A DNA stretch of 64,000 nucleotides from Rhizophagus irregularis (lineage: Eukaryota > Glomeromycota > Glomeromycetes > Glomerales > Glomeraceae). Under the pieces are notes generated by a model. That model saw nothing but the letters and a program-made list of their open reading frames with translations, was not told the DNA's origin and ran no database searches. The position numbers and the translations under genes are program-made. Positions 1 through 64,000 of this stretch are shown piece after piece (positions within the stretch are counted from its first letter, which is position 1; each line of letters starts with the position of its first letter). The stretch spans positions 1,178,001-1,242,000 of the forward strand of contig NC_089450.1 of NCBI RefSeq assembly GCF_026210795.1, given 5' to 3'.

Positions 1-2054
1 GGCAATTGTTTTCGGGTATTGTTTCGCCGCTTGTAGTTAATCTCTGAGTAGAAGCTTGCTCCTCATTATATTCCTCATCGTCATCTTCTGCAAAAGCTTC
101 TGCAATACGTATATTGATCTCATCATCACTAAGACGAGTATTCTTTTTTTGATCAATTCCATAAAATCCAAGTTCAGTTTTTGAATTGGATTTCCAATAC
201 AAAATTAATTTGCACATGGATTCTAGTTTATCCACATTAAGATTTAAGCGACGTTTATGAAATAGCCATCCTAAAGTCAAAAATCCACGTTCGCAAGTTG
301 CTGAGTTAGGACATATTGCAAATAGATAACTTGCAATTCTTGGCAGGACATCTGGTTCTGGTTCGGTATTAATATATTTCCACCAATTCACGGGATTATC
401 TTTAGCAAAACCGATATCTAGGTCAAATGGCTCTTGCTCATTAATATATTTCTGTATTTGATCACATAAAGTTTCAGCTTCGTAACGGTCGAAACCTAAA
501 TTTTTCCCGATTGAAGCTGCACATTTGATAATTCTCATGAGGGCGCATTTTTTAAGTGGCGCGTTTCTAAATCTAGGATCCATAAAAAAACAAGCAATAT
601 ACTTATCATCATCGAATTCATCAAATCTTTCATTTATTACTTTGATACAATGACTTCGGAATGCAGGATTTAATGATTTGGGTAACTTTTTTAATGTAGC
701 TGCAAGTCTTGCCAAGCTCAGGAAACAATCTGCAAGTGTAGCTCTTCTCGATTCTAATGAAAGTACTGCTTTTCTTAGAGGATCCAGAACAAAACCCAAG
801 AACTCGTAAATTTGAAAAAAAATTTCTCGATTGAATAATCGGTTTTATTTTATCATTTGTTAGCACTTTATCGTGATCGCTGGCCATTTCTTCTAGTGCT
901 GATTCCAAATTTATTACTGAATTTACGGATTCACTAGCAGTAGTCCAGCGTGTCTTGCAATATAATTTTAATCCTCCTCCACTAATTCCTTTTTCTTTAA
1001 TTATTTGAGCAAGTTTTGCATTAGCCTGATGAGAACTTCTAAAAAAGGTTGTCAAAATATTAACACGTTTTAATAAACGTTCCCCAAACAGCTTCTTCCT
1101 TGACGATGTCGCATGCAATTAAATTGATAGAATGTGCAACGCATCGCACATTCTCAATCTTTGGATGATTCTCATGTATAATTTTTCATGCATTACGAAC
1201 ATTGGCCGCATTATCGGAAACTACAGCACATATTCGATCTTCTCCAATACCTTCTATAACCTTTTCAATTACCGTAACTAGATATTCTGCAGTGTGCGAA
1301 TTTTCAGACAAATCAGAAAGTTGATAAAGATATTCTTTACGCGACGGAGTCATTACAATGAAGTTCCAAATTGAACGATGTGTACCAGACGTCCAACCAT
1401 CAAAGGCTAAATTATAAATTAATATTATATAGTAAGTAAGATTAAATAAAAATGACGTATGATAGCCTATTTAATTTAACAAACCTAACGTTAAATTCAT
1501 TTCCTTTTCAAGCTCAGAATTAACTTTGAAGTTCACTTGAGCTAATTCACGTTCAAGTAGTTGATTTACTAATACTTCCCTTGTTGGTGTATTGTACCCG
1601 GCATTAAGCTCTTTTATAAAATTGATGAAAAAGGGATGTTCCACTACTCTAAACGCAATTCCGCACGCAATAAAAAATTTAACTAATGCACGATTAATTC
1701 GTGTACATCTTTGTTCGTTAAGCTCTGTTGAATCATGGTAATCATCCATCGTTACTTTCGACCTTCAGAGTATTTTCTTTTTTTGGATGACTTGGACTTA
1801 TCTTGCCGTTCCATTACTTTAGTCATATACCTTCTAACAACTGCTGCTGGCGCATCTGGACAATGGTTTGAAAGATGCTCTTCGAGCTTTGAAACTTCAC
1901 CGCGTGACCATGTATTCTTACAGTACTTGCAGGAGGCGGCAAATTTGCCAGAACCAACAGCTTCTCCTTTATTAATATCTTCCCAAATGCTATTAGGTGG
2001 CCGACCTCCTCTATTTTTCATTTTAATGGGTGAATCTTCTATGTGATCAGTCAT
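1..2054 (-). pseudogene. hAT-family transposase, broken and cut off by the window edge
   Basis: The minus strand reads as a hAT transposase, a cut-and-paste DNA transposase, in several frames. Order of blocks: a BED zinc finger (2054-1752, with CKYC and a later HLSNHC), a spacer with a conserved NRALVKFFIACGI-type block (1749-1487), the catalytic segment with FDGWTSGTHRS near 1400 and VVSDNAANV near 1210, the middle block with KTRWTTASESVNS (about 950), and the C-terminal dimerisation domain with CPNSATCERGFL near 300. A clean intron fits at 1407-1484 (78 nt) and restores the phase into FDGW. Lesions seen: a frame change near 1755, an in-frame TGA at 1186-1188, a frame change near 1090 and another near 838. 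The C-terminus runs to base 1, so the 3' end and one terminal repeat lie outside. It is a dead copy; the family assignment is firm. Confidence 0.88.
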
Positions 2055-2403
2055 TTGAAACAGTTTATTATTAATATTATTATCAAGAAAACGGAAGAAA
2101 GTAAAAGAAACTTTAGTTCAGTGTTAAAGGAGATGACGGAATTGGGTTTATTAAATGCATGTTACGCATTTTCCTTTAATGAATATAAGCCCCTTAAAAA
2201 AAAACTGTAAAAACGTGTAATATCATAATATTAATATGGGAGTTAGAAATGAAAATTCTAACACTAGATAAAGCTTAAAAGAACTAAGACGACGGTAAAA
2301 TATTGAAGTTTAATCTTTTATCTGTAGATTATTTGATCATCTAAATTATATTATTAATTGGTGTAACTTGGCGTAACTATATGCAAATCTTATGATCAAC
2401 TAT

Positions 2404-2562
2404 GCCGAAACTACGGAGAAACCTATTATAGAGGTTTCGGCATATTTCAGCAGTTTCGCAATTTTGACAGGTTTCGCAGTTTCGGCGTTTCGGCGTTTCG
2501 GCACTATATAAGAGGTTTCACCTTTCGGCATTAGGCCAAACAGGTTTCGGCAAGCAACCTTA
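2404..2562. repeat. GTTTCGGC-rich MITE fragment
   Basis: This short stretch is dense in GTTTCGGC/GCCGAAAC repeats and ends at 2562 with CAAGCAACCTTA, the terminus of the hAT-type MITE seen at 55471-55714. No matching left terminus (TAAGGTTGC) is visible, so it looks like a truncated relative lying 13 bp from the next, complete copy. The remaining bases between 2055 and 2404 hold no gene I can support. Confidence 0.6.
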
Positions 2563-2575
2563 GTAACATTAATAG

Positions 2576-4255
2576 TAAGGTTGCTTGTCTAAACCTCTTC
2601 AAAATTCTATGATTAGTTTCATCAAAATTTTACTATAGTTTCAGCAGAGTTTTGGCAGTTTCGGCATTTATAATAAGTTTCGGCAGTTTCGCCTTTCTCT
2701 AAAGTTTCGCCAGTTTTTTAATATAACTTTAACATATGGGCCGATCCTTGGAATTTAATTTTTTTACACAAAAATAATTTTATTAAAGCAAATATAAATT
2801 ATCATTTATATAAGAATAATAAATTTATACCAGATAATGCAAAAAAAACTAATTAATTATATAATTTTTAATTTTTTTTTAATATAAGATATCATTAAAA
2901 TTTAAAAGATTAAATATAACTCTCATGACAAAATCATTGATAATTCTTCGTAGAAATAAGCTATACAAATAAATTTACATTCATTTGAAAGAGAAAATCG
3001 AGATCTATCTAATGAATCTAAAATCAAGTGAATTGAATCACTAGTTGTTCAGTAATCACGTTCAGTATATTATTGAATTTTATCTAAATTTGATCATTAA
3101 TTACTTCACATATAGTGATTCAATTTGAATGATCTTTGCTCCCTAAGGTGTTGCCAACTTTTATCTTTAAAATAAATTTAAAATAATTCGTTTAATATAT
3201 GTAGATGTTTAGGAATCATCAATTATATTATTAATATAAAATTTTATAAATTTGATAAAATCTGATATAAAAAAATTTATTAAATACCTGTAGATGCAAG
3301 CTACACGAATGAAATTATATTCATTTGAAAGAGAAAATTGAGGTCTATCTAATAAGCCTAAAATCGAATGAATTGAATCACTGGATTGTGAATAATTACG
3401 TCTAATATATTTATTTTTAATTTTTAAATTTGATTTGACTTTGATCGTTAATTACGCCTCATCCAGTGATCCAATTTTCCTGATCTTTGATTCTTACGAT
3501 AGAGCAAATTCTCAGCTTTCAAATGAATGTAAAATGATGACGTTAGCATATCTCCAGGAATAATAATGCACGATTTTGTCACCTGCATAAAGTCCGATCT
3601 GAAAATTTTATTTCTTACCAAAAAATGCTTTCATAAGAGAATCCCAAATTCTTTTACTTTATTTAAAAGATTTTATTTGCCATTTAAGGATTTTAGTAGA
3701 ATAAATCTAATAAAATAATTTTAAAAGATAAAAAACAAATATATAATTAGTTATTTTGAAAAAAAAGAATATCTTATTATTCATTTTACAACTATTTTAC
3801 ATCATAATTATTTTTTATTTGCATGTATTTTTTACAAAGAAAAAACAATAAATTAATGCTAAAAATTATGAAAAAATATGTCTTATCTATGTATATAAAA
3901 TATTAAGTTTTTTCTTTTACTTACCACTTAAAAATAACTGCTATATTTGCTTATAAACTTTTTTGTCATATTTAATAAAAGTGAATAGAAAAATGATGGA
4001 AAAGTGATGGGAGTGATGGGGAAAAAGAAGTGGTTATTACCGTTATTTTTGAATAAATCTGAGTTACGTAAATATGTAACACATATTTAATTTAGATTTG
4101 TGTAATGTTAATCTTACTAAAATATTAAATTTTTATAAAAATCTTAATTTAGACTAATTCCAAAAATCGGCACATATGATATAGTTTTGGCAGAATTTCG
4201 CTTTTCGGCAAAATGCCATTTTGCCTAAACCCCTAGGTTTCGGTAAGTAACTTTA
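2576..4255. mobile_element. hAT-type MITE split by a later insertion
   Basis: The outer element begins TAAGGTTGCTTGTCTAAACC and ends GGTTTCGGTAAGTAACTTTA, imperfect terminal inverted repeats. It is flanked by a perfect 8-bp duplication ATTAATAG (2568-2575 and 4256-4263), the length expected for hAT insertions. Removing 2737-4174 and one TA leaves about 240 bp that aligns along its length with the reverse complement of the intact 244-bp copy at 55471-55714. It has no coding capacity and would depend on a hAT transposase in trans; a broken hAT gene lies just upstream, but whether the two are related is unknown. Confidence 0.85.
2737..4174. mobile_element. TA-flanked non-autonomous TIR element nested in the hAT MITE
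   Basis: This 1,438-bp insertion has terminal inverted repeats TGGGCCGATCCTTGGAATT (left) and, on the opposite strand, TGTGCCGATTTTTGGAATT (right). It is flanked by TA on both sides (2735-2736, 4175-4176), as for Tc1/mariner/pogo-type elements. It holds two diverged direct copies of a block with ATTCATTTGAAAGAGAAAAT followed by a GAATTGAATCACT motif (about 2975-3130 and 3320-3480). No ORF of note is present. The superfamily is inferred only from the TA duplication. Confidence 0.75.
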
Positions 4256-5024
4256 ATTAATAGTAAAAAATTAATAAAATTTTCACTGCAAAAACTTTTT
4301 CTGAGCAGTCATCAGTGTTCTGAAACAGAACACGCACATGATTTCTTTATATAAATACTTAAATTCATGTAAAATAATTAATATATTAAAACTGCTATTC
4401 TGATATAGAAAAACTTTATTAAATATTTTATTAATATATACAGGCATTAAACAATAAATTAAAATTAGTTTTATATAGTGTTCCGCAAACGATTTGGTCA
4501 AATCAAATCGATTCAGATTTGATTCGTAATTTGATTTGATTCGATTCGAAAATTTTGATTTGCAAATTGGATTCAAATTTCAAATCCAGATTTGAGCTTC
4601 GAATCTGAATTAAAAATATAAGATTCGATTCGATTTCAAATCAAATTCGAATCAGCCTAAACTAATTCGATCAAATCCAAATCAAATTCAAATCAAATTC
4701 AAATCAATTTGATTTGACCGAATCAAATAAATTTGACCAGTTTGATTTGACCGAATCAAATAAATTTGACCAATTTGATTTGACTGAATCAAATAAATTT
4801 GACTTCAAATGATCGGATTTGGTCAGATGACTCAGATCAAATCACAATAAAATTAGATCATCTAGTGATCTACATCACTATTCACTACATATGATAAATT
4901 GATAATCTCTTTTTTTCACTTTCGTTTTGCCGTTTTGCCACTTTGAATTTTTCCGAAATTAGACTTAAAATTAAAATTAATTAATTTACCGAAATTTTAC
5001 TAATTAAATGATATTTTTAAAAAC
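4256..5024. repeat. Low-complexity AATCAAATTTGA tract and spacer
   Basis: From about 4490 to 4815 the sequence consists of shuffled AAATTTGATTTGA/TCAAATCAAATT words, a locally self-complementary low-complexity tract. The flanks (4264-4490 and 4816-5024) are AT-rich with no supportable gene. Confidence 0.6.
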
Positions 5025-5324
5025 ATGGATTTAGAGGATATGAATATTAATAAAGACATTGAAGTTGATGATGGTGCGTCTAATAAATCAATAATTTCGG
5101 AAGAAAGAGAAGGTGTTAGTAAAGTAAAGTGACATATGGAAGTATTTTACGAAGGATGTAAACTATAAACAAAATAAAAAGGTGAAGTGTAATTTATGTG
5201 GAGTTACTTATATATGTACTGGAGGCAGTACATCGAATTTGAATAAACATATAAAAAAAAACATTCCAGCTCCGAAAAATTACAAGAAATGTCTATTAAA
5301 GATATTCTTAAGGCTATACCAAAG
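5025..5324 (+). pseudogene. Degenerate BED zinc-finger N-terminus of a hAT-like transposase
   Basis: Read across two frame breaks, the plus strand gives an acidic start (ATG at 5025), then a BED-type finger with CNLCGVTY, a SNLNKHIKK helix and a trailing histidine, then an IKDILKAIPK-like segment ending at a plausible GTAAAT splice donor at 5325. An in-frame TGA follows the first 35 codons and further stops occur. No catalytic part follows; a pogo-like MITE begins 178 bp downstream. It is best read as the first exon of a dead hAT gene, distinct from the copy at 1-2054. A captured host BED protein is possible but less likely. Confidence 0.6.
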
Positions 5325-5501
5325 GTAAATATATAGAATTATAATTTATTTAAGTAATTGTTATATTTATTTCTATTACATATAAATGGTTGCTTTTTGG
5401 AAAAAAAAAGAATTATATTCTTTTTTCAGTATATAGACGTTTTGAGATAGTTTTCAATTTGTTATCTTTCATTTGTAAAATACGAATAATGTATATATAT
5501 A

Positions 5502-6608
5502 CAGTCAACTCTCTTTATAGTCACACATTTGGGACAGTCCATATTTGGTGATTATAAAGAGATGTGACTATATAAAAAATTTCTTATATTAGTATATCAT
5601 AATTCCGGCCAAAAATTAACATAATTTTAGCTAAAATTATACTCAAAACTTTATTGTATCGTAACTCCGCCAATATTAATCGTAGAGAGATGATCTTACC
5701 TCCATTCGATTCGTCTTGATGAGACGGTTCTAATGGTATAAAATACATCGAAATCCAATCACTAGATTAATTTCCGAAATTAAAAAAATATTAATGGTTT
5801 TTGTGTAATAACTCTGCCAATATTGATCCTAGAGAGACGATCTTACCGCCATTCGATTCGTATTGATGAGACGGTTCTAATGGTATAAAATACATCGAAA
5901 TCCAATCACTAGATTAATTTCCGAAATTAAAAAATATTAATGGTTTTTGTGTAATAACTCTGCCAATATTGATCCTAGAGAGACAATCTTACTACCATTC
6001 GATTCGTCTTAATGCGACGAATCTAATGGTATAAAATACATCGAAATCCAATCACTAGATTAATTTCCGAAATTAAAAAAATATTAATGGTTTTTGTGTA
6101 ATAACTCTGCCAATATTGATCCTAGAGAGACAATCTTACCACCATTCGATTCGTCTTGATGAGGCGATTCCAACGAGCTATTAATCGTCTTTTTACAATC
6201 ACTAGGTACTGAGAAATTTAGCAAAATGTTAAATGGCGCAGTAAACGTAAATCAAGAAATATAATAATGCCGATGCTTAACATTTTGTTGAATAACTCAT
6301 CAGCCAGTGATCGCAAAAGGATAAAACTACCACCATTCGATTCATCTCAGTGAGACGATTCTAACAAGCTATGATACATCTTTGTACGATTATTAGATGC
6401 CAAGTTATTTAATATATTCTTTATATAACTGTGATTATAAACGGTTCTTTTTAATATAAGATTTTTGAGGATAGGTGTGATAGTGACTATAGATAGATTG
6501 TGACTATATAGGATAGTTTTTAATAATAAAGTGTTTTGAACATTCAACTGGTGTGACTATATAGTAGAATGTGACTATAACGGGAGTGACTATAGAGGGA
6601 GTTGACTG
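5502..6608. mobile_element. Pogo/Tigger-like MITE, copy 1
   Basis: This 1,107-bp element starts CAGTCAACTCTCTTTATAGTCAC and ends with the inverted GTGACTATAGAGGGAGTTGACTG, flanked by TA (5500-5501, 6609-6610). CAGT termini with TA duplication are typical of pogo/Tigger elements. GTGACTATA words recur near both ends as subterminal repeats. The interior is mostly a tandem array of about 147-bp units. There is no transposase ORF, so it is non-autonomous. A second copy lies at 44196-47976 and an old one at about 56490-57373. Confidence 0.85.
5662..6180. repeat. Tandem array of ~147-bp units inside the pogo-like MITE
   Basis: Units start TAACTC(C/T)GCCAATATT at 5662, 5809, 5955 and 6102, giving periods of 147, 146 and 147 bp; the last unit is partial. 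Each unit carries CCATTCGATTCGT, a short GATGAGACG-type half palindrome and ATCCAATCACTAGATT. Related units occur in the copy at 44196-47976 and, more diverged, in other TIR elements of this window. Confidence 0.85.
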
Positions 6609-6639
6609 TATATTGAAACCACATCTTTCACATTCTGCA

Positions 6640-7330
6640 TATCTCCTGTAAAGTTCTTGAGGTTTACTATGAATCTGATCTAGTGGATAAAATGCCAGCT
6701 ATTTTCAGTCATTATAATTCCAAAAATTGCCAATGAATTAAAATCTGTTTGATCAAGTTTAAATTTCTGAAAGTATGTGTTAAATGTTAGATTCATTCTA
6801 GATATAATAAATATAAATAATTAACAGCATTACCTCTTTTATGCTATATAATTGCATGATGGCTTGGACTATACCCTTAAGTATATTTTCCATCTTGATT
6901 TTATTGACCAACACTGCAATATTATTAAATTTCACCAAATAATCTACAGAACCATATCTATGAGTACCATTTAAATTATTTTTACAAATAATTGTACTAA
7001 TTTATTGGTAGATATTTGAATGTACTTAAACTGCTGTTTTCATAAATATGGAAATGTATTCATATGATGTTGCTTCATTAACATTTATTGCATATTTGAA
7101 TGCGTTCAAAATTTGTTGGATAGTACCAACAAAAAATTTCTGTTCATCATTAGAAAGTGAAGTTTATCTAAGTTAAACGTTTGCAGTTCATTGAGTTATG
7201 CAAATTCTTGATGTAAAACTTTCAAAAATACTTCTTTAATTTCCTAATCACCATAAGGTTTTTTGCCTACCATAAGTTGGAGAAGTTAGAATTAGAAGAC
7301 ATTCATGCCACTTCACATATTATTAAATCA
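6640..7330 (-). pseudogene. Decayed gene of unrecognised family with a PD-(D/E)XK-like pattern
   Basis: Piecewise translation of the minus strand gives conserved-looking stretches in changing frames: LDKLHF with a following ILNAFKYAINVNEATSYEYI-like block (about 7200-7050), then HRYGSVDYLVKF, AVLVNKIKMEN and GIVQAIMQLYS (about 6975-6850), then FGIIMTENSWHFIH (about 6700). An aspartate in a VDY context, a later xxK in a beta-strand context and a downstream Q..MQL helix resemble the layout of PD-(D/E)XK nuclease-like domains, and I recall similar uncharacterised proteins in Glomeromycotina. The expected E of ExK is replaced by K here. Stops and frame changes make it a relic. Function is not claimed. 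Confidence 0.42.
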
Positions 7331-7410
7331 GGATAAAAAATCATACCCTTAACTAAGACTTTAAATTTGAAAAGAACATATTTTTTCCCAACAATTTCTG
7401 TAATATCACT

Positions 7411-8019
7411 ATATATAAAGTCGAAATTAAAGCCCAAAAGTAGAAATATTTCGACTTGGAAAGGTCAAAAGTCGAAATTAAAGTCGAAATGGTCGAAATT
7501 ACATCATAGTCATGTGATTTTTATAATTATAATTTAATATAAAATTTTAAACGTGAATAACTCCGTCAATATTGATGCTACAGATATGAAATACATATCA
7601 TTGGAATCCTCTCAATGAGCTGAATCCAACCGCGTAAAGATCATAAAAATCGAATCACTGGATGCGGAGTTCGTTAACTTTGAATTTTAAAATTATTGTT
7701 TACTATAAAAATTATAAGACTATTTAATACCAAATTTTAAACGTGAATAACTCCGTCAATATTAATGCTGTAAATATGAAATACATATCATTGGAATCCT
7801 CTCAGTGAGCTGAATCCAACCGTGTAAAGATCATAAAAATCGAATTACTGGATGCGGAGTTAGTTAACTTTGAATTTTAATATTATTGTTTACTATAAAA
7901 TCATATGACTATGATGTAATTTCGACTATTTTGACTTTTGGAGGGGCTCAAGTCGAAATCATTTCGACCATTTCGACCATTTCAGAGGTCATAATTAACT
8001 AATTTTGGTTTCATATATA
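7411..8019. mobile_element. Mutator-like MITE with long inverted repeats
   Basis: This 609-bp element has long terminal inverted arms of roughly 110-120 bp rich in GTCGAAAT words. The best-conserved arm block is GTCGAAATTACATCATAGTC (left) against its inverted copy near 7900-7925. It is flanked by a perfect 9-bp duplication AATATCACT (7402-7410, 8020-8028). Long TIRs plus a 9-bp duplication fit Mutator-like elements. Two direct repeats of about 190 bp (starting near 7540 and 7732) fill the centre. No coding capacity. Confidence 0.75.
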
Positions 8020-8028
8020 AATATCACT

Positions 8029-11000
8029 GAGTTGAAATTCATTTTCAATTTTCTCACTTTGTTTATTTTCAGAGATTTTGAAATATAGGTCACACGCTTG
8101 TAAATCTTCGAATTTAAATAGTTTCTTGAAATTTTTAATAACATCCTTTCATAGTAAACTTCAAATTCTGCTGGAGTGTAGCATTTTGTATTTCACTCTT
8201 GTATTTTTAAGTTTATAAGTTGCAACAACTGCAGAAAACGTAACCTCTCTAAAAAATATTTCTTTTTCTAAAACTTCTTTTTTTAAAACATTTCTTTCCC
8301 TAAAACTTCTTTTTTTCATTACAGAATTATCTCTAAATGATGATTTCAATAAATTGTTATACTTCTAGGAAACTTATGAAGGAAAAAAAACCTAAGCTGA
8401 AGTTGAATTAAAGCTAAAGTCAAAACTAAAGCTCTAATCGGTCTGATCTTAATCCAGCAATCCAAACCACAAATTTGAATTGGTTAGGTCTGATTTAAAC
8501 TCCAAAAATATTGTTTCAGGATTTAATGATTTGATTTTGATAATATTTTTTTAATTGATAGTTTTCATTATTCTGATTAAAATAAAAAAATCATTAAAAT
8601 TGAATCACTAAATCAAAAGTTATTTGCAAAAATGTTTTAATTAATCAGAGTTATATTATAATTTGTGTAAAATACTACTAATGCAAACTTTACTAATATA
8701 ACTACTATAATAAAGTTATATCAATAATATTATCTATTAGAAATTTTAATAAAGTTATATCAATAACATTACTCATATAGAAATTTTATAATTATTTATA
8801 TAATATTGAATTATGTTATGAGTTATAATCTTTTATTGACTTAATAAATAACATAATTAAAAAAAAAAATCTGCACCTTTATTGAAAACTATATATATTA
8901 AACTATTTTTTGATATTTTTTTAAGATTCAAATAACAATTCAATGTAAATTTGAATTTCTTTATTTTCTAGTAGTTCTTTAAGTTTATTGTCAATAATAA
9001 TTTCTTTATCTAGATAAAGGATTTTTTAAAGGTTAAATTCCATTTTATTTAAAGATACTAATTTTCTTTTTTTATAATTAAAAAAAAAATTTATTTAATT
9101 GATTTATACTTTTTGATTAAATTCTAATTATAATTCATGTGATTATTAATATAAAATATAAAATCTTTAAGATAAAAATATTTATTTCTTTTTTTATTTT
9201 GTTTTATTTTTTTTATTAATTTATTATAATATAGTCTTGTCATATTATAATTATGATATTAAATTTATAAAAATAAAACAAAATATATATAAGAACTAAG
9301 CATTATAAGATATGACTACTTTTCTGAAAAAAAAGTTAACCTGTTATCTAAATGATTATATTATTATTATTACAAAAATGATACAACTACAAATTTTTTT
9401 TTTTTATATTTTAAAATATTTTTTTTTATTTAAAATATAAAATCTACAAAAAATTTGAATAATTATATTAGAAATTTAAAAACTTTTATACATTATAAAA
9501 TATTATTAAGCATTTTTAAAAATCTAGTAATTTATTATAAACTAGTGTATAGTCTTATAATTACCTTGATACTTGATAGTATAAATATATATTATAATAA
9601 TTATTTGAACAAGTTTCTTAAAGTTACTTATTTTTTTAAACTTCTTTAAATATAATTACTAATAGTATATATATTATTCAATAAAATTTAATAGCATTCT
9701 AAAAATATTTTGTAAGTTTAAACAAATTTACATAATAGATAATAGATGAATATTTAGTAATCTAATTTTAATGAATATTTTTTTTATTTGTAATTTTTAT
9801 TACAATTTAAAAAAATTCATCAAAATTAAATTACTAAATGCCTAAAAAATGGGTTTGAGTTTAGTAAAAAAGGATAATTTTAGCTAAAAATTCATTATAA
9901 CTTATATATTAGATATTCAGGATTCTATAAATATAGAAATATAATCAATTTTTTTCATATAAGTATATTTATATTAGTTTAAGTAAACTTATTAAAAAAA
10001 ACTTCATTTTATTTATACTGATTAGTATTTTTTTATACCAATTTTTTTTAATTTTAAAAAGATAAGAAAAAAAAGTCAAATTTATTTAATCACTATACTT
10101 TGATATTAATAAATAAAAAAACAAAAAATTTGAAAATTAATTTTTTTTATGAATTTTATTTTAACTTATAAAATTAAGTTAAATAAAAAGGGTTGGTTTA
10201 AAAAATTATTTTTATTTTTATTTTTTTTGCTGCAGCACATTCAATAGTTTATTAAAAAAATTATTACATTAACACAACATATATAATGATACAATATAAA
10301 ACTAATTTAACTTAGTAACTATTAAACCACTTATCATTTTATAAGAGAACTCCTATGTGTGTATTATCAGGTGGATTTGGAATTATGAAAGCAAGTTCAG
10401 TGTGAAACTACCCTTTCTTAAAGGAGAACCCCTTCTCTTTGTCTACATTTTAGAAAAATTCAATAAGACTTACTGTAATACAACAAGAAAAAAAAAAGGA
10501 TTTAAATAAAAAATTTAGGGTAAAAAAAGGGTTAATATATTTATAAACTAGATAGTGAGTATACCAACATTCTAAAAACTCCTATTTAGCCTAGACTTCC
10601 ATTAGTTGGCCAGTGGTTTAAGTAATACCCTAATTTCAACTAAAATTGTAAATTTGTCATTACTGTCAAAGCCTTTTTTTAATTGAAGTAGATTGCATTA
10701 TATAAAAATTTTTATTTATATATATAAATTGTAAAATATAATATAAAATAAATTTTTTTAATTTACCAAATTTTTTTAAAAATGTCAAATATTACTTATT
10801 AATAATTTTCATTAATCTAATTTTTTAAATTTTTTAAATTTTAGAAATAATTAATTACATATTATTAAACAGTTATTTATATGTAAATTTACAAAAAGAA
10901 GAGATTTGTCTAAGGTTGAAAAGGATGTTTTTCAGATAATTTTCTAAGAAAAACACAAAATTTGTTTTTCACTTTATTAAAAAGTTTTTTTTAACAAATA

Positions 11001-12069
11001 TTTCAAAATTTTGTTAAAGTTAACATCAAATTAATATTTGTTAATGTATTTATTATTTAAAATTTTGCAATCAGTATTTTTTTTTTCTGGCCAAAATTAT
11101 AAACTGGCAATTTAAACTCTGGCCAAATTGTAATTTTTGGCTATTTAATCAATCACCAGTGGTGATATAACCACTGGTGAAATTTCCAATTTTTTTTAAT
11201 GATAATAAAAAATAGTTTGTACAATAAAATTTGTATATTATTTAAAAAGTATATTATATATTTCTTCCTATAATTCTATAATTATTTTTCTTTAAAAAAA
11301 AATAAATAAATTAATAATAGTAATCAAAAATTATTTGATCAGTTTATTTAATAAAACTTTATAAATCATTATGTATTAATATAATGTAAGTGAATACAAT
11401 AACCAAATTCCAATGTTTTATAATTTTCAGAACTTTTTTACACTTTATTTGATCCTGGATTTTTTTTATAACTAGGGAATGGGAACCATTAAAATGTCCA
11501 AAGCATCGCTTCACATATTACAAGGAACTACATCTCGGTAAAATAAATAAAATAAATGACACAATCATGCAAATATTAGAATTAAATATTGTTCTTATTT
11601 AACAGATTATGAGATGAAATCCACCGCCATTACCAATGAAGCTACTGTGTGTATTATCACATGTACATGTTGAAATCTTGATCTGATACAATGACATTAC
11701 TCTTAAAGAAATAGCAGAATCATTAGACACCTTTGTATACATGGCTGTTTTGTGCTATTGCACGTTTGGAACATCTTGAATTTGGCCAATGTATGATTAG
11801 AGATTCAACTATCAGGGAAATTACTGTACTTGTTTATGTCTATACCTTCGCTTGTTGAACTGTAGTAAGAAATAGAAAAACTGGGTTGAAGTATTGACAA
11901 TAAAAGAATTTAACACGTCAATCCAAAAAGACTTATAGAAGGTTCACGAGAATTTTAAGAATATGTGAAAAGTTTGAGAATAAATTATTCTGTGAAATTA
12001 CTCATACTGATGTCTATACTAAATGGGTTTGATTAATAATTATAATTGTTATAAATTGATAAATTGAAC
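8029..12069. other. AT-rich intergenic region without a supportable gene
   Basis: About 4 kb of very AT-rich, homopolymer-rich sequence. Short ORFs at 8161-8349 and 9455-9649 are low-complexity and rejected. A pair of CTGGCCAAA / ACCAGTGGTGAT motifs near 11085-11190 resembles a segment near 27830-27915 and may be a shared old repeat. Around 11476-11545 a short readable stretch (EWEPLKCPKHRF-like) ends near a possible splice donor; it may be the 5' part of the decayed gene that follows. Confidence 0.5.
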
Positions 12070-12413
12070 ATGCAAATTAACATCCAATTGTCCGTATTGC
12101 AAAATGACATGTATCCAATAGAAGGATGCGACATCTTATTAACAGATGTTGAATTCGATAATCATTCATGAAGTTATTTCGGAAAGGTTAAAAATAAAAT
12201 ATCTGTCAGATTCATATCCTACTATAGAGTTGAAGGAAGTGAGTGGTATTATATTTGGACCTTACCACAGAATTTTTGTATCGCTTCCTGTCATTTTATC
12301 TGGTGAGAAGGTTTAATGAATCGTTTAAGATGACTGCAATCAACTCAATCTCCAAAGTATTAGTGAACAATAAGCCTGTTAATGTAGCGACTTCTCATTT
12401 TAAAAACGGTTGA
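12070..12413 (+). pseudogene. Remnant of an unrecognised protein-coding gene
   Basis: Two overlapping frames give protein-like sequence. The first runs from ATG 12070 through LQNDMYPIEGCDILLTDVEF to a TGA near 12166. The other frame continues with KYLSDSYPTIELKEVSGI, IFGPYHRIFVSLPVIL and KVLVNNKPVNV, interrupted by one TAA near 12315 and ending at a TGA at 12411-12413. Codon choice and amino-acid balance are unlike the surrounding AT-rich noise, which supports former coding. I do not recognise the family. At least one frameshift and one internal stop make it a pseudogene, unless unrecognised introns explain them. Confidence 0.4.
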
Positions 12414-13996
12414 CGCGAAATTAATTTTTGATTTTTATATTAATTACAACATTCTTCTGATTAATTTGATGAAATGATTATGAAACAAAATATATTATAG
12501 AAAAATATTTGGATTTATTATTTTTATAGAAGAACTTTTTTTCTTTTCGTTTTGTAATGCATTTACCATTTTTTTTATTACATTAACCCGATTTACCCCA
12601 TAGTTGAGTCGGAAACATGATTTTCTATAATGTTTATTATTCCATGACCTATCAATTTTTCCTGAAATTTCCACATGCAATCTATTGTTGGGAATTCAGA
12701 TTATTTTTAGTTTTGTGTGCAACCTCTAATGACATTTTTCGCGTTATTTAATATTTCCTTCCAATCCTTTCAATAGGATTATTCGACACGGTTTTAATCA
12801 TATGCGATGATGTCACTTTACCGGCAGTGATGTGCAAATAGTATAAAAATTTGGAAGTTTCCAATCCGAATGGTTTATTAGAAAATTATGCTTTCAATCT
12901 TTCCGATAGTGCTTCCAATAGTGCTTCCAATCTTCCAATGGTTTACCGGTTATTGATACATACTTAATTAGAATCTATATTCAATTTTTTAATGAGTCTA
13001 TAAAAAAAGAAATTATAGGACGATCTTCTCGAAAAGCTATTGAATCGATTATTAACGTTAAGAGCACTAATTTCAGGCCAAATTTGGATATCTTGAACTT
13101 TTTTTGGAATTGGCTGAGAAAATTTTTTTTAAAGCATTTACAATCAAGGTGGAAGTAATAACTCGAATAGTAACAAGTAAAAAAGGTACGACTTAACGAG
13201 TGAGAAACAAGTAATACAAATAGTACACATCGTAATAATAATAGTTTAAGTAATCGTACGATAAGCAATAAACAATATAGAGAAAAACAATGAAATTTTA
13301 ACTTTGCGTGATTTGATTATGTTAATCTGCAAGATAAATAATATTTGGCTAACGTACTCCTTTTTTTTTTCAAATTACACACAAACTTTATATTAAACTT
13401 TGTGTAAGATCCCCTTATTTTACCGAAATTTTCCGATTTCTTTCCCCAAAAGATTGGAAAATAAAAAAGCCAAATTAACAAAATTAATTTACGTAACATA
13501 TGAGAGACGAAATCTTTTGTATACCATTAAAAAATGAATTTATTAAAAATAGGATAAATAAAATTTTCGAAAAAAAAACATGACAAAATAACGAACCTTA
13601 TTCGTTATTTACCAATTAATTTTTCTGATGGATGCAAGGATCTTCTTACATGCAGATAAATTTTGAATACTCATTACGTTTGCATTTGTTTAGAAATACA
13701 AAAAAATACCATAAAATATAAAATATGAAACACTCTTTTTAATTTAAATCAATGCATTCAATGCATTCAATGAATTCAGTGTATTTATTGTATTCAGTTT
13801 GTATTCAAGTGTAATAAATAATAAAAGCCTCAATAAAATAAATAAATAAATAAACAGGTTTTGATGAAATATTTTTTCCATATTTGATAAATGAAAGGCG
13901 TTCGTACTTGTAAACTCTAGATCTAAAAATGAGGACTTACAATCATAATCTTCATGTAATTCTATTTACAAAAATTTTTTATTTTTTCCTGAAAAA

Positions 13997-14031
<35 letters not shown>

Positions 14032-14081
14032 GTAATAATAAATTTATATACAAATATATATAACAAAATGATAAAAAGTAA
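12414..14081. other. Intergenic region
   Basis: No supportable gene in about 1.7 kb. It includes a duplicated GTGCTTCCAAT word near 12909-12932 and, just 3' of the following minus-strand gene, a (TAA)n microsatellite at about 13998-14040. The ORFs at 12981-13268 and 13317-13499 look like chance translations of AT-rich DNA. Confidence 0.5.
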
Positions 14082-14957
14082 TTAATCATGCAGTTTGTTA
14101 TATGATTTATTTGGAGCGGTTGGACCAACACTAGTATCACAAGATTTCGGTTTAATTTGTTTCATTACATCCTGAATAGCGCGATAAATTTCTAATTTTA
14201 AAAAGTTTTAAATTAAAAATTAAATTTGAAATATTTGAAATGATCATCCTTCCAATTAAAAGTTAAAACTCACTCTGCTTTGATATTTTAGGTTCACTAG
14301 CTTTGTTACTCTTATTTTTAAATTCTTCACCATAATCTTCAATATTACTTTGTACTTTGATATTTTTAATATGATTTTTTACATAATCAAAAGTAGATTT
14401 GGTCAACAGATTTTTTACTTTTGATTTTGATTTCGAAGAAGATGAGGAGCCGATCAAGACTAAATCCGGTTTAACCGATTCGCATATCTTTAATAATTCT
14501 TCACGTACATTTCCTCTAGAAATTATGATATTACTAGTAACCTAATAAAAATATTATAAGATTATAAAGTTATTAAAGTTATTAAAATACGTAATTATCA
14601 TTGTCTTTTACTTACATTTTTTACTTTTAATTCGGAAGCTACATTTTTTAAAGTATTTTTAGCATGTTCTTGTTCATTTTTAAGATATTCCTGATATTCA
14701 TCATGATTTGATGTAGTATTATAAGTATTTGCATATCCTACTAAACCAAATGTCCAGACATCAATTACGGGATAATACAATCTTTGTGCGTGTAAAACCG
14801 AAAAAATATACACATGATCTAAATTTGGTCTAATAACATTTGTAACGGCCCATTCCAACAATTCTTGTGATTTTGTTATACAATCTGGATCATATGCTAA
14901 GAGAATTGTACGACGACGATAATCACATTTGGCGATTTCTTTTTCTAATGATGACAT
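14082..14957 (-). CDS. Universal stress protein (UspA-like) family protein, 3 exons
   Basis: Spliced as complement(14082-14191, 14274-14541, 14616-14957), 239 codons plus stop. Donors are GTAAGT and GTGAGT, and both junctions keep frame. The N-terminus carries the UspA first strand and helix (RTILLAYDPDCITKSQELLEWAV), then VYIFSVLHA. Exon 2 begins with a strand and the nucleotide-binding-loop-like GNVREELLKICE, followed by PDLVLIGSSSSS, where family members have G-2X-G-9X-G-S/T. The rest is a basic, serine-rich tail, longer than a minimal Usp domain of about 140 residues. Known family role: ATP-binding or stress-linked small alpha/beta proteins; the specific role here is unknown. The start ATG at 14957 follows an AT-rich, purine-rich leader. 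Neighbouring genes show no functional link. Confidence 0.85.
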
Positions 14958-15915
14958 GTTTATTACTTTTTACTAAAAAAGGTATATATATATATTAAAA
15001 AAAGAATATTATGTGCAAAATTTTAAAATGAAAAATGTAAATTTTAAACGAAAAATGAAATATATATTTATATATATATTTATATATATATAGATAGAAA
15101 GAAAAGAAAGAAAAAAGAAATTAAAAAGAAATTAAGAAAAAAGAAAAAAAAAGAAAAAAAAATTAACCTCTTATATAAATGAAAAAAAAACGTAAATACG
15201 CCAGGAAAATGCAATAAAGTTATTGATTTGTTTAAAAGTGGAAATATTCAAATGATCTTGAAACAAAAAAAAAACGTTATTTTTAGAATTCCAGTTATTA
15301 CAGTTGCAAAAAAATAAACCAATTTCTTTTTTTAACATTTCCATAATCCTAAAAATGTAAACTAATTACCAAAAAGACATTGGAATCATTGTTAAATCAC
15401 AAGAAAGATTAAAAAAATTTTTTTCAATAAAAATTCTAATGCTCAATGATGTATTTTATATTTGTAATCCAATTAGATATTTATGGGTCTAGACGGTAGA
15501 TATTTGTACTATTTTTGGTAATCATTAACATGACACCTGATTAATGAACTTACTTATTTGGAATATTTTATTTCGGAAATTTTTTTTCGGTAAAGTTTCA
15601 CCACTTAACCATTAAAGTTCCAGAATTAAATCTTAATGCTATACGATAACCATTTTTATTCCTTAATTGTACGCCATAATAAAGCACAACACAAATTTGT
15701 ACATCTTATTGTTTTCCCCAAATTGTCTAATTGTCCTCGTCTTTTTTTTCTTTTTTTTCTTTTTTCTTTTTTCTTTTACTTTCCCTTTTTTCAAAATAAA
15801 AAAAAATCATTATATATTATACATATATATATATTATATATATATATTTTTATTTTTTTTTTATATATATTTTCCCTATTATATATACTATTTATTGTAT
15901 ACAATATTATATAAA
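14958..15915. other. Intergenic region between divergent genes
   Basis: About 950 bp separates the divergently transcribed stress-protein and F-box genes, so it should hold both promoters. It has a purine-rich tract (about 15098-15165) and a pyrimidine-rich tract (about 15738-15790) followed by TA repeats up to the F-box start. No specific promoter motif can be claimed. Confidence 0.5.
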
Positions 15916-17329
15916 ATGCATATTTATAATCCTTTATCCAATCATTACATTCTTGTTCAAGTTTTTGGATTTATAGAAAATCAACGAGATATTTTTCATT
16001 GTACATTAGTTAATACTCAATGGAATCTTTCAGCTACACCTTTCTTATACAGAGCACCAAAATTAACTTTCACTAATATAAATTCATTAACATTCTTACA
16101 AACTATAAAGAATGCTAAAGAAAAACAAACATTTTTACCATATAATGAAATGGTACGTGAATGGAATTTTAAGGATCCTAATAGTGTTGATTGTATAGCA
16201 GATTGTTGTCCTAATATTGAAAAAATTAGTTGTAATAATGAATCTTTCATTTTATATGATAATAATCATGTAAACTCTACTTTATTAAAGAATTGGATTA
16301 AATTAAAATCTATTAAATTATATCGTCGTTGTGGTTCTGATCTAATTTTGGAAGCTATAAAGATTAATTGTAATCGTTTAGAAGAATTAATATTATGGAA
16401 TTGTACTGTTACTGATATTGGTTTAATACAAATTTTTAAATCTTGTAAAGGTTTAAAATTATTAAAATTAAATCAATGTCATGAAATTACTGATCAATCT
16501 TTATTATCAATGTCAGAAATTTGTCATTCTATAATTAATTTGGATTTAAGAGATTGTAATAAATTAAGTGATGATGGTATTTTGGCTTTATCAAATTCTA
16601 TTTTTTCAAAAAATTTATCTATTCTTCATTTAGAAGCTTTAAATATTAAAGAAGATTCTTTATTAATTTTGGCTGAAAATATTACAAATTTACAAGAATT
16701 ACATTTAAGAAGATTTGAAACTGTTACTGATGAAATTGTTACTGCTTTTGCTATTGGTAGTAGACATTATTTAAAAAGATTAAATTTACATTTATGTCCA
16801 AGAATTAGTTGGAGTATGAAAGAATCAATAGAAATTAGAGAATTATCTTTATTAATGCAAAATATTAGTTTACAATTATTAAATTCTATATGTGAGACTT
16901 GCCAATTTTTAGAAAAATTTACTTTAGATATAGCTTCTTATTCTTCTTCTTATTCTAATGAGGTAAGTTTTCCATTTTTTTTTTTTTTTGATATTCTCTC
17001 TCTCTCATTTCGCTAATTATTTTTTCTATATTCTCTCTCACATACATGCTCCATACGTGCTCATATATGCTCTCTCACATACGTGCTCCATAAATGCTAT
17101 CTCACATACATGTTCCATACATGCTCACATACATGCTCTCTCATTTCCTCCCTCATATACATGCTCTTTCTCTCTTTCATACCCTCCCTCTTTTTAGGAA
17201 ATTATAAGTACTCTTTCACAGCTTAAAAATCTTAAATCATTGGCCATATTTTGTGGTATAAAATTTTCGAAATTTGAAATCTATGAGTTAAAAAGGAGAT
17301 GTAAAAAATTAGTACAAATCAATTGTTAA
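15916..17329 (+). CDS. F-box/leucine-rich-repeat protein, 2 exons
   Basis: Joined as 15916-16962 and 17198-17329, 392 residues; the GTAAGT donor follows codon GAG and TTTTTAG precedes GAA, phase 0. The start at 15916 gives the N-terminal F-box-like helices (HYILVQVFGFIENQRDIFHC, LVNTQWNLSATPFLY) expected for this family; upstream in-frame codons come from poly-T sequence and were not used. LRRs follow from about residue 95: LEELILWNC, LKLLKLNQC, IINLDLRDC, LQELHLRRF and LKRLNLHLC show the cysteine-containing LRR pattern of F-box/LRR proteins. By family it should be a substrate receptor of an SCF ubiquitin ligase, the F-box binding Skp1 and the LRRs a target. Such genes are much expanded in Rhizophagus. 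The target is unknown. Confidence 0.85.
17031..17170. repeat. Degenerate tandem repeat in the F-box gene intron
   Basis: Within the 235-nt intron (16963-17197) a unit like CTCTCACATACATGCTCCATA repeats several times with small changes, together with CT-rich runs. The intron is about three times longer than others in the window, apparently through expansion of this repeat. Confidence 0.75.
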
Positions 17330-18242
17330 AAAAAAAAAGTATATATATAAATATATATATAATTCAATAATCTTTACAAAATATATATATATGAGTATTG
17401 TATAATTAGTTATTATAGATAATTTTACAATAACAGGGTATAAATTACAATAAATATAATCAATTACATTAAAATAATACAAATAAAAAATTATAATCAA
17501 TTGCAATTACAATAAACAGATAAATGTTATAAATATAATAAATGAAATAATGTAACAATTACAATTATATTTATAATTATAAATATAATAAATGTGATAA
17601 ATGTAATAAATTTTTTTTTTCTAATCCCCCAAACTTTAAAAAAGACGAGTGGGGACTGGGCGAGACAAAAAAAAAAAAAAGGTCACAGGATCCTGAGACA
17701 ATTTCTATTTTTAAAAATGATTTTTTTGACGTATATTTATTAATCATCTGGTATATCATTTAACTGCATAGATAATCTTTTTGGCTGAAAAAGTGCAGGG
17801 TAGCAATGTTACTCCAATATTTTAGTGCAAATTGTTTGTGATAGCTTCAATATCTCAATATCTCATTCTTTCATTCTTACATCGTTCTCTCACGCTTCAT
17901 TTACCAAATTCGTTAGTATTTGCGTGAGAAACAAATCATTGATTCTCTGCGCCACATCTTCAATTAAATGTAGAGTTTTATTTATCTGTTATTGTTTATT
18001 GTGTTTATTGTTAAAATTTAAATTTTTTTTTATTTACCAAAACAAATATTAGATTGATTGAAGTGATTTTTTTTGGAAAAAATAACTGCTTATTGAGGCT
18101 GAACATATTTTACTTTATTATTGTATATTTATTATATTTATTATAAAAAAAATAATATAATTTTTTTATAAATTTGATCCAAAAAAAAAAAATGAAAAAA
18201 AAAATTTTTTTTTGAAATAAATTTTTTTTCCCGATTTTTAAA
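17330..18242. other. Intergenic region
   Basis: Holds the 3' end of the F-box gene and the upstream region of the inositol oxygenase gene. The first part has short ATATAA-type repeats; the last 70 bp before the next start are poly-A/T tracts. No gene is supported. Confidence 0.5.
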
Positions 18243-19501
18243 ATGTCTCCGCCAACAGCTCAAATAAATGCATCTCAACCCGTTAATTCATTTGAAGAAA
18301 TATGTGAAGAAATAGACACATTATTACTTTCTCGTTACCCTTCTAAAACCGTAGATGATGATTCTTCATCCACGTCTTCCTTCCCTTCTTCTACTCCTTC
18401 TGACTCAACAGCCTCATCATTTCGCGATTATACTTCACCAATTACTCCTGAGAGAGTGGTAAAATTTTATAAAGAACAACATGAGAAACAAACCGTAGCA
18501 TGCGTTATTGAAAAACAAAACCGGTTTTCTTCATTAAATCACGCGAAAATGGGCGTTTGGAATGCCCTAGAATTGTTAAATACTTTGGTCGATAATTCTG
18601 ATCCTGATACTGAATTATCGCAGATAGAACATTGTTTACAAACCTCCGAAGCTCTAAGAAGAGATGGTCAACCTAGATGGTTCATTTTAACTGGTATGTT
18701 GAAACTTGAAGCTTTTTTAATGAATGACGAAATAATTGATTCATGCGCAGTTGTAAAAGTTTTTCTCTCTCTTCTTTTATTATAGAAATTATCACGTGAC
18801 TTACACGTATTGATTTTTTTTTCTTTTTTTTCTTCCCCTCCCCCTTTCCCTTCTAGGATTAATTCATGATCTAGGTAAACTCTTGTATTTTTATGGAGCG
18901 GAAGGTCAATGGGACGTCGTTGGAGGTATTTACGCTTCTCTAGTTAATTTATTATGAGAGATGAAATCTTATAACCTTGTAAACCCCTTCCTTTTTCTGT
19001 ATTAAAGATACATTTCCCGTTGGATGTGCATTCTCTCAATCCATAATTTTTCCCGAATTTTTTCAAAATAATCCGGATTATAACAATCCTAAATATAATA
19101 CCTTGTACGGTATTTACGAACCAAACTGTGGATTAGATAATGTATTAATGTCCTACGGTCATGATGAATATATGTATCAAGTTATAAAGGTAAATTTTAA
19201 TTAATTGCGGGATTTCTTATCATTTTTATTTGTTTCATACTAAAATAATTTTTTTTAATAGGATTATTTACCACCTGAAGCCGGTTATATAATTAGATAT
19301 CATTCATTTTATGCTCAACATCGTGAAAACGCTTACTGTCATTTAATGAATGATTATGATCACGAAATGATGAAATGGGTTAAAATTTTTAATCCATTCG
19401 ATTTATATTCCAAAAGTGATCAACCACCAAATATACAAGATTTAAAACCTTATTATATTGAATTAATTAATGAATATTTTCCTGAAGAAATTTGTTGGTG
19501 A
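18243..19501 (+). CDS. MIOX: Myo-inositol oxygenase, 4 exons
   Basis: Spliced as 18243-18693, 18857-18925, 19008-19189 and 19262-19501, 313 residues, all junctions in frame. It matches myo-inositol oxygenase (EC 1.13.99.1), a di-iron enzyme cleaving myo-inositol to D-glucuronate with O2, normally cytosolic. Family landmarks are present: [11 protein letters not shown] near 99, the HDLGK motif with H154-D155 encoded across the first intron, YGHDEY with H225, RYHSFYAQH with H248, and NPFDLY with D281. With H130 ([13 protein letters not shown]) these line up with the six metal ligands known in the mammalian enzyme. The C-terminus ends in tryptophan, as in animal and plant forms. The N-terminal 65 residues are serine/threonine-rich and specific to this protein. 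It would let the fungus catabolise inositol to glucuronate; no neighbouring gene belongs to that pathway. Confidence 0.95.
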
Positions 19502-20499
19502 AGAATAAGAAGGATGATTTTAAAAAAAAGAAGAAAGTGAAAACTTCGAAAACCACTTCCTTTTAATTATTTTAGAATTCTACTTCTTTATAATAATAAT
19601 AGATTTATTATTATTTATGATTTGTATTATTTGTATTTTTTAAAAAATTTTTTACTTGAAATAGAAATATTTCATTTTATTGATTTTTGTATAATAATAA
19701 TATTACAATATTAAATAAATGGCGCAATTGCTGTTGTTTGTTTATTGAAAATTAATTACGCAATACTTTTTTTTTGCCAATCTTCATGTGAAATTGTTTA
19801 CCTAAATTCGTATGCCATTTTCGTCCCGATTCTTCAAAAAATTCTCTCTTAATCCAAATTACTCACATAGTTTAAGTTTTATAAATTATTTGACAACTTA
19901 TTAATTTAAAAATTTTTAAATTACAAAAAACTAAAAATTCAAAAGTACATTACCTTTTACACACTTGGCTCATTAATTAATTGTCCAAAGATCCCAAAAG
20001 AGTACACACATTATAGATATTCGGATTACAATCTAAGTAAGTCTGGATATGTTCGTGGAGGTCCAATGTCGGCAATTCCGTTACGGTAAGGATATGAAGT
20101 AGATAATAATTTTTATATAAAAAACTTTTAACAAAGATTTGGCCTTCATTTCAAGGTAATCCACACATTATAGATATCCGGATTGCAATCTAAGAAAGTC
20201 TGGATATGACTCCACTTGTACGTAGAGGCCCAGTGCCGGCAATTTCGTTATGGTAAGGATATGAAATGGATAATAATTTTTATATAAAGAAACATTTAAC
20301 AAGTTTATACTCTTCCTATCTCATCCAAGAGTTATTCCATCTCTTGGAGTCAAGACGGTTATGAAAATAACCGTCAAGTTAATTTAATATCAATAGCAAT
20401 ACTCAACTGGAAACAGTATTATGATCTTGAGATATTTTTAATGCACCTTCTTGACCTGATAGTAGTGAGGTGATCATGTAAAATTATGGAAAGAAATGA
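19502..20499. other. Intergenic region with a diverged direct duplication
   Basis: After the inositol oxygenase 3' end, a block of about 135 bp occurs twice in direct orientation at about 20005-20138 and 20162-20298. Each copy starts ACACATTATAGATAT and contains GTCTGGATATG, GGCAAT and GTAAGGATATGAA. Copies differ by substitutions and a small indel. No gene is supported between 19502 and 20499. Confidence 0.6.
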
Positions 20500-20769
20500 A
20501 TGATGGTATGTACTGGGCTCATGCAAGTACTAATTAAGATTGGTTTTCAACTAACCGACAAGACAATTGGAGATTTAATAAAGATGCTTGAATCACAAAT
20601 TAAAATCGTTGGAGAGTCATTATTAAATTCTTTTTATAAAGTCGAGATCGATAATCTCCAAGAAAATAATGCTTACTTGCGAGACGTCAGCCAATTGCAG
20701 TCATACAATGAAATACTTAGCCAAAGAAAACGACAGCTTACGTCCCAGAGATTGTTGAATCAAAATTAA
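20500..20769 (+). CDS. Small hypothetical protein with predicted coiled coil
   Basis: An 89-codon ORF with balanced amino-acid composition in an otherwise AT-rich area. Residues about 25-80 (IKMLESQIKIVGESLL, EIDNLQENNAYLRDV, NEILSQRKRQLTSQ) look helical and coiled-coil-like. I recognise no domain. It could be the last exon or a remnant of a larger gene: the region just upstream (20320-20500) is less AT-rich but has no clear ORF. A real, complete gene is uncertain. Confidence 0.3.
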   Translation: MMVCTGLMQVLIKIGFQLTDKTIGDLIKMLESQIKIVGESLLNSFYKVEIDNLQENNAYLRDVSQLQSYNEILSQRKRQLTSQRLLNQN

Positions 20770-22619
20770 TTGAAATGAGAAAAGTCGAAAAGAAGACAAG
20801 AAAAAGACAATGAGGATCATGAAAAATTTCTTATTATTTTTAAAATCACTATCTTGTTTTTTTTTTGTATATATTACAAATTATTTAATAATAATAAATA
20901 AATTAAAATTTTTGTATAATTTTTTTTTTGACATTTATATAACTTATTTATAAGGAGATGAATGTGTGAAATCACTTTTACCTATCAAACGTATGATACC
21001 TTTAATTAATTTACAAATTAGGATACTATACAATTGATGTTACTATATGGTTACCTTGAAACTAGTTTTATTTGTTTATTCAGAAAAAGTAAGGAGTGAA
21101 GTTTATTTTTAAATTGAAATCTGGGATAACTCGTGGAGGTGCAGCCTTTTGTTTTTTTTTCTCTCACGCATTTTTACCTAACACAGCCCCTGATTTGTCA
21201 TTATCCAGAAAGCGAACAAGTCTTACGCGCTTAAAATTTCTGTAACTTTTTTTGGACTTTTTTTTTCTGTAATGAGACTAAATGATCAATCAAAAATAAA
21301 GGGGGGGGAGATTACTAAATAAAGATAGACTCCGTCAAAAATTAATAATTATCACATGATATGTCTTCTTCAAACCGCAGTATTAAATACTAACACTAAC
21401 ACCTGATTTTTATGATTTTGATAGTTACTTTCTTTAAACGAAAGTCTCTTTAGAGAATTACTAATATGTAATTTCTGATTTATTTAAAATATCGAGGAAA
21501 ACGCAATGTCCAACATTTTCATTTCCTAATCCAGGAAATTGTTGTATTAATGATTATGAATTTTAAAATACTTTAAAATAGTATTGAAACTCAAATATTA
21601 TATATTATTGGATGATTAAACTAAGCGACACCATAGTACCGCTTCAAAAAAGAACGTCCGCATTATTGTGACCTTGGCCGGCCGGCATTATATACAAAAT
21701 TGGAAGCATATTTCCTTTATTTTTTATCACGCGTTATAATAACGCGTCTTATGTATATTATTTAATGAACAAAGTTCAATCAATCAATTTTACAAAAAAT
21801 TTCGGCAGTCCATGTTTGTTTGTGCCAATTACGACATATGGAGCTTATGCCGTAATGCTACAAAATCCATCTTTCTATAATTGTAATTTGGCAATTCCGA
21901 AAGCTTCCTGTAACTTTTTACATGTTTTATGATATAAATCGCTTATAATATGATTACATCATATACACGCATATATTTTTGTATTAATGAGAATAATTTT
22001 TCTTTATTTCACTTTATTACCTTATTCCCGAACAAGTAATTTATGATAAAGAATAATTATGACGAAAATGATGAAATGTAATACCTTAAAAACAATTACA
22101 GTATAAACATAGGCACTATAATAGGAGGTAACTGAGAAGTTCATGTTTCGACTCAATATATAGTATCCGATTATAGTCACATTACTTTATGCTATTTTAT
22201 ATTTCAATATTTCAATGAACTTTAAAGGCCTAAAAAAAAAAAGCTTAATAACCAAATTAATGTTATATAGCGAGAAATCCTTTAAAAAATAATTTTTAAA
22301 CACATTTGAATATTTTTATTTCAATATGCCATTAAAATTAGTGATTTTCGTCACGTTTAAAAGGCTGAGCAGTGATTTATTTAGATTCATATTAGATTTT
22401 CGAAAAAAGAGTTGGTGGCTTTTTTTAAGGGAAAAATCAATTCTTTGTTTTACTAAATATAACGTTTTGTGTAATCCGTGATGGGAACACAATGACTTTT
22501 TAATTAAATTAATTTTCCAATTTTTGATATCTCTTCCTTTAATTCTCTTTTTTTTAAAAAAAATTCTTTTGTAATACAAAAATTCATTCTCTTTTAAGTG
22601 AATTTAGTAATATTTGATT
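20770..22619. other. Intergenic region
   Basis: About 1.85 kb without a supportable gene. It contains CGCGTTATAATAACGCG at about 21729-21745, a short perfect palindrome, and a GGCCGGCC sequence at about 21676-21683, both unusual in this AT-rich background. The last few hundred bases should include the promoter of the next gene. The minus ORF at 22316-22579 is rejected as chance. Confidence 0.45.
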
Positions 22620-24884
22620 ATGTCAACAAATTGGGAAGATTTATTATGGAGGCCTATTCATAAAGCAAAAGCAAAAATGGATTATCACAGTCAACATCCT
22701 ATGGATTTACATTTTGATGCTGGTGAAATTATCGAAGTCCTCGGAATTGGTAAATGATATTATTTATTTATTTATATTTTATGATCGTTTAATATCGATT
22801 AATTTGAATTTTTTTTTTAAAAAATTTAGAAAATGAAGATTGGTGGAATGGGAGTATACAAAATACACAAAAATTGGGAACTTTTAAATTTGGTTCTTTT
22901 CCAAAAATATTTGTGGAGGTTGTGGAAGCTGTGGAATCATCATTTGAATCAAAGAACGATTATCAACAAAAAAAAATTATTAATTCAAAACCAAATTTGC
23001 CTCCTAGAAAAAAACCATTAGTAACTTCAAATAATAACAAACCTTCCTATGATGATGATGATAATAAAACAGATGTTTTGAACAAATTATTAAACAAAAT
23101 CCCAGAATTAACCAAGCCTAAGCTATCTAGTTCAAACAATTCCAATTCTTCACGTGAGAATAGTCTGAAAATTTCTGCTATGTTTGATCTTGAAACTTAT
23201 GAACAGTTCGAATCTCGACCAGATCCTGTCAGGTATTTAATATTTTTTTAAAAAAAAAAAATTCGCAGAATTTAACAATAGTAATAATAATTTCTTTTGC
23301 GGAAAAAGTCGATGTGAACCAGTTGTTGTTGCAAAAGATTTTGAGGGTTTCTTTGACGCATCAGGTATATTCTTTAGCTTCTTTCATTCGTCAATAATAG
23401 TTAAATATTTGGTGCTTTTTTTTTAGTTGTCGATTTTACAATTATTGACGAATACGCACGAGAAACTCCAATATCAGAGACAGAAACAATAGGAAAATTA
23501 TCTTATTATCTTACATCTGTGTGGGATCATCCTTTGTATAAATTACGAGCAATATTTACATGGGTGACAGATAACATATCTTATGACTGTGAATCATTTT
23601 TTTCAGGTATCGTATTTCTTAAAATTGAATGAAAATGTTCTTTTCGAACATATTGGCCGAGATTTATATATCTGTATTAGGACAATACCGAAATGCCGCT
23701 AATGGAGCAAAGGATGTATTAAAGAAAAGATCGGCTGTATGTGCTGGTTATTCAGAATTATTTTATGAATTATCAAAAGCTGCTAGATTAGATGTATGGA
23801 AGATAAATGGAAATGCCAAAGGTACTACAACTATATTCAATCTTATTATACATTTATTTATATAAATAATTTTTTTTTTTTTTAGGTGCTGGATATACAG
23901 CAGGGGCTGATATCTCAGGATCAGAATATGGACATGCATGGAATGGTGTATTATATGAAGGAGAATATTTATTGATAGATAGTACGTGGGGTGCCGGACA
24001 TCTTCATAATGGACAATTTATTAAGTCTTTTAATCCATTTTACTTCATGTGCTCTCCTATGAAAATGATATATCGTCATTTACCTACGGATCCTAAACAT
24101 CAATATTTAAAACCAATAATTTCATCTGAGGAGTTCTTGAATTTACCTTGTTTTAGAGAACTATGTTTCAAAAATGGAATTAATTTAACAAGATGGTCAG
24201 GTCATATAGCTGAAACATCAAAAGATAAAATATCTTTGGAATTTGAACATACAGCACTTGAAGAGACGGGTTATTATGGTGCTAATTTGGATTGGAAAGG
24301 ACAAAGTAAATTGGCTGTTGTAGTACAAAGATTGACACATCCAGGTCCCAACGGAGGAATATTATATAGAATATTATGTAATATTCCTAGTAATGGAGAC
24401 GGACATCTCAGCGTTTATTATTATCCTCGAGGAGGAGGGGAGGTATATAATAAAGCCTGTCTTAATTTTATTCCGTATTTTATGTATTTAATATTTCTAA
24501 TATAAACCTTCTTTATAGGGACCGCAGCTAATAACTCAAAAAATAATAAATCATGGAACAGGTTCAAATTACAAACAATTTGTAAACACATACGGTATCC
24601 CATTTATAGTTTCAATTGTAAATCCCTTGGAAGCAACACTTGAACATAATACGAAAGTTAGGTTTGAAATTAATGTATTTGGAGAACATCCTACTCCAAA
24701 ATTATTAGTATTTGATCAATCATTTAAAAAGAAACAATTTTTGGAAATAGTTGATCGAAATGATGAACAAGATTATGTTACTTTTGTCGGAGATGTTGTA
24801 TTAAGTTATAAAGGAAAATGGCATTTGGGTTATGAAAGTAAAGATAATTATTTTAGTTATATTGCTGAATATGATGTTGATTAA
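22620..24884 (+). CDS. CYK3: CYK3-like cytokinesis protein (SH3 plus transglutaminase-like domain), 7 exons
   Basis: Spliced as 22620-22749, 22830-23232, 23309-23364, 23427-23606, 23681-23821, 23886-24442 and 24519-24884, 610 residues; each junction is GT-AG and keeps phase. Residues about 14-75 form an SH3 domain (AKMDYHSQHPMDL, EDWWNG, FGSFP). A proline/asparagine-rich linker with NLPPRKKP follows. Residues about 225-340 form a transglutaminase-like domain (IFTWVTDNISYD, SAVCAGYSELFYEL, GHAWNGV, LIDSTWGAG). The C-terminal half matches the conserved extension of fungal Cyk3 proteins, which act at the contractile ring and in septum formation with Hof1/Inn1/Chs2. Unlike the yeast protein, generally described as lacking the catalytic cysteine, Cys277, His320 and Asp335 form an apparently complete triad here. 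The gene symbol rests on domain order and is not proven orthology. Confidence 0.85.
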
Positions 24885-25331
24885 TAATTATAATATTTCA
24901 TATTAGTTTTTTTTATTACTTGGGAATAATATGAACAAATATTAGAATAATTTTGCATGTATTTTATTAATTCGTTTTCTTTCTTTTTTTTTTATAATAT
25001 AATTTGTCTTCATAAAGAAAGTAACTTCAATATTTATTTCTGTTTCAAGTTTTGGAATATCTTACCATTAAATATTATGAATAAAAAAAAAGGCTATTGA
25101 TTAGATTTTTATAATATAAATTTTTTATATATAACTGAAAAAAAACAAGATTTTGGTTATTTTATCTGTTTTACATATGATAAGTAAAATAAAAATTAAA
25201 ATAAAATTCCAATAAAATTTTAAACCTATTATTATTTATAAATAATACTAATTCATAAAAAGTAATGGAATATATTAATTTAGTGATATACTAATTTTTA
25301 ATATATTATATTAAAAAGTTTAAACTAGGTA
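24885..25331. other. Intergenic region
   Basis: 3' flank of the CYK3-like gene. AT-rich, with no gene seen up to the small MITE at 25332. Confidence 0.5.
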
Positions 25332-25492
25332 GGGCACTGTCAGATATTACCTAATATCACTTTAATATAAGAACTTACCCCCCCCCAGGTAAGGTATATT
25401 ATATATATAATTCCTTATATAATATTGTATGTAACCTAAGATCTTTAGTTACCCCCTCCCCCTAAAATATTAGGTAATATCTGACAGCACCC
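25332..25492. mobile_element. Short Harbinger-like MITE
   Basis: 161-bp element with near-perfect inverted termini: GGGCACTGTCAGATATTACC at the left and, inverted, GGGTGCTGTCAGATATTACC at the right, the match extending about 26 bp. Flanking triplets are GTA and TTA, which fits a 3-bp PIF/Harbinger-type duplication with one change. A C-run (about 25380-25387) and a CCCCCTCCCCC run lie inside. No coding potential. Confidence 0.7.
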
Positions 25493-27054
25493 TTATAGTA
25501 AATTAGTAATCTAGGTACCACTCTATAATCTGATTACTACTTTATAACTTAGGATCTATAATTACTTACCACTCTTTGTTTACCAATTACCAGTATTATA
25601 TTTTGTTAATTATCTTATTTGTAATTAAGCCTTTTATACTATTTATATTTTTATATTAATATATTTTTTATTATTACTCTATAATTTAACTACCATCCAC
25701 TTTTTAATAATCTAATTACCCCTATTTTCTTTTTATTTTCTTTTGGCTTAAATGTTAAATTTGATGTTAAAAATATTGGCTTTTAATACATATTTGAACT
25801 TTAATTAAAATACTAATAATAATATTTACCTTCTAGTCATATTTTATTACCACTCATCAGCTTCAGTTTTCAGTTTTAAAATAATTAAAAAAATTGTATC
25901 AGATAGTGCAATAAATCTGAAATTAATTTTGGCCAACTCTATAGCATAATTTTTAGAATATATAATTTGAAAATTCAACTTAATATTATAGTAATATTGA
26001 AAAAGTATTTAAATACTAATTAGAGACTGAAAAAATTTCTAATTTACCAGTTTTAAATCACTTCTTAAATATTAAGTTATTATATTCCAAATTTAACTAA
26101 AAATTATGGAATAATATTAGTCAAAATTATCATTAATTTCTATACTTTAAGTTTTAAATACTTCATTATTTTTTTATAACTTTTGAGAGGTTAATAAAAT
26201 ATCCAAAAAATGTCTTAATAAATAACTGTAAAGCTGTTTCAATTTAATTATTTGTTTAACATATTTCTCTTCCTTCTATTTATTCAAAAATCTGGATTTT
26301 ATTAAACATATAATAATAAATATGTTAAAATACTCCTTTTAAATTTAAATTACAATTTTTCAGAATTTCCAGAATTTTCCTAAAAGTTATATTATATTTG
26401 TTTATTTATTGTAAATTCCTTTTTTCTTTCAAACTCTTTATAAATTCTAAATATTAAATAAACAATCAAATTAAAACAGCCTAAAAATCTTAAAATTAAA
26501 TGCCAAATCACATTAGATAATAATACTTTTATTAATACAATTTACAAATAAATTTTAAATACTAAAATAAAAATACATTTTATGACATAACTGTTAATAT
26601 TGAAACTAGAAATATGATTTTACTATCATTAAAATCCTTTTATTGAAATGAATCTAATGATATAAATTTTATTAAAATTAAATCACTGGTTATATTAAAA
26701 ATAGAGATATATAAAATACAAAATTTTAAAAATACTTTTATAATACATAATTTTTGAAAAATTTTAATATAAATTCTAAGCAAATTTAAATGTAAATAGT
26801 AAGTTGTATCAGTATTATTTGGAATTCTTTATTTATAATTTTCATATAGATTTTTTTGAATATTTTTCTTATTTTTCTATTTTTAATATTTAGCTATTTA
26901 TTTATCAACATAAAATCTTCTACCACTATAAAAAAAAATTATTAATAATATTTTTAAAAGGTTTAAGCTAATTAATTGTATTCCTTTATATTTATTATAA
27001 TTCTAAAAAAAAATAAAATTTTAGAAAAACTTTCTGATTTTTTTAAGTTTTTTA
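25493..27054. other. AT-rich intergenic region
   Basis: No supportable gene. Around 26590-26690 the sequence resembles a decayed unit of the repeat found in the pogo-like MITEs (a GTTAATATTGAAACTAG start, then AATGAATCTAATG, then AAATCACTGG). The rest is low-complexity. Confidence 0.45.
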
Positions 27055-27789
27055 AGAATCCTAGACATTACATATATAACTCACATTTGAGTTTTAGCAA
27101 ATTTAATCAAAATTAAGTTAAGTTCATAATTTTAGATAAAGCAAATTAATTGAAAATTAATTAATAGTCATAATTATGAGTTTTAGCCAATTGTGTTGAT
27201 TTTATAAAGTCATATTTTATATTTGAGCAAATTTGGTACTTTTTTTTAAAATTTAACTTATCCTTTTTTTTTAACTTTTATAGATAGTATTTTTAAAAAT
27301 AATAGTTTCTATATTTTGGCTAAAATTAAGTATAATTCTGGTTAAAATCAAGCATAATGCAAATCAAAAACTGTTTAATTAGTTTTGAAACATTTTATTT
27401 TTTAATAATTATTTATATTTAATTTATTATTTTTATTAATTATTATTTTATCTATAATTTACATATTTTTAATTATAAATTATAAAAATTAACAGTTTAA
27501 TTTATATTAATTATTTATTTTTTATTGATAATAAAAAAAAGATTGTTAATTTCAGTAAATTGACAATTAAATTTACCGATCTACAAATAATTTTAATAAA
27601 CTGAAATTATATTTTATTAAGCAAATTTAAACCTAGTATATTATTTAGAATTTACTATTACTCATATTTTGAGTTTTAGCAAATTAGTAATAATTTGATT
27701 TTAGCAAATTAGATTTATTTTAGTAGGAGCAAAAAGTGCTAAATTCATGCAAATCAGTTATGAGTTATATATGTGATGTCTGGGATCCT
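27055..27789. mobile_element. hAT-like MITE with 8-bp duplication
   Basis: 735-bp element whose ends are AGAATCCTAGACATTAC and, on the other strand, AGGATCCCAGACATCAC, the inverted match continuing about 28 bp. Both ends are flanked by a perfect GTTTTTTA (27047-27054, 27790-27797). The interior repeats GAGTTTTAGCAAATT words in both orientations. No coding region. The hAT assignment rests on the 8-bp duplication. Confidence 0.8.
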
Positions 27790-27797
27790 GTTTTTTA

Positions 27798-28114
27798 CTT
27801 CAAATAACTAGGGATAATCATTACTGTTAGCCAGAATTATCAATTTTTACTGGTGCTATATTTTTTAATGCTGGTTGATCATCATAATTTTAGTCACCAG
27901 TGATCATTACCTCTGGTAATAGTTAGAAAAATTCTTTTTTTAATATTTATTTAATTATTTTATTATTTTATTATCTTATTATTTATATTCATATAGATCA
28001 GTTTTACAAAATTATAAAATTTCATTTTTTATATATTTTAAAATTTTACACTTCATTATAAATTACTCTTTTATTTAGTTTTTATTTTTATTTACAAATT
28101 TTTTTAATATTTAA
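27798..28114. other. AT-rich spacer
   Basis: Short spacer with an ACTGGTG / CACCAGTGATCATTACCTCTGG motif group (about 27855-27920) that recalls 11085-11190. No gene. Confidence 0.4.
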
Positions 28115-28320
28115 GGGGCGTGCCAGAAATTAGCTGATTTGAAAGGGAGTGGGGGAGTCAAGCTTCAGATCAGGTCTATATATATCACGTAACATTTATA
28201 TATTTAAATATAAACTAGTATAAGTAATTTACCGTATATCGTGGGCCATAAGATACTATGCGTAAGTCTGCCCCTTGAAAAATTTCATAGAATTGTATAG
28301 TACCCGGGGGATATTTTACA

Positions 28321-28437
28321 ATTATCTCATGATCTAGTAATCAGATTTGAGCCATCTTTTTTTTGTTTGATAGCTTTCATTAAGCTCTTCAAAATAAAAA
28401 AAAATCGTTCAAATTGGACTGGTAGATCATGAGATAT
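28321..28437. repeat. Palindromic unit in the left Harbinger-like arm
   Basis: About 117 bp with inverted ends ATTATCTCATGATCTA and TAGATCATGAGAT around an AT-rich centre. The design matches the three right-arm units (end motif, TAGCTTTCATT-like centre, inverted end motif), so this looks like unit 1 of a four-unit array now split by the retrotransposon. Confidence 0.65.
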
Positions 28438-28517
28438 TCGCAAAAAATGGAATTTTTAGGCTTTTTTTAGTACCCAGGGGTACAGGGTCAAACCCCCAAT
28501 TTTTGCAAGATACCCGG

Positions 28518-29773
28518 TGTAAACGGCCGAATATCAAGCATGAGAAGATGATAAAACGCCACCGCCAAATGTAATTATCAAGTATTAAGAACGAACAAAT
28601 TAATCGTGGATTGGTGTGGATGGATAAATAATTAGCCGAAAAGGATAAACATTTAAGAAGAGTAATGATCTGCATGATGTAATATTTATTGAATGATTGA
28701 CAAAGAACCAATAGGATAAATAGAGTCGATCATTTGCGGCTTAGCGATCTTTAACAATGAGAACGATAAGAAAGAATAATTATAAGCCACAAAAGATAGA
28801 TTATAAGCAAAACACATAAAGTGGATTAAAAGAATATATAAAATAATGTCGGAAAGATTGGAGAACACAAAATAATATAAAGGATAATATGAAAAGATGG
28901 CATAAAGATGGAATATAAAAGATAACATATTAAAAAGAATATATATAAAAGATAACACAAAGCCACAAAAGATGAATTATATCTTTACGACATAATATTT
29001 GAAAGATTATTTAAAGAAAAGGTAGCACAGCCATAAAAGATGGGTTATAAATTATTTCTTTGCGATGTAATATTTGAATAATAGAAAAGATAACATATAA
29101 AATAATATAAAAGATAGCATATTAAAAGATAGCGTATTTAAAATATAGATAGTATATTAGAAAGATAGTTCAAAGATAATATGTAAAGAACATAAAAGAT
29201 AGTATATAGATAGAATAGAAAATAGCATAAGAATTGTATATATAGAGAACGGAATTCAAAGTAATTCCATAGTTCTCATCCACAGAACTCAATAAAAATA
29301 TAAGTTTCATTTAAATTATTTGTTAATGAAGTTTAATGTTAATTAAAGGTAATAGGTTCGCCCTAAACTTTAATTAATGTTCGCTTAATTAATTTTAATT
29401 GAATAAAATGGAAATTTCAAGATGAATTAAATATATGTTTTTGGAAAGTAATAACTCGTAGTGAGAGCTATCGAAGTTTGAAATTAAAGGTAAAAGTGGA
29501 TATAATTTGGGGAAAATTTAGAGAAGTTAAATTTTATTTTATATCGTTCGACGTTTTATATTACTAACGCTATTTATGTTGTGAACCAAGAATGTTGTTG
29601 TATATTGTTTGTTGAGTTTGTTGTTTGTTAATTATGTTTTGATCACGTGTTTGTTCGTTTGATTGCTCGTTCGTTCGTTCGTTCGTTTGTTTATTCGCTC
29701 ATTCGTTCATTCGACTACGAACGCTCCCCGTTCGATGCGCAACTCAGAATACGACAGGTGGAATCGGATCTCA
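28518..29773 (+). repeat. 5' LTR
   Basis: TG...CA bounded. Contains a (TTCG)n stretch near 29661-29690 and many AAAGATAG words. It is nearly identical to the 3' LTR except for two short blocks, about 29252-29292 and about 29707-29773, that are much more diverged than the rest. Confidence 0.9.
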
Positions 29774-31229
29774 TATGGTGCATGCCGCAAGAAAGGAAAT
29801 GATCATCATCACATGATTATTATTATAATGAATATGAAAATTTAATTTCGTTAGTAAGTCACTGATAGGTATTATTAATCAATATTTTATTTTAGAATTT
29901 ATTTTTAGATTTCAGGTTTTGACGAGTTCAAAAGGAACCAATAAATCAACAAGGATTTAATCGAGTTAAAAACTTGAAAAGGTGAAAGATTGAAGTTTGA
30001 AGTTGTGCAAGTAATCACTTAATCGATAGAAAGCACAAGAATATTTCTTTCGGGAATAAAGTACCTGAGAAATTTCATAAGGAGATGTGGAAGTGAAAGA
30101 TGGATTTTGAAATAAAGATTAATAATGGGAGAACACCAATGTATTATCCGGGGTTCATCTGTGTGGTATGGGTTACCTCTGAGTTTGGATTTTGGATAAA
30201 TGCTCGAGATTGGAAAATTTTTATTCTTCGACATTAAAGATTATAACGTATGGGTTACGTCAAATCTGGATACCCAGCTCAATAACACGTGAATTGCTTT
30301 GGGGACGGGGAATGAAAATTGTAAAGACACCTACTTTATCAAAACATTGGATGGATAAAATGGGACAAACCTGTAAACTATCATGCTTTGACCGAAGGGA
30401 AAAAGATAGAGATAAGCCCAGTATAGGTCCACCAATTTAAGAAAGTTGGTTTAGATGAGTTTTATGGATAGCTGATGACTTTTGAAACTGGATTTCAGAA
30501 GATTAGATTCACCCGTTAAGAGACGAGTCGGCCAACGAAGGAGGAAAAGACGGATATGTTGTATTGTTACAGGTCCTAGGCTACATTTCAGATGAGGGTT
30601 CCTGGTGTAGTGTCCTAGTTCACGCTTTCATTACAATGTTCCGTTAAAAGAAGGAAAAAATAGAAGGATATTTACACGTTAACGAGCCGTATAATGAACA
30701 TTACGTGCAGTATTTAATAATAGAGTAAAATCCGAAAAGAAGGACATTTATTTAAAAGAAGAACATTTATTTGAAAAAGAATATTTATTTGAAAAAGAAC
30801 ATTTATTTGAAAAGAAAGACATTTATCTGAAAAGAACGACATTTTGTGTGTTATAGATTAATTTATATAATATAGAATATATAGTAAGAAGGATTTATGT
30901 GGACGATAAGAAAGATTGGAAATTCGCAAACCTTAAAACTCCAAAATTTTCATAAAGTTTGTGATATGTGAAATTATGGATCTTGGTGACAAAAAGATGT
31001 GACAAAAAGATGTGACAAAAAGAGGTGATAAGTGAAACTATGAATCACGGTGACGAAAAGATGTGACATGTGAAATTAGGGAAATCGGTGATAAAAGATA
31101 AATTTTATGGCGCAGTAAAAAACCTCCGCAGCCTGAGGAGATCGTGGACTTAGAAAAATTTTTGAAATTTCGAGGCGCAGCAAAAAATTAATAGTAAAAT
31201 ATGACGTAGTAAATATATAGAACCGAAAG
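29774..31229 (+). other. Retrotransposon untranslated leader
   Basis: About 1.45 kb between the LTR and the first coding sequence. Two direct-repeat tracts stand out: units with ACATTTATTTGAAAA at about 30740-30845 and units with GATGTGACAAAAA at about 30985-31075. No convincing ORF; the small ORFs at 30019-30440 are not conserved-looking. Leader roles such as packaging or translation control would be speculation. Confidence 0.55.
29776..29789 (+). promoter_or_regulatory. Candidate primer-binding site
   Basis: Two bases after the 5' LTR lies TGGTGCATGCCGC. A TGG start is expected for pairing with the CCA end of a tRNA. The tRNA species could not be determined from sequence alone. Confidence 0.5.
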
Positions 31230-31596
31230 ATGGAATCTAAGATTGAAAGAAGTAATCTATTTAAAGATGAAAGAATGTTTAGAAGATCAAAAATAGAAAT
31301 GATAAGAGTGAAATATATATATATAGAGAGAGGAATCCGATTGAGATTCTGGATGGATATTCGTAGTAATTTAACTAAAGCATATAATGGAATGGTACCA
31401 TCAATGGGAAAGCGAATATGTAACACATAAAGAGGAACACGAATTAGGAACGGAAGAATTGGATGAATGTTTAAATTGTGAATTATGTTATCCAATAGTA
31501 AATGAACCAATAGTATTCAAGAAATTTTGGGACGCGTTATTTAAATTTGAAGATGCAATAATAATATACAATGACGTAACGATTAAGGAGTATTAG
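31230..31596 (+). pseudogene. N-terminal part of the pre-gag ORF, frame-broken
   Basis: Two overlapping frames (31230-31430 and 31387-31596) give one protein-like stretch: a basic start (ATG 31230), then an acidic segment with a CLNCELC cluster (about 31468-31490). A frame change near 31400 links them, and a second one near 31595 would lead into the 605-codon ORF 12 bp downstream. They probably form its original N-terminus. The CxxC cluster echoes the clusters in the larger ORF. No family recognised. Confidence 0.5.
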
Positions 31597-31607
31597 ATTT
31601 ATTAAGT

Positions 31608-33425
31608 ATGAATAATTCAGAAAGGGAAGATACAATGCATAAAGGGAAATGTAGAGACATAATGGATAGAATAACGGAATCAATAAGATATAGAATACAA
31701 CCAAAAATGAAAGAAAGGGGATTACGAACAATTATATTAGTAATTGTAAGAGACTGTATTGAAAGAAATCTGGGGAATGAAGTATTTGATAGATTAATTG
31801 GAAATCCTGAATTAATAGAACACAAATATATTTTGGAAGATTGGGATGTTGAAAGAAGGTTTGAGAAATTTTGGCAATGGTATAGAATCACATCAAAAGA
31901 AATTGGACCATTACGAGTAAAGACAGGAGCAATAGAGACGTTTAGGGAGTTACTATATGAAGAAGAAGGAATAGCTATGAATGAGGAGAAAGTAAAGGAA
32001 CTAATGTCCAAAATAGAATATGAGAACATACATATAGAAAATGTTCACGAATATCACAAGAATATGATGCAAAAGATAATAAGAATATTTATAGACTTTA
32101 GGGGATTTACAAAAGAACCAGAAGATTCAGAAAGTGAAGATAGTCCAGCAAGTTACGAATTGGAAAATGATTCCGAGGAAGAATTAGAGATAATAATAGG
32201 AGATAAATCATGGAAATTTAGTGAATTAAGAAGAAGGTCAAATGTTATGGATGAAGATCAACTGAGGTACATTTGGAAAATAGGAATAAAGTTGATGATA
32301 GAAATGGATATATTGGTAACGAGAATATTTATGGATAAAATTCAAGAGATAGAGGAATTGGATGAAAGGGAAAAAGAATTGAGGATAAAAGAATGGTTAG
32401 AAAAAGAAACAATAAGATGTGAAAAATGTGGTAATAGAAGGTTCGAAATGGACGAAGCGGATAGCGAATGCGGGGAATGTGTTAAAGAAGCGCAGAAGAA
32501 TGAACAAGATGAGCTAATAGAATTGAGAAACAACTTAGAAAAATTGGGATATGATGAAATAGATGTGTCAGAAATTCAAAGAATGAAGAGTTTTGGGGTA
32601 AATAATCGAATAATAGTAACTAAAGAATTTGTGGAAGAATATATGGAAATGATAGATTTGGAAGATAAAGAATTAAGAAAAGAAATTCATAAGTGGTTAA
32701 ACCAGAATACAACTTGGTGCGAAAGATGCGAAATAAGATGGATGAATGATATGTTTAGATTAGGATGGATGGATGATATGTCTAGAGTAAGAGGAATGGT
32801 ATGCAAAGATTGTGAAGAAGAAAATATCGATGAAATTGATGATCGGGTAAAAAGATTACAGAAGATTTTTGAAGATATTGGAACAATAATAACTGAAGAA
32901 GAATTGTTGAGATTAACTAGTATGGGATATACAGATGGAGAAATTTTAGATAAAGAATTCATTGAAATCTTTCAAGAAAATAAAGATGAGTCGGAAAAAG
33001 AATTGAAGAAAAAATTAGATAAGTTGTTGAAAGAACAAGCGGGAATAATAGATAGTGAAGAAAGTGGCGAAAGAAGCGATAATGAAGAATCAGAAGAAGA
33101 TAATACAGATGATTCAGAAAAGATTGGAGAAATACTAAGTCCGGATGAAAGATGGGATGAAGATATTGAAAATTTTAACGAAGAAGAGTTTGAAGATGAA
33201 GTTGAAAATGTTATAAATAGAGGGGATAGCGACTTAAGTCAAAATTCAGATACGAATAGTTCATTAAATATTAAAAATTCTGACAACGAAAGTGAATTAT
33301 CTGATTACAATTTACAAGATTTATTTCAAGAGAATATATTGAATATGGCAACTGAGAATCAAGTAAAGAGAGTGTTAGAGAACGCTTTAGGCTATCCGGC
33401 TAATACTTTGAACGCAAAGCAGTAG
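31608..33425 (+). CDS. Acidic zinc-ribbon-like ORF upstream of gag, 605 residues, function unknown
   Basis: An intact ORF of 605 codons, by far the longest in the window. It is very charged and helical. It contains two diverged copies of a unit of roughly 100 residues: a KELRIKEWL / KELRKEIHKWL helix, then a four-cysteine cluster (C271, C274, C288, C291; and C371, C374, C399, C402), then a helix pair with MKSFGV / LTSMGY and TKEFVEEYME / DKEFIEIFQE. The CxxC...CxxC spacing suggests zinc ribbons. Residues about 480-570 are an acidic, serine-rich tail. The last ~30 residues (NQVKRVLENALGYPANTL) look like the normal start of Gag, and gag continues in another frame after about 33412. So this was probably an N-terminal Gag extension. 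I recognise no known family; nucleic-acid or protein binding is inference only. Confidence 0.7.
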   Translation: MNNSEREDTMHKGKCRDIMDRITESIRYRIQPKMKERGLRTIILVIVRDCIERNLGNEVFDRLIGNPELIEHKYILEDWDVERRFEKFWQWYRITSKEIGPLRVKTGAIETFRELLYEEEGIAMNEEKVKELMSKIEYENIHIENVHEYHKNMMQKIIRIFIDFRGFTKEPEDSESEDSPASYELENDSEEELEIIIGDKSWKFSELRRRSNVMDEDQLRYIWKIGIKLMIEMDILVTRIFMDKIQEIEELDEREKELRIKEWLEKETIRCEKCGNRRFEMDEADSECGECVKEAQKNEQDELIELRNNLEKLGYDEIDVSEIQRMKSFGVNNRIIVTKEFVEEYMEMIDLEDKELRKEIHKWLNQNTTWCERCEIRWMNDMFRLGWMDDMSRVRGMVCKDCEEENIDEIDDRVKRLQKIFEDIGTIITEEELLRLTSMGYTDGEILDKEFIEIFQENKDESEKELKKKLDKLLKEQAGIIDSEESGERSDNEESEEDNTDDSEKIGEILSPDERWDEDIENFNEEEFEDEVENVINRGDSDLSQNSDTNSSLNIKNSDNESELSDYNLQDLFQENILNMATENQVKRVLENALGYPANTLNAKQ

Positions 33426-33439
33426 GAGCAGGAGGAAGT

Positions 33440-34436
33440 TTGATAGATAGGATCGAAAATGCAGGAAATGAAGCAGGAGGAACAATTAGTATACCACTCT
33501 TTTATGGAAGAGAAGATGAAGATGTTACTGATTGGGTTAGACAATTCGAGGTAGCATTTGCAGCAGTCGGAAAAGCAGCGGGAGCTAATGGCGTAAGACA
33601 AGCGGTATACGCAGCAGCACATTTAAGAGGAGCAGCAGCGCAATGGTATAATGAAATGAAAGAAGTAAATGCAGGTCACTTAGTGAATTGGGCAGATGCA
33701 GATAATGATAATGATTTAAAGCATAGAATAAAAAGAAGATTTACCAGAGAGGATGTTAGAAGAAAGAAAATGCTAGAATTAAGAAAAAGCTCGACAAGGA
33801 ACAAATGAAAGTGTTGAAGAATATACAAGAAGATTTAGACAAATATTAAGAATAGCAACTAGAGGACATGCATTAGCAGATGAATATCAAGTAGATTTTT
33901 ACATCGAAGGATTAGAACCAACAATAGGATATCAAGTTAGAAGACAGAATCCAGCGAACTTAAATGGGGCGATAGAAATAGCAGTAAGAGAAGAAGGTGC
34001 AAAAGACGAATTTTTAAGAAAAGCAATAGGAACACCAATTAGTACGAAAATAGATATCGGAAAAGATGACAATAGACAAAATATGTTCGCAAAATCATTG
34101 AACGAAAATTATGAGGACGAATTAGCTGAAATGTTTAAAGAGAAGGCGAAAATTAGTAAATTAGAAAGAATGGTAGCAAATATGGAGAGAAGATTAAACA
34201 ACGATAATAGGGATAGGTATCAACCAAATATGGGAAGGAGATTAAATAATGGTAATAGGAATAGTTATCAATCAAACCAGAATAGGGTACCAACGTGTTT
34301 CGGATGTAATAGAATGGGGCATTACAAGAATAATTGTCCCGAAGGAAGGAATGCGAGAGTAAATATGATGGACGAATATGATGATCAAGAAGAATATTAT
34401 TATGATGAATATGGATACGAGGATCCAGCAATATAA
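33440..34436 (+). pseudogene. gag: gag capsid/nucleocapsid region, frame-broken
   Basis: A retrotransposon Gag domain begins with IENAGNEAGG and IPLFYGREDEDVTDWVRQFE, followed by HLRGAAAQWYNEM, the capsid-like helices of Ty3/Gypsy Gag. Near 33790 the frame changes; the next frame continues with VEEYTRRFRQILR, YIEGLEPTIGYQVRRQNP and a coiled segment, and ends with the CCHC zinc knuckle CFGCNRMGHYKNNCP (about 34290-34335) and a tyrosine/acid-rich tail to the stop at 34434-34436. Gag packages element RNA and forms the particle; the knuckle binds nucleic acid. The start was fused to the upstream 605-codon ORF until the break near 33412. Confidence 0.88.
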
Positions 34437-34561
34437 GAAGTATATTATGCCAAGGCTATTACGATGATTATGAAGATAGAGAATTAAATTATCATAATGA
34501 GTTATACGCAAAGGATGACGCAGTAAAAGGAAGAAGACAATCAAGAAGGACGAGTCCAATA

Positions 34562-34984
34562 GTGGGATATAAAAATAATAATGAAGAGGGAAATTTACAG
34601 GAAGAATTAAGAGAAGCAGGAAATAGAATGGATGATAGAGAAATACCAACTGGTATGACAGCACCAAATTATATACCTGAACGAACTGAACAAAATGGGG
34701 ATAGACCAATAGGACCAAAAGGAATGAGATGGAGTAATAAAAGGCAAGCTTATTATGACCCAACGGAAGGACTAAGAAAATGGAGAGAAGCAGGAGGACC
34801 AATGAAGCCCAGGGAGTATGGACCAAGATTAACTGACGGAATACCACCTTATGATATTGTAGGGGATGTGAAAAATTGTAGAGCGAATATAACATATGGA
34901 CAATTAATAAATGGGAATCCTAAGTATCATAAACAATTGAGAGAAGCAACATATAGACCAAGAAGTATAAACGAAAAAAATTGA
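34562..34984 (+). pseudogene. Gag-Pol linker region
   Basis: 140-codon ORF between the zinc knuckle and protease. It is proline- and arginine-rich; the C-terminal part (PPYDIVGDVKNCRANITYGQ, then NPKYHKQLRE) resembles the linker that precedes protease in other fungal Ty3/Gypsy elements. It opens after a frame break following the gag stop and closes at a TGA ten bases before the protease ORF start, so the original polyprotein is interrupted here too. No enzymatic motif is visible. Confidence 0.6.
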
Positions 34985-34993
34985 CTACACTCG

Positions 34994-35398
34994 GTGGGAA
35001 CTATGAAAAATGAAGAGAAGAAAACTACAGCAATGAGAACAGAATTAGAAGTTGAAGATCAATTAGTGAGCGTAATAATAGATACCGGAGCAGCAGTAAG
35101 TGTGATAACAGATAAATTAAGAAGAAGATTGAATATACCTATATTTGGAAAAAGTAAATTTAGATGTACAATAGCAAATGGGCAAAAGATAGCAGCGTTA
35201 GGAAAAGCAAATATAACTTTAAGATACAAAGATGAATTAGAGATACTAAAAGAAGTTGAAGTAATAGATTCAGAAGAAGAGGATCTAATTTTGGGAAATG
35301 ATATATGGAAGCTGTATAATGCAAGAATAAATTTCGAAGATCATAGCCTTAAGGATAGAAAAACAGGGAGAAATAATAACGATCCCAGTAGGATATGA
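34994..35398 (+). pseudogene. Retrotransposon aspartic protease
   Basis: 134-codon ORF with the retropepsin hallmark VSVIIDTGAAVSVITDKL (catalytic Asp-Thr-Gly) near residue 30 and the second conserved block DLILGNDIWKLYNARINFE near 90. It would cleave the Gag-Pol polyprotein as a homodimer. The frame breaks near 35372; the following acidic stretch to about 35498 lies in another frame and ends in TAG before the RT frame opens. Confidence 0.85.
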
Positions 35399-35530
35399 AA
35401 GAGAAGCAATATATGAAAGCGAAGAGAGTGAGGACGATGAAGAATATGAAAGTAACGATGAGGGAGAGGTATTCAAAATGCACCAGAATTTTAAATAGAG
35501 AGTCTTGGCTCTGAGAGAGAGACGGAAAAG

Positions 35531-36544
35531 ATGCTCGAACCAAGTGAAAAATTTATGCAAAAATTAAGTATAGGGAAAGTAGAAGAACCAATTTGGGAAA
35601 ATATGGTAAAATTATTATTAGAATACCAAGATATTTTGGAGTATGACAAAGAAATAGAAGGGAGAACAAAAGCGGCGCAACATGAGATAAAAATAAAAGA
35701 TGGAGTAGAACCGATAAAACAAAGAAGATACAAGGAAACAGACGAAAAGGCAAAATTTATAAGCGAAGAAGTAGATAAATTATTAAGACAAGGAAGGATA
35801 AGAAAATCAAAAAGTCCGTGGAGTTCACCGGTTACATTAGCAGGAAAGAAAATGGGAAAATATAGATTCTGTATTGATTACAGAAAGTTAAACAAGATAA
35901 CTATAATGGATAGTTTTCCTTTACCAAGAATGGATGAATTGTTAGACAAATATAGAAAAGCAAAATGGTTTTCAAGCATAGATTTAGCAGCAGGATTTAA
36001 TCAAGTAGAAATGAAAGAAGAAGACAAAGAAAAAACAGCATTTGTATGTTCAAAGGGATTATTTGAGTATAATGTAATGCCATTCGGTTTAACGAACGCA
36101 CCAGCAACATTTCAAAGATTAATGGATGAAATATTAGAAGAATACATAAATGATTTTGTGGTAGTATATATTGACGATATTATGATATATTCAGGAAATT
36201 TGAAAGACCATATGGAACATGTGGAAAAAGTATTAAAGAAGTTACAGGAGAATAATTTGATAATAAAATTAAAGAAATGTAGATTTTTGGAAAGAAATAT
36301 AGAATTTTTAGGACATATAGTAGGAAATGATGGATTAAGGCCAGACGATAAAAAGATAGAAAAGATAAGAGAAATGAAGGCACCAACAACAGTGAAAGAA
36401 GTAAGATCATTTTTGGGACTTTGTTCATATTACAGAAAATTTGTGAAAAACTTTTCAAAGATAGCAAGACCAATAAGTGATTTGAGAAAGAAGGAGTACC
36501 TTTCATTTGGGGAAGAGAACAACGAGAAGCATTTGAAAGATTGA
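35531..36544 (+). pseudogene. pol: Reverse transcriptase domain, frame broken at its 3' end
   Basis: 338-codon ORF covering nearly the whole RT palm and fingers: CIDYRKLNKITIMDSFPLPR, FSSIDLAAGFNQVEM, FVCSKGLFEYNVMPFGLTNAPATFQ, the catalytic VVVYIDDIMIYS (YIDD), LKKCRFLERNIEFLGHIVG and SFLGLCSYYRKFVKNFSKIARP. These are the ordered Ty3/Gypsy RT blocks with both active-site aspartates present. Near 36492 one base appears missing relative to the frame of the following ORF, so the last 15 codons are off-frame and the connection to RNase H is lost, unless a frameshift restores it. Confidence 0.95.
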
Positions 36545-37611
36545 AAGAAAAATTAATACAATATCCGATATTACGACATCCAGATTGGAAGAAAGAATTT
36601 TTATTAATAACAGATGCATCAGGAAAAGGATTAGGTGCAGTATTAAGTCAAAAAGATGAAAAAGGAAAAGAAGTAGTGATAGCATACGCAAGTAGAAGTT
36701 TATTGCCAGCAGAAGAAAATTATCCGATAACAGAATTGGAATGTTTAGGAATAGTTTGGGGAATTCAACATTTTCATAAATATTTGATCGATAGAAAGTT
36801 TAAAGTAATAACAGATCACAGTGCATTGAAAGGATTAATGAATGCAAAGATACCAAAAGGAAAAAGAGCAAGATGGGTAATGGAATTACAACAATATAAT
36901 TTTGAAGTAATACATAGATCAGGAAAAGAAAACACGAACGCTGACGCGTTAAGTAGGTTATTAAAGATAGTAGAAGACCAACCAGAAATAGTAATAATTG
37001 ACGGAGTGGATGGATTAGGAAAAACAAGTATAGTACAAAATTTAATTAAAGAATGGGAAAAACAAGGATTGAAAGTAAGATTCAACACTTATAAAAGAAG
37101 GAGAAAAGATAAAGATGAATTTCACGAATCAAAGATGGAGACGGAATGGAAATTTAGAAAAGAAGTAGTGGAACAAATAAACAGAAGAATGTTAGAATAT
37201 GATGAAGATACAGATATAATAATTTTAGACAAATCACCATATTGTGAATATTATTATCAAAAGACGAAAAGTTTTGACAGAGGATTAATTACTCCACATG
37301 GAAATCACGAGATGGAAAAAGAAATATTCAGATTGAAAGAAACAATAGATAAATCAATAGCGATATTTTTAGAAAAAGATGGCAATGTATGTTGGGAAAA
37401 TTACATTGGAAGAGAAACAAAGAAAACGGAAAAATCATCATATCCAACATTAAAGAAGGATGAATATTTGGACATGGTTAAAATGTTTGAAGAAAATCAG
37501 AGTGTGTACAAAGATACCAAAAGATACAGTCGAGTAAAAGTTAAAAATGACAATAGTAGTTGGAGAAAAGTATTTAAAGAGGTGGAGAAATGGAGAAGAA
37601 CACAGAACTAA
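36541..37611 (+). CDS. pol: RNase H fused to a P-loop thymidylate/deoxynucleoside-kinase-like domain
   Basis: 356-codon ORF overlapping the end of the RT frame by 4 bp. Residues about 1-140 are Ty3/Gypsy RNase H (ITDASGKGLGAVLSQ, ITELECLGIVWGIQHFHKYL, VITDHSALKGLM, NTNADALSRL), acting on the RNA of RNA:DNA hybrids. After NADALSRL, where integrase normally follows, the same frame continues for about 210 residues. VIIDGVDGLGKTSIVQNLIK holds a perfect Walker A motif (G155-T162). IIILDKSPYCEYYYQ (about 226-240) resembles the DR(Y/S)-x-S signature of thymidylate and deoxynucleoside kinases with K for R. Length and order (P-loop, RF-rich basic segment, D-x-S motif, RLKETIDKSIAIFL strand) fit a small nucleotide kinase. 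No frame break lies inside. Substrate is unknown; a non-kinase P-loop ATPase is the main alternative. A stop at 37609-37611 separates it from integrase, which is in another frame. Confidence 0.8.
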   Translation: MKEKLIQYPILRHPDWKKEFLLITDASGKGLGAVLSQKDEKGKEVVIAYASRSLLPAEENYPITELECLGIVWGIQHFHKYLIDRKFKVITDHSALKGLMNAKIPKGKRARWVMELQQYNFEVIHRSGKENTNADALSRLLKIVEDQPEIVIIDGVDGLGKTSIVQNLIKEWEKQGLKVRFNTYKRRRKDKDEFHESKMETEWKFRKEVVEQINRRMLEYDEDTDIIILDKSPYCEYYYQKTKSFDRGLITPHGNHEMEKEIFRLKETIDKSIAIFLEKDGNVCWENYIGRETKKTEKSSYPTLKKDEYLDMVKMFEENQSVYKDTKRYSRVKVKNDNSSWRKVFKEVEKWRRTQN

Positions 37612-37672
37612 AAATACAGAACACATAACGAAAATAACGAATTTAAGAAGCAAAATCAATTAAAGAGATATT

Positions 37673-38898
37673 ATGGAAGAAGATAATTACAAGAGAATAA
37701 TTGACAATATCGAAAAGGAGAATAAATATGAATTGAAAGAGGGAATTCTATATAGAGTAAAAGGACAAAACAAATTTAGAGTAATCAGGGATTATGAATA
37801 TGAAGGATTGATGTACGTGATGCATGATAATGAATTATCAGGGACATTTTGGGATAGAAGCAACATTAGATAGAATAAAAGAAAATTATTGGTGGAAAAA
37901 TATGAAAGAAGATGTAGAAGAATATGTAAGAACGTGCTGGAATTGTCAAATGAGAGGAAAACCAAGAGGAAAGAACGAATTAACGCCAATAAAAATAAAT
38001 GAACCATTTGAGATGATTGGGATAGATATAGTTGGACCATTAAAAGAGACAGAAAAGGGAAATAAGTACATTGTAGTAGCAATGGATTATTTTACAAAAT
38101 GGCCCGAAGCCGCACCACTAAAAGAAGCTACAGCAAAAGAAGTAGTAGAATTTATTTGGAGGGACATAATTTGTAGACATGGATGTCAAAGAAAATAATT
38201 AGCGATAGAGGGCTCACTTTAACAATAAAATGATGGAAGAATTAGTAGAAAGGTGTGGAATAAACCATAGATTAAGTACACCATATAGGCCACAAACAAA
38301 TGGTCTGGTCGAAAGATTCAATAAAACTTTATGCGAAGGATTAGCCAAATTAGGAGAAGAAAATTGGGATAAACATATACCATCTGTATTATTTGCATAT
38401 AGGACAAAGAAGCAATCATCAACAAGAATTAAACCTTTTTATGCAACATACGGAAGAAGAGCAAAACTACCATTAGATAAAGACGAAAATAAAATAACAT
38501 TAACTGATAGAATAAAAATATTAATTGAAGAGCTACCGGTAATAAGAAGGAAAATAAAAGAAAATGTGAAAGAAGCTCAAGAGAAACAAAAACAACAACA
38601 TGACAAAAGAGGAATTAGAAAACCTAAATTTGAAATAGGAGAAAAAGTATTATTATATGAAGCATGGAGAGAGAAACAATGGTCTGGAAAATTACAGAGC
38701 AAATGGAAAGGACCATATTTAATTCACGAAGAATTTGGAAATGGAGCATACAAACTTAAAGAATTGGATGGAAGAATACTAAAAACACCACAAAATGGAG
38801 AATGGTTAAAGAAATTTTATGATCGAAGGGGATTTACACCAAAAATAGTAATTAAAGGAAAAGAGGTATTCGATAAGACCCGAGTTCGATTCGATTAA
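37673..38898 (+). pseudogene. Integrase, frame-broken
   Basis: Three frames together form a Ty3/Gypsy integrase. The first (37673-37873) gives the N-terminal region up to the first zinc-binding histidine (VMHDNELSG). The second (37824-38198) gives the rest of the HHCC domain (GHFGIEATLDRIKENYWW, CWNC) and the first catalytic aspartate (MIGIDIVGPL). Indels near 38190-38220 destroy the block around the second aspartate. The third (38230-38898) holds the catalytic glutamate in PQTNGLVERFNKTL, then FAYRTKKQSST and a GKWKGPY-type C-terminal domain. There is no chromodomain. It would insert the cDNA; this copy cannot be functional. Confidence 0.9.
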
Positions 38899-38960
38899 AA
38901 TTATTATAAATGAGACCCGAGTTCGATTCTTTTAAAGTTATTTGTGAGGTCACAAATAGC

Positions 38961-38971
38961 GAAGAGGGGGA
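38961..38971 (+). promoter_or_regulatory. Polypurine tract
   Basis: GAAGAGGGGGA lies three bases before the 3' LTR, the expected position for the plus-strand primer of reverse transcription. Confidence 0.75.
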
Positions 38972-38974
38972 TAA

Positions 38975-40230
38975 TGTAAACGGCCGAATATCAAGCATGA
39001 GAAGATGATAAAACGCCACCGCCAAATGTAATTATCAAGTATTAAGAACGAACAAATTAATCGTGGATTGGTGTGGATGGATAAATAATTAGCCGAAAAG
39101 GATAAACATTTAAGAAGAGTAATGATCTGCATGATGTAATATTTATTGAATGATTGACAAAGAACCAATAGGATAAATAGAGTCGATCATTTGCGGCTTA
39201 GCGATCTTTAACAATGAGAACGATAAGAAAGAATAATTATAAGCCACAAAAGATAGATTATAAGCAAAACACATAAAGTGGATTAAAAGAATATATAAAA
39301 TAATGTCGGAAAGATTGGAGAACACAAAATAATATAAAGGATAATATGAAAAGATGGCATAAAGATGGAATATAAAAGATAACATATTAAAAAGAATATA
39401 TATAAAAGATAACACAGCCACAAAAGATGAATTATATCTTTACGACATAATATTTGAAAAATTATTTAAAGAAAAGGTAGCACAGCCATAAAAGATGGGT
39501 TATAAATTATTTCTTTGCGATGTAATATTTGAATAATAGAAAAGATAACATATAAAATAATATAAAAGATAGCATATTAAAAGATAGCGTATTTAAAATA
39601 TAGATAGTATATTAGAAAGATAGTTCAAAGATAATATGTAAAGAACATAAAAGATAGTATATAGATAGAATAGAAAATAGCATAAGAATTGTATATATAG
39701 AGAACGGAATTGAAAGTAATTGTAGTTATATCATGAAGCTCAATAAAAATATAAGTTTCATTTAAATTATTTGTTAATGAAGTTTAATGTTAATTAAAGG
39801 TAATAGGTTCGCCCTAAACTTTAATTAATGTTCGCTTAATTAATTTTAATTGAATAAAATGGAAATTTCAAGATGAATTAAATATATGTTTTTGGAAAGT
39901 AATAACTCGTAGCGAGAGCTATCGAAGTTTGAAATTAAAGGTAAAAGTGGATATAATTTGGGGAAAATTTAGAGAAGTTAAATTTTATTTTATATCGTTC
40001 GACGTTTTATATTACTAACGCTATTTATGTTGTGAACCAAGAATGTTGTTGTATATTGTTTGTTGAGTTTGTTGTTTGTTAATTATGTTTTGATCACGTG
40101 TTTGTTCGTTTGATTGCTCGTTCGTTCGTTCGTTCGTTTGTTTGTTCGCTCATTCGTTCATTCGACCATGAGAATGCCCGTTCGATGTGGCAACCTTGTA
40201 AATTGATGACAGGGGGAATCGGGGATCTCA
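38975..40230 (+). repeat. 3' LTR
   Basis: Same length and TG...CA ends as the 5' LTR. It differs from it mainly in two clustered blocks (about 39708-39740 and about 40166-40230). The host Harbinger-like sequence resumes at 40231 (GGTACTATAG). Confidence 0.9.
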
Positions 40231-40283
40231 GGTACTATAGTCCGCTATATACGGTAATTATTTTATATATAATTACTATAATG

Positions 40284-40760
40284 CAATTATCTTGACTTCT
40301 AGTGATTTAAACTTTTTTTTAATTTATAGCTCTCATTTAGCTCTACAAACTACAAATCTAGCTTTAAAAAAACAAAAAAAAGTTTGTTTAAATTAAATCA
40401 CTAGAAGCCAAGATAATTGTATTTATATTATATATAATAATTATTATAATGCAATTATCTTGACTTCTAGTGATCCAATTTTAATAAACTTTTTTTTGTT
40501 TCATAGCTCTCATTTAATTCTACAAATATAGCTTTACAAAACAAAAAAAAGTTTGTTCAAATTGAATCACTAGAAGCCAAGATAATTGTATTTATAATTT
40601 ATATTATAATATAATTATTATAATGCAATTATTTTAACTTCTAGTGATCTAATTTTAATAAACTTTTTTTTAATTTATAGCACTCATTTAGCTTTAAAAG
40701 TCTAGCTTTACAAAAAAAAAAAAGTTTGTTCAAATTGAATTACTAGAAGCTAAAATAATT
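40284..40760. repeat. Array of three palindromic units
   Basis: Units at about 40284-40420, 40452-40589 and 40626-40760 each begin CAATTAT(C/T)TT(G/A)ACTTCTAG and end with the inverted CTAGAAGC(C/T)AA(G/A)ATAATT around a T-run, TAGC(T/A)CTCATTTA and an A-run. Each unit can fold into a long hairpin. They belong to the right arm of the Harbinger-like element. Confidence 0.8.
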
Positions 40761-40810
40761 ATATAATACTAATTATTATATATAATATTTAATATTTTTA
40801 AAATAGTAAT

Positions 40811-41058
40811 TCCCGTGATCACCAGACATTAAAGATAGGGCCTTTATGGCTAAGATGACCTGTTACTAAACAAAGTCTACCTACAGAGTCAAACGATCAC
40901 TCGACAGTGCACACGTGAAGTACTACCGATATGATGAGTGGTTTGTAGTTTAATTATATTAGAGTAGTTATTAGGAAATTTTACTTTGTATATATTTTTT
41001 ATTTTTTTTACTTTAATAAAACTGCAAATGCGCTGTGGAAAAAAAAAAAAAAATATTT
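40811..41058 (+). mobile_element. Short poly(A) retroposon (SINE-like), copy 1
   Basis: About 248 bp ending in CTGCAAATGCGCTGTGG plus a run of 13-14 A. Likely target duplication AATAGTAAT before (40802-40810) and after (41059-41067). TGGCTAAGATG (40846-40856) fits the Pol III A-box consensus, and AGTCAAACGA (40887-40896), about 30 nt further, is a weak B-box match. No ORF. It inserted into the right arm of the Harbinger-like element. Confidence 0.6.
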
Positions 41059-41178
41059 AATAGTAATAATTTTTTTAGCCAATCAGATTCCAATCAGGTG
41101 GGGTAAGGGTTAAGGCTACTAATTGAGAGAAATCAGCTGATTTCTGGCATGCCCCTAATTAATAATTTTTATTATAGT

Positions 41179-41898
41179 GAATTCTGTAATCACTGGATAT
41201 TGAATATAGAACCTTTATGATTAAAACAAACTATTACTAAATAAAGTTTACCTATAGAGTTAAATAATTACTTAACAGTGCACATGTGAGGTAGAGATTA
41301 GAATTGATTATCATTACTAGAATCAATTTTAAGATTGATTAATTGTTGATTAATTGTTAATTAAAATTATATTATCGTTAATACGTTGACCTATTAAAAT
41401 TTATTAAGATCAATATAAAAATTTTCTTTTTAAAAATTTTGTACAATATAACTTGAATTTCATTAGATATCAAAATTTTTTTTTTGGATTTTTGTTAATA
41501 TCACATGACAACAACCTAACTTTTTATTAACAGACTTTACAAAAATATCATAAAATGGCCGGTATTAAGAAATTAAGAAATTAACTATATGACAAATAAT
41601 ATGTAACAAATAGGTTTTCGTCAACTGAAATAAACTAATACTTGCAGAATAAATCTTATTAGCAATACTACACCACAATAAGTAAATTCAATTTTTATTT
41701 AATAATCAATTTAAAATCAATTCTTATCGATTTTGATAAATTCGATTATTATAAAATCGATTTTAATCCCTAATGTTAATATAATGAGTAGTTTGTAATT
41801 TAATTATATTAGAGTAGTTATTAGGAAATTTTATTTAGTATATATTTTCTTAATTTTTTTTTACTTTAATAAACTGCAAATGTGCTGCAGAAAAAAAA
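41179..41898 (+). mobile_element. Short poly(A) retroposon, copy 2, interrupted
   Basis: Same family as 40811-41058: both contain TTATGGCTAAGA / TTATGATTAAAA-type heads, AGTGCACA(C/T)GTGA(A/G)G, TAGAGTAGTTATTAGGAAATTTTA and CTGCAAATG(C/T)GCTG(T/C) plus poly(A). Copy 2 is split after GTGAGG by a 477-bp element with TA duplication. Further decayed 3' ends of this family lie at about 41935-42095 and 54370-54440. Confidence 0.65.
41294..41770. mobile_element. TA-flanked TIR element nested in retroposon copy 2
   Basis: 477 bp with inverted ends GAGATTAGAATTGATT and, on the other strand, GGGATTAAAATCGATT, flanked by TA (41292-41293, 41771-41772). The empty-site layout is confirmed by the uninterrupted copy at 40811-41058. 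Low-complexity interior, no ORF. Mariner/pogo-like on the basis of the TA duplication only. Confidence 0.7.
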
Positions 41899-44195
41899 AA
41901 AATAATTTTTATTATATATTTTTAAATGAATTTTATAGTTATCACCTATTGAGTTAAATGATTATTTGACAATATATATGTATAATATGTAATATAACTT
42001 AATATTAAAATAGTTTCATAGATAATTATTTTCATCAATTATTTTTATTTTTATAAAATTACAAATGCACTATAAAAGAAAAAAAAATTATATATTTTAA
42101 TTATTATTTTAAATTCTTGTTAATATTTTAAAATTTCATATATTACTTTATTATTTATTAATTTCTTTTATATTTGAAATTTTATTTCTTCTTTTACTTT
42201 TATAATATAATTTTTTTTTAAACTATTATTTTTTAAACTTTTCAAATTCTTCAATTCTCTATTTATTAATGATTTTTTTATTACTATCTTTTAAACTATA
42301 TTATAGGCAAATTTGCTTACAATTTTTTAAATTAAGATAAATAATACTATAAAAATTCTTTAATTTTAACTAAATAGTAATACAATTTTGCAGCCAAATT
42401 AATTTACATTTTGGCTATAAATTGTATAAGTTAGATATATATGTGACTGATTATTAAAATTGGATAAAAAATTAATTGCAAAAAAATAAGATTAGAATTT
42501 TTATATTTTATATAATAAAATCTAAACTTTTCTTATCATATTTTTTCTTTATTTTAAATATTTATTATAACTTTATTTTTATTATAAAAATACATTACAA
42601 TAATATAAAATCAAAATCTTACTTTTAAATATTAAAAATCATATTAATAAAAGTTCAAATTCTATATATTTTATTTAGCTGCAATTAATTATTAATAAAA
42701 TCATCAAAATTAAGTGCAAAGTATTTTAAAATTTGTGATTATCTTAAAATACAACTTTTGACCAATGGATAATTTTTGTTCTAATATACAATTAATAAAT
42801 AATAATAATTACTGCACAATTTATTAATGAATTTTATAAGATTATTTGGCAACTATGTTGCAATTTAGTTGCAGAATGAAAACATACAAAAGGAATTAAA
42901 AAGCAAGACTTAAAGAAAAAAATATTAGTATAACAATGTATTGTATATAAGAGAATTTCAATTTAGTGAGTAGAAGGTGATATATATGATCTGAAAGAAA
43001 GAAAAATTTTCAAGCATAATGAATAGTGGTCAGTTGCTTTAGAAAAAATAAGACAATATATAAATCAATTTGTTAAAAAAAGAAATAGAATAATTTGGAA
43101 GGTATATAATAATATAAATACAAATATAATACTTTCTTTTATTTAGAGGATAGTGAAAGCATTTACTAAAACTATGTGATTATAATAATCCTATATAATC
43201 TGATAGCTCTATGGGAAGATATAGGTGAATTTCATAGAATGATGGTAAAACATGGGAGCAATCTTATGAATGGGAAACCAGTTTGAAGTTTTAAACAAAT
43301 TAATTATACATATAACAGAATTTTCTGTATTTTATATAATTAATAAACTCACAAATTGCACTACCTTGCAAAAAAAAAAAATAATTACTGCACAATATAT
43401 AATTTAAACTATTTTAAAAAAAATTTATTAAAATTGCTTTATTTTTTATAAAATTAGATGAAAGCTAAATTTTTAGTAAAATTGCAAGCAAATTTGCCTG
43501 CAATTGCTTACGATTTAAGGAATTATATATTTTTTTCATTAACTTATTTATTCAGTAAATTTTACATTCTATTATTCTTTAATATTTTATTTAATTATTT
43601 CAAAAATTAGAAAAGTTTTTTGATAAAAAGCCTTAGAACAAGTTAAATTAAATATAAAAATAATTTTTATATTAAAATATTTTTACAGAATATATATAGA
43701 GATAATTGAAAAAAATATAAAAAATACTGAATTTCTCTCTCTTACTGATGCAGTTTCATAAAAAATAAGGCAGAATTTTAAACATCTTTCATATAATTTA
43801 CATTAGAATTTGCATAAAATTTATATATTAATTTTAGCCAAGAGTATTTTTAAAATTTCTTATTTCATATACCCTATTTTTAAACAATTCACAGTAATTG
43901 GATTTAAATGAATTTAGATTCATTGAATTTATTTAATAAAATGAATCCAATGGTAGTAAAATCACATTTTAGTATTAATTATTACTAAAAATGCATTTTA
44001 TTATACATTATCTTTGAGTTATTTAAGAGATATTCAGGATCCTGATAGGATTATTTAATAATAAAAAGCCAGTATATCTATAATTAGCCTATAAGAAATG
44101 ATTATTTTTGATTTTTGAAATGTTTGTAAAATTCTTAAATAATAATATTAAAATTTGTGCTTCTTTCTTTAAACAGTATATTACAGAATATGATA
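41899..44195. other. AT-rich region with decayed retroelement remnants
   Basis: No intact gene. About 42890-43380 has coding-like composition and ends in TTGCACTACCTTGC plus poly(A), which suggests the 3' end of a decayed non-LTR retrotransposon. Motifs GGCAAATTTGCTTACAAT (about 42305) and, inverted, GCAAGCAAATTTGCC (about 43483) may be ends of an old TIR element; this is weak. Confidence 0.4.
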
Positions 44196-44880
44196 CAGTC
44201 AACTCTCTTTATAGTCACACATTTGGGACAGTCCATATTTGGTGATTATAAAGAGATGTGACTATATAAAAAATTTCTTATATTTGTATATCATAATTCC
44301 GGCCAAAAATTAACATAATTTCAGCCAGAATTATACTTAAAACTTTATTGTATTGTAACTTCGCCAATATTAATCGTATAGAGATGATCTTACCGCCATT
44401 CGATTCGTCTTGATGAGATGGTTCTAATGGTATAAAATACGTCGAAATCTAATTACTAGATTAATTTCCAAAATTAAAAAAATATTAATGGTTTTTGTGT
44501 AATAACTCTGTCAATATTGATCCTAGAAAGACGATCTTACTACCATTCGATTCATCTTGATGAGACGAATCTAATGGTATAAGATACATCGAAATCCAAT
44601 CACTAGATCAATTTCTGAAATTAAAAAATATCAAATGGTTTTTAAGTAATAACTCCGTCAATATTGATCACAGAGAGATGAGCTTACCACCATTCGATTC
44701 GTCTCGATGAGGCGATTCCAACGAGCTATAAATCGTCTTTTTACAATCACTAGGTACTGAGAAGAGAAATCTAGCAAAATGTTAAATGGCGCAGTAAACG
44801 TAAATCAAGAAATATTATAATGCCGATGTTTAACATTTTGTTGAATAACTCGTCAGCCAGTGATCAGAAAAGGATAAAAC

Positions 44881-45543
44881 ACTCCTTCTTCATCCTGTCT
44901 TTGGCTCACTCGAGGATTGTTGCCTGCGCATTTAACGGCATTTTTGAATCAACACTTTCCTCTCTCTGTTATTTACAAGATTATTTCTCCCCTTCTTAAT
45001 GATTTCCAAGTCGAATTATATGGTGAAATTTGGCTGTGTCGGAATGTTCTTTTCCATGCTTGGGAGGAGTCGCAGGGTATCTCGGCTGCTTCCAAATTAC
45101 GTGGCCCATCTACAAATTCCTTCCCTAATTATACTTCTCCACAACAACTTCTAACTTTTCGCGTCGTTCTCGGGATTCCTGGATTTCTTGGATATCCTCT
45201 TCTATCAAGTCGGGGTGGATCTGGATCTCGCACTTGGATTTTCTGCGCCGCTTAACAGTTCAACCTCTTAGGATTTCTTTCTGGTAACGGACTGGATTTT
45301 TGGATGTTGGATAGTCGACTCACACCGTCTTCGGTAAAGTTGTTGGGGTGATGCGATTCTGTAATAGTTCAGTTTTTCTTTGCTTTAATTTTATTTTAGT
45401 TTAGATTTCTTTACTTGTATGAGTCGTGAAGCTACTCTTTTTATTTTTTATTAGTTTATTTTCTTATTTTTGTAATATTGTTCGATCACTTTTCGAAGTC
45501 CAAAGTCTAAATAAAAGATAAAGTCATAAGACTGTTTGCACAG
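44881..45543 (+). mobile_element. 5'-truncated LINE (non-LTR retrotransposon) 3' end
   Basis: 663 bp with a different base composition from its surroundings. An ORF (44917-45255) encodes VELYGEIWLCRNVLFHAWEESQGIS, resembling the C-terminus of LINE ORF2 proteins, followed by about 290 bp of 3' untranslated sequence ending AAATAAAAGATAAAGTCATAAGACTGTTTGCA. It is bounded by CAGAAAAGGATAAAAC on both sides (44865-44880, 45541-45556), a 16-bp target duplication, the normal result of target-primed reverse transcription. The family assignment rests on memory of similar fungal LINE tails. Confidence 0.6.
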
Positions 45544-45556
45544 AAAAGGATAAAAC

Positions 45557-46526
45557 AGGGGTTGGTCACCCTATCTTGGTGGTTAGTCACTGAGACCCTC
45601 ATTAAGCCTGAGTATGGTGAGGTCGCAGGTTCGATTCCCATGACCACGGAAATAAAAAAGCAAAATTTTACTGCGGACGGCTACAACCAATAGCGTGAAG
45701 TACAGGATTAGTGTAGTTGAATTTGCGTCATAGTGAATTAGTGTGTACGGTTAGGCCGCGCATTTCCTAAATTCGGGTATGTGTCCTTCTAACGTTCCTA
45801 TGAAGCCATTGGCATGTGCGCAGTCTTAATACGAAAGCCACTACTATACCTCTTGGGACTTCCTGTCGGAGGTGGTCATTCTACGATACCATTCAGTCGA
45901 TGGTGGCTAGATGGTCGTCCTAGATGGTAAAGCTGAGGGTGCAATGTCTTAGTGGTAGTTAGACCTTCTGTTAGGTCTTAGACCAACCAAGGTGTTCGTG
46001 CGCGAACAGGTAGCATAGGTATGGGGTTCGGATTCCCTCTCTTGGGTCCCTGGTTGGTGATCCCCGCTGGTGGTTGATACGTATAAGGGGGTGATCGGAC
46101 GAATCTGACTTACTTCCTTGTCTGAGTGGTCACTACAAAGTATACCACTTGGGGTAAACAACTGTACTATCGGTCGCTAGGTAATCGCGGGAAATGTAGT
46201 GGCGTTTGGTGAGCTTAGTACATAAAATGGTAGTATGGAAGGAAGTCTTAGATGGTTGATGTTACCTGTCGAAAGTCTCATGAAAGTAGATGCTCTCTAA
46301 AGGTCGTTAAATAAATTGAGTATCGTATCGATGCAATGGGTATAGGATGAGTAGGCGGCGTGTCACCTGCAATCGATCGGCTAAAATGGCCCAGATGGGG
46401 GATGTATAGTGGTGCTGTTACTGAGGAATTAAGTGCGGTATAATGGTTGCATTGAAGATGATAGGGACACGACCGAGATTAGTCTCATAAGAGGCAATGG
46501 GTGGTCAGCCGTAAACACTTGCAAAG
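45557..46526 (+). mobile_element. tRNA-derived SINE-like retroposon, copy 1
   Basis: 970 bp, clearly less AT-rich than the window. The head has an A-box-like GTGGTTAGTCACTGAG and, after about 45 nt, a perfect B box GGTTCGATTCC (45631-45641), with GGTCA / TGACC able to pair as an acceptor-like stem. A second tRNA-like segment lies at about 45945-46050 with GGGGTTCGGATTCCC. It ends CGTAAACACTTGCAAAG and is bounded by the AAAAGGATAAAAC repeat on both sides. No protein-coding capacity. The body is unlike any SINE I know, and the length is unusual for a SINE. Confidence 0.6.
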
Positions 46527-46539
46527 AAAAGGATAAAAC

Positions 46540-47490
46540 ATAGGGTTGGTCACTATCTCGGTTATTAGTCGCAGACGCCATTTTAGCAGTATGGTGAGGT
46601 CGCAGGTTCGATTCCATGTACGGGAAATAAAAAGAATTTTACTGCGGACGTTACAACCAATAGCGCTGAAGTACAGGATTAGCGTAATGATCGGACTGCA
46701 TCGGTGAATTACGCGTACAAGTTAGGCTGCACATTTCAACTAAGTCGCACGTGCCCTTCTAACGTTCCCTACGGTGCCATTGGCACGCGCGCAGTTCTGT
46801 CCTTGAGGTCACTACTATACTGGGGGGACTTCCTGTCTGGGTGGTCACTCCACGATACCACTTCGGGGATCGCAACGGCTGGATGGTCGTCCTAGATGGT
46901 AAAAAGCCTGAGGGCAGCAATGTCTAGCAGAGGGCAGACCTTCGTGTGCCAGTCCAAGTGTTCATGCACGGGGAACAGGTAGCATGGTTATGGGGTTCGA
47001 TTCCCCACTTCGGTCCCTAGTTATGATCTCTCTGGTTGATACCTACCATAATGCGATCCCTGACAGAAGCCTGCTACTTCCTGTCCGAAAGTGGTCACTA
47101 CGTAAGTATACCATCAGCAAACAACTGTACTTATCGGTGCCTAGTAATCGCGGATGTAAAAAGGGGCCTTTGAGTGAGACTCCGTACCTACGCGGTATGG
47201 CAAGATCAGATGGTTGACGTTACCTGTCGAAAGTCCTCCATTTGAAAGTAGGTCTCTCTAAAGGTCGTAAAATAAATTGAGTACCAGTATCGTACAATGG
47301 ATTAAGGATGAGTAGGCGGTGTGCATGCAGATCAGCGCTAAAATGGCTCGATGGGGGATATGTACATGGTGCTGTTACCGAGGAATTAAGTACTCGGTTT
47401 AATGGTTGCCTATTGAAGATGATAGGACACAGACCCGAGATTAGTCTTATAAGAGGCAATGGGTGGTCTGGCCGTAAACAATAGCAAAAG
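46540..47490 (+). mobile_element. tRNA-derived SINE-like retroposon, copy 2
   Basis: 951 bp homologous along its length to 45557-46526, with many small indels. Heads match (GGTTGGTCAC, GGTCGCAGGTTCGATTCC). The second tRNA-like part is better preserved here: GGGGTTCGATTCCCC at about 46994-47008, a perfect T-arm. It ends GCCGTAAACAATAGCAAAAG and is followed again by AAAAGGATAAAAC. Small ORFs here are chance. Confidence 0.6.
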
Positions 47491-47503
47491 AAAAGGATAA
47501 AAC

Positions 47504-47682
47504 TGTACCTAGCTTCAGATCAGCCTAAATGGCCCGATGGGGGATGTCTTCTATAATGGTGCTGTTACCTGAGGGAATTAAGTACTCGGTTTAATGGTTG
47601 TCCATTGAAGATGATAGGACGCAGACCCGAGATTAGTCTCATAAGAGGCAATGGGTGGTCTGGCCGTAAACACTTGCAAAAG
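47504..47682 (+). mobile_element. 5'-truncated SINE-like copy 3
   Basis: 179 bp matching the last part of the two longer copies (AGATCAGC...AAATGG, GATGGGGGATGT, GGTGCTGTTACC, GGCCGTAAACACTTGCAAAAG). Bounded by AAAAGGATAAAAC at 47491-47503 and 47683-47695. 5' truncation is typical of target-primed retroposition. Confidence 0.65.
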
Positions 47683-47976
47683 AAAAGGATAAAACTACCA
47701 CCATTCGATTCGTCTCAGTGAGACGATTCTAACAAGCTATGATACATCTTTGTACGATTATTAGATGCCAAGTTATTTAATATATTCTTTATATAACTGT
47801 GATTATAAACAGTTCTTTTTAATATAAGATTTTTGAGGATAGATGTGATAGTGACTATAGATAGATTGTGACTATATAGGATAGATTTTAATAATAAAGT
47901 GTTTTGAACATTCAACTAGTGTGACTATATAGTAGAATGTGACTATAACGGGAGTGACTATAGAGGGAGTTAACTG

Positions 47977-48908
47977 TATTTTAAAACTAATAAAAAAAAT
48001 AAAACTCATAAAAGGAATTAGTAATAGAAAATACAGCTGATATAAGTTTCATACTAAATTAGAAAATTGCTAATCTATTAAATGATAATTTTAATTCACT
48101 AGATATAGTAATTTTTGATATCACATTGTACTAATCACAATTAGTAAAAGTATAAAACTTTTCACAAAGAATAAATCTACTTTTATTAATACCAAATCAA
48201 TAAATAAGTATATATAAGAAGAATATAAATGCCATATTTTATTACATTAATATTAATAGTTCAATGCAACAGAAACTTGTAAATAAATGTACTGAAATTA
48301 AGATTTAAAAATATCAGGTGGGTCTGCTATGTTAAATAGTACTGACTGAGATTAAGTTAATTCTGGAATTAGAATTGTATCAGTTTGTGAATAAATAAGT
48401 ATGACTGGTTTATGATTAATTTCATTATATATAATATTATGAAATTTATAATAAAGTTAGTATATAATGATAAAATTAATTATAGATGGTTTTGATTTAA
48501 GTAAAAAGTTCATTATGAGCCAAAATCAGGTTATCCTAAATCATTATATCAAGTTATAACTGTAATCATAATTATTTATAGAAATTACTATAATATCAAT
48601 AATTTTTATAATGCAGCTATGAAATTGATTTATATTATGATTCTATGCCATAAAGCTTTTTAATATACTTATTTTGACTAATAATGACAGTAATAAAATT
48701 ATACAAATTCATAGTAAAATAAAATCATATATACATTAAAAAAAAAATTAATTATTATAAATATTATATTATTTGAAATTACATTAATATTTGCTAAAAT
48801 TGCAAAATTGTACAATATATTGTTTCGCATCATTCCTAATGGCTGAACTGTGGATGGTTGTACAAAATATTAAAAATTATTATGGAATTAAAAACTGCTA
48901 TCATATTA
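47977..48908. other. AT-rich intergenic region
   Basis: No supportable gene between the pogo-like MITE and the 3' end of the protease gene. Confidence 0.5.
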
Positions 48909-50531
48909 TTACACAAAAAAAAAATTAGGATATCTTGGAATTGCAAATCCTACACGGTTTTGTTCTTGATCAAACACGGCCTAAATAAAAAATATAAATA
49001 TTATTATTAATATGCTAATTATTGATTAAATAATTTTAAAAACAACTTACATAAACGTTTTTTAGAAAGACGCCACCAAGTATCCATACCTATAAAATCA
49101 AAGATTTAATTTAGTAATAAGTAAAAAATAATTTTTTTAGTGATTATTTTTATATTTACATTCTCATCAGTTGAGGCTATTCCAGAATAACACCAGTCAT
49201 TTGACTTGGGGTTAACACGTTCTCTTATCAAGTCTGCAGTATCAACAAAGAAGGGAACTTTATTAACTCTAATGGATAATTTGTTACTTTTAGATAAATT
49301 ACAAGGAACTTGCCAAGTCTTTGTTTTAGAATCAAGTTTTCCTTTTAATTTATCATGAATGCTCTTTACGACTTTAGTACCCAGCACCATTAATGTAGAT
49401 CCAGTATCAACTATAACGTCGTTTTTGCTTGCTAATACACTATTATTTAATTCTACTGAATCAATTGAAATTTGCCAAAATAGTTTTTTGGTCACAGGCG
49501 TATAAGTAATTGCTCCTGTAAATAATGACGGATCAATTCCACCAAATAAATACTCGCCACCAAAGAGGGATGAACCTAAACGAGCTGGTCTTAATAGTAC
49601 CGAAAATATTTTTTTTGGTATCAATTTTTGGTTTACCATATTCGTAAATGGTGTTGTACTTCCCGGAACTGTTGATAAACCATCATAACCTAGGCCAAGT
49701 ATTCCGTCAATAACATCAGCGGCTAAAGTTGCACTTTGTTCGTTTATAGTAGCAAATCTTTGATTTTTTATAATCATATTCCCAATTTGAAGTATATCTT
49801 CATTTACAAAGCCTTTGGCTCTTGTATTATCACCATATGCGATGTCAAATTTTGTTCCAACGGATTTAAATGTTTTACTTTTAGATGGAACAAATTTTCT
49901 ATCATTCGCACATTGTTTACTACAATCTATTGATGGTATCCATAAATCTGCCGATCCTGTATCTAAGTTTATCAGAAATGATTGAGGCGGAGTTCCAATC
50001 GATATTTGTCCAATCCACTAACAATTTAATAATTTGAGTTAAGAAAATAAAAAAAAATAAAATAGAATAGAATAAATACTTATTATTAAATACTTACTTC
50101 GATATCATTTAAGAAATCAATAACTCCAATTGACTGCGGACTTGGATTTTCAACTTTTCCCATGTCAATAGTGGTAATTTTAGAAGTTGCTCTCTTTATA
50201 TTCTTCTTTTTAGAACATTTTTTCTTTTTTCTCTTCTTTTTCTTATTTCTACAGCGTCTTTTTTTTTAATTTCATTTTCATATTTTAAAAGTTTTTTTAT
50301 TCTACGTTGATGTCTAAGTGATGTTAATTGACTTAATTCATCAGTGGAATATTTAATCTCTTTCGGAATCAATCCAATTTTGAATAATTTATGTCTTTTT
50401 TCAAGTAAATTATATGTTGTCGAGTTGTTAGAGGAGGGAGAAGGATAAGATTGTTGGATTGGTGTGGGATAAACGAAGGATATTGTTTGTAAGGATAAAA
50501 ATATCAATGATATTATATATATGCCTTTCAT
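48909..50531 (-). pseudogene. Secreted pepsin-type aspartic protease with one homopolymer frame break
   Basis: Exons complement(48909-48980, 49051-49089, 49160-50017, 50098-50531) join in phase with GT-AG introns of 69-80 nt and would give about 467 residues. The N-terminus is a signal peptide (GIYIISLIFLSLQTISFVYP). A long propeptide follows, ending in a very basic stretch. The mature part has the two A1-family catalytic motifs, INLDTGSADLW (Asp164) and VIVDTGSTLM (Asp349), plus GILGLGYDGLS, FGGIDPSLFTGAI and WILGGVFLKNVYAVFD near the C-terminus. It is a candidate extracellular or vacuolar protease. Exon 1 is one base out of frame: a run of nine T (A on the coding strand) at 50259-50267 is where a single extra base would restore the frame. 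This may be a sequencing or assembly error or a real allele, so 'pseudogene' is provisional. Confidence 0.82.
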
Positions 50532-53500
50532 TTTTGTTGATGAAATTGAATGAATGATGAAAAGGTCATATTTAAAAGATGATTTTAAAGGGAATGAGAA
50601 TTAATTTAATTTATAAAAAAAAACACATATATATATAAGGAAGAATGTTTGTTATTTCTTTTCGTTAACGTGTTACAATTTGATAACACCAATTTAGATA
50701 AATACTAATTTTGGATCTAACCGATTCATCTATGTAACATCCTAAATCGTAACAAACATTTGTGATTTATGAATGATAGATGCACTGCATTTAATATTTT
50801 TTTTATTTGTTTGTACTTAACTTTATATTAAAGAGCCAGATGATGGTTTGATTATTGGTTTTTTGAATATAAGTACAACTGGCCATCCAATCATTATGAA
50901 CGAACGAGGAAAAGTTTGAACCGGTAACAAATCGTCCAAAATGGTGTAATACACTTTATTTTTAAATGGAAGAATTATTTCTTCTATAGTCCAATTATTT
51001 TCTTATTTGGATTTGATTTACAGTGCCAAGATTCTTTATATGCGAACATTTACATTGTACCAATGCATTTTGCTAACAAATCTGTCCATTATAGTGCAAC
51101 CAATAAATTAAATTCAAAACAATAGAATTAGGACTCGTATGAAAGTATGTTTAACAGGCAATAGAACAGATATAATCGATTCAAAAAAAAAATGGAAAAT
51201 TTGGTAGAATCACATTGAACCATTTTGCTGTGCCACTAACTTCTAGTCTAAAAAAAATCGAGAAATTGAGTTCGTCAAATTCCTTTTACAGATTGCCGTA
51301 ATTCTGTAATTTTTGAAGTCTTTATAATATTAACAATGTGTTTAATGTTAAATACTGTATAATGCTTTTATGAAACTCATTTGTATGACGCGTGATGAAT
51401 TTATTTTACATTATGATACTTTCCGATTTTACAGTAATAGGGTAAAATTTCTGGATCTCGTAGAGTAATCATTATGTATTAAAGCGACCTAATTATTATC
51501 TAGATATAAAATTTATTAGTGAGAGAAAATTATTTAAAGCTTGAAAATAGAATTGAAGAAGCTATAGTAGACCAGATTATTAAAAACTTTCTCAGTTATA
51601 TTTTTGACTAGATTCAAACAATAAAAATTTTTATTTCATTTTTTTATAATACATCTTATTTATTAAATATTTCAGAAAGTTAAAACTTACTCCTGTGACA
51701 ATAAGATAAGTTTTCCATATATATTTTTAAGAAATTTTATTTTTTCATCTTTTTTTTTCTTTTATCTTTTGTAATTTATTTTTGGACAATAAATAATTGA
51801 TTGCTTATATAGTATAAAGAAAAAACTTACATTACTTTGTAAAGAATATAACTTTTTACTTTAATGAACTTTTGCTTTTGATGTTTTATTATATTTTAAT
51901 ACTTAAATAAAAATTAAACCAGTTTATAGCAATTTTTATTTTTTTGTTTAAAAAAAATATTATTTAAAAGAAAAAATGTTTTAATAGTTTATCATCTAGA
52001 TCATTTTTCTTTTCTTTTTTACTTCAGTTTGACTTCTTTCATTCTTTAATTCTAATAAACAACTAAATCATTCCTTCCTTTGATATTTCTCTAATAAATA
52101 ACCAATACTTTTTTTTCTTTGATACTTCTGGAAAACTAGGTTTAGCAGAAAGGGATTTTTTTTTTTGATAATCCAAGTATAAGTTCTTTAAGAAAAATTC
52201 AACTATATTGTTCTATTAAATAATAGAATATACATGCATTTGTACATGTATTTTATAACAATAGGCTTATATTGCCAATACTTCTTTTAGATAGGTTTTC
52301 TTTTTGCAGGAATATTTGTGATTATAATAGTAGTTCTTAATAATTTTAATGTTTTAAATAAGTTATGTTGTATTAAACTTATTCCTATTTATTAGTTCAA
52401 AGATAAGTATTTGCAATAAATCTTTTATAATAGTTTAAGAAGATTGTATAAGATTAAAATATTTTTTATAACCTTTTTTGTCTTATAATACCCTTTCTTT
52501 TTATTAGTATTAGTAATTTTTTATTTTTTGAGTTTGAGCAAAAATTCTCAATGTGGAGGTAGGATGACAAAAAATTGGACTGAAAGTACATTAAAACGAG
52601 AACTAAAAGACAGAATGTATAAAAGAGAACCTAATATAAGCGGTAATAATATAAAGATTAATACTGGACTTTAAAATTATTAAGCTATAACTTTAACTAT
52701 AAAAAGAGTTTACAATAAAAGTCTTATTATCAAAAACTTTGTTATTTCATTATATATTTACAATAAAATAACCTTTATACTAATGAACCAATAATTTTTA
52801 ATATTTTAAATAAAGTTATTAAAAAATATATGATAGTTCTATAACAATTTAAGTACTTATACAAAGATTATTTTTGAAAGACTTTTACTAATCTACTAGA
52901 ACTATAGAATGCTTTGAACACAACTCTTCTTTACTTTTTTCTTTACCTATTATTTACTTTTTATTGCCAGCTTTTTCTATTTGTCAAATCACAAGACTTC
53001 CAATTAGGAAACCTTTTAATAACTTTTGAATTGCATCACGTTTTAAACTAGACATATTTTTAAATACTTTTCACAATTTACTAGCCTAATAACAAATCAT
53101 TCTAAATTTAAAAGATAACTTCCATTTTGAATATAATTACGAAACAGACAACTATTTTTGAAAATTTAATGGCATTTTTGATGTAATATTTAACTCAACT
53201 TTTATTCATTATTGTAAAAATAATTGATATTGATTTCTCTTTAAATAACCTTTGATAAAGACTTTAGGCTTCATTTTTGATTGTTCTTATACATTTCAAA
53301 AGAAGAAGGATAGAGATAAAGATTACTTTTATGGAACTTATTTCTATTTTTTTATATTTCATTTGTTATCTGTTTTATTTTAGTATATTTATTAAATTTC
53401 TTTTCATTACTTTTTTGAATAGAACTTATATATATAAAGGATTTAAAAATTGTTTATATTTTAAAAAGGTTACTAGTGTTTTGTAATTATTTTTATGTGT

Positions 53501-53918
53501 CTGAATATCTGATGGTAAATAACAAGATATATTATAATATACAGTTCTCTTATTGTAAATGAAGCTTTTCATGATTATATTATTAAAGATTATTTGTATA
53601 TATAAAATTTTTTTTTTCTGTGATTAATTAGTCTTAATTTTATTGTGTATCATTCAAATCCTACAATTTGATTAGAGAAAGTTGCCTGGTTTCTATTCTT
53701 TTTAGATATTTATGAAAGGGGTGATTTGAGAAGTATTTGTCATAATTGCTTTACAGGAATTTAATTCTTTTTTTCTTTTTTGAATATGATGTAGTGAGCT
53801 GTGATAACCTTGTGAAGAAAGAGAATATTATATATTAAGAACAGGACATTTTAAATGAATTCTACCCTTTGAGCAAAATTGCCATCTAATAATACATATA
53901 TAGGATGCTTCTATGCTA
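50532..53918. other. Long intergenic region
   Basis: 3.4 kb without a supportable gene. A short readable stretch at about 52564-52645 (ATG, then TKNWTESTLKRELKDRMYKR) looks protein-like but has no extension. The ORF at 53277-53486 is a hydrophobic translation of AT-rich DNA and is rejected. Confidence 0.45.
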
Positions 53919-54297
53919 AAGTTCTGAACAGTTCAGTTCGATTTTATTTTTCAGTTTTTTTCTAATTGATCAGTATCCAGTAATTGTAGAAAGCTGCTGA
54001 TCAATAGTTCATTGAAATCATCTCATCGAGACGATTTGAATAGTACCAAAATTATCTTTCTAGTGTCAATAGATGGTAAGTTAATTTTACCAATTTTTTA
54101 AAAAATAATTTGCTATCTATTGATGCTAAAAAGATGATTTTGGTACCATTTGAACCATCTTAACTGAATGAAATGATTCTAATAAACTATTGAATTAGAT
54201 TTCTATAACTACTAAATGGCGAGTTATTATACAAAACAGATTCTGATTAATCAGAAAAGAACTGAAAAATGGAATTGAACTGAATTGTTCAGAACTT
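53919..54297. mobile_element. TA-flanked MITE
   Basis: 379 bp with ends AAGTTCTGAACAGTTCAGTT and, on the other strand, AAGTTCTGAACAATTCAGTT; the inverted match extends about 50 bp. Flanked by TA (53917-53918, 54298-54299). Two inverted blocks with GTGTCAATAGATGG / CTATCTATTGATGC surround the centre, and the units contain a GATGA / TCATCTC(A/G) hairpin like that of the pogo-like MITEs. No ORF. Confidence 0.78.
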
Positions 54298-55470
54298 TAT
54301 TCAATACATAATAAATAATTTAATTATTAATGATGTTAGATTTTTAATTTAGGGTTTTTTTATTTTATTTATGTAATTAATTTAGCTTTAACATAGTATT
54401 TAATAAACTTTTAAATGCATTGTGGTTAAAAAAAAAAAAAGATTATATAATAAAAAATAATTTTGTAATAAATGATATAGTATTTCAAATTCATGGTGAT
54501 TTTAATAATGAAGAAAAGGTAAAGATAAAAGCAATATGGAAAAATCTTTGGAATTTTTAAAAAAAAGCTAATAGATGATGAGAATTTTAGTTTTTATAAT
54601 ACTATAAATCAATGGATTATTAATAAATAATTTACTTAATAAAAAGAAAATAAAGTTTTATTTTAATTCTATAGCAATAATAATTTGAATTATACTGAAA
54701 ATATTGATTAAAGTATGGTAAATATTATTAATTTCATTAATTAAATATATATTTTAGTTTATAAATACTATTAGCATATTTTGAAAAATTTTATTTGAAT
54801 TAATAACTAAAATCTGTTAATTATCTTTTAATTAATAATAATTGTATGTTTTTGTTATTTAAAAAAAAAATTAATTATATATTTTTTGATTATTATGATA
54901 ATTATTATAATGATTTTAGATGAATTATTTTTTATATTTTTGATACTAATTATTTTACTTAATTGATTTTATTTTTGGTATTTACAAAGAATATTAGATA
55001 AATATTATTAGGAAATTGTAAATTTATCTTATAGTATAAGATAAGTTTGGGTTTAGTTTTTTAATAAAATTGGAAAATATTAAACAAGTTTATTATTAAA
55101 TATTTTGTTGATTAGTCTAATATTTTATTTATTTGTATTATAATCTTTTTTTTTATTTTTTTTATTTATAGAGTTATAATAAATTTTTTTTTAATTTAAC
55201 GTTATTATTATCAACTCTTCTTATAACAAATTTTAATATACAATATAACAGATCTTTAGTGTAAAACAGATTTTAACATATAAAAAAAATCTTATTATAT
55301 TAAATTTTACTAATTAAATACTGTATACTATTTAATGAAGTAAATTTTATAAATCATATATGAAAAATGCCTCTTTTAATAATGAATTTTTTTTTATAAT
55401 AAATTTTTTTCAATATAACAAAGATATTTTGTGTAATTTGTATTTTTGCATTATAAAATATAATTATTAT
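54298..55470. other. AT-rich region with retroposon remnants
   Basis: A poly(A)-ended tail at about 54370-54440 (TTTAAATGCATTGTGG then A-run) matches the 3' end of the short retroposon at 40811-41058. Just after it, about 54487-54560 reads IHGDFNNEEKVKIKAIW in one frame; GDFN is typical of LINE endonucleases, so a decayed LINE is possible. No intact gene. Confidence 0.4.
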
Positions 55471-55714
55471 TAAGGTTGCTTGCCGAAACCTAGAGGTTTA
55501 GGCAAGATGGCGTTTCGCCGAAAAGCGAAATTCTGCCGAAACTATATTAAAGTTATATTAAAAAACTGGCGAAACTTTGGAGAAAGGCGAAACTGCCGAA
55601 ACTTATTATAAATGCCGAAACTGCCGAAACTCTGCCGAAACTATAATAAATCTATAGTAAAATTTTGACAAAACTAATCGTAGGATTTTGAAGAGGTTTA
55701 GACAAGCAACCTTA
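55471..55714. mobile_element. Intact hAT-type MITE, 244 bp
   Basis: Starts TAAGGTTGCTTGCCGAAACC and ends GGTTTAGACAAGCAACCTTA, flanked by a perfect 8-bp duplication ATTATTAT (55463-55470, 55715-55722). The interior has many GCCGAAAC words. It is the uninterrupted reference for the split copy at 2576-4255. Confidence 0.9.
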
Positions 55715-55892
55715 ATTATTATATATATAATATACAAAAATTTTCTGGATTATACCAGATTTCCAATTATATTAACTATAATGAAAACCTGATCAGCCCA
55801 GATGTCCACTTCGTTATATTAAAAATTAATTATATAAGAAGACTTTAAAATTTCTTTGAAAAATATTAATTAGTAAAATTTTATATATAAAG

Positions 55893-56089
55893 TAAGGTTG
55901 TGGGCGAAACTCTATAGTAAACGTGAAACTTGACAAAATTATATTAAAATATTAATAAAAATTTGGTGAAACTTGATTATAAAAATCATATGAAATGACA
56001 AAACTATAATAAACTCTTATAAAAAAATTGACGAAACTGAGGTTTAGACATTTTGCTAAATTCAAAAACCAGTTTAGCCTGCAACCTTA
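55893..56089. mobile_element. Related hAT-type MITE, 197 bp
   Basis: Starts TAAGGTTGTGGGCGAAAC and ends GTTTAGCCTGCAACCTTA, flanked by ATATAAAG / ATATAAGG (7 of 8 bp identical). It shares the terminal TAAGGTTG and the GAAAC-rich interior with 55471-55714 but is shorter and diverged, so it is a subfamily of the same MITE. The two lie only 178 bp apart. Confidence 0.78.
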
Positions 56090-56489
56090 ATATAAGGTAT
56101 AACAATTAGTAATGAAATATTGTAAAATAAAAAAGTTATAAAATATGAATTTTAAAATTAAAGATTAGACAATCTAGATAAAATTGATTTTAAAAAAAGT
56201 ATTATATATTTTAAAAAATAGATGTTAGATTGAAAGTAGTAATTTAATAGTATAATTTACTAAAAGTTATCTTTCATTTAGAATTTATTTGATTTAATAA
56301 AAAATATTATAAATCAATAAAAAATTCTTTTTATTTATAATTTTACTTATACTTTTTATATATTATATTAAAATCATTTATAATAATTGTATAGTAATTA
56401 TAATTTCTGGTAAATTCTAAAAAGGTGAAATATATTGATATATACTTTCTATTTTAATTATGAATAGTAAATATAAAGATAAATTTGTA

Positions 56490-57373
56490 TAATCCTTAAA
56501 ATCTATTTTATATAGTCACAATCTATTTATAATTAAAAAACTTATATTAAAAAGCACTATTTATAGTTTATTAAAAAACTTATATTAAAAAGAATTATTT
56601 ATAGTTATAGTTATATAAAGAATACATTAAATTATTTGGTATCTAATAATTGTAAAAGATGTATCACAACTTATTAGAATCATCTTACTAAGATGAATTA
56701 AATAGTAGTAGTTTTATTTTTTTACAGTTATAGGCTAAGTTATTTAACAAAATATAAAAAATTGGCATTATGATAGATTATGATATTTTTTGATTTATAT
56801 TTACTGCATCATTTAACATTTTACTAAATTGTTTAATACCTAATAATTATAAAAAATTAATTAATAAGTAATAACTTGTTAAAATTATCTCATTATAACA
56901 AATTAAATGATAGTAAATTTATTTTTTTATAGTCAATATTAACAGAGTTATTACTTAAAAATTATTTAATATTTTTAATTTTAAAAATTGATCTAGTAAT
57001 TAGATTTTAATGAATTTTTATATCATTAAATTCATCTCATTGAAATAAATTAAATGGTAGTAAGATTATTACTCTACAATTAATATTAGTATAATTACTA
57101 CCTAAAAACTATTTAATATTTTAATTTTAAAAATTGATCTAGTTATTGGATTTTAATGTATTTTATATTATTAGAATTATTTCATTAAGATGAATAAAAT
57201 AGTAATAAAATTTTCTTTTTATAATTAATATTAATGGAATTATAATATAATAAAGTTTTTAAGTATAATTTTAGTTAATTTTTAGCTATATATAAAAAAT
57301 TTTTTATGTAATCATATTTCTTTATAATCATTTAATATAAACTGTTCTAAATGTATAATTATAAAGAGAATTG
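56490..57373 (-). mobile_element. Old, diverged copy of the pogo-like MITE, reverse orientation
   Basis: The reverse complement of the 5502-6608 element can be followed here in order: TATATAGTCACAATCTATTTATA, AACTTATATTAAAAAG, ATATAAAGAATAC, GGTATCTAATAATTGTA, CATTTAACATTTTACTAAATT, three decayed tandem units, then CATTTAATATAAACTGTTCTAAATG and ATAAAGAGAATTG at the end. Termini have mostly lost the CAGT ends, so boundaries are approximate. It is much older than the other two copies. Confidence 0.65.
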
Positions 57374-58874
57374 TTTTATTTTAAAATTAACATAAGTTAT
57401 TTTGGTATTAAGATTTTTTTTAATTATATCTATATAAAAATATAACAGTTTTTGTATTAATTTTTATTTAAATTTTTTATATTGTATTAAACAAAATTTC
57501 TGATAAAGTTTATTTAGTTGTAATTTTTTTGGATTATATGATTGATATCTTTTTAGATATATTTTAATAAAGTGATTGGATGATTTATAAATAAAGTAAA
57601 TTTTATTTATTTGATAGCATTATAACACTAATATAATTGTGAGTTTTGATATAAATAAAATTTTCTTATAAGACAAAATTAATAAAGATGAAAATAAACC
57701 AAATTTTAGTATTAATAAATTTAAAAAATCAAAAAGATTTTTTGTAAAATAATAAAATAATTGCAAGATATTTCTGCTGATTTTTCTTTATATGTATATA
57801 TTCTTTTTTTATTACATTAATTAATTTTTGTTTAGATCTAATTAGAGGTTTTCTTTTTTGAATCTGACAATCCAAATGATCTCACAGATTCTTAATTAAA
57901 TTTGGATCTGAATTTTACAACACAATTGAAAGAAAATAAATATAATATTTTTTGTTAAAATTTTTAAAATATTTTTTTGTTAATTAAAATTTAAGTTATT
58001 TATATTATATAAATATATTATTATTACATTTATTTTAATTTGATACTATACTTTCAATTGTGCCTTTAGTAATATTTGATATTTCAGAAACTTATTATAA
58101 GTTTAAAATAGCTTTTTTCTATAGAATTAGGTTTAAAAAGATAATTATGTATATTTTTTTATTAGTAATATATTATTATAGTAATATAGTATAATAAATA
58201 AATATTATATTATAATAAATATATAAATTTTAATTATTTTAGTGAGGTACTTTTTCTAAAAGTTTTTTAAGTAAAAAAAAACTTTACCTTACTTTTTGTT
58301 AAAGAAATAAATTTGTAAATCTTTTATTTATAAATAAAGTAAATAGATGGATAAGAAAATAATGGAAATTTTTTTTAAATTTTCAAAAAATATAATGCTT
58401 TTATTTTCTGATTTGTAAATAACTAAAAGTTAAAGATTAATTTATAATTTAAAAAAAATCAAAGATTTGATATTATATATAATAAGTATAAATTATATAC
58501 ATATATACTTTTTTAGTATATTTATTAGAATTTGTAATAAAAATTGCTTGTTGTAAAAAATTTATGGAAATGCAAAACTATTACACTTAATATAAACTTA
58601 CGCTAGGATTTTATATATACTGTATTATCAATTTTTTATATTTTAAAGCTTATACGGGGTAATACACCTACAATCTTGATAAAAAAATCAAATAATGTTT
58701 AGTGAATTATGTATAACATAATTAGATTAACAATTACAAATGTGATTTAGAAACATACCTTAATTTATTAATTAAATAAAGGGCAAATCAACACAATTTA
58801 AAATTCTAAGATAAATGGGTCGCACAAGTTAATTTTACTTGGATCTAGTTTTTTTATTGACCAATAGCCAATTT
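57374..58874. other. AT-rich intergenic region
   Basis: No supportable gene. It ends at the 3' flank of the minus-strand Brix-domain gene. Confidence 0.5.
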
Positions 58875-60607
58875 TCAGGGTGAGCCAATGTATTTTGGAT
58901 CAACATCCATTTCATCTGCAGAAGATTGTTGTTGCTCATCCTCCTCCTCATCTTTCTCATCTACTTCGTCTTCATCATCCTCATCATCCTCATCACTTTC
59001 ATCATCATCATCATCATTATCTTCTTTTTCATCTACTTCATCATCATCATCACCTTCCTCGTCACTTTCATCCTCATCATCATCTTCTTCCTCATCTTTA
59101 CTTTCCGATATAGTACGACCACTCGTAGCTAACCTATGAGCTTCTTTTTCGGCTTTCTTTCTCTCAACATTTTTTTCTTGTTCTTTTCGTCTTAAAGCAG
59201 TTTCTTGCTTCTTTTTTTGTCTTTCGCGCTCAATACTTTTTATTTCTGCGGGTGTTTTCTTAACTAAAAAATATGTAAAAAAATTAAATAGAAAGAAAAA
59301 AAAAAATTTATTAAATAACAAAATTTCAATTATTTAATTACTTACTGAATTCATGAAATAAAATTTCTCCATCACATAAACCACTTTGAATTTTAACTAA
59401 TTGTAATTCCATTCTTGGACCAATTTCAGTTAATTTAATAGCACGTTGATCAGACTTTTTGTTGATTTTACCAACAAAATCTTGTGCCAACGTTACTGTA
59501 GCTTCAACTCCACTTTCAGCTTCACTTTCTGATATATGACCTTCTCTAAAAAAAAAATCATTTTAATTATTATTTTTTTTTAAAAAAAAAAGTAATATTA
59601 TTTAATTACCTTAATACAAATTCACTAATATCACGATATTCATGTAAATCTGGTACATTAGAATTTATTACTTTTCGTACACTTTTACTAATTCCTATTG
59701 GTTTTACTCCTATACTATAATGTCTAAAATCTATTATTTTCGTATCAGGATTATAGTTAAATAATACAACTCTACGAGCATCTGATAATTGAATCTTATT
59801 TTATAGTAAGAATCAAAAAAAGGTAAATTTTAATATAAATTTGTAAAGTTAAGATTTAACTTTAAATAAATTACCTTGTTAACATTTATAGAAGGAAACA
59901 TGGATTGAAACATAGTTATCATTAATTTCAAATGATTTTCATCACCATCAAAATTATTTAATACAAGCTAAAAACAAAGAAAGAAAATAAAATTATTAAA
60001 ACTATAAAGAAAAATAGTTAACAATAATAAAATTTTTTTACCAATGGAGGAGTATGAAATTCGGAAATAAAACTTTTTGGATCAATTTGAGAAGCTAAAA
60101 CATCTCTAATTAAAGAATATTTTAACACTCTAAAACATAAAGTTGGACCTCTTGGAGTTCTCGTTAATCTAAAATTAGTTCCATTATCCGTTCGTGTAAA
60201 TATTAAAAATTGAGTTACACCAAATTGACCTGCTATGGCTACAAAATCTTTTAATCGATTTGATTTTCTTTCCTTATAAATAATATGATTTAAATAAATT
60301 AGGAAATGTAAGAAAAATGTAGAAAATATAAAAAATTTTTTTTAATACTTTTAATTTTGTTGCAGTATGAGGTTCCATAACTCTTCTCATGTCTCTAACT
60401 AAAGCTTCAACAGATTTTCCTACATGACCAGATTTGAATACAAAACTTTTTGGTAATTTTGGAGAGTCAGGACTATTTGTGACAGTTTCATCAACCTTAA
60501 CATGAGTTCTTCTCTTTTTCTAATAAAATGAATAATAAGATAAATAAAAATAATTTCATTAAAAAAAAAGTAGATATTATACAAAAATGATATAATACTC
60601 TCGCCAT
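58875..60607 (-). CDS. SSF1: SSF1/Peter Pan-type Brix-domain ribosome biogenesis protein, 7 exons
   Basis: Exons complement(58875-59263, 59346-59545, 59610-59794, 59875-59967, 60042-60272, 60349-60519, 60599-60607), 425 residues, all GT-AG and in phase. The first exon encodes only Met-Ala-Arg. The order KKRRTHVKVDE, PKSFVFKSGHVGKSVEALVRD, DFVAIAGQFGVTQFLIFTRT, RLTRTPRGPTLCFRV, RRVVLFNYNPDTKIIDFRHY and IGPRMELQLVKIQSGLCDGE is that of Ssf1/Ssf2 (animal Peter Pan), a Brix-domain protein of the nucleolar pre-60S particle needed for 27S rRNA processing. The C-terminus has a basic helix (ERERQKKKQETALRRKEQEK) and then about 70 mostly Asp/Glu residues. The acidic tail makes high-scoring ORFs on the opposite strand, which are artefacts. 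The start is supported by the conserved basic THVK block directly after intron 1. Confidence 0.93.
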
Positions 60608-60972
60608 TTTTAGGTAAAAAAGAGAGAAAAAAAAAAATTTCAGATAATCTTAAATCAGCGCAGTAAAACGTTCATTGTAAATAATTAAATGATTTTAAAA
60701 AAGGAATTGAATTATTGAATTATATATGACGATATGACGATCATTATAAATTGAACGTGTAACGACTGTAACGTGTACCGATTAACAATGAACTGGACCT
60801 TTGCGAATACAATTTACAATATTTTATATAAATTGGGAAATTCAAAAAAAAAAAAATAAAATAAAATAAAATATTTTATTGATAGAAATTTCTTAATTTT
60901 CTTTTTTTTAAAAAAAAAGAAAAAAGAAAAAACCTTTACTTTCTTTTTAATATAATTCGTAAAGAAGATGAA
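60608..60972. promoter_or_regulatory. Shared upstream region of two divergent genes
   Basis: 365 bp between the SSF1-like gene (minus) and the hypothetical gene at 60973 (plus). It contains AACGTGTAACG and GTAACGTGTACCG repeats (about 60755-60780) and an A-run. Probably a bidirectional promoter by position; no specific factor site can be named. Confidence 0.4.
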
Positions 60973-61380
60973 ATGTGTTTTATAGGTAAAAACAATGATT
61001 TGGATATGTTTAACGATATGGAAGAAAAATGTCCAACACTTCGTATATTTTTAAGAAAAGATAAAATTATCAAGCCAATTGGACTTATTTGTCGTAAAGG
61101 AATACAAAATATAAAAAATGGGGATTCAACATTTCATTTCTCATTTATTCATCCTGACTATGGTATTATTAAAGTAACAAAAGATGTTTTATCAACCAAA
61201 TCAAAATTTGCTCAAGAGATTAAATTATTATCAGATATGTTTTATAGTGATATAGAAATTTCTCAACCAAAATTTCCGATTAATTTTCAAATAAATTTTG
61301 AAATTTTAATTTTTGATAATTTATATTATTTAGAATCATTAAATAATTATATAAAAGATCAATTTAATCAATCTCATTAA
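60973..61380 (+). CDS. Hypothetical protein, 135 residues
   Basis: An intact ORF with balanced composition: CPTLRIFLRKDKIIKPIGLI, GDSTFHFSFIHPDYGIIKV, ISQPKFPINFQINFEILIF. The hydrophobic pattern suggests a small mostly beta protein. I recognise no family. An upstream ATG at 60968 opens a five-codon ORF in another frame that overlaps this start by ending at 60985, a possible upstream ORF; alternatively the true first exon lies further upstream. Gene reality is likely from length and codon balance, function unknown. Confidence 0.55.
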   Translation: MCFIGKNNDLDMFNDMEEKCPTLRIFLRKDKIIKPIGLICRKGIQNIKNGDSTFHFSFIHPDYGIIKVTKDVLSTKSKFAQEIKLLSDMFYSDIEISQPKFPINFQINFEILIFDNLYYLESLNNYIKDQFNQSH

Positions 61381-64000
61381 TTATATTATGTATATATATA
61401 TATATCAGATATATGTAAATTTATGTAAAAAATTTTTTATTTTATTTTATTTTATTTTATTATTTTTATGTAATTTATTATTATATAGTAACTATATTAT
61501 TATTATTGTATATTTCATATCCGTTAAACGGTTTTTACCGATTTGGTAAAAACATTTTATCAACATTTAACTCTGAAACAAAGGATTGTTCAAAATTTTT
61601 CTTTACGTAAATAGATTTATTACTTACTGGAATAGTTAATTTTTAAATAAATGAAAATTTTATAATTAAACCAATGGATTTTGCCACGTTCAAAATTGGT
61701 TAATTCGAGAAAGTTGATTATTATTAAGTTTCAGTACTACGAATTTTTTTTCACGAACATTCCGAATTTTACTTACATAATAAGAAAACTTTAGAACGCC
61801 AAAATCAATAAAGAACGAATATTTCTTGCAGGAAAAGTGAACCTTAACTTTAACAATAAAAAGGAAGATTCCGAATTTTTCTGTAGTGGGAAAACACGGG
61901 AAACTTCGGAACTTTATAATGAAATCAAGTTAAAATATAGAAACTGTCGAATTAAAATTATTCCCACCCCACGAATAAATTATAAACTGGGGATATTGTA
62001 ATTTATTGTACAATGAATTATGTAATATCAATTTTTTTTTTTTATTATAATAAAGTACAGTACATAACATACATACATTGCCGATAAATGACATACGCGA
62101 TTTACGTACATATCGTTATTTTTTTTTTCATATCGGTAAAACCATATAAAGTAGATATGGTTACAATAGAAATATTGTCAATGAAATATTTATGATTTAC
62201 CGATTTAAGTGGTATGCATCAATTAAAGTCATGCGATCCTCAACTGGCGTAAAAGTGATAGAGGGGAATTACAATTTTTAAAGATAAGGCGTACAGCAAA
62301 CTGACAAGAATTGCAGAAATTTCGAATTAAATAAAGTTTTAATTAAATTATTTGAGGAATTAAACCGCCCTTGGTTAAGGGACCATCATCCTTTTATATA
62401 ATTATAATATTGTATGAAATCTTAACTTTATTATTAACTGAACCTAAAAAAGATAAGATTGATATTTTTTGAATTAATTAGATAATGAATAACAAACAAC
62501 AATAAATTCGGAGAATTATCTTATATTTTTTCAAATCTCTGTAAACCTCTCACAATTCGTCGTTTGACACACAATGAGATGTGAAGTTATTGCATTAGAG
62601 AATCAAAACAAATAACAAGAGTAGTTATAGAACAATATGAGTACAATATATCATTATTATAATTTCTAACAATAAAATAATAAGGATTTTTGAAAAAAAA
62701 AAAAAAAAAAAAATTTTTTCTTCCAATCAAATAAGAGACCTGCATTAAATGTGAGCATATATAATAAATTAACGCGTAGAAAAAAAAACAAAACTTGTCA
62801 GATTTAAATTTTTATCGCATTATTTGTATTACGAGTTAATATAATCGTATTAAAGTTTTTATTTATAATCGCCGTTTTTATTATGATATTGTAGCACAAT
62901 TAATTATATATTTTTTTATTTGGAACTCATTTTGTTTTAAAAGAAAGTGGTAATTGGGATTTTTCTTTTTTTTTTGGGTCAAATAAAGAAGCTTTTGATC
63001 TCATTTTTTTATCAAATTCATATGGAATCATGACTACACTCATTTAGTTTAATAGTAATAATAGTCTGGAACTATTATTAAATTTTTTTTTTTTTCGCTT
63101 TCGACATTTTAATCAAATCGCGTGATTTCCATTGAATTTTCGTATTATTCATTCCCTTTAACCCATTAAAAGTCCGCATCATGAAATCCTCTTACATCTT
63201 ATATATCCGCATACGTATTTTTAATGTATATAAATGAATTAAAAAAAAAGGTTATCTTTTTCCGTGAAAATTTATTTTAAAGTTAGGTTTTAGATATTAT
63301 AATACTATTCTGTTCCCTTTATTTTATTTATATTACCTTCGATCAAAATTCTCTTTTAAGGAAAAGAAAAGATTTATATGTGGTGTTGCTATTATTTTGT
63401 TCCTTCGTAATTCAAAATACTTTTTTTCTTTTTTCTTTAAAGCGAATTTCTTTTTTCGATCATGATTGTTTATTCGCAAACCTTGCGGTTATTGCTTCTC
63501 TTTTCTTATTTTTCTTTTTTTTTTCCCATTTTTTTTTATCCGATGATGTTCGCACGTAAAAAACTTCAAAAAAAAAATAGACTTTTTTTTCGTATTGTTC
63601 ACATATATATATATACAGCTGTATAACCGAAGATAAATCATGATTTATTATTAGAATTCGTTTCGTTTTACAAAGAAAGAGTTAGAAAAAAAAAGAACTT
63701 ATTTTTTCTAGAATTGGTCCTTTTTTTTATGTATTTTTAGTATGTAATTTTTTTTTTCGTTAAACCACCATCTAAGATTATTATTATATTATGATGTTAC
63801 TTTTCTTATATATATGCCCGATCGGATCAACAATCATAAACAAAAAAAATGTATCGAGTTTTGGAAAATTTTATTCCTTTTTATTATTATTATTATTATT
63901 ATTAATTCTTTTAATTCATAATTAATAATATTTTGTAAAAAACGGTATGTTAATTTATCATTTTCACGTGATTTGTGTTTTTTTTTTCTAATTCATGTAA
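61381..64000. other. Intergenic region to the window end
   Basis: 2.6 kb with no supportable ORF over 60 codons. It has long A/T homopolymers (for example about 62694-62713), CATA-rich repeats near 62065-62085 and a (TTA)n stretch at about 63880-63902. Non-random GC islands such as ACGAACATTCC near 61755 suggest conserved upstream sequence or UTR of a gene beyond the window, but nothing specific can be named. Confidence 0.45.

Follow-up and report, generated by a model that had tools for sequence, protein, structure and literature searches.

Does the pol region of an LTR retrotransposon in the fungus Rhizophagus irregularis encode a nucleotide kinase and, if so, what might such an enzyme do for the element? 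The genome of this model arbuscular mycorrhizal fungus is about half repetitive sequence, according to the available part of PMC11075540. We examined a window of 64,000 nucleotides (contig NC_089450.1) in which an initial annotation had placed a kinase-like P-loop domain between RNase H and integrase.

A kinase-like domain within pol

Positions 28518-40230 of the window are an LTR retrotransposon of the Ty3/Gypsy type, the LTR class being based on the flanking LTRs. The Ty3/Gypsy features present are gag and pol bracketed by LTRs and the pol order protease, reverse transcriptase (RT), RNase H, integrase, with integrase last; the kinase lies between RNase H and integrase. The features, with the evidence for each, are listed here (families S1 to S5 are defined below).

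28518..29773, + strand: 5' LTR (blastn of the two flanks and direct repeats)
31608..33425, + strand: putative pre-gag open reading frame (ORF), 605 aa, function unassigned (open frame; kin frames in the S2, S4 and S5 loci)
33440..34436, + strand: gag, split into open pieces at 33440-33808 and at 34083-34436, with a CCHC knuckle in the latter (Pfam)
34994..35398, + strand: aspartic protease (gag-asp_proteas, E = 3e-9)
35531..36544, + strand: RT (RVT_1, E = 2e-44)
36541..36960, + strand: RNase H, in an open frame common with the kinase (RT_RNaseH, E = 6e-38)
36967..37611, + strand: kinase domain of the TMPK/dNK superfamily (profile and fold results below)
37003..37026, + strand: Walker A, GVDGLGKT (sequence pattern)
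37228..37260, + strand: DKSPYCEYYYQ, counterpart of the TMPK DR motif (joint alignment)
37393..37416, + strand: LID-like W-x-N-Y-x-x-R-E (alignment)
37824..38898, + strand: integrase, split into open pieces at 37824-38198 and at 38230-38898 (Pfam)
38961..38971, + strand: polypurine-tract-like run ahead of the 3' LTR (by eye)
38975..40230, + strand: 3' LTR (blastn of the two flanks)

The LTR pair was 97.15% identical over 1263 columns, with 22 mismatches (blastn of the flanks), and by eye the 5 bases flanking each LTR end, where a target-site duplication would lie, differed in the window copy, with the ends as blastn placed them. Gag matched Retrotrans_gag (E = 0.0025) and zf-CCHC (E = 0.0011), neither reaching the Pfam cut-off, and the integrase matched Integrase_H2C2 (E = 2e-18), rve_3 (E = 2e-6) and, below the cut-off, rve (E = 4e-5). 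The window copy is broken, the gag, RT/RNase H and integrase frames being interrupted. Just past the 3' LTR, at 40258-40788, there are three repeat copies at a spacing of ~170 bases and an inverted-repeat pair.

In the open frame at 36541-37611 (+), RNase H ends with NADALSRL and is followed by GVDGLGKT and ILDKSPYCEYYYQ with no stop between; the stop codon is at 37609-37611, and the integrase matches start downstream. The frame was therefore as the initial annotation had described it, and the LTRs, the RNase H before the domain and the integrase after it bore out its placement inside the pol of an LTR retrotransposon. No dUTPase (PF00692) turned up at E≤1 when nine of the element's frames were scanned with Pfam.

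Spread, arrangement and selection

We searched the same genome (146.7 Mb, 32 contigs) and found 151 kinase matches at E≤1e-3, fragments included; because of this number, the domain occurs far beyond chance. By hand count, 112 of the 150 matches listed had no internal stop; of the other 38, some probably stop simply because their frame is naturally shorter. For the pairing of RT and kinase we used 150 of the 151 kinase matches and the 119 scored RT matches (window RT as query) of 316 candidates. A kinase match lay on the same strand within 3 kb downstream of 116 of the 119 RT matches, and at 3.3, 5.5 and 16.3 kb for the remaining three. Conversely, one of these 119 RT matches was found within 3 kb upstream of 121 of the 150 listed kinase matches.

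Most of the listed matches were grouped into families by their identity to the window kinase. S1, the family of the window, had about 94 to 100% identity and 56 near-full copies; S2 had about 84 to 88%, S3 and S4 about 59 to 66%, and S5 about 54 to 58%, and a few copies at 75 to 77% fit none of these. The closest named proteins were 98% identical over the kinase region and annotated as R. irregularis, and named relatives outside the genome came from R. clarus, R. diaphanus, and Glomus cerebriforme. In several outside proteins the kinase was fused to RNase H or to integrase. All named matches of a profile search at E≤1e-7 were from Rhizophagus or Glomus (sole weaker row, P0114, E = 0.99), and a search with the relative P0082 as query found no members beyond those already known. 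The many copies in the genome and in related species rule out an artefact of one copy.

The order RT-RNase H-kinase-integrase was found in four 9.9-kb loci, one each from S2 to S5, and in a 3.6-kb S1 locus. Other copies with RNase H, kinase and integrase in this order, for which the initial annotation had proposed a search, are thus present in all five families, and the kinase itself occurs in related species too. In S1 to S4, the RT-RNase H frame has the kinase at its C terminus, and the integrase follows in a separate open frame; for instance, L002 (S1) has a single RT-RNase H-kinase frame of 706 aa and then an integrase frame of 411 aa. The junction between RNase H and kinase is direct in S1 and is a linker of some 75 to 85 residues in S2 to S4. 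In S5, the RT-RNase H frame closes at ALSRII-stop, and the kinase is N-terminal in a 600-aa kinase-integrase frame. Therefore, the cassette lies at the same border, on either side of a translational break. An integrase in its own open frame past a stop was seen in L002, L055, L056, L057, and L059, for which reinitiation, frameshift, or splicing are candidate routes of expression. Shortly downstream of the S5 element, L058:8887-9900 holds protein-kinase-like ORF pieces (by eye).

We estimated dN/dS by the Nei-Gojobori method, pooled over pairs (which are not independent), with a codon bootstrap. The first set comprised L001 to L058; L001 to L030, being the kinase matches with the 30 highest scores, bias the set toward conserved proteins, and several S2 to S5 loci were found with the kinase profile, which favors a conserved P-loop. 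Stop-bearing and partial copies were excluded from this set, identical copies were merged, and gap columns were removed. We added the 26 remaining rows of the first 56 genome matches and recounted the kinase, which gave 0.074 compared with 0.068 before; the RT, RNase H, integrase, and between-family values rest on the first loci.

The complete set of 56 near-full S1 copies, of which 51 were distinct (1275 pairs), gave a kinase dN/dS of 0.074 (0.048 to 0.107). The ratio was 0.075 after removal of the two stop-bearing copies and 0.079 in the 26 copies outside the 30 best-scoring. Between families it was 0.159 (0.115 to 0.212; 475 pairs), a rough value because between-family dS was often >1. In the first loci, dN/dS within S1 and between families was 0.030 and 0.127 for RT, 0.024 and 0.188 for RNase H, 0.068 and 0.188 for the N-terminal integrase, and 0.068 and 0.159 for the kinase; within S1, therefore, constraint on the kinase resembles that on the integrase and is looser than that on RT or RNase H. 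Kinase alignments read in wrong frames gave 0.86 to 4.15. These results support purifying selection on the kinase, the outcome of a comparison across copies that the initial annotation had called for, and together with the genome-wide copies they rule out a chance ORF.

Exchange between families and kinase-less relatives

In the RT and RNase H trees, S2 joined S3 (100/100) and next S4 (99/99); in the kinase tree, S2 joined S1 (SH-aLRT 99). In sliding windows, S1-S2 identity (nucleotide/amino acid) was 69 to 79/58 to 72% in RNase H and 85 to 94/78 to 98% in the kinase, and at the same switch S2-S3 identity dropped from 86 to 92/82 to 100% to 67 to 79/58 to 82%. The S1-S2 dS was 0.64 in the kinase versus 1.46 in RT, 0.89 in RNase H, and 1.94 in the N-terminal integrase. 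The tree conflict, the identity switch, and the dS values together show that the kinase cassette was exchanged between S1 and S2 by recombination. The simplest route would be template switching between co-packaged RNAs. So sharp an exchange between two element families shows that pol domains can move as modules.

The pre-gag ORF (31608-33425), which is acidic with repeated CxxC pairs by eye and had no Pfam match at or above the cut-off, shared 79% identity with its counterpart in the S2 locus, whose frame of 1153 aa also takes in gag. Likeness to that locus was far lower for gag (52%) and RT (66%), and by this comparison the element appears to be another mosaic.

From the 150 listed integrase matches, we hand-picked, non-randomly, 10 regions (L059 to L068) that had no listed kinase match nearby. 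None of the 10 held a kinase match; L065 is integrase only, and the other nine also hold RNase H. Their RNase H and integrase matches were 321 to 372 bases apart in seven regions, 1222 in L061, and 1762 in L063, compared with 863 to 1575 bases in six loci with a kinase. A further Gypsy family that lacks the kinase (L061:1360-2248 and L063) has about 1.2 to 1.8 kb extra at this border; the RNase H frame of L061 continues through the extra stretch, which is Cys-rich by eye and whose 296 residues matched no Pfam family when scanned. Since kinase-less Gypsy families occur in the same genome, the domain is not essential for such elements. The initial annotation had allowed for a one-off insertion or for copies of the element family without the domain: the former is ruled out by the 151 matches, and kinase-less relatives do exist, as separate families.

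The 12 rows with a kinase all fell on one side of a branch in the tree of RT-RNase H (support of 89/96, which is not decisive) and adjoined the L059 family. The integrase tree placed the kinase-less L059, L066, and L068 beside S1 (SH-aLRT 85), so an integrase exchange, or loss of the kinase, is possible. In L059, the nearest kinase-less family, about 150 bases of the stretch that separates RNase H from integrase aligned with the kinase-integrase spacer of S3 (score, 182; best of 100 shuffles, 95) and S4 (153; 79); in the same alignment test, the S1 and S2 spacers gave no match. The S3/S4 spacer therefore either predates the arrival of the kinase or outlived its loss. A small ORF of 47 to 50 aa (..NYHC[IV]LFEDK..[KR]FILPFE.EIE..L) precedes the integrase in L057, L056, and L059; it is alike in kinase-less and kinase-bearing families, and the L059 copy is cut by the excerpt.

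Identity, origin and possible function

The PHROG 761 profile (thymidylate kinase) matched residues 8 to 209 of the window domain, near full length, and was matched by all 33 family members (best E across members, 6e-16); hhalign gave 97.4%. The predicted fold matched the Thymidylate kinase/NMP kinase superfamily. The results support a domain of the nucleotide-kinase sequence family with a predicted nucleotide-kinase fold, as the initial annotation had suspected from its P-loop. The profile search that it had proposed gave a divided answer, in that thymidylate kinase profiles were the best among nucleotide kinases, but Thymidylate_kin (PF02223) reached 16.9 and 20.6 bits in the window copy versus a gathering score of 27. 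The structure prediction agreed with its expectation of a nucleotide-kinase fold; TMPK and dNK had tied Z, and structure does not separate them. Other P-loop families scored alongside thymidylate kinase, and phrog_800 (terminase) matched 19 of the 33 members. A PDB sequence search gave no significant TMPK match; its top rows were to the P-loop region of FtsY (E = 0.1 with the single sequence, 4e-6 with the profile).

Among 77 near-full copies, Walker A was kept in 75, DKSPY[CS]EY[YF]YQ in 75, and the LID motif W-x-N-Y-x-x-R-E in all 77. All 33 aligned members have DK in place of DR; the Asp is kept, the Arg is replaced by Lys, and the DR motif of TMPKs is not matched. The LID-like Arg was invariant in a joint alignment with phage TMPKs. 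Like the thymidylate kinases of Pseudomonas phage EL and Erwinia phage Yoloswag, the element kinase has a GxDGxGKT P-loop, the Asp of D(R/K), the LID Arg, and a near-full-length profile match. Unlike the element kinase, the phage TMPKs are stand-alone genes with DR rather than DK, and in the joint alignment they share 15 to 19% identity with the window kinase.

We consider it probable that a Glomeromycotina Ty3/Gypsy lineage gained a thymidylate-kinase-like (dNMP kinase) domain at the RNase H-integrase border and that purifying selection has kept it as a Pol dNMP kinase easing dependence on host dNTPs. This reading draws on homology, predicted fold, position, spread, selection, and the cassette exchange between two families. 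The domain would be translated within Pol, C-terminal to RNase H in S1 to S4 and N-terminal to integrase in S5, and would end in or near the virus-like particle. There it may phosphorylate dTMP (or another dNMP) with ATP, which would raise dTDP (or another dNDP) at the site of reverse transcription. Hyphae and spores of these fungi divide little, and in such slowly dividing hyphae and spores reverse transcription would not be wholly reliant on the host dNTP supply. The sequences suggest that the elements may help make their own DNA building blocks. What speaks against a Pol dNMP kinase is the PF02223 score below gathering, the rival P-loop families, the change of the DR Arg to Lys, the tied TMPK and dNK Z, the looser constraint on the S1 kinase than on RT and RNase H, the kinase-less Gypsy families in the genome, and the TMPK genes that the host itself owns.

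A deoxynucleoside kinase, acting on dN to give dNMP, is an unlikely alternative to a dNMP kinase, since the best nucleotide-kinase profiles were those of thymidylate kinase (PHROG 761; NCBIfam dTMP kinase at 21 bits compared with guanylate kinase at 17.2), dNK (PF01712) was absent from the Pfam listing of the window copy and from the 25 commonest families of the 33 members, and the P-loop carries the TMPK-type Asp/Glu (GVDGxGK). The kinase fold could also have been repurposed as a structural or nucleic-acid-binding part of Pol or as a polynucleotide or protein kinase, which would fit the replaced Arg of the DR motif and the weak resemblance (E = 0.0016) of P0082 to a family of phage polynucleotide kinases; we find this quite unlikely, as thymidylate kinase profiles score far better and Walker A and LID motifs are so widely kept. 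That the domain is a functionless passenger insertion, spread by hitch-hiking alone, is scarcely credible. The 38 stop-bearing copies among the 150 listed and the persistence of kinase-less families would be in line with a passenger, but it is already contradicted by a kinase dN/dS of 0.07 to 0.16 in frame versus 0.86 to 4.15 out of frame and by retention of the kinase across families and species.

A separate matter is origin. The initial annotation had the domain captured from a host dTMP/dNMP kinase. Capture from the fungus's own thymidylate kinase gene is compatible with a Pol dNMP kinase and is favored by parsimony, as the host owns TMPK genes (at two places in the genome), and by a match of the first host TMPK exon to the broad PHROG 761 profile (E = 2e-7). 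Against it, the kinase profile touched the P-loop exon of one host TMPK only, at 14 bits, with nothing of note at the other place; neither place was among the 150 matches listed at E≤1e-3; and the P-loop exon of one host TMPK reads FEGCDKAGKSTQ, with a P-loop (FEGCDKAGKST) of another type than that of the element. Host capture was thus looked for and not supported, no donor being found, and we regard it as improbable. A recent phage, viral, or bacterial donor was also rejected, as none was close: tblastn against phages gave no match with the window kinase and weak partial matches with the relative P0026 (best E = 5e-3), and pattern scans with the profile in IMG/VR and GTDB genomes gave no match.

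The initial annotation had pointed to some retroviruses with a dUTPase at this pol position. In the non-primate lentiviruses, pol has a dUTPase that follows RNase H and precedes integrase; the enzyme turns dUTP into dUMP, on which thymidylate synthase acts, and is important chiefly in cells that do not divide, according to the available text of PMC4531489. Like these viruses, the element has an extra nucleotide enzyme at the same place in pol, on the path to dTTP (PMC4531489). Unlike them, it has a kinase rather than a dUTPase, and it is a fungal Gypsy element rather than an animal virus. The folds of dUTPases and kinases differ. By analogy, the lentiviral dUTPase would be the nearest functional parallel to the element kinase, with the same logic: reverse transcription needs dNTPs, and a kinase at this position would be a separate solution at a later step of that pathway.

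LTR retrotransposons of fungi, rotifers, and planarians also have an added nucleotide enzyme, in their case a dUTPase between protease and RT rather than a kinase between RNase H and integrase, and the word "kinase" does not occur in the main texts, as available, of the papers concerned (PMC5408684, PMC6431247). Captured enzyme domains are likewise described in the accessible parts of reports on Phalaenopsis orchid Gypsy elements with an AlkB m6A demethylase ORF (PMC9289625) and on retrotransposons with DNMTs (PMC5890265); unlike the kinase, these act on RNA or DNA methylation and not on nucleotides. The element belongs to the Gypsy type and has captured a nucleotide enzyme whose class was found in no retroelement in the literature searched. 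We found no description of a nucleotide kinase in a retrotransposon in that literature, which lay outside most subscription journals, and "thymidylate kinase" does not occur in the available portions of two R. irregularis transposon papers (PMC8647823, PMC11075540). Automatic names such as "thymidylate kinase" already exist for such proteins.

Evenly poised, in our judgment, is the wider view that a nucleotide kinase is a fifth pol enzyme defining a whole LTR-retrotransposon lineage, an exchangeable cassette for copying in nucleotide-poor, non-dividing hyphae, and that these are the first reverse-transcribing elements known to encode a dNMP kinase. A kinase at this place in pol would tie the activity of transposons in arbuscular mycorrhizal fungi to the supply of dNTPs in a way open to direct test. 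The divergent relative P0082 (a JGI protein, 45% identity) has a NUDIX domain N-terminal to the kinase and so combines two nucleotide-handling domains in one protein.
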